Virus record (IMG/VR): IMGVR_UViG_3300025120_000736
Coordinates: 1 to 20,354 of that record
Reading direction: 5' to 3' (one strand)
DNA length: 20,354 bases
Source of the DNA: a virus
Below are positions 1 to 20,354 of the stretch, one piece after another. The notes under the pieces were generated by a model. The model searched no databases. It was not told the DNA's origin and saw only the letters and a program-made list of their open reading frames with translations. The translations under genes and the position numbers were made by a program. Within the stretch, counting starts at the first letter, position 1; each line of letters starts with the position of its first letter.

Positions 1-319
1 TAAATTTTACATCTAACTTGTTATTAGTTGCTCCTTCAAACGTTGAAATTACTGTTCCATCATTTGCCCCAGACTTAACATGCATAAATGCAGTTGGCGT
101 TACCTGATTGATACCAACTTTACCAGCAGAAGTTATACGAACTCTCTCTGAATTATTAGTGCCTAGTGTCAATACATTATTTGATGGTGAATATATGCTA
201 GCACCAGTACCTACATTAAGACCAAGGGTTCCTCCGCTACCTACTGCAATTCCCTTTGGAAACTGAGGAGCTCCAGTATCATAATGATTGACTATATCAT
301 TGACTTGAATCTTAGACAT
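1..319 (-). CDS. Fibre-like virion protein, N-terminal part (runs off the window)
   Basis: An open frame begins with ATG at 317-319 and continues uninterrupted for 106 codons to the left edge, so only the N-terminus is present. The protein starts MSKIQVNDIVNHYDTGAPQF and resembles the start of the next gene upstream (353 aa, MSKINVSTITN), pointing to a shared virion-attachment segment. Residues about 56-78 contain SERVRITSAGKVGIN followed by TPTAFMHV. This is the ERxRIxxxGxVGIGTxxP..LHV pattern common in phage tail fibres and tailspikes, often ahead of a peptidase S74-type chaperone domain; whether that domain follows is not visible. A CTAAATA late promoter lies 16 nt before the ATG. There is no clear Shine-Dalgarno sequence, only a weak GAG next to the start. 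Structural and tail-associated is likely; the precise role is unknown. Confidence 0.8.
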   Translation of the reverse strand, partial: MSKIQVNDIVNHYDTGAPQFPKGIAVGSGGTLGLNVGTGASIYSPSNNVLTLGTNNSERVRITSAGKVGINQVTPTAFMHVKSGANDGTVISTFEGATNNKLDVKF

Positions 320-335
320 CTCAATTCTTTTTAGT

Positions 336-342
336 TATTTAG
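336..342 (-). promoter_or_regulatory. Late promoter motif CTAAATA for the partial fibre gene
   Basis: On the minus strand the motif CTAAATA is followed by ACTAAAAAGAATTGAG and then ATG. CTAAATA is the variant of the T4 TATAAATA late promoter described for cyanophages. It sits in the 28-bp gap between the 353-aa gene and the partial gene. The inferred leader is only about 10 nt. Confidence 0.6.
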
Positions 343-347
343 GGGTA

Positions 348-1409
348 TTATGTAGATACGTAAGTCACTGCAAAAGATATTTCATCGCTTGCAGCAAATT
401 GGACTCCTCCTGCATGATGTATATTTTCTACTCTAAGCGTAGTGGAACCCTCTTCAACAATATAAGGTATGTTTTTATAATAATTACCACTTCCAGCACT
501 GATATCCAACCAGAAAAGTCCCCCTCCAGCTCTACCTAGTTGAGTGGTTGATGTTACTGTAAATGGCAAACCTACTGCCATATTACCAACAGGTGAACTT
601 ACACTTGCAATTCTAAGTTGTCCATTAATAGTAACAAGGCGACCAATTTTTATATAAGATAGTGTGTTAAAAGATGTATTTAAAGTAGCAGAACCGGAAG
701 ACTGAAAAGAAATTGATGGATTATATGTTCCTTCTTCATACTCATCAAGCAACTCATTAGTCATTCCAGTGGCATGACCAGTAGCAGAGAAGTCAATACC
801 ATGACCATTTGCAACTACAAGGTCACCATTAGTAATATTGACATTACCACCAGATTTAATGACAAGTTTTTCACCACCATTATTATAAAAAAGTGTATCT
901 TCGTTCTCTTGGTTTTCAATATAAAATTTACGACTAGATGATGCAGTAAGTCTTACACCACTAGTACTAGCACTTCCAATAGCACCAGTAGTCAATTGTA
1001 ATGTAAATGAACCTGCTGATGGTTCATGCATTTGTACGGTATAAGTGCCTCCTGAAGTGTTGATGCCTATATCGCCATTATCATGTATACGAAGTTTCTC
1101 ACTAATATCTGTTTCACTAGTGCCATTGTTTGTCCAAAAAGTTAACGCTCCATTCCAATTACCACCTTCTCTAATACCTGCTACTTGTGATGTTATCCAA
1201 GTAGGATAATTATCATTAAATTGTCCAAAAGAGATAGATGGACCTGCATCCTGTGAATTACCATACGAATAAGACCCATTTGTGGTCAATTTCAATGCTT
1301 TAGTAACAGCACCATTTGCATGAGTTACAGCAGTAGTCGTCACACCAGAAAGCACTGGACCAGAAGTGCCAGTCCTATTAGTAATAGTGCTTACATTAAT
1401 CTTAGACAT
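348..1409 (-). CDS. Tail-fibre-like virion structural protein (353 aa)
   Basis: The protein starts MSKINVSTITNRTGTSGPV, sharing the MSKI.V..I.N opening with the gene immediately downstream. Residues about 100-120 carry SEKLRIHDNGDIGIN, the same LRIxxxGxxGIN fibre motif seen in the partial gene. Around residues 216-232 the sequence LLDEYEEGTYNPSISF matches a LDDYEEGTWTP-type element that I recall from marine phage fibre proteins, where it introduces a C-terminal beta-rich domain. Here about 125 residues follow, rich in Gly, Ser, Thr and aromatic residues, ending FAVTYVST. There is no signal peptide, membrane segment or recognised catalytic motif. The gene has its own late promoter in the short upstream gap and stands as a single-gene unit. 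It may be a short fibre or receptor-contact protein. The fibre-like assignment is from motifs; the virion position is inferred. Confidence 0.85.
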   Translation of the reverse strand: MSKINVSTITNRTGTSGPVLSGVTTTAVTHANGAVTKALKLTTNGSYSYGNSQDAGPSISFGQFNDNYPTWITSQVAGIREGGNWNGALTFWTNNGTSETDISEKLRIHDNGDIGINTSGGTYTVQMHEPSAGSFTLQLTTGAIGSASTSGVRLTASSSRKFYIENQENEDTLFYNNGGEKLVIKSGGNVNITNGDLVVANGHGIDFSATGHATGMTNELLDEYEEGTYNPSISFQSSGSATLNTSFNTLSYIKIGRLVTINGQLRIASVSSPVGNMAVGLPFTVTSTTQLGRAGGGLFWLDISAGSGNYYKNIPYIVEEGSTTLRVENIHHAGGVQFAASDEISFAVTYVST

Positions 1410-1426
1410 TTCTACTTCTTTTTAGG

Positions 1427-1434
1427 TATTTATC
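1427..1434 (-). promoter_or_regulatory. Late promoter GATAAATA for the 353-aa gene
   Basis: The minus strand reads TTTGATAAATACCTAAAAAG and then reaches ATG 17 nt after the motif. The motif's first bases overlap the TGA stop codon (1433-1435) of the preceding 252-aa gene. The downstream CTAAAAAGAA element is nearly the same as at the 319 start. Confidence 0.65.
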
Positions 1435-2191
1435 AAAGGTCGCCCAGTTGATATAGGTCAGTGACAAGGGTCTTACCCAGACCAACTGTCATACCTACAC
1501 CAGTAGCAACAATGATAGTGGGTTCTTGAACTACAACATATGAATTATTAGCGCCAGCACTATTAGCATCAAGTACGATGTCCTCAGTGACTTTTGTAGC
1601 AGCATCAATATAACTGAATGGACTCTTTACACCACTTCTATATTTAATAGCAGTACCAACACCAGCACCACCTTCAATCTTTACATCAACAGTGCCACCA
1701 TTGACAGAGAAAGTATTACCAGTACCAATAAAGTTGATGTTGGTGATACCCTGACCAACCTGAACACCTTCTGATGCAATACCAACAGCAGAGATGAAAG
1801 TAGTACTGATACCACTGATTGTGGTAACACCCAGAACTTCAAGGTCTTCAACAACATTCAGACTACCAGTGACTGCTACATCACCACCAACTGTAAAGTT
1901 GCCAAGTGCTTCTCTAATGTTACCAATATTGAATGCCTTGTATGCCATTGTCTCAATGACATCACCAGTAATACAAGGTACAACTAATGAGAACTTACTT
2001 CCATCAGTTGCATTATAGTCAATACCTGTGACTAACTTTGTACCATTAAGATATACCTCAAAGTATCCTGGTTGATACTTTGCAGCAAAGTCAAAAACTG
2101 TTTGTGGGGCAGTAGGTTGGTATACCTGGCGAGCAACGATTACTGTTGAATCACTAGGTGAACGCCCAAGATAACCATTATTGCCTAGCAT
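1433..2191 (-). CDS. Virion structural protein with NGxxL-type fibre module (252 aa)
   Basis: Residues about 20-95 (VIVARQVYQPTAPQTVFDF, then YFEVYLNGTKL and DYNATDGSKFSL) match a module frequent in phage tail fibres and baseplate-associated proteins, with the pattern tF.v.Y..g.veVylNG..L....Dy.atdG..i.L. The middle (residues 95-140) has LTVGGDVAVTGSLNVVEDL and GVTTISGIST, the repeat style of the larger neighbours. The C-terminal part is a unique Gly/Val/Ala-rich beta region. The start is fixed by a strong AAGGAG at 2201-2206, nine nt before ATG, lying inside the last codons of the 175-aa gene. The stop and start are separated by one base, so the two genes are probably translationally coupled and share a late promoter. 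A structural role is well supported; which appendage it belongs to is not. Confidence 0.85.
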   Translation of the reverse strand: MLGNNGYLGRSPSDSTVIVARQVYQPTAPQTVFDFAAKYQPGYFEVYLNGTKLVTGIDYNATDGSKFSLVVPCITGDVIETMAYKAFNIGNIREALGNFTVGGDVAVTGSLNVVEDLEVLGVTTISGISTTFISAVGIASEGVQVGQGITNINFIGTGNTFSVNGGTVDVKIEGGAGVGTAIKYRSGVKSPFSYIDAATKVTEDIVLDANSAGANNSYVVVQEPTIIVATGVGMTVGLGKTLVTDLYQLGDL

Positions 2192-2192
2192 A

Positions 2193-2720
2193 TCAAGCTA
2201 CTCCTTCTAAAATGCTAAGACTAGCGTCTACAGCTTGATTTGCATCACAGTAAATTCTAATCTGCTCATTAGGTCTTAAGATTGTTTTACCAGCATCACT
2301 GATAACAAATGATGAACCAGTGGGAACAGGAATATCATTAGCAATATTTGCAAAAGTATTACCAACACCAATCTCAACAAAAAGATTAATACTATTGTCT
2401 GTTAGGTTGGCAAATGTGCCTCCCACAAGAATAGACTTAGTAGTTGCAGTATATGCAGTTGTGGGACCAAGAAATTCTACTCTTTGTCCAGTAGCAGCAG
2501 CAGTGTTTGTTGATGTCTTATCACATCTTACTTGACTAGCATCAATATAAGCAACTTTTGCACCACCCCTAAAATGTTGGGTGTTTACCATATCCCCAAC
2601 CTGAATCAATCCAGTTGAAATACCTGAGATAATTGTAACACCAGCACCAATACTGCCAGAAGTGCTGCTCGTTATAATACCAGCTGCTGATGTCAATGAA
2701 TTGTTAAATGACTCTGCCAT
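2193..2720 (-). CDS. Small virion-associated beta protein (175 aa)
   Basis: I do not recognise a named family. The N-terminal half (residues about 10-85) has IGAGVTIISGISTGLIQVGD and a segment around HFRGGAKVAYIDASQVRCDK, with the G.T.ISGIST flavour of the neighbouring repeat proteins. The C-terminal half (residues about 88-175) runs from YTATTKSILVGGTFANL through IPVPTG and RPNEQIRIYCDANQ to SILEGVA. It aligns by eye with most of the 116-aa protein encoded at 4347-4697 (YTAPTGYSAIVLLAQATNI, FPVP, LETGDSVVIKSSSN, SSILETL), so the two look like paralogous beta-sandwiches. The gene opens a two-gene unit driven by the GATAAATA motif at 2740-2747. It may be a small decoration or connector subunit, which is inference. 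Confidence 0.8.
   Translation of the reverse strand: MAESFNNSLTSAAGIITSSTSGSIGAGVTIISGISTGLIQVGDMVNTQHFRGGAKVAYIDASQVRCDKTSTNTAAATGQRVEFLGPTTAYTATTKSILVGGTFANLTDNSINLFVEIGVGNTFANIANDIPVPTGSSFVISDAGKTILRPNEQIRIYCDANQAVDASLSILEGVA
2201..2206 (-). promoter_or_regulatory. Shine-Dalgarno AAGGAG for the 252-aa gene
   Basis: AAGGAG lies within the last codons of the 175-aa gene, nine nt before the ATG at 2191. It sets the start of the 252-aa gene and supports re-initiation by ribosomes finishing the upstream gene. Confidence 0.7.
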
Positions 2721-2739
2721 CGTATCAATACTTTTTAGT

Positions 2740-2747
2740 TATTTATC
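2740..2747 (-). promoter_or_regulatory. Late promoter GATAAATA for the 175-252 aa unit
   Basis: The minus strand reads TTTGATAAATAACTAAAAAG, with ATG 19 nt beyond the motif. The motif overlaps the TGA stop (2746-2748) of the 531-aa gene, the same arrangement as at 1427-1434. The ACTAAAAAG extension matches the promoter at 336-342. Confidence 0.65.
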
Positions 2748-4341
2748 AAAGTCCACCAAGAGCAATAACCATTGCTAAGGTTGGAACTGTATTCTCATTA
2801 ATAGTAAGGTTGCCTTCTACATTTGTATCACCTGTCACTTCAAGAGCAAAATTTGGATTTAAAGTGTCAGTACCAATACCAACACTCTCAGTTGCTACAA
2901 GATTCTTAGATGTAATGATGCCAGCAAACTGTGCATCACCAGTATTTTCAAGTGTAACACCAATTGCAACATTAGGTGTAGTACCACCAATATTAACACC
3001 ACCACCTAGTGTAGATACGCCAATTACAGTTAATTGGTCTGCAGTAATAATATCAGTTTTGGCAAGTCCAGTAATTGTTACTCTGCCTGTTGCACTTGAT
3101 ACTGAAATGTTTTCACCTGCAACCAGTGAGGTTACAATTCCTGAAATATCAGAACCATTACCAAAATAATTAAGGGCAGTTACAACACCAGTAAATATTG
3201 CACCACCTTGTTTTGTAAGAGTTGCAGCAATTCCAGCACTGCTGCCAGGGTCACCAATATGAATGCCTTCTCTTGCTGTAATCAGACCAACAGCATCAAT
3301 ATTAGATACATCTGAATAAGACAGAGTACCACCAACTGTTAAGTTACCAGTTATTGTTGCAGCAAGTGCAACTAAATTAGTAACATCAATTGTATTTGCA
3401 TCAAGATTAGCAACACTAGTGACACCAATTAGATTAGTGTTTCTAAATGTGCCATTATCAACAAATCCAGTATCTAAGAGTGTTACATTGTTGAGAGTAC
3501 TGACCCCAGAAACTGTAAGAGTATCAGCTAATATATTATTAGTAGCAGCAATTGAAGTAAGTGTTACTGCCCCTTTAGCAAATCCACCCAATACTTCAGT
3601 TGAAGTAAATGTAAGTCCTGCTCCAATACTAATACTAGTGACAATACCAGTGATATTATCACCAGTACCAAAGTAATCAGCACCTGTAATTGTGCTTGCA
3701 GTAGATACACCATTAATTACAAGTGTATCAACTATAATATTATCTGATACAGTAATTGTACCAATACCAATCTCACCAGATGTTACAACACCAATTACAT
3801 TTATATTATTTCCTCTAATGTCAAGGGCAGAAAAACTTCCTGCCATCCCAACAACAGATCCCTCATCAAACAGTGTAATACCTTCAATAGCACCAACTGG
3901 TGCTACTGGCAACCATTGTGGGGGTTGTCCTGGTCCTCTGGAATATAAACCTTGTCCTGTTGAACCATTCTCAAAGAATGTAGTAACACCAGCTTGTTCT
4001 TGATATAATAACCTACCTGCTGCTCCACCAAATATATTACTTGCAGAACCTGCACTTGTAATTCCAGTCAGTCCTAGACCAGAACCATAGTATTCATTAG
4101 CGGTGACAATACCAACACTTATCTTCTTTCTATTGGCAACATCTACAACATCACCTGGCACTGTCGTGCCAATGCCAATACTATTGGAAATATATGCTGA
4201 ACCCTCAACATGCAGCTCTTGCTGTGCTGTAGAAGTATTAACTCCAAGACGACCAGTTACTTCTAGTGTGGTTTTACCATCACTAAATGAAGCTATACCT
4301 ACTTTAAGGTTCTTGAAATCTTTACTAGCGTACCTTGTCAT
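2746..4341 (-). CDS. Repeat-rich virion structural protein (531 aa)
   Basis: This is a low-charge, Gly/Thr/Val/Ile-rich protein made almost wholly of short beta repeats ending in GVST, GIVT or GITS. Near the N-terminus are LEVTGRLGVNTSTAQQELHV and SIGIGTTVPGDVVDV, fibre motifs of the GIGTxxP type. There are three YFGxGxxLTGI motifs: NEYYGSGLGLTGI, ADYFGTGDNITGI and LNYFGNGSDISGI. Residues about 103-147 (IFGGAAGRLLYQEQAGVTT through GPGQPPQWLPV) repeat a module found twice in the 2033-aa protein. The end, LEVTGDTNVEGNLTINE then MVIALGGL, resembles the end of the 2033-aa protein (ILALGGDS). The gene follows the 116-aa gene after five bases and has no late promoter of its own, so it is probably the third gene of the unit starting at 10800. 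Fibre-like or tail-surface role is inferred. Confidence 0.85.
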   Translation of the reverse strand: MTRYASKDFKNLKVGIASFSDGKTTLEVTGRLGVNTSTAQQELHVEGSAYISNSIGIGTTVPGDVVDVANRKKISVGIVTANEYYGSGLGLTGITSAGSASNIFGGAAGRLLYQEQAGVTTFFENGSTGQGLYSRGPGQPPQWLPVAPVGAIEGITLFDEGSVVGMAGSFSALDIRGNNINVIGVVTSGEIGIGTITVSDNIIVDTLVINGVSTASTITGADYFGTGDNITGIVTSISIGAGLTFTSTEVLGGFAKGAVTLTSIAATNNILADTLTVSGVSTLNNVTLLDTGFVDNGTFRNTNLIGVTSVANLDANTIDVTNLVALAATITGNLTVGGTLSYSDVSNIDAVGLITAREGIHIGDPGSSAGIAATLTKQGGAIFTGVVTALNYFGNGSDISGIVTSLVAGENISVSSATGRVTITGLAKTDIITADQLTVIGVSTLGGGVNIGGTTPNVAIGVTLENTGDAQFAGIITSKNLVATESVGIGTDTLNPNFALEVTGDTNVEGNLTINENTVPTLAMVIALGGL

Positions 4342-4346
4342 TTTTA

Positions 4347-4697
4347 TTACTGATTAAGTGTCTCTAGGATAGATGAGATAAATTTCACATCAGTATTGCT
4401 ACTGGATTTTATAACAACAGAATCACCAGTTTCTAGAACAAGTTTACCTGCCAAGAGATTGGCAGCATCATTTGCAGGAACTGGAAATCCTAACAAGAGT
4501 TCAGTGGTAACAGCAATACCTGCTGTGTTCCTTACATGAGAGAAAGTAACAGTATTAGTGTCACTACCAATATTAGTTGCTTGTGCTAAAAGGACAATAG
4601 CACTATATCCAGTTGGTGCTGTGTAAATACCAACTGACTCAGAGTTTGCTGTGACAATGCCAGTGATTGTCTGATAATTGTTAAGGGCTAGTGCCAT
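4347..4697 (-). CDS. Small virion-associated beta-sandwich protein (116 aa)
   Basis: This is a compact beta protein. Its core runs from VGIYTAPTGYSAIVLLAQAT through VTFSHV, FPVPANDAANLLAGKLVLET and GDSVVIKSSSN to SSILETLNQ. Such small proteins, with YTAPTGxxAIVL near the start and GKLVLExGDxI near the end, recur beside fibre genes in marine phages; I know of no settled name. The C-terminal half of the 175-aa protein appears to be a diverged copy. The gene begins one base after the stop of the 2033-aa gene. Its strong AGGAGG lies inside the last codons of that gene, so it should be translated in step with it. It could be a partner or cap for the large protein. That is inferred from coupling only. 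Confidence 0.82.
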   Translation of the reverse strand: MALALNNYQTITGIVTANSESVGIYTAPTGYSAIVLLAQATNIGSDTNTVTFSHVRNTAGIAVTTELLLGFPVPANDAANLLAGKLVLETGDSVVIKSSSNTDVKFISSILETLNQ

Positions 4698-4698
4698 T

Positions 4699-7600
4699 TT
4701 ATGAATCTCCTCCTAATGCGAGAATGTAAGGTGTAATGTTGGCAAAAAGACTTCTATTGTAAGCATCACCAGTAATTGAACCTTCAAGTTGGTTGATGAT
4801 GACACCTTCACCAATTTTGAAGTTACCTGCCTGGTCAGTTGAAGTAAAGATAACCAGACCTCCATTCTTATTCACAATTTCATTTTCTGGGATTGCAACA
4901 CCACCACGAGCAGGGAGAGCATCAGGGAATGTATTACCAGAACCAATATATTCAAATGCTTGACTGGATGCTAATACTCTACTCTGCTTAAAGAATGGAA
5001 CTGTATTTCCAACACCAAGTGCATAAGGTACATTATCAGTAAATGTGACAGTAGATATACCCTGTGAAATAGGGGTTGAGCTACTAACCACATAGTATGT
5101 AGGTAAGATATCAGGTGTGCCTGTGGCAGCACCAGCAATGGTCACAGTGGGTGTTCCAGTGTAACCTCTACCATTAGAAATCATCTGAACACCAGTCACT
5201 ATACCATTAGTAATAAGTGCTGTTCCTGTTGCTTTAATACCCCAAGATTCAGATGGGTCAGAGAATGTAATTTTTGGTGATTGTGTATATCCACTACCAC
5301 CATTGGTGATTATGACACCTTTGATAGTGTTATAAATGCTATCAAAGTAAACAACCTGACCATCATAAGGTCTGATTACATAGTTGTTAGTGTTTCCACC
5401 ACTATCATAACCATGAATGATTGTAGAAACACCTACATATGTGGTAAATTCGTTACTACCACTAGAAATACTGTTAGCAACAGCACTTACGAAATTATGT
5501 AATGATGTGTCTGACGAAGCACCTACATCTACAGTAAATGTAGTAGAGTTGGTGACAGTAACTGTCAAGAACTTATTAGAAGCAGGGTCTGTAGTTCTTG
5601 GATATGTGTGATTAGTAGCATTAGCGTCAGTGGCACAGGTAAATGTCAGTGAGTTGTCTGCAATTACAACCTGATCACCAGTGGATAATCCGTTTGCACT
5701 TGTAGTAACAATTGTTAGAATGCCAGTTGAAGGATTGTAATCTGTACCAGTTGTGGCGGTATATGTTGTAATTGGTACATTATTGACTGTGAATATTCTA
5801 CCAAAGTTATCAGGGAAGGTTGCTAAGTTAGCAGGACCAACATTGATAGTAATAGTATCACTAGTTACTGCATCAACACCTAAAATTCTGCAAGATGCAG
5901 GGTCAGTGTATGCAGGATAAGACTTAACAACTGTGTTGCCATCTTTGGTGCAAGTCAAACTTACAGAATTGTCTGTAAGAGTAATCAAACTTTCTGCTTT
6001 CTTGACACCACCAGCAGTAGCAGAAACCCAAGTATGTGCATAATTGCCAGTAGTTGTAGCACCAATAAAGACAGTGAATGTGGTAGCATTAGTTACAGTA
6101 ACTTGCTTCCACTTATTGAATACTGGGTCAGTTGTTCTAGGATATGTAATCTGAGCATTGTTGCCATCAGATGTGCAAGTGAATGTGAGTGATTGCTTGT
6201 CAAACTTAACAAGATCACCAGTTGTCATGCCATGAGCACCTGTGGTTACAACAGTCAGAAGACCAGTTGTAGGTTCATAAGTTGTTCCAGAACCAGCAGT
6301 AAGTGCAGTTGCAGCAGTCAATCCATGTGCTGTATTGACATCTAAGACAAGAGAACCAGTTGGTCCATCATAAGTTGTTCCAACAACAGCAGTGTATGAT
6401 GCAGCCTTTGTTCTTGCTACAATAGCATCAGTAACACCACTTACAAAGGCATGTGTTCCACCAGAAGGTGACTTACCAATGTTCAGTGTAATTGTTGCAG
6501 TATCTATTGCTTCAACACCAAAGATTTTTCCTGATGCTGGATCAGTTGAACGAGGATATGAATGATTAGTTGCATCACTATCCTGAGCACAGGTGAATGT
6601 AACACCACCATCTGCAATACTAATGAGACTGTTTGCTCTCAGAATACCACTAGCAACAGCACTTACCCAAGTGTGAAGGGAAGTATCAGATGACTTACCA
6701 ATGTTCATGGTAAATGTAGTGGTATTTGTTACTACAACTTGCTTCCACTTATTGTTTACAGGGTCAGTTGCTCTTGGATAGTCATGATTAGTTGCATTTC
6801 CATCCTTAGCACAAGTAAATCTCAATGAACCCTCAACAATCTTGACATAATCACCAGTGGTCATACCATGAACACCAGTTGTGACAACAGTTAAGATACC
6901 AGTTGATGGATTATATGCAGTTCCTGTGGTAGCAGTAAATTCACTATCTGCTGTTTGACCATGACCTGAACCAATGTTCAGAACCAAAAGACCAGTTGCA
7001 GGGTCATATGTTGTGCCTGTTGTAGCACTAAATCTATTTGATACCCCAGTGTTTGTAATGGCATCAGTAACACCACTTGAGAATGTATGTGGATATGGGG
7101 GACAAGTGAAACCAAGACCAGCAAGGTTAACACTCATTCCCTTAGTATAACCATGTGCCTTCTGAGTGGTTACTGTAGTGAGACCAGTTGATGCATCATA
7201 TAATGCATTCTGAACAGAAACTGTTTCTGCACTTATATTAATTGGGAATGTGTTTTGATTGGCAGATTGGAACTCATCAATGGTTCCAATGAAATTAGTG
7301 GGTCCAATACCATCAGCAACCAGACCCAATCTACCAAATGATGAATTGGAGTTAGTCAGGTCACATTGACCACCAGAAGTACAAACAATACTCTGGTCAT
7401 TATAGATGGTGAAGATAGAAACTAACTGAGCATAACCTTCATTTGAGATTGAAACACCAATACCACCCTGATTAAGTTGAGTATAGGAGTCAACATTCAT
7501 TGCTCTGGTGTCACCAACTACATTAGCACCATCAATCTTCATACCAATACTGTTGGAGATGAAGTTTGTGCAGTTTCTAATATATGGACCTTGTGTTACA

Positions 7601-10600
7601 TAAGATGGTTTGTTAGGATTGAATGCAATAATTGCTTTACCTTCATTCAATGCCCCATTGAAGGACATATTCTCAACATAACTACCATTAGCAACATAGA
7701 TGAGGTCTTGGTCAGGATTTTGTGGAACAATAGATACTTCTCTCAAACTATCACCAAGAAGAGTGACCTGTTCAGGCAGAATGATTGGGTTGTTCTCTAG
7801 ATATGCACCAGCAGAAATCTTAACAACTGTTGAAGCTTCAGCAATTGTAAGTGCAGCACCAACAGTTCTCTTAGCAGTTGATACCAGATAACCATCATTA
7901 TTATCATTTCCATCAGGTGTGACAAACACTATGTTGGTGACAGATACCAGACCAACAACACCAGTCAGGTTTGAACCATCACCATAGAATGAGGTAGCAC
8001 TGACAACACCAGTGTTGCCATACATTGTGATCATTGTTCCCACAGAAGCAATGCCACTTACATAAAGTGAATCACTAATTGTGGTAAATCCACCAAGTGT
8101 TGTAATACCAGTTATATTAAGACTGCCAATACCAGCATTACCAGTTGTGATTGTATTGGAGAATGTTGAGATTCCAGTAACATTGAGACTACCAATGCCA
8201 GCATTGCCTGTTACATTGATGTCAGAGAATGTGGAGATGCCAGTAACATTGAGACTACCAATACCAGCATTACCAGCAACAGTGATGTCAGAGAAGTTAG
8301 CACTTCCACCTTCTCCACCACTTACATCAATACCTGCTGCTGTAATGATACCAGCAAATACTGCACCACCATATGAATTGACTGTAGCACCAATACTTAA
8401 GGATGAATCACCAACATTTAGTGTAGCAGTTGTGGTGAAACCAGAAACAATTACTTCATCTAATGAAAGACTGGTGGCAGATGCTACTCCAAGAGTTGTA
8501 ACACCAGTGACATTTAGACTTCCAATACCAGCATTGCCTGTGACAGTGATGTTAGAGAATGTAGAGATTCCTGTTACATTCAGACTACCAATTCCAGCAT
8601 TACCTGTAATACTCAGGTCTTGACTAATCTGTACATCACTTGAGAATGTAGATACTCCAGTAACTTCAAGGAAACCAGCACTTGCAGTTCCAGTTACACC
8701 CAGTGTCTCTAAGGTTGAGATACCAGTAACATTCAGACTACCAATACCAGCATTACCTGTAACAATGGCATTGGATAGAGTAGAGATGCCTGAGACATTC
8801 AGACTACCAATACCAGCATTACCTGTTACTGATGCATCACCAGTGACATCCAGTTCACTTATTGTTGTGAGACCAGTTAGTACAGCAGAATTGATGCCAA
8901 TGTTACCACTTACATCAAGTGACCCTGTAAATGTGGCAACACCAGAAACAATCAAGTCATTGATTGTAGTAATACCAGCAACCTGCAGGTTCTCAGTGGT
9001 GGTTACACCAGTAACACCCAGATGACTGAGAGTAGTGATACCAGATACATTCAGACTTGCAATACCTACATTGTCACTGAATGTAGATACACCAGATACA
9101 TTGACAGTGGTTGATTGAATGTTTGCAATGGTTGCAATGCCAGTTACATTGGCATAAGGACCATCAATTACATCAAACTCAAATCTTTGAGCAGTTGTGA
9201 TACCAGTGAAGTTTGTATTGCTGAAATCACCATTATATACTGTTTTACCAGCACCAATGACTACATCATTCAGGAATGTAGTGATGCCAGAAACTGTAAG
9301 TCTATTGAGTGTGGAAATTCCAGTAACTCTAAGATTAGCAGTAGATGTAACACCAGTTACATCAAGAGTTCTAGCAGTGGCAATACCAGTCAGATTAATG
9401 TCAGTAAATTCATTCTGAGTTGAATTTAATCTGGTGATTGTAGCAACACCAGTTACATTAGCAAATGGTGTAGTCAGAACACCATTAACACCAAGAGTTT
9501 CTAGTGTAGAAATGCCTGAGACATTCAGACTTCCAAGACTTGCATTACTAGTAACAGTAAGGTCATTGGCAATAGTGACATTGGTTGTAAAACCAACTGT
9601 AATTGTTTGACCAGAAACATTAGTATATACTTGGTTTGCACCACCAATAATATTAAATACTTGACTGTCAAGGTCAATAGAACCTGAACCATTATCACCA
9701 GCATAATCAAGGTCTTGTGCTGTTACCAGGTCATCAACATACTTCTTGATTGACTGCTGAGTAGCAAGAGCATCTGCTCTATCAGATGCAAGGTTGTCCT
9801 CATCAAGAATAGTTGTAATACCTACAAGAGTATTGCCTCTAGGTCCAACTTCCAGTTGGTTAATAGTAGCAATACCAGTAACTTCTAAGTTACTTGTGGT
9901 GGTAAGACCAGATACATTAATATCAACTGTTTGAAGTGGTCCAAAGAATGTTGCAATACCACTTCCATTTTCACCTACTGAAAGATGAGTGACTGATGCA
10001 ATGCCACCAGTTACATTGGTTGAAACACCAGCAAACTTGGCAAAAGATACACTTAAACCTACTCTTGCATCTAACCATTCTGGTGTCCCAGAACCCTTGG
10101 CCATCAGGATTCTGCCAGTTAAACCAGTTGGCACAAATGCTGTTTGGTCAATACCAGACTGATAGACTAGTCTACCACCAGAACCACCATAAAGGTCTGT
10201 AGAAATACCTGCACTGTCAGCATAAGCAACATTAATTGCTGCCAGACTTGACCAAGTGGGTGAACCAGTGCCACCAGATAGTAAAATTTCTCCTGTATTG
10301 CCAGTTGCAGAGTATCCTGTCTCCCCAGGATTAATCTGATAAGGTATTCTGCCCTGATCACCACCAATTAAGTTTGTTGCACCAGCAGCAACATTTGCAA
10401 ATCCTGATTCTACAACATCAATAGCTCTAATTGTAATAGAACCTTTACCAGCATTTGCACCAGTATTTGGTAGAACTTGAATACCTCTTGTACCACTAGC
10501 AGTGGTAACAATACCAGAAAGACCAGAACCATCTCCAAAATAGGTGGCACTGCTTCCAGTAACTAAACCAACTGTTGTAACACCAGTTACAGTTAGATTA

Positions 10601-10800
10601 TTTAATGTTGATTGTTGTTGGATTGTTAGGTCTCTGGCAGTAAATGCAGCACTAACTTGTATGCTGTTTGTGACTGCAATCCCTGCTACAATTAAGTCAC
10701 CAGTAATGGTAAAATCACCATGAACTGTTGATGGACCTACGATTACAGGACCAGTATTATTAAACCTATTGGCTACTCTGTCGGCCCTAAGTAATGACAT
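4699..10800 (-). CDS. Giant repeat and beta-helix virion protein (2033 aa)
   Basis: This is the largest gene here. Residues 1-100 start MSLLRADRVANRFNNTGPV and lead to YFGDGSGLSGI. Residues about 140-250 hold two GGxxGRxxYQ modules. Residues about 416-898 hold nine copies of a GNAGIGSLNVTGISTFS-type repeat among looser GVST repeats. After SFYGDGSNLTGV, residues about 955-1190 form a beta-helix-like domain (VTPDGNDNNDG, KISAGAYLENNPIILPEQV, then QLVSIFTIYN and LTNSNSSFGRLGL) resembling the pectate-lyase fold, with no enzymatic residues recognised. Residues about 1195-1775 contain tandem domains with FTCxxDGN...YPRxTDP. Then come NGGSGYTQSPKITF repeats and the C-terminal FEYIG...GNFKIGEGVIINQLEG module, ending ALGGDS. 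There is no signal peptide or membrane helix. It is transcribed from an exact TATAAATA and probably leads the 2033-116-531 unit. It is probably a very long tail-fibre or tail-surface protein; the exact location is unknown. Confidence 0.88.
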   Translation of the reverse strand: MSLLRADRVANRFNNTGPVIVGPSTVHGDFTITGDLIVAGIAVTNSIQVSAAFTARDLTIQQQSTLNNLTVTGVTTVGLVTGSSATYFGDGSGLSGIVTTASGTRGIQVLPNTGANAGKGSITIRAIDVVESGFANVAAGATNLIGGDQGRIPYQINPGETGYSATGNTGEILLSGGTGSPTWSSLAAINVAYADSAGISTDLYGGSGGRLVYQSGIDQTAFVPTGLTGRILMAKGSGTPEWLDARVGLSVSFAKFAGVSTNVTGGIASVTHLSVGENGSGIATFFGPLQTVDINVSGLTTTSNLEVTGIATINQLEVGPRGNTLVGITTILDEDNLASDRADALATQQSIKKYVDDLVTAQDLDYAGDNGSGSIDLDSQVFNIIGGANQVYTNVSGQTITVGFTTNVTIANDLTVTSNASLGSLNVSGISTLETLGVNGVLTTPFANVTGVATITRLNSTQNEFTDINLTGIATARTLDVTGVTSTANLRVTGISTLNRLTVSGITTFLNDVVIGAGKTVYNGDFSNTNFTGITTAQRFEFDVIDGPYANVTGIATIANIQSTTVNVSGVSTFSDNVGIASLNVSGITTLSHLGVTGVTTTENLQVAGITTINDLIVSGVATFTGSLDVSGNIGINSAVLTGLTTISELDVTGDASVTGNAGIGSLNVSGISTLSNAIVTGNAGIGSLNVTGISTLETLGVTGTASAGFLEVTGVSTFSSDVQISQDLSITGNAGIGSLNVTGISTFSNITVTGNAGIGSLNVTGVTTLGVASATSLSLDEVIVSGFTTTATLNVGDSSLSIGATVNSYGGAVFAGIITAAGIDVSGGEGGSANFSDITVAGNAGIGSLNVTGISTFSDINVTGNAGIGSLNVTGISTFSNTITTGNAGIGSLNITGITTLGGFTTISDSLYVSGIASVGTMITMYGNTGVVSATSFYGDGSNLTGVVGLVSVTNIVFVTPDGNDNNDGYLVSTAKRTVGAALTIAEASTVVKISAGAYLENNPIILPEQVTLLGDSLREVSIVPQNPDQDLIYVANGSYVENMSFNGALNEGKAIIAFNPNKPSYVTQGPYIRNCTNFISNSIGMKIDGANVVGDTRAMNVDSYTQLNQGGIGVSISNEGYAQLVSIFTIYNDQSIVCTSGGQCDLTNSNSSFGRLGLVADGIGPTNFIGTIDEFQSANQNTFPINISAETVSVQNALYDASTGLTTVTTQKAHGYTKGMSVNLAGLGFTCPPYPHTFSSGVTDAITNTGVSNRFSATTGTTYDPATGLLVLNIGSGHGQTADSEFTATTGTAYNPSTGILTVVTTGVHGMTTGDYVKIVEGSLRFTCAKDGNATNHDYPRATDPVNNKWKQVVVTNTTTFTMNIGKSSDTSLHTWVSAVASGILRANSLISIADGGVTFTCAQDSDATNHSYPRSTDPASGKIFGVEAIDTATITLNIGKSPSGGTHAFVSGVTDAIVARTKAASYTAVVGTTYDGPTGSLVLDVNTAHGLTAATALTAGSGTTYEPTTGLLTVVTTGAHGMTTGDLVKFDKQSLTFTCTSDGNNAQITYPRTTDPVFNKWKQVTVTNATTFTVFIGATTTGNYAHTWVSATAGGVKKAESLITLTDNSVSLTCTKDGNTVVKSYPAYTDPASCRILGVDAVTSDTITINVGPANLATFPDNFGRIFTVNNVPITTYTATTGTDYNPSTGILTIVTTSANGLSTGDQVVIADNSLTFTCATDANATNHTYPRTTDPASNKFLTVTVTNSTTFTVDVGASSDTSLHNFVSAVANSISSGSNEFTTYVGVSTIIHGYDSGGNTNNYVIRPYDGQVVYFDSIYNTIKGVIITNGGSGYTQSPKITFSDPSESWGIKATGTALITNGIVTGVQMISNGRGYTGTPTVTIAGAATGTPDILPTYYVVSSSTPISQGISTVTFTDNVPYALGVGNTVPFFKQSRVLASSQAFEYIGSGNTFPDALPARGGVAIPENEIVNKNGGLVIFTSTDQAGNFKIGEGVIINQLEGSITGDAYNRSLFANITPYILALGGDS
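4709..4714 (-). promoter_or_regulatory. Shine-Dalgarno AGGAGG for the 116-aa gene
   Basis: A consensus AGGAGG (extended AGGAGGAGA, 4706-4714) sits in the codons for the final Gly-Gly-Asp of the 2033-aa protein, 11 nt before the ATG at 4697. It is the best ribosome-binding match in the structural block, which suggests that high output of the small protein is wanted. Confidence 0.7.
5470..7200 (-). repeat. Tandem FTC-DGN-YPR-TDP domains inside the 2033-aa gene
   Basis: Five full copies and one degenerate copy (FTCPPYPHTFSSG) are visible. Each reads approximately YxPSTGxLTVVTTxxHGMTTGDxV, SLxFTCxxDGN, YPRxTDP, then a TFTxxIG strand and HTWVSA. Copies alternate between a type with KWKQV (or FLTV) after TDP and a type with GVxA. 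The two KWKQV codon blocks share an exact 18-bp run at 6737-6754 and 6101-6118, giving a 636-bp (212-codon) higher-order period. Confidence 0.8.
8105..9553 (-). repeat. Nine-copy GNAGIGSLNVTGIS repeat array inside the 2033-aa gene
   Basis: Copies lie near 8105-8143, 8171-8210, 8237-8277, 8500-8541, 8566-8608, 8718-8760, 8784-8828, 9035-9078 and 9509-9553. Seven encode exact GNAGIGSLN; the two at 9035 and 9509 are diverged (VGIASLNV, ASLGSLNV). Spacing is often 66 bp (22 codons) and always in frame. Neighbouring copies can be identical over 32 bp, as at 8729-8760 and 8795-8826. Confidence 0.85.
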
Positions 10801-10827
10801 TCTCTACACTGATTAGTCCGTTAGTTT

Positions 10828-10835
10828 TATTTATA
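10828..10835 (-). promoter_or_regulatory. Late promoter TATAAATA for the 2033-aa gene unit
   Basis: An exact match to the T4 late consensus TATAAATA lies on the minus strand, 27 nt before the ATG at 10800. The leader reads AACTAACGGACTAATCAGTG and then GTAGAGA-type sequence. A second, plus-strand late motif lies 16 bp away in the same 83-bp gap. Confidence 0.75.
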
Positions 10836-10851
10836 ATGTCACTTGATGCTT

Positions 10852-10859
10852 GATAAATA
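10852..10859 (+). promoter_or_regulatory. Late promoter GATAAATA for the 112-aa plus-strand gene
   Basis: GATAAATA is followed by ATTTCAAAGGAAAAG and the ATG at 10884, 24 nt after the motif. AAGGA at 10866-10870 serves as the ribosome-binding site. Together with the TATAAATA at 10828-10835 it forms a back-to-back late promoter pair. Confidence 0.65.
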
Positions 10860-10883
10860 ATTTCAAAGGAAAAGATATTTAAT

Positions 10884-11222
10884 ATGGCCAAATCTGATAA
10901 GTGGTGCCCATTAATTCAGAAAGATTGTAAAGAACATAAGTGCTCTTGGTATACTCACATTCAAGGAGTAAACCCACAAACTGGTGAGAATATGGACAAA
11001 TGGGGTTGTGCAGTTGAATGGGTTCCAATGCTGCTAGTAGAAAATTCATCCAAGCAACTTTCAACTGCTGCTGCTATTGAATCATTTAGAAATGAAGTTG
11101 TCACTGCAAATCATCAAAATCAACAATTATATGTACATGCCTTAGAGCAGGGGGTTGATGTTGCAAAAGTAACACCAATAAACCCTCCAATGATTGGACC
11201 ACGAATTAACCTGCATCCTTAG
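10884..11222 (+). CDS. Conserved small four-cysteine protein (112 aa)
   Basis: This is the only plus-strand gene supported here. The N-terminal 45 residues contain four cysteines at 8, 15, 20 and 42, arranged WCPLIQKDC, HKCSWY and KWGCAVEW, with NPQTGENMDKWGC before the last. This looks like a small metal-binding or structural knot, though the spacing is not a classical CxxC zinc finger. Residues about 46-90 (PMLLVENSSKQLSTAAAIES, FRNEVVTANHQNQ) are probably helical, and the tail is Pro-rich (INPPMIGPRINLHP). I recall similar small proteins as uncharacterised genes in other marine myoviruses; the function is unknown. It has its own late promoter, a reasonable AAGGA site, and a stop that overlaps the oppositely oriented fibre gene by 17 bp. 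Alternatives are a moron-like accessory gene or a late regulator. Confidence 0.85.
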   Translation: MAKSDKWCPLIQKDCKEHKCSWYTHIQGVNPQTGENMDKWGCAVEWVPMLLVENSSKQLSTAAAIESFRNEVVTANHQNQQLYVHALEQGVDVAKVTPINPPMIGPRINLHP

Positions 11223-14200
11223 TACAAAGAATCATAGCAATATATTTAATATCAAAGTTCATATTAGCTGATGACTCTCCTCTAGAATTAGTAGTAAAAC
11301 TATGCGTATGATTTGAGTTGTTGCCACCAACCTGAATCTTATGATTATGCTGTGAATCTGCATTAGAAAGACTAATGCCTGTGCTGTCTCTCGAAGTTGT
11401 TAACTTCTTGTCGAACGCTTCTACATCACCCTCTCCTGATCTTGATTCTCTTTCAACTCTAGCAGCATTAACATTATGGGCGTGTCCAGGATCTTGAACG
11501 CTGTGCCTGTGATTTCCTCCGCCATCCTTTGTGCCTGCATCATGGACATGGTTTGCACTTTGATCTCCAGTCTTACCATTATGTTCATGTTCTTTCAGGG
11601 GAACACTTCGCTGTGCAAATGTAGTAGTAAATGCCAATGAACCACCAGTTACACCACCGGTTTTCTGGTTAACAACTCTAACAGTAGCATTACCAAATGC
11701 TCCACCTGTTTGTTGTGTCCAACCAACTGGTGCTGATGATTGATAGAACAGCATAGTTGTCCCTGTTGGGAAACTATTAACAGCAAGATCAAAGATTTTT
11801 TTGATGACTCTAGCAGAATATGTCTCACCTACTCCTTTAGAACTGTCTGGTGGGTAATTGTTGTTAAGAAAGGTAATACCTTGTCTTGTGTCTGATGCCT
11901 TATTCAATCTAGCATTATCAACAGTGCCAGAAGTTAGGTTGGTGGCATTTGCAGCATGAATCTTAAGGTCACCTACTGCTTTTTCAGATGCAGCAACTGT
12001 TGCATTTGTCCCATTAATCGAAGGACTTAATGATACAATGCCTTGTAGTGTCAGACTTGCTTTATTCAGTCTATCATTATTGACAGTGCCAGAAGTTAGG
12101 TTGGTGGCATTTGCAGCATGTTTTCTTAGATTATTAGCACCTCTGCCAGTCAATGCAGAGTTATCATCATCTACATTAAATGTTTGAGTATAATCAGTGA
12201 TACCTTGTAATGTATAAGATGCTTTTGGAAGCAAATCAGGATTGATAGGGGTAGTATCAACATAATTCTTTAAGTCACCAACTGCTTTCTCAGATGCAGC
12301 AATAGTTTGACTTGTCCCATTAATAGCATTACTCAGTTGAACAACACCCTGAACAGTGGTAGATGCATCTTGGATGAGGTTAATATTGACCAGACCCTCA
12401 GTAAGGTTAGATGCATTACCTGCATGAGCATTCAGCAATCCAACTGCTCTTTCAGATGCAGCAATAGTTTGACTAGTACCTTCAATACTGTCACTCAGTG
12501 AGACAATACCTTGACCAGTTAGTGATGCTTTAAGCAATCTATCATTATTGACAGTACCATTAGAAAGATTGGATGCATTGTTAGCATGAATCTTAAGGTC
12601 ACCTACTGCTTTTTCAGTAGCAGCAATGTTTTGGCGAGTACCATTAATTGCATTGCTTAATTGAACAACACCTTGTACAAGTAATGTGGCATCTTGAATA
12701 AGGTCAATATTAATAACTTCAGTAGAATTATTGCCAACAATATTTGTGACTCTAATGTTGGTCAACTCATTGCCATTTCCCCTAAAGATTGGAGCAATTA
12801 ATCTGCCAGTTGCTGGATTATAAGTAAAGTGAGTATCATCGGAATCAATATAATGTCTCTGGTAACCAGTTCCATTAGCAGTGGTAAATCCTACCTGATA
12901 GTTCTGATTATTATTTCTCTCATCAACTTTACTGCTATTAGATTTGTCAGCAGTACCCTGTAAGAATGCAAATACTTCAGGAACTGTAAGGTGACCAGTA
13001 TTGGGATTATACTTAAATTGACTGTCTGCTTGAATTCTCTGATTACCAGAAGATGTATTGGTGAAGTTGACAAAATGACCAGCATTTGTGCTTTCATCAT
13101 TTAATATATTAACATTAGTAGCATTAGATGCCTGACCTGTGAAGGTAGCATCAGTACCATCAGTACCATTTTCCAGAATTTTTGATGTATTATTATCTGC
13201 AAAAATATCACCAGTAAATTTGGTTACATTAATGTTTTGGACATTCAGTGTATTGGATGATGGATTATAAGTAAGTTGATTTGAATCACTATCAATTCTG
13301 ACCAACTCATATCCAGTTGCAGAATTGTCACTGAATTGTACTTGGAAGTTATTATTTGATGAGTCCTTTCTTACTTTAACTCTCTCACCACCAGTTGCAA
13401 TACCAGCAAAGTTTCTTGCTGTAAGGGTTTTATTGAGGGGATTATAAGTCAGGTCAAGGTCATCAGTGTCAGTATGTAGTAACTGATAGTTAGACCCAAG
13501 TCCAGTAGCATTAGGAATCTTATCAGTAAATGTAACCTGATATGCTACATTATCATTCTTTTGATGGATACTGACCATGTCAGATCCAGTTGAGACTCCA
13601 ACAAACTTAACAGCAGTTACAATACCAGCACTGACAGTGAAATCAGCATTAGCATCAGAGATGTTGGCAATAGTACCAAATCCAGTTACATTGAGGAAAT
13701 CAAAGTTTGCCTCACTAGCATCAAGATATTGACTAACAGTCGCAAAAGCAACATTAATACTCTTATAGTCATTATTCAGGTAGATTGTACCACCCATACC
13801 CTGCACGTTGGATGCCTGGTAGTACAGAACGTTGGGAGCATTGTATGGAACCTCAAAGGTTACAATACCTACCTGAGCACCATTATTAAAGACACCATTA
13901 TCAAAAAGGTCATTTAGGTTAGCAGTTGGTTCTTTCTTAATGTAGAATGGGAAACCACCAGTGTTTGCTCTGAACTCATATCTCTTACCTCTCAGCAGAT
14001 ATAGTTCAGGGTTTTTAGTTGCCTGAGTAAAACCAATACCAGGTGGGTCACCATCAAGAACAAAGTTAAATTCTTGACCTACTGTTTCTACATCAAATAA
14101 AGTGTAGAGTTTACTATCATTAGAATCTAAACTGTTGGTGACAGTAACATCATTAAAGACAACAGTACCACCAGCAGTAATCTGACCATTCAGATTAGTT

Positions 14201-14592
14201 GCAGTAATATCACCAGTAACTAATAAATCACCGTAAATGTATCCTGCTGTTGTACCAGTGGATACAGGTCCAATAATTTCATGAGTATAGAAAGGAATTG
14301 CTGAGTTAACACCAACTTTCTTGTCAATTACATTGACACTAAGAACTGTGCCACCAATACCTACATCTAGATTTTCTGTGACAGTTGCATAACCACTGAC
14401 TGCAAGGTCAGTGGTGTAAATGGTTGTACCAGCAGATATCTTGGTGCTACCACATATATTTCCTACAACATCTAATTTACATTCAGGAACTGATGTACCA
14501 ATGCCAACCCTGTCAGTAACAGCATCAGCATAAAGTAGGTCCTCATTAACTTCTATGCCATTGCGTATGACAAAATCCTTATCGATACCCAT
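11206..14592 (-). CDS. Tail fibre with phage collar domain and HxH-rich tip (1128 aa)
   Basis: The N-terminus reads MGIDKDFVIRNGIEVNEDLL, then DRVGIGTSVPECKLDVVGNI. Residues about 174-272 form a cupredoxin-like barrel (LYLLRGKRYEFRAN, GGFPFYIKKEP, PNVLYYQASNVQGMGGTIYL). Residues about 345-605 hold four repeats with (Y/F)QVxF...DSDxxxLTYNPxxxxL. Residues about 630-910 hold six fibre repeats of the type KASLTxQGIVSLSxxINGTxxTIAASEKAVGDL, matching the phage tail fibre repeat (PF03406-like). Residues about 935-1000 match the phage tail collar domain (PF07484-like): FPTGTTMLFYQSSAPVGW. The end is His-rich, with six HxH motifs as in the iron-binding tip of T4 gp37, then FDIKYIAMILCTKDAG. It has its own GATAAATA promoter. 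The family assignment is strong. It is probably a host-contacting fibre, but equivalence to T4 gp12 or gp37 cannot be decided from this. Confidence 0.92.
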   Translation of the reverse strand: MGIDKDFVIRNGIEVNEDLLYADAVTDRVGIGTSVPECKLDVVGNICGSTKISAGTTIYTTDLAVSGYATVTENLDVGIGGTVLSVNVIDKKVGVNSAIPFYTHEIIGPVSTGTTAGYIYGDLLVTGDITATNLNGQITAGGTVVFNDVTVTNSLDSNDSKLYTLFDVETVGQEFNFVLDGDPPGIGFTQATKNPELYLLRGKRYEFRANTGGFPFYIKKEPTANLNDLFDNGVFNNGAQVGIVTFEVPYNAPNVLYYQASNVQGMGGTIYLNNDYKSINVAFATVSQYLDASEANFDFLNVTGFGTIANISDANADFTVSAGIVTAVKFVGVSTGSDMVSIHQKNDNVAYQVTFTDKIPNATGLGSNYQLLHTDTDDLDLTYNPLNKTLTARNFAGIATGGERVKVRKDSSNNNFQVQFSDNSATGYELVRIDSDSNQLTYNPSSNTLNVQNINVTKFTGDIFADNNTSKILENGTDGTDATFTGQASNATNVNILNDESTNAGHFVNFTNTSSGNQRIQADSQFKYNPNTGHLTVPEVFAFLQGTADKSNSSKVDERNNNQNYQVGFTTANGTGYQRHYIDSDDTHFTYNPATGRLIAPIFRGNGNELTNIRVTNIVGNNSTEVINIDLIQDATLLVQGVVQLSNAINGTRQNIAATEKAVGDLKIHANNASNLSNGTVNNDRLLKASLTGQGIVSLSDSIEGTSQTIAASERAVGLLNAHAGNASNLTEGLVNINLIQDASTTVQGVVQLSNAINGTSQTIAASEKAVGDLKNYVDTTPINPDLLPKASYTLQGITDYTQTFNVDDDNSALTGRGANNLRKHAANATNLTSGTVNNDRLNKASLTLQGIVSLSPSINGTNATVAASEKAVGDLKIHAANATNLTSGTVDNARLNKASDTRQGITFLNNNYPPDSSKGVGETYSARVIKKIFDLAVNSFPTGTTMLFYQSSAPVGWTQQTGGAFGNATVRVVNQKTGGVTGGSLAFTTTFAQRSVPLKEHEHNGKTGDQSANHVHDAGTKDGGGNHRHSVQDPGHAHNVNAARVERESRSGEGDVEAFDKKLTTSRDSTGISLSNADSQHNHKIQVGGNNSNHTHSFTTNSRGESSANMNFDIKYIAMILCTKDAG
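11302..11589 (-). other. HxH metal-binding tip region of the collar-domain fibre
   Basis: Six His-x-His motifs are encoded: HEH (residue 1002), HVH (1015), HRH (1028), HAH (1037), HNH (1082) and HTH (1095). They are separated by Gly/Asn-rich turns. In T4 gp37 the trimeric tip is a needle holding a line of iron ions between HxH motifs; six motifs here would predict up to six sites in a trimer. Confidence 0.7.
11865..12700 (-). repeat. Six tail-fibre repeats inside the 1128-aa gene
   Basis: Six in-frame units carry variants of KASxTxQGIVxLSxxINGTxxxIAASEKAVGDLK followed by HAANATNLTSGTVNNDRL. DNA identity between units is high in places. A 38-bp sequence is exactly repeated at 11921-11958 and 12083-12120, 162 bp apart. 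Another exact block containing AATCTTAAGGTCACCTACTG recurs near 11958 and 12589. These are possible recombination points for copy-number change. Confidence 0.8.
12775..13555 (-). repeat. Four DSD-YNP fibre repeats inside the 1128-aa gene
   Basis: Four diverged units are seen: AYQVTFTDKI...DLDLTYNPLNKTL, FQVQFSDNSA...NQLTYNPSSNTL, HFVNFTNTSS...QFKYNPNTGHL and YQVGFTTANG...HFTYNPATGRL. Each ends near an F.G type turn. The pattern is typical of shaft repeats in marine phage fibres. Confidence 0.65.
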
Positions 14593-14615
14593 TTATCTAA
14601 GGTCAACGTTAATTT

Positions 14616-14623
14616 TATTTATC
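14616..14623 (-). promoter_or_regulatory. Late promoter GATAAATA for the 1128-aa fibre gene
   Basis: The minus strand reads TTGATAAATAAAATTAACG, with ATG 23 nt after the motif. As at two other junctions, the motif overlaps the TGA stop (14622-14624) of the upstream gene, here the 1642-aa gene. Confidence 0.68.
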
Positions 14624-17600
14624 AACTATCAATAGCACCAAATGTCTTCCAAGTGTTACCAGTTGTATATACCCAACCAACAGTGCCACCATTTGTTGGG
14701 TTAGCATTGTAAACAATGTCCCCAGGTGTTCCTGCCTCAGTAGGTGTAGAAATGCCAACTGTCATTTTTCTTGACACTTGAGCATTACCTTGAATGAAGA
14801 TACTGTTTGCCTCAACACCCTCTGGTGATGTACTGACAATCTTCTTAGAGAATGATACAGGACCATTAAATTCTGAAAGAATATCTCCTTTATCACCACC
14901 ATCAATAACCATGTTTCTCTCTACTTTCAATATAGAAGAATCAACAAAGTTAAAGTCAGATGTATCAGATACAGAACCACTAGAATATGGGTCTTCACCA
15001 CAAACTGTTTGTACTGGTGTATCATAGACTTGCTCTCTACCAGTGTTAGAAGCAATTCTCTTATTACCAATAAAGAAGTCACCTCTGTCATTCATACCAG
15101 TATAATTGACAACACCACCAGCAATTTTCATTGACTGAACATTAATTTGCTCTGCCAGTGTTAACTGTCTAGTTTGTCTGTCTGGGAATGCAGTTGAATA
15201 GTTACCAGGTCCATATCCAATATATTCAAATGTGTGACCAGATGCTCTAATAATTGAGTTTCTTCTAAATTCAAGAGGATAGAACTTAACTCTATTGATA
15301 ACAGAACCTGTTGAGTGTGTGTTAGCAACACTACCATATACACCTCTGAATACTTTTACAGTGGTGTCAGTTGAAACTCTACTAACAGTCTGCTTGATTC
15401 TCATCAATTCATCATTGACTCTCAGATAATCACCAATCTTAAGGTCAAAGTCTGCCATATTTTCAATACTGATAGTATCAGTAGTCTTACTATTGACTGG
15501 TTGGAACAATACAGTGGAGATACCAGCATAGATTTGTGTCTCTCTACCATGCAATCTACCATTCTCAACAACCAAGTCACCAAAGTTGGTATCATAACCA
15601 CCTGGATGTAGGAGGATGCCATTATTATATGGGAATATCATTGTCTGAATACCTACATTCAGAACAACAGTGGTAAGACCTATCTTATCAATACAAACAT
15701 ATTCTCCATTGTAGAAATCAGAAACAGCATTACTGACAATAACAGTATTATTAACCCTTACATCATTGTTCTGCTGTGTAGTGATAGTGGCAATACCAGA
15801 AATATGGTCATACTCAAATCCTTTATCAACTGGTGCTCTAAGAGCATTATAAGTTGGTCCAACTACACTAAATGAACCATCTTGTGCCACATTACGACCC
15901 AAACCTTCAGTAGCAATACCAGGTGACTCATTAACTGGTGTAACATCAAGTTGCTTGGTTCCAGTAACACCACTAATTCTATACAACTTATTATACATTC
16001 TGCCAGTATAATTACCAATTCCAGTTACCTGAATTGTATTACCAAGATTTTCCCTAATTTTATCAACACTAACTGTAGCAAATGTGAATCCAGTGGTAGT
16101 GGTGATACCAGTAATTCTGCAAGTATCTCCATTCACAAATGCTGAACCACCATCCATAATCTCACATTCAACAATCTCACCAGCAGATGTTCCATCAACT
16201 GTGACTCTGGCAGTAGCAAATCTACCAATAGAACCAGGTTGAGTGTTCTCAAGTCTGGCATTATAATAGTACTGAATAGTAGCAGTTCCATCACCATAAC
16301 CAGAACCACCATTATCTACGTTTGCACGAGCAATCTTGTTCAGACCATGATCGTGTTGAGTATAGATGGTGTAACCAGTACCAACAGGGTTTGATATAAT
16401 ATCAGTCAGTGCTACACCAACACCAGAATCTTTAAAGAAATCAAACAGGGTTTCCTGTGTGATACTCATCTTAGGATCATTAACTACAACTTTACCAATA
16501 TTAGTTGGCAGTGCATAACTCTTAGTTGATTGTGCAGTTGACTTTGAATTGTCCCTATCAGTCTGAGGATAGTAATTTTGTAGTGGTTGAGAAAGACTAT
16601 ATTCTGGTGTATTGAATGGCGAAACATTAGGAATGTTAGAAGCATTCAATATGCTGATGTAATAAATGCCATCTTGCTCACCATTGACATACTCATTCAC
16701 AGTTTCTACATCATAGACATAGTAATTTTTATTAAAGTTCTTTCTTCTAAATGTAGGCAGAGATGTGTTTCTCTGTGATGTATTGTTGATAAAGGTGCCA
16801 GGTGAGGAAGGAATGTCATTGACAGAGAATGTCTTCTCACTTGTAATGCCTGTTACCTCATATACACCATTATAACCTGACTGACCAGCACCAACAGTTG
16901 GGAAGTTTGTACTTCTGACACCATTAATTTCTACACTAGAACCAATTGACAAACCATGAGGTCTTTCAGTATCATAGAAGGCAATACCATTAGTATATGA
17001 TGTCTTAGCAATGAAGCTAAAGTTTCTCATCTGAGCATCATTGTTCAACTCAACAGATGCTGGATTATATGCAAATGATACCTCAGTATCATTAGCACCA
17101 CTTACATCACCTGATTCCTCAATGGTGAAACCATCAAGAGGTGGTCTTGCTGATGTAATACCTGTATTAGCAGGAATAACATATCTAAGCTTATGAATTC
17201 TGTCATCTGACTGCCTAGAATCAATCTGTCTGACAATATATGTTCTAGGTGAAGATTGACCTAAACCACCTAATTGTAGTTTTGGATACAATGAATTCTC
17301 AGTAGAAGCAGAAGAGACATTGACAAACCACTGTGCCTGAGCATCATCATACTGAATAGGATGTCCAGGGTCTCCAGGTGTTTTATCACTTACTCTACTT
17401 TCAACATATAATGTACCACCCAAGTTATTGACTTGTACATTAGAAGCAGTTTGCGAGTCATTAATTGACTGAGCAACACGAAGTTGGTCAGGATTCAAAC
17501 CATCTATAATTGCATAATACAGTTTATTTGATTCAAGACCATCAGGGAGTCTGCCATTGTTAGCAATAACTCTGATTGACTCACCTTGACTAAACTGATG

Positions 17601-19550
17601 ATTCTCAAGGAATGTGAGAGTAGAACTGGTAATGCTGTTTCCAGTAGATACATTTCTACCAACAACAGACCTCTTATATCCAGTTGGTTTGCTAATAGCA
17701 GTAGCAGTATCATCCATGATGACTCTTGCTTCAAAAGAAGTTGGAACACCACCAGCAGGAATTACAGCATATAGTTTCTCATCATGCCTTGCACCAAATC
17801 TATATCCTTGAATAATTGAAGGTGGCTTGACATCCTGACTCTGATATTGATAAAGATACATTCTGGATGCATTACCAACACCAACTGTCTTAGTGATATC
17901 AACTGATGGGAATTCAATTGTTGAGAAACTTGGTTTTAGTGTCTTTGGTGGGATGATTTGAGTAACATATCCAACATCATCCTGTGAGAATGCAGATCTC
18001 CTAAATCCAGTAGATTTAAGAGCGATTTGACCAAAGTTTGAGTTGGAGTTGGTAACAGAGAAGTCACCACCACTATCTACAACAAACTGGTTGGAGAATC
18101 CAATAGCAAAGATGGAAACCAACTGCATCAAACCATTATTAGATGCCTTGATGTGGAAGTTTTCATATGAGGGCTTGTAAACTGCATTAATATCAGTATG
18201 CAGATTAGGCACAGTTGTGGAATCATCAAATGTACCACTTGATGAGTTATATTTTACAAATGCATTGTCATCAACTTGAAGGCTAATTCCAGTGAATTGA
18301 GCCACAACCATTGACTTGAATCCAGTTGCCTTAGATCCATCAGCGTGCATACCACACATACCAAAAATAGATCTCAGTGAGATGTTAAAGACATATGGGG
18401 ATGCACTGGTTACTGTGTCTGTAGACAGGTCAATACTTGAACCCAATGGGTTAGGTAATGCATTACTTGGTGCAACAGGAACCTCATAGGAAAACTCAGT
18501 TACTCCCTCAGCATTTGTGTCTATAACTTCCTTAACTAGGAAAGTGCCATTATATCTTGGATCGGTTACATTATTAATGATAACATTAGTATCAGTATTC
18601 AGACCTTCAATACCTGCTGTTGTCTTAACATTAATAATGGCAGATGGGTTGTTGCCATCTCCTGCCTTAATACTACTAATACCAACACCACCACCAATAG
18701 GTCCAACAATTCTATATTCATCAATTCTAGGTTGGATGTCTACATTGGGGTCAGGATAATTTGGTGAGATTTCTCTACCACTAGCAGGACCATATGCTCT
18801 ACCAACTTTCTCATAGTACATATCCAAGTCAGTACGACTTGTGGTATATGTGTTAAACTCGTCATTAATGCTGACTGGATTTGTACCATCAGCATATTCA
18901 AAACAAGTTAGTTTATGGTGTGAGAATGTTGGTGTTGCAAGATTGGTTGTGTAATCTCTATACACACCTCTTGTATTTTTTGCATCAAAAATAGAGAACT
19001 GGAAAAAGTAGCAGGCACCAGTTACTCTGAAAATTGCTGATCTTTCAATAGAGTCATTCTTTGGATTAGGCACATAAAGTGGTCTAATTTTGGTCTTTCT
19101 TAAGTCACTACCAACAATTGAGACACCTCTGGGGATGATAACACCACCCCTAATACTATTAAACTTATAAAGAATATTATTCTTTGCAAAAATATTAAAA
19201 TCAGTAGTATTACTCAGAGCTGGAAAGTCAGTAGCTGTCTGACCATTCCTCAGCAAAAATGTATTTGGGTCTCCACTGGTTCCTGTTGGTATCCAACCAG
19301 GTCTATTATCAATGGAGTGTTCACCAGGGAGAAGCATAACTGTTGTCTTCTCAAACCTGTCATTATCTTGTCCTCTCTGATAAGAGAATCTCGCTGCTTC
19401 AATTAATGCCCTTTGTAGGGTTTTAAATGGACGAGCAATGGAATTTCCTTGATTCTCAATACCGTCAGTAGCATCCAAATTGTTGGGGTCAACATATAGA
19501 ATATTGCCACGTACGTTTTTAAGGAAATTATCAAGTCTGCTAAGAGGCAT
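14622..19550 (-). CDS. Very large beta-helix virion structural protein (1642 aa)
   Basis: The start MPLSRLDNFLKNVRGNILYV followed by DPNNLDATDG and RPFKTLQRALIEAARFSY (residues 40-56) is a hallmark I recognise from T4-like cyanophage virion structural proteins. It also matches the entry of a pectate-lyase-like beta-helix. The helix continues to about residue 520, with VSIVGSDLRKTKIRPLYV, GPIGGGVGISSI and LMQLVSIFAIGFSN next to VTNSNSNFGQIAL. Later segments include PRTYIVRQIDSRQSDDRIHK (about 775), HGLSIGSSVEINGV, NGGSGYGDGTATI (about 1085), DELMRIKQTV with KVFRGVYGSVANTHSTGSV (about 1375-1415) and an FEYIG...GDFFIGNKR module (about 1435-1500). The C-terminus is TPGDIVYNANPTNGGTVGWV and a short WKTFGAIDS end. 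No lyase active site is recognised. It follows the terminator at 19592-19616 and has its own AATAAATA promoter. Exact virion location is unknown. Confidence 0.9.
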   Translation of the reverse strand: MPLSRLDNFLKNVRGNILYVDPNNLDATDGIENQGNSIARPFKTLQRALIEAARFSYQRGQDNDRFEKTTVMLLPGEHSIDNRPGWIPTGTSGDPNTFLLRNGQTATDFPALSNTTDFNIFAKNNILYKFNSIRGGVIIPRGVSIVGSDLRKTKIRPLYVPNPKNDSIERSAIFRVTGACYFFQFSIFDAKNTRGVYRDYTTNLATPTFSHHKLTCFEYADGTNPVSINDEFNTYTTSRTDLDMYYEKVGRAYGPASGREISPNYPDPNVDIQPRIDEYRIVGPIGGGVGISSIKAGDGNNPSAIINVKTTAGIEGLNTDTNVIINNVTDPRYNGTFLVKEVIDTNAEGVTEFSYEVPVAPSNALPNPLGSSIDLSTDTVTSASPYVFNISLRSIFGMCGMHADGSKATGFKSMVVAQFTGISLQVDDNAFVKYNSSSGTFDDSTTVPNLHTDINAVYKPSYENFHIKASNNGLMQLVSIFAIGFSNQFVVDSGGDFSVTNSNSNFGQIALKSTGFRRSAFSQDDVGYVTQIIPPKTLKPSFSTIEFPSVDITKTVGVGNASRMYLYQYQSQDVKPPSIIQGYRFGARHDEKLYAVIPAGGVPTSFEARVIMDDTATAISKPTGYKRSVVGRNVSTGNSITSSTLTFLENHQFSQGESIRVIANNGRLPDGLESNKLYYAIIDGLNPDQLRVAQSINDSQTASNVQVNNLGGTLYVESRVSDKTPGDPGHPIQYDDAQAQWFVNVSSASTENSLYPKLQLGGLGQSSPRTYIVRQIDSRQSDDRIHKLRYVIPANTGITSARPPLDGFTIEESGDVSGANDTEVSFAYNPASVELNNDAQMRNFSFIAKTSYTNGIAFYDTERPHGLSIGSSVEINGVRSTNFPTVGAGQSGYNGVYEVTGITSEKTFSVNDIPSSPGTFINNTSQRNTSLPTFRRKNFNKNYYVYDVETVNEYVNGEQDGIYYISILNASNIPNVSPFNTPEYSLSQPLQNYYPQTDRDNSKSTAQSTKSYALPTNIGKVVVNDPKMSITQETLFDFFKDSGVGVALTDIISNPVGTGYTIYTQHDHGLNKIARANVDNGGSGYGDGTATIQYYYNARLENTQPGSIGRFATARVTVDGTSAGEIVECEIMDGGSAFVNGDTCRITGITTTTGFTFATVSVDKIRENLGNTIQVTGIGNYTGRMYNKLYRISGVTGTKQLDVTPVNESPGIATEGLGRNVAQDGSFSVVGPTYNALRAPVDKGFEYDHISGIATITTQQNNDVRVNNTVIVSNAVSDFYNGEYVCIDKIGLTTVVLNVGIQTMIFPYNNGILLHPGGYDTNFGDLVVENGRLHGRETQIYAGISTVLFQPVNSKTTDTISIENMADFDLKIGDYLRVNDELMRIKQTVSRVSTDTTVKVFRGVYGSVANTHSTGSVINRVKFYPLEFRRNSIIRASGHTFEYIGYGPGNYSTAFPDRQTRQLTLAEQINVQSMKIAGGVVNYTGMNDRGDFFIGNKRIASNTGREQVYDTPVQTVCGEDPYSSGSVSDTSDFNFVDSSILKVERNMVIDGGDKGDILSEFNGPVSFSKKIVSTSPEGVEANSIFIQGNAQVSRKMTVGISTPTEAGTPGDIVYNANPTNGGTVGWVYTTGNTWKTFGAIDS

Positions 19551-19580
19551 CTTTCTTACGCACTATAATCCGTTATGAGT

Positions 19581-19588
19581 TATTTATT
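19581..19588 (-). promoter_or_regulatory. Late promoter AATAAATA for the 1642-aa gene
   Basis: The minus strand reads CGAATAAATAACTCATAACG, with ATG 30 nt after the motif. It departs from the TATAAATA consensus at the first base only. It starts just after the run of T residues of the terminator, so it opens the structural block immediately after the previous block is closed. Confidence 0.6.
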
Positions 19589-19591
19589 CGT

Positions 19592-19616
19592 AAAAAAAGG
19601 GGACCTATGGTCCCCT
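19592..19616 (-). terminator. Intrinsic terminator closing the small-gene block
   Basis: On the minus strand an eight-base stem AGGGGACC, loop ATA and GGTCCCCT leads directly into seven T residues. The stem is perfect and GC-rich in AT-rich surroundings, so this is a classical rho-independent terminator. It stops transcription coming from the four small genes before the late structural block. Confidence 0.88.
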
Positions 19617-19620
19617 GATC

Positions 19621-19634
19621 AGCACATGAGTGCT
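19621..19634. repeat. Small hairpin AGCAC-ATGA-GTGCT
   Basis: A five-base stem with a four-base loop lies five bases upstream (minus strand sense) of the terminator stem. It may be an accessory fold in the same RNA tail. On its own it is weak. Confidence 0.4.
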
Positions 19635-19653
19635 ACTTCCTTCACACTTGTAT

Positions 19654-19682
19654 ATCTTAGTATATCAACTACTCATTGTCAA
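19654..19682 (-). promoter_or_regulatory. Possible sigma70-type promoter ahead of the terminator
   Basis: On the minus strand TTGACA (19677-19682) is followed after 17 nt by TAAGAT (19654-19659). Overlapping this is TGATATACT (19659-19667), an extended -10 match. The motif lies at the end of the 52-aa gene and would give an RNA of only about 60 nt before the terminator. AT-rich coding sequence can produce such matches by chance. Confidence 0.35.
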
Positions 19683-19827
19683 GTATATATTCTACTGTAT
19701 TTGCAACATCATCCATAGCATTGCGAAGTTCTGTTTGAGTTCCAGAATGTTGTTCCAATAAACTATCCTCAGTCAAAGTCCATCTCCATTCTTTCATTAC
19801 CTTATTATACCAAAGATTAATGACCAT
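19669..19827 (-). CDS. Small acidic hypothetical protein (52 aa)
   Basis: The frame reads MVINLWYNKVMKEWRWTLTE, then QHSGTQTELRNAMDDVANTV and ends YILDNE. The W-rich N-terminus could form beta strands and the acidic second half a helix. I recall similar short proteins with a WRWTLT and AMDDxAxTV pattern in cyanophage genomes, always uncharacterised. No strong ribosome-binding site is visible before the ATG at 19825-19827; the upstream bases are A/T-rich. It is the last gene before the terminator and may be co-transcribed with the three small genes upstream. Function unknown. Confidence 0.68.
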   Translation of the reverse strand: MVINLWYNKVMKEWRWTLTEDSLLEQHSGTQTELRNAMDDVANTVEYILDNE

Positions 19828-19869
19828 ATTTTATTACACTTTCAGTATATAGTAGTAATTCTCAATCAT

Positions 19870-20037
19870 TCATAATGTCCTTTCCCTCTCATCAAGTGCT
19901 TCATTGATAATTTGTTTCAACTCAATACGTTCTTCTGGTGTGAAGATTGTACGATGCTTTACTGGCATAGGAGCATAACTACTTGGTTTCTTTGATTTAC
20001 CAGGAAGACTCATTCCCTGTGTGTCAATTTTATCCAT
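19870..20037 (-). CDS. Small charged hypothetical protein (55 aa)
   Basis: The frame starts MDKIDTQGMSLPGKSKKPSS and continues to RTIFTPEERIELKQIINEAL, ending DERERTL. The N-terminal half is basic, polar and Pro/Ser-rich, so probably disordered. The C-terminal 25 residues (TPEERIELKQIINEALDERE) should form an amphipathic helix suited to protein-protein contact. It begins inside the end of the zinc-ribbon-like gene with an eight-base overlap, suggesting translational coupling. I do not recognise a family. Composition of the helix makes a real protein more likely than a chance frame. Confidence 0.62.
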   Translation of the reverse strand: MDKIDTQGMSLPGKSKKPSSYAPMPVKHRTIFTPEERIELKQIINEALDERERTL

Positions 20038-20173
20038 TATTTTTTACCCAACAAGGTTTGCATAACGAATTTATATATCTTTTCTCGGACGGGACATAGC
20101 ATCCAACCTGAGGGCATTGATTCGCTGGAAACATTTTATCACATACAACGCATTTTGTCTCCCACATTTTCAT
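20030..20173 (-). CDS. Small six-cysteine zinc-ribbon-like protein (47 aa)
   Basis: The frame reads MKMWETKCVVCDKMFPANQC, PQVGCYVPSEKR, then SLCKPCWVKNNG. Cysteines fall at 8, 11, 20, 25, 38 and 41. The CxxC pairs at 8/11 and 38/41 are the usual knuckles of a zinc ribbon, and the middle pair could add a second site or a disulfide. Short zinc-ribbon proteins are common in phage early or accessory regions, where some bind RNA polymerase or nucleic acid; nothing here decides the target. The ATG overlaps the TGA of the 51-aa gene (ATGA, 20170-20173), a typical coupled junction. Starting at the second Met (ATG AAA ATG) would drop two residues. Confidence 0.72.
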   Translation of the reverse strand: MKMWETKCVVCDKMFPANQCPQVGCYVPSEKRYINSLCKPCWVKNNG

Positions 20174-20325
20174 ACCGAATAATCAATAATAAATTTGTCT
20201 TTTAAGTGCCAGTGAATGTCATCATGCACCTGTTGCATTGCATTGTGTTTGATTGCCCAGTGATCATCATCCTCGTTAATCAGGACAGTGACCTGGGTTT
20301 TCACATCAACTCTCAGTGCTTTCAT
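20170..20325 (-). CDS. Small hypothetical protein (51 aa)
   Basis: The frame reads MKALRVDVKTQVTVLINEDD, DHWAIKHNAMQQVHDD and IHWHLKDKFIIDYSV. The first 20 residues look like two beta strands and an acidic turn; the remainder is His/Trp-rich. No known motif is recognised. A weak GAGAG lies about eight bases before the ATG at 20323-20325. The stop overlaps the next start by ATGA. It is the first complete gene of the small-gene block; the block's promoter is to the right of the window. Coupled overlap with a convincing neighbour is the main support. Confidence 0.6.
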   Translation of the reverse strand: MKALRVDVKTQVTVLINEDDDHWAIKHNAMQQVHDDIHWHLKDKFIIDYSV

Positions 20326-20354
20326 AATGTTCTCTCTAATCTATTTTCTGCTTG

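Follow-up and report, generated by a model that had tools for sequence, protein, structure and literature searches.

The window, i.e. the whole stretch of DNA analysed here, is a virus record of 20,354 bases, and its minus strand carries a tail-fibre gene (11206..14592) that encodes a protein of 1128 aa composed of a connector-like N-terminus, fibre repeats, a collar, an HxH needle and a tip. Residues 46–272 (13777..14457, minus strand) resemble phrog_677, a baseplate wedge tail fiber protein connector (E 9.7e-16), and the best of four Phage_fiber_2 (PF03406) stretches covers residues 744–771 (12280..12363, minus strand). Toward the C-terminus, all on the minus strand, follow the first part of the collar domain (residues 942–999, 11596..11769, with boundaries set by us), the predicted outgoing needle strand (residues 1000–1039, 11476..11595), a hypervariable apex and putative receptor-contact tip with a presumed boundary (residues ∼1040–1066, 11395..11475), the predicted return strand (residues 1067–1099, 11296..11394) and a closing segment of the collar (residues 1100–1128, 11209..11295). 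On the plus strand, a gene for a protein of 112 aa with four cysteines at C8, C15, C20 and C42 (10884..11222, hereafter Cys4) is convergent with the fibre gene, their ends overlapping by 17 bp. A second fibre of 1642 residues encoded upstream shares 68% identity with its counterpart in the Synechococcus phages S-B43 and RN05-S, so the window phage is regarded as a relative of cyanophages; the RN05-S fibre has six HxH as well. Neither a PDB search with the whole window fibre as a single protein nor a megablast against phages returned a match.

The six HxH motifs listed by the sequence-only reading were found exactly where it had placed them, namely HEH 1002, HVH 1015, HRH 1028, HAH 1037, HNH 1082 and HTH 1095, running from window position 11589 down to 11302, and all 12 His of residues 1002–1097 belong to them. 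Shuffling this 96-residue stretch gave a mean of 1.36 HxH, with at least six in 39 of 100,000 shuffles, and among 5,000 shuffles of the complete protein none had more than five. HxH were also counted in seven other window proteins of the minus strand, of which six had none and one had a single motif. Across the window fibre and 14 chosen close relatives (alignment A2, which omits L028 and L029 with four and five HxH, although both were listed as close), the 12 motif His were all invariant while the middle residues varied, with entropies of 0 versus 2.19 bits. In a wider alignment of 34 sequences, nine motif His were kept in all members, His 1030 in 33, and His 1037 and 1039 of the fourth motif in 23; compared with L001, the window codon for His 1030 has changed only synonymously. 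In the first set of loci, 78 unique C-termini with the collar were compared, each carrying two to nine HxH. The further alignments kept 35 of 57 relatives (A3), 33 of 36 (A4) and 30 of 33 cluster representatives (A6, leaving out L005, L050 and L074).

The same reading had put a collar before the motifs, and here the support was divided: Pfam detected no collar in the window protein and the sequence signal is weak, with 11 of the 36 aligned sequences matching Gp10_C weakly (E between 5.6e-4 at best and 0.1), but the family profile matched the T4 gp37 collar, represented by seven gp37-type proteins, with an hhalign probability of 95.7% (E 9.8e-9, 35 columns). The seven-member alignment was built because a single T4 sequence had given 4.4%, and with T4 the collar alone aligns while the needle does not. 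In T4 gp37, the collar (D10) and needle (D11) are the domains of PDB 2XGF (PMC6116203), seven HxH lie within residues 883–998, and seven irons are held, alanine at H929 or H931 abolishing plaques (PMC6957217). The window fibre shares with gp37 the succession of collar, outgoing strand, apex and return strand, rungs that fit the same 6-residue offset, and a return-minus-outgoing HxH span of 23 residues, whereas it differs in having 4+2 rather than 3+4 motifs, in a needle sequence that cannot be aligned, in being one chain with a connector-like N-terminus, and in its neighbour, which is Cys4 instead of gp38, the two lacking similarity. The closest PDB entry by profile was the long tail fibre 8KEC (E 0.012 with A1, 0.0045 with A2 and 1.2e-4 with A3, the last for the whole sequence versus 0.007 for the best stretch), whose sequence is gp34 of the Anabaena cyanophage A-1(L), a phage with an arm that its authors likened to T4 gp37 (PMC10966104). 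Like the window family, this gp34 (L168:27253-28392) has a DPGHxH ... TGIS turn and a row of HxH (hhalign 83%), and unlike the window it has five HxH that all precede the gap with none after it; in the text of the A-1(L) cryo-EM paper the word ‘histidine’ is absent and ‘iron’ occurs in a reference title only (PMC10966104).

In the architecture proposed here, three identical chains would form the collar, leave it wound around one another as a needle, reverse direction at the apex and return to close the collar. Were each chain to double back in this way, its two strands would have to match in length. A length relation computed first without collar anchors was the weaker one (slopes 0.51, 0.39 and 0.31), and the anchored one computed second related outgoing length to tip-plus-return length with a slope of 0.97 and r of 0.77 in 69 of 79 unique C-termini (10 had no anchors). 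By cluster level the anchored slopes were 0.83 at 70% (n 33), 1.10 at 50% (n 9) and 0.92 at 40% (n 6), and misplaced boundaries would push the relation the opposite way. Single pairs behaved alike: L024 and L026 have an extra 9-residue HxH unit on the outgoing strand and ∼9 more residues on the returning one, and the close relatives L053 and L072 are set apart by a single 7-residue unit per strand, which on the outgoing side (ATNQAQT type) lacks His and on the return side is an HxH unit. Among six relatives of the T4 family, three had matched insertions on both strands, L169 had neither insertion, and L171 and L174 had the outgoing one with no clean counterpart on the return strand.

The spacing of the motifs was then compared between the two strands. 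With the single 6-residue offset that gave the best interleaving, applied to all 17 clusters having at least two HxH per side, a set that replaced a first test on 10 hand-picked patterns, the mean smallest rung distance was 5.76 versus 4.82 (sd 0.22) for permuted return patterns, a value reached by 1 of 1000 permutations (3 of 1000 for 10 distinct patterns). Adding six T4-family sequences gave 5.70 versus 4.21, reached by none of 1000, and the same offset left at least four residues between rungs in all 14 sequences listed, a listing that includes L173, which is absent from the final register test. Judged by sequence only, the features of an antiparallel hairpin, i.e. matching strand lengths and interleaved rungs, are present, and the predicted HxH needle of T4 gp37 type is well supported by conservation, by the pairing of outgoing and return lengths and by a rung register shared with T4. 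The T4-type needle of the earlier reading is retained on these grounds, except that its charged segment is no side insert.

Reading from the collar with the strands alternating, the rungs would come in the order 1002, 1095, 1015, 1082, 1028 and 1037. At each of them, the HxH of three chains would hold one axial metal ion in octahedral coordination by six His, and these metals would most likely keep the three chains aligned with one another as they fold and make the needle more rigid. By analogy with the T4 tip, the window fibre tip is thus envisaged as very probably a thin needle with six predicted metal ions, most likely Fe(II). Two AlphaFold monomer models had low confidence in the needle (pLDDT 62.9 and 57.0, pTM 0.34 and 0.30). 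The earlier suggestion that iron carried by phage tails matters in the ocean, cyanophages included, turned out to be already in print: HxH iron in marine phages, among them cyanophages, is treated in a paper that cites Bonnain 2016 and Bartual 2010 (PMC11705849). Like the window fibre, the tail fibre of the Alteromonas phage R22Y, also marine, has six HxH proposed as iron ligands (PMC11705849); these lie in residues 24–340 of its gp12 (AlphaFold, docking), and the passages on this protein describe no collar-apex-collar hairpin (PMC11705849).

The needle might be correct and its metal in the ocean not be iron, the sites being filled with zinc or nickel or left partly empty, so that no role as an iron carrier would follow. 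The scarcity of iron in open-ocean water counts for this reading. It also gains from T4 gp12, whose HxH holds zinc in the crystal after reconstitution, but the same motif binds iron in gp37, in pyocin fibres and in several spikes (PMC6116203), and we judge the non-iron reading unlikely, with iron the favoured occupant.

The gap between the fourth and fifth HxH measures 45 residues, with four motifs on one side and two on the other, and contains a charged segment at residues 1045–1063 that had been read as an inserted loop projecting from the needle. Both the gap and its charge were confirmed, with 33% charged residues in the window gap versus a mean of 26% in 19 close sequences and 10% in 59 others, but the largest HxH gap across the relatives measured had a mean of 46–48 residues (sd ∼9.5). 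Because relatives keep a similar gap and the segment lies where the T4 chain reverses at the end of its needle, it is assigned to the apex. In T4, the turn stretch is bounded by residues 932–959. The chain there doubles back after H931 and before position 966, where the return motifs begin, and residues between these points bind LPS and OmpC (PMC6957217). A side loop with the fibre end located elsewhere, as the high charge could suggest, appears very unlikely, since the gap is of similar size in most relatives, the lengths of the flanking strands co-vary and T4 turns at the corresponding place. The segment between the fourth motif and the TGI turn was also the most variable, with an entropy of 2.02 bits versus 0.87–1.33 elsewhere in the 15 sequences. 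By analogy with T4, residues ∼1040–1066 most likely form an exposed, fast-varying apex that would touch the cyanobacterial surface, and its hypervariability is compatible with host contact, which can reasonably be presumed. That the HxH-rich repeats have no metal function and represent His stretches of low complexity, as their richness in Gly, Ser, Asn and His might suggest, is scarcely credible given invariant His beside free neighbours and a shared rung register.

Between the window and L001, the ratio of amino-acid to synonymous changes was 37:6 in needle plus tip versus 135:126 in the rest of the gene (p 1e-5), and this excess relative to the remaining gene, in a comparison of two sequences, is the only firm one of the selection signals. 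Positive selection was rejected as a claim, the dN/dS of needle plus tip being 1.7 with a bootstrap range of 0.85–4.7, not significantly above 1, and the dN/dS of 5.8 for the collar was computed on almost no synonymous changes. In the same pair, dS was 0–0.14 in residues 942–1128 versus 0.34 in residues 781–941, and because synonymous divergence drops there, the C-terminus may be a recombinant block or tip cassette. Hypermutation of the retroelement type was dismissed too, with no second copy within the window and no obvious adenine bias.

Searches with Cys4 found no convincing family (best Pfam 0.012, PHROGs 0.016, no PDB match); NCBIfam gave one match, at 0.00024 and from a single member, to a ParA family. 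All 12 phage records found annotate the protein as hypothetical, and the open papers searched contained nothing relevant on the gene, subscription papers lying outside the search. Across 30 members, three of its cysteines never change and the fourth hardly does. A T4-type late-promoter-like box, GATAAATA (10852..10859, plus strand), lies 32 bp upstream of the Cys4 start, and in the 83-bp gap between the gene of a 2033-aa fibre and Cys4, ATAAATA boxes stand back to back at 10828-10835 (minus) and 10852-10859 (plus). We take ATAAATA to be the core of the T4-type late promoter. Being convergent with the fibre gene, Cys4 cannot ride on the fibre transcript, and ATAAATA was present 30–35 bp before the Cys4 start in 23 of 23 distinct convergent stretches (1.34 expected in shuffles), which are related and so do not represent 23 independent events, versus 1 of 47 upstream of same-strand Cys4. 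The box suggests that Cys4 would be expressed late.

The first 165 loci were fetched by the fibre protein and not by Cys4. A Cys4 homologue was found at 114 of 121 loci having the collar by pattern (52 on the same strand and 62 convergent) and at 137 of 144 having it by profile; such genes stand beside collar-needle genes in the window, L010, L030–L088 and L175–L283. Of the seven collar loci without Cys4, six had an unclosed collar frame or less than 110 bp left, and L006 alone had room; in its phage, S-SCSM2R, a homologue was found ∼38 kb from the collar gene. In 131 of the 137 loci, Cys4 adjoined the 3′-end of the fibre gene with −150 to 400 bp between frame ends, and in L055, L074, L140 and L163–L165 it lay 0.5–1.6 kb from the collar. 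Eighteen of the 137 repeat contigs already counted, and 87 distinct collar tails are represented. The remaining 21 of the 165 loci had neither a collar of this type nor Cys4: L003 and L004 end before the tip, and the other 19, of which two repeat the contigs of two others and some have identical ends, carry 5–12 HxH per frame on a different collar type. All 19 have room beyond the gene, 17 of them more than 1.6 kb, and none has Cys4; thus, Cys4 follows the collar type and not the HxH ladder. This other, HxH-rich collar type without Cys4 (L045, L048 and L148–L161) ends in PPYFALAYIMKT or VEPFGFIIKT.

In the reverse test, viral loci were collected by the Cys4 profile, and the best 80 of at least 578 were analysed, 18 of them on contigs of the first set. 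Among these best 80 of at least 578, the collar was adjacent in 65, farther away (up to ∼2 kb) in nine and absent by profile in six; of the 65 adjacent collars, 62 had at least two HxH, two had one, and L220 had none, the middle of its collar frame reading as if out of frame. The six without a collar by profile, again among the best 80 of at least 578, include L205 with a truncated collar and two HxH, and L231, L243 and L245, in which the frame finishes with a single HxH and a closing segment resembling that of the collar. A looser count on the same best 80 of at least 578 found at least two HxH in 62 of 78 Cys4 neighbours versus 47 of 294 other long frames, a count that favours a Cys4–HxH link because the neighbour richest in HxH was chosen. 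Among 26 loci from bacterial or archaeal genomes, the collar was adjacent in 23 and overlapping outside the set limits in two; the remaining locus, L271, had no collar by profile and two HxH in the preceding frame. At L278 the Cys4 gene adjoins a collar that lacks HxH, so the collar can do without metal. No Cys4 gene was found in the T4-type and A-1(L) stretches.

Nine genes next to Cys4 were also tested in the loci without an adjacent collar. Seven (L192, L211, L215, L216, L219, L227 and L241) proved to be 2OG-Fe(II) oxygenases (PF13640) above the Pfam cut-off, and the other two were a phage tail assembly chaperone (PF16778, L189) and a weak JmjC match. An annotated 2OG-Fe(II) oxygenase likewise lies beside or near Cys4 in the isolates P-SSM2 (PiuC), S-SCSM1 and S-SCSM2R, and the open literature searched held nothing on PiuC together with a cyanophage tail fibre. 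A role of these oxygenases in modifying the fibre is possible. Cys4 coexists with genes of the tail assembly chaperone type and with other small genes, which at L189, L263, L275 and L282 lie between collar and Cys4 or next to Cys4: L189 has the chaperone, L263 and L275 have genes of 114–119 aa, and in CRP-361 an annotated tail assembly chaperone follows Cys4.

We regard it as likely that the fibre end is a T4 gp37-like collar and hairpin needle with metal rungs and a variable apex, and that Cys4 is its linked partner. As the partner of one collar type, Cys4 most likely would have a role in assembling that fibre tip, and it may help to build fibres of the window type. The lambda Tfa gene lies next to the 3′-end of its fibre gene. 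T4 gp38 is similarly placed, its gene adjoining the fibre gene 3′-end like that of Cys4, but Cys4 differs from both gp38 and Tfa in its four conserved cysteines and its frequent location on the opposite strand, and hhalign gave a probability of 0.2% between Cys4 and gp38. It is tentatively proposed that Cys4 is a new dedicated tip factor which would fold, assemble or cap the fibres of this collar, in the place of gp38 or Tfa, unrelated to gp38 and expressed late in either orientation.

Cys4 could instead be an unrelated late gene that lies near the fibre solely because tip cassettes recombine as a block. Consistent with that, the S-SCSM2R homologue lies ∼38 kb from its collar gene, and the collar is farther away in nine of the best 80 of at least 578 loci, six of these nine with an oxygenase next to Cys4. 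The linkage, however, recurs in Synechococcus and Prochlorococcus phages and in a Roseobacter phage of the Autographiviridae, in two orientations, as well as in 25 of the 26 bacterial or archaeal genome loci, and the late-promoter-like box precedes Cys4 in 23 of 23 convergent cases, so that we hold this alternative to be doubtful, though a serious one. The four conserved cysteines and the adjacency to HxH fibres would also suit a protein that loads metal into the HxH ladder, but the 19 loci with 5–12 HxH on another collar have no Cys4, L278 has Cys4 beside an HxH-less collar, and the T4-type and A-1(L) stretches are without it. Because HxH needles on other collars have no Cys4, metal loading, previously rated as unlikely, was lowered to highly improbable.

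As regards novelty, the needle adds a further member to an established design and the Cys4 linkage is the new element. The predicted needle extends that design to fibres in cyanophages, in a Roseobacter phage and in genome loci labelled mainly as Proteobacteria. It also suggests a building rule, by which both needle strands grow together, so that the number of metals and the boundaries of the tip would be predictable from sequence. Cys4, for its part, would offer one class of fibre tips, of which many belong to marine phages, a concrete candidate partner that can be tested.
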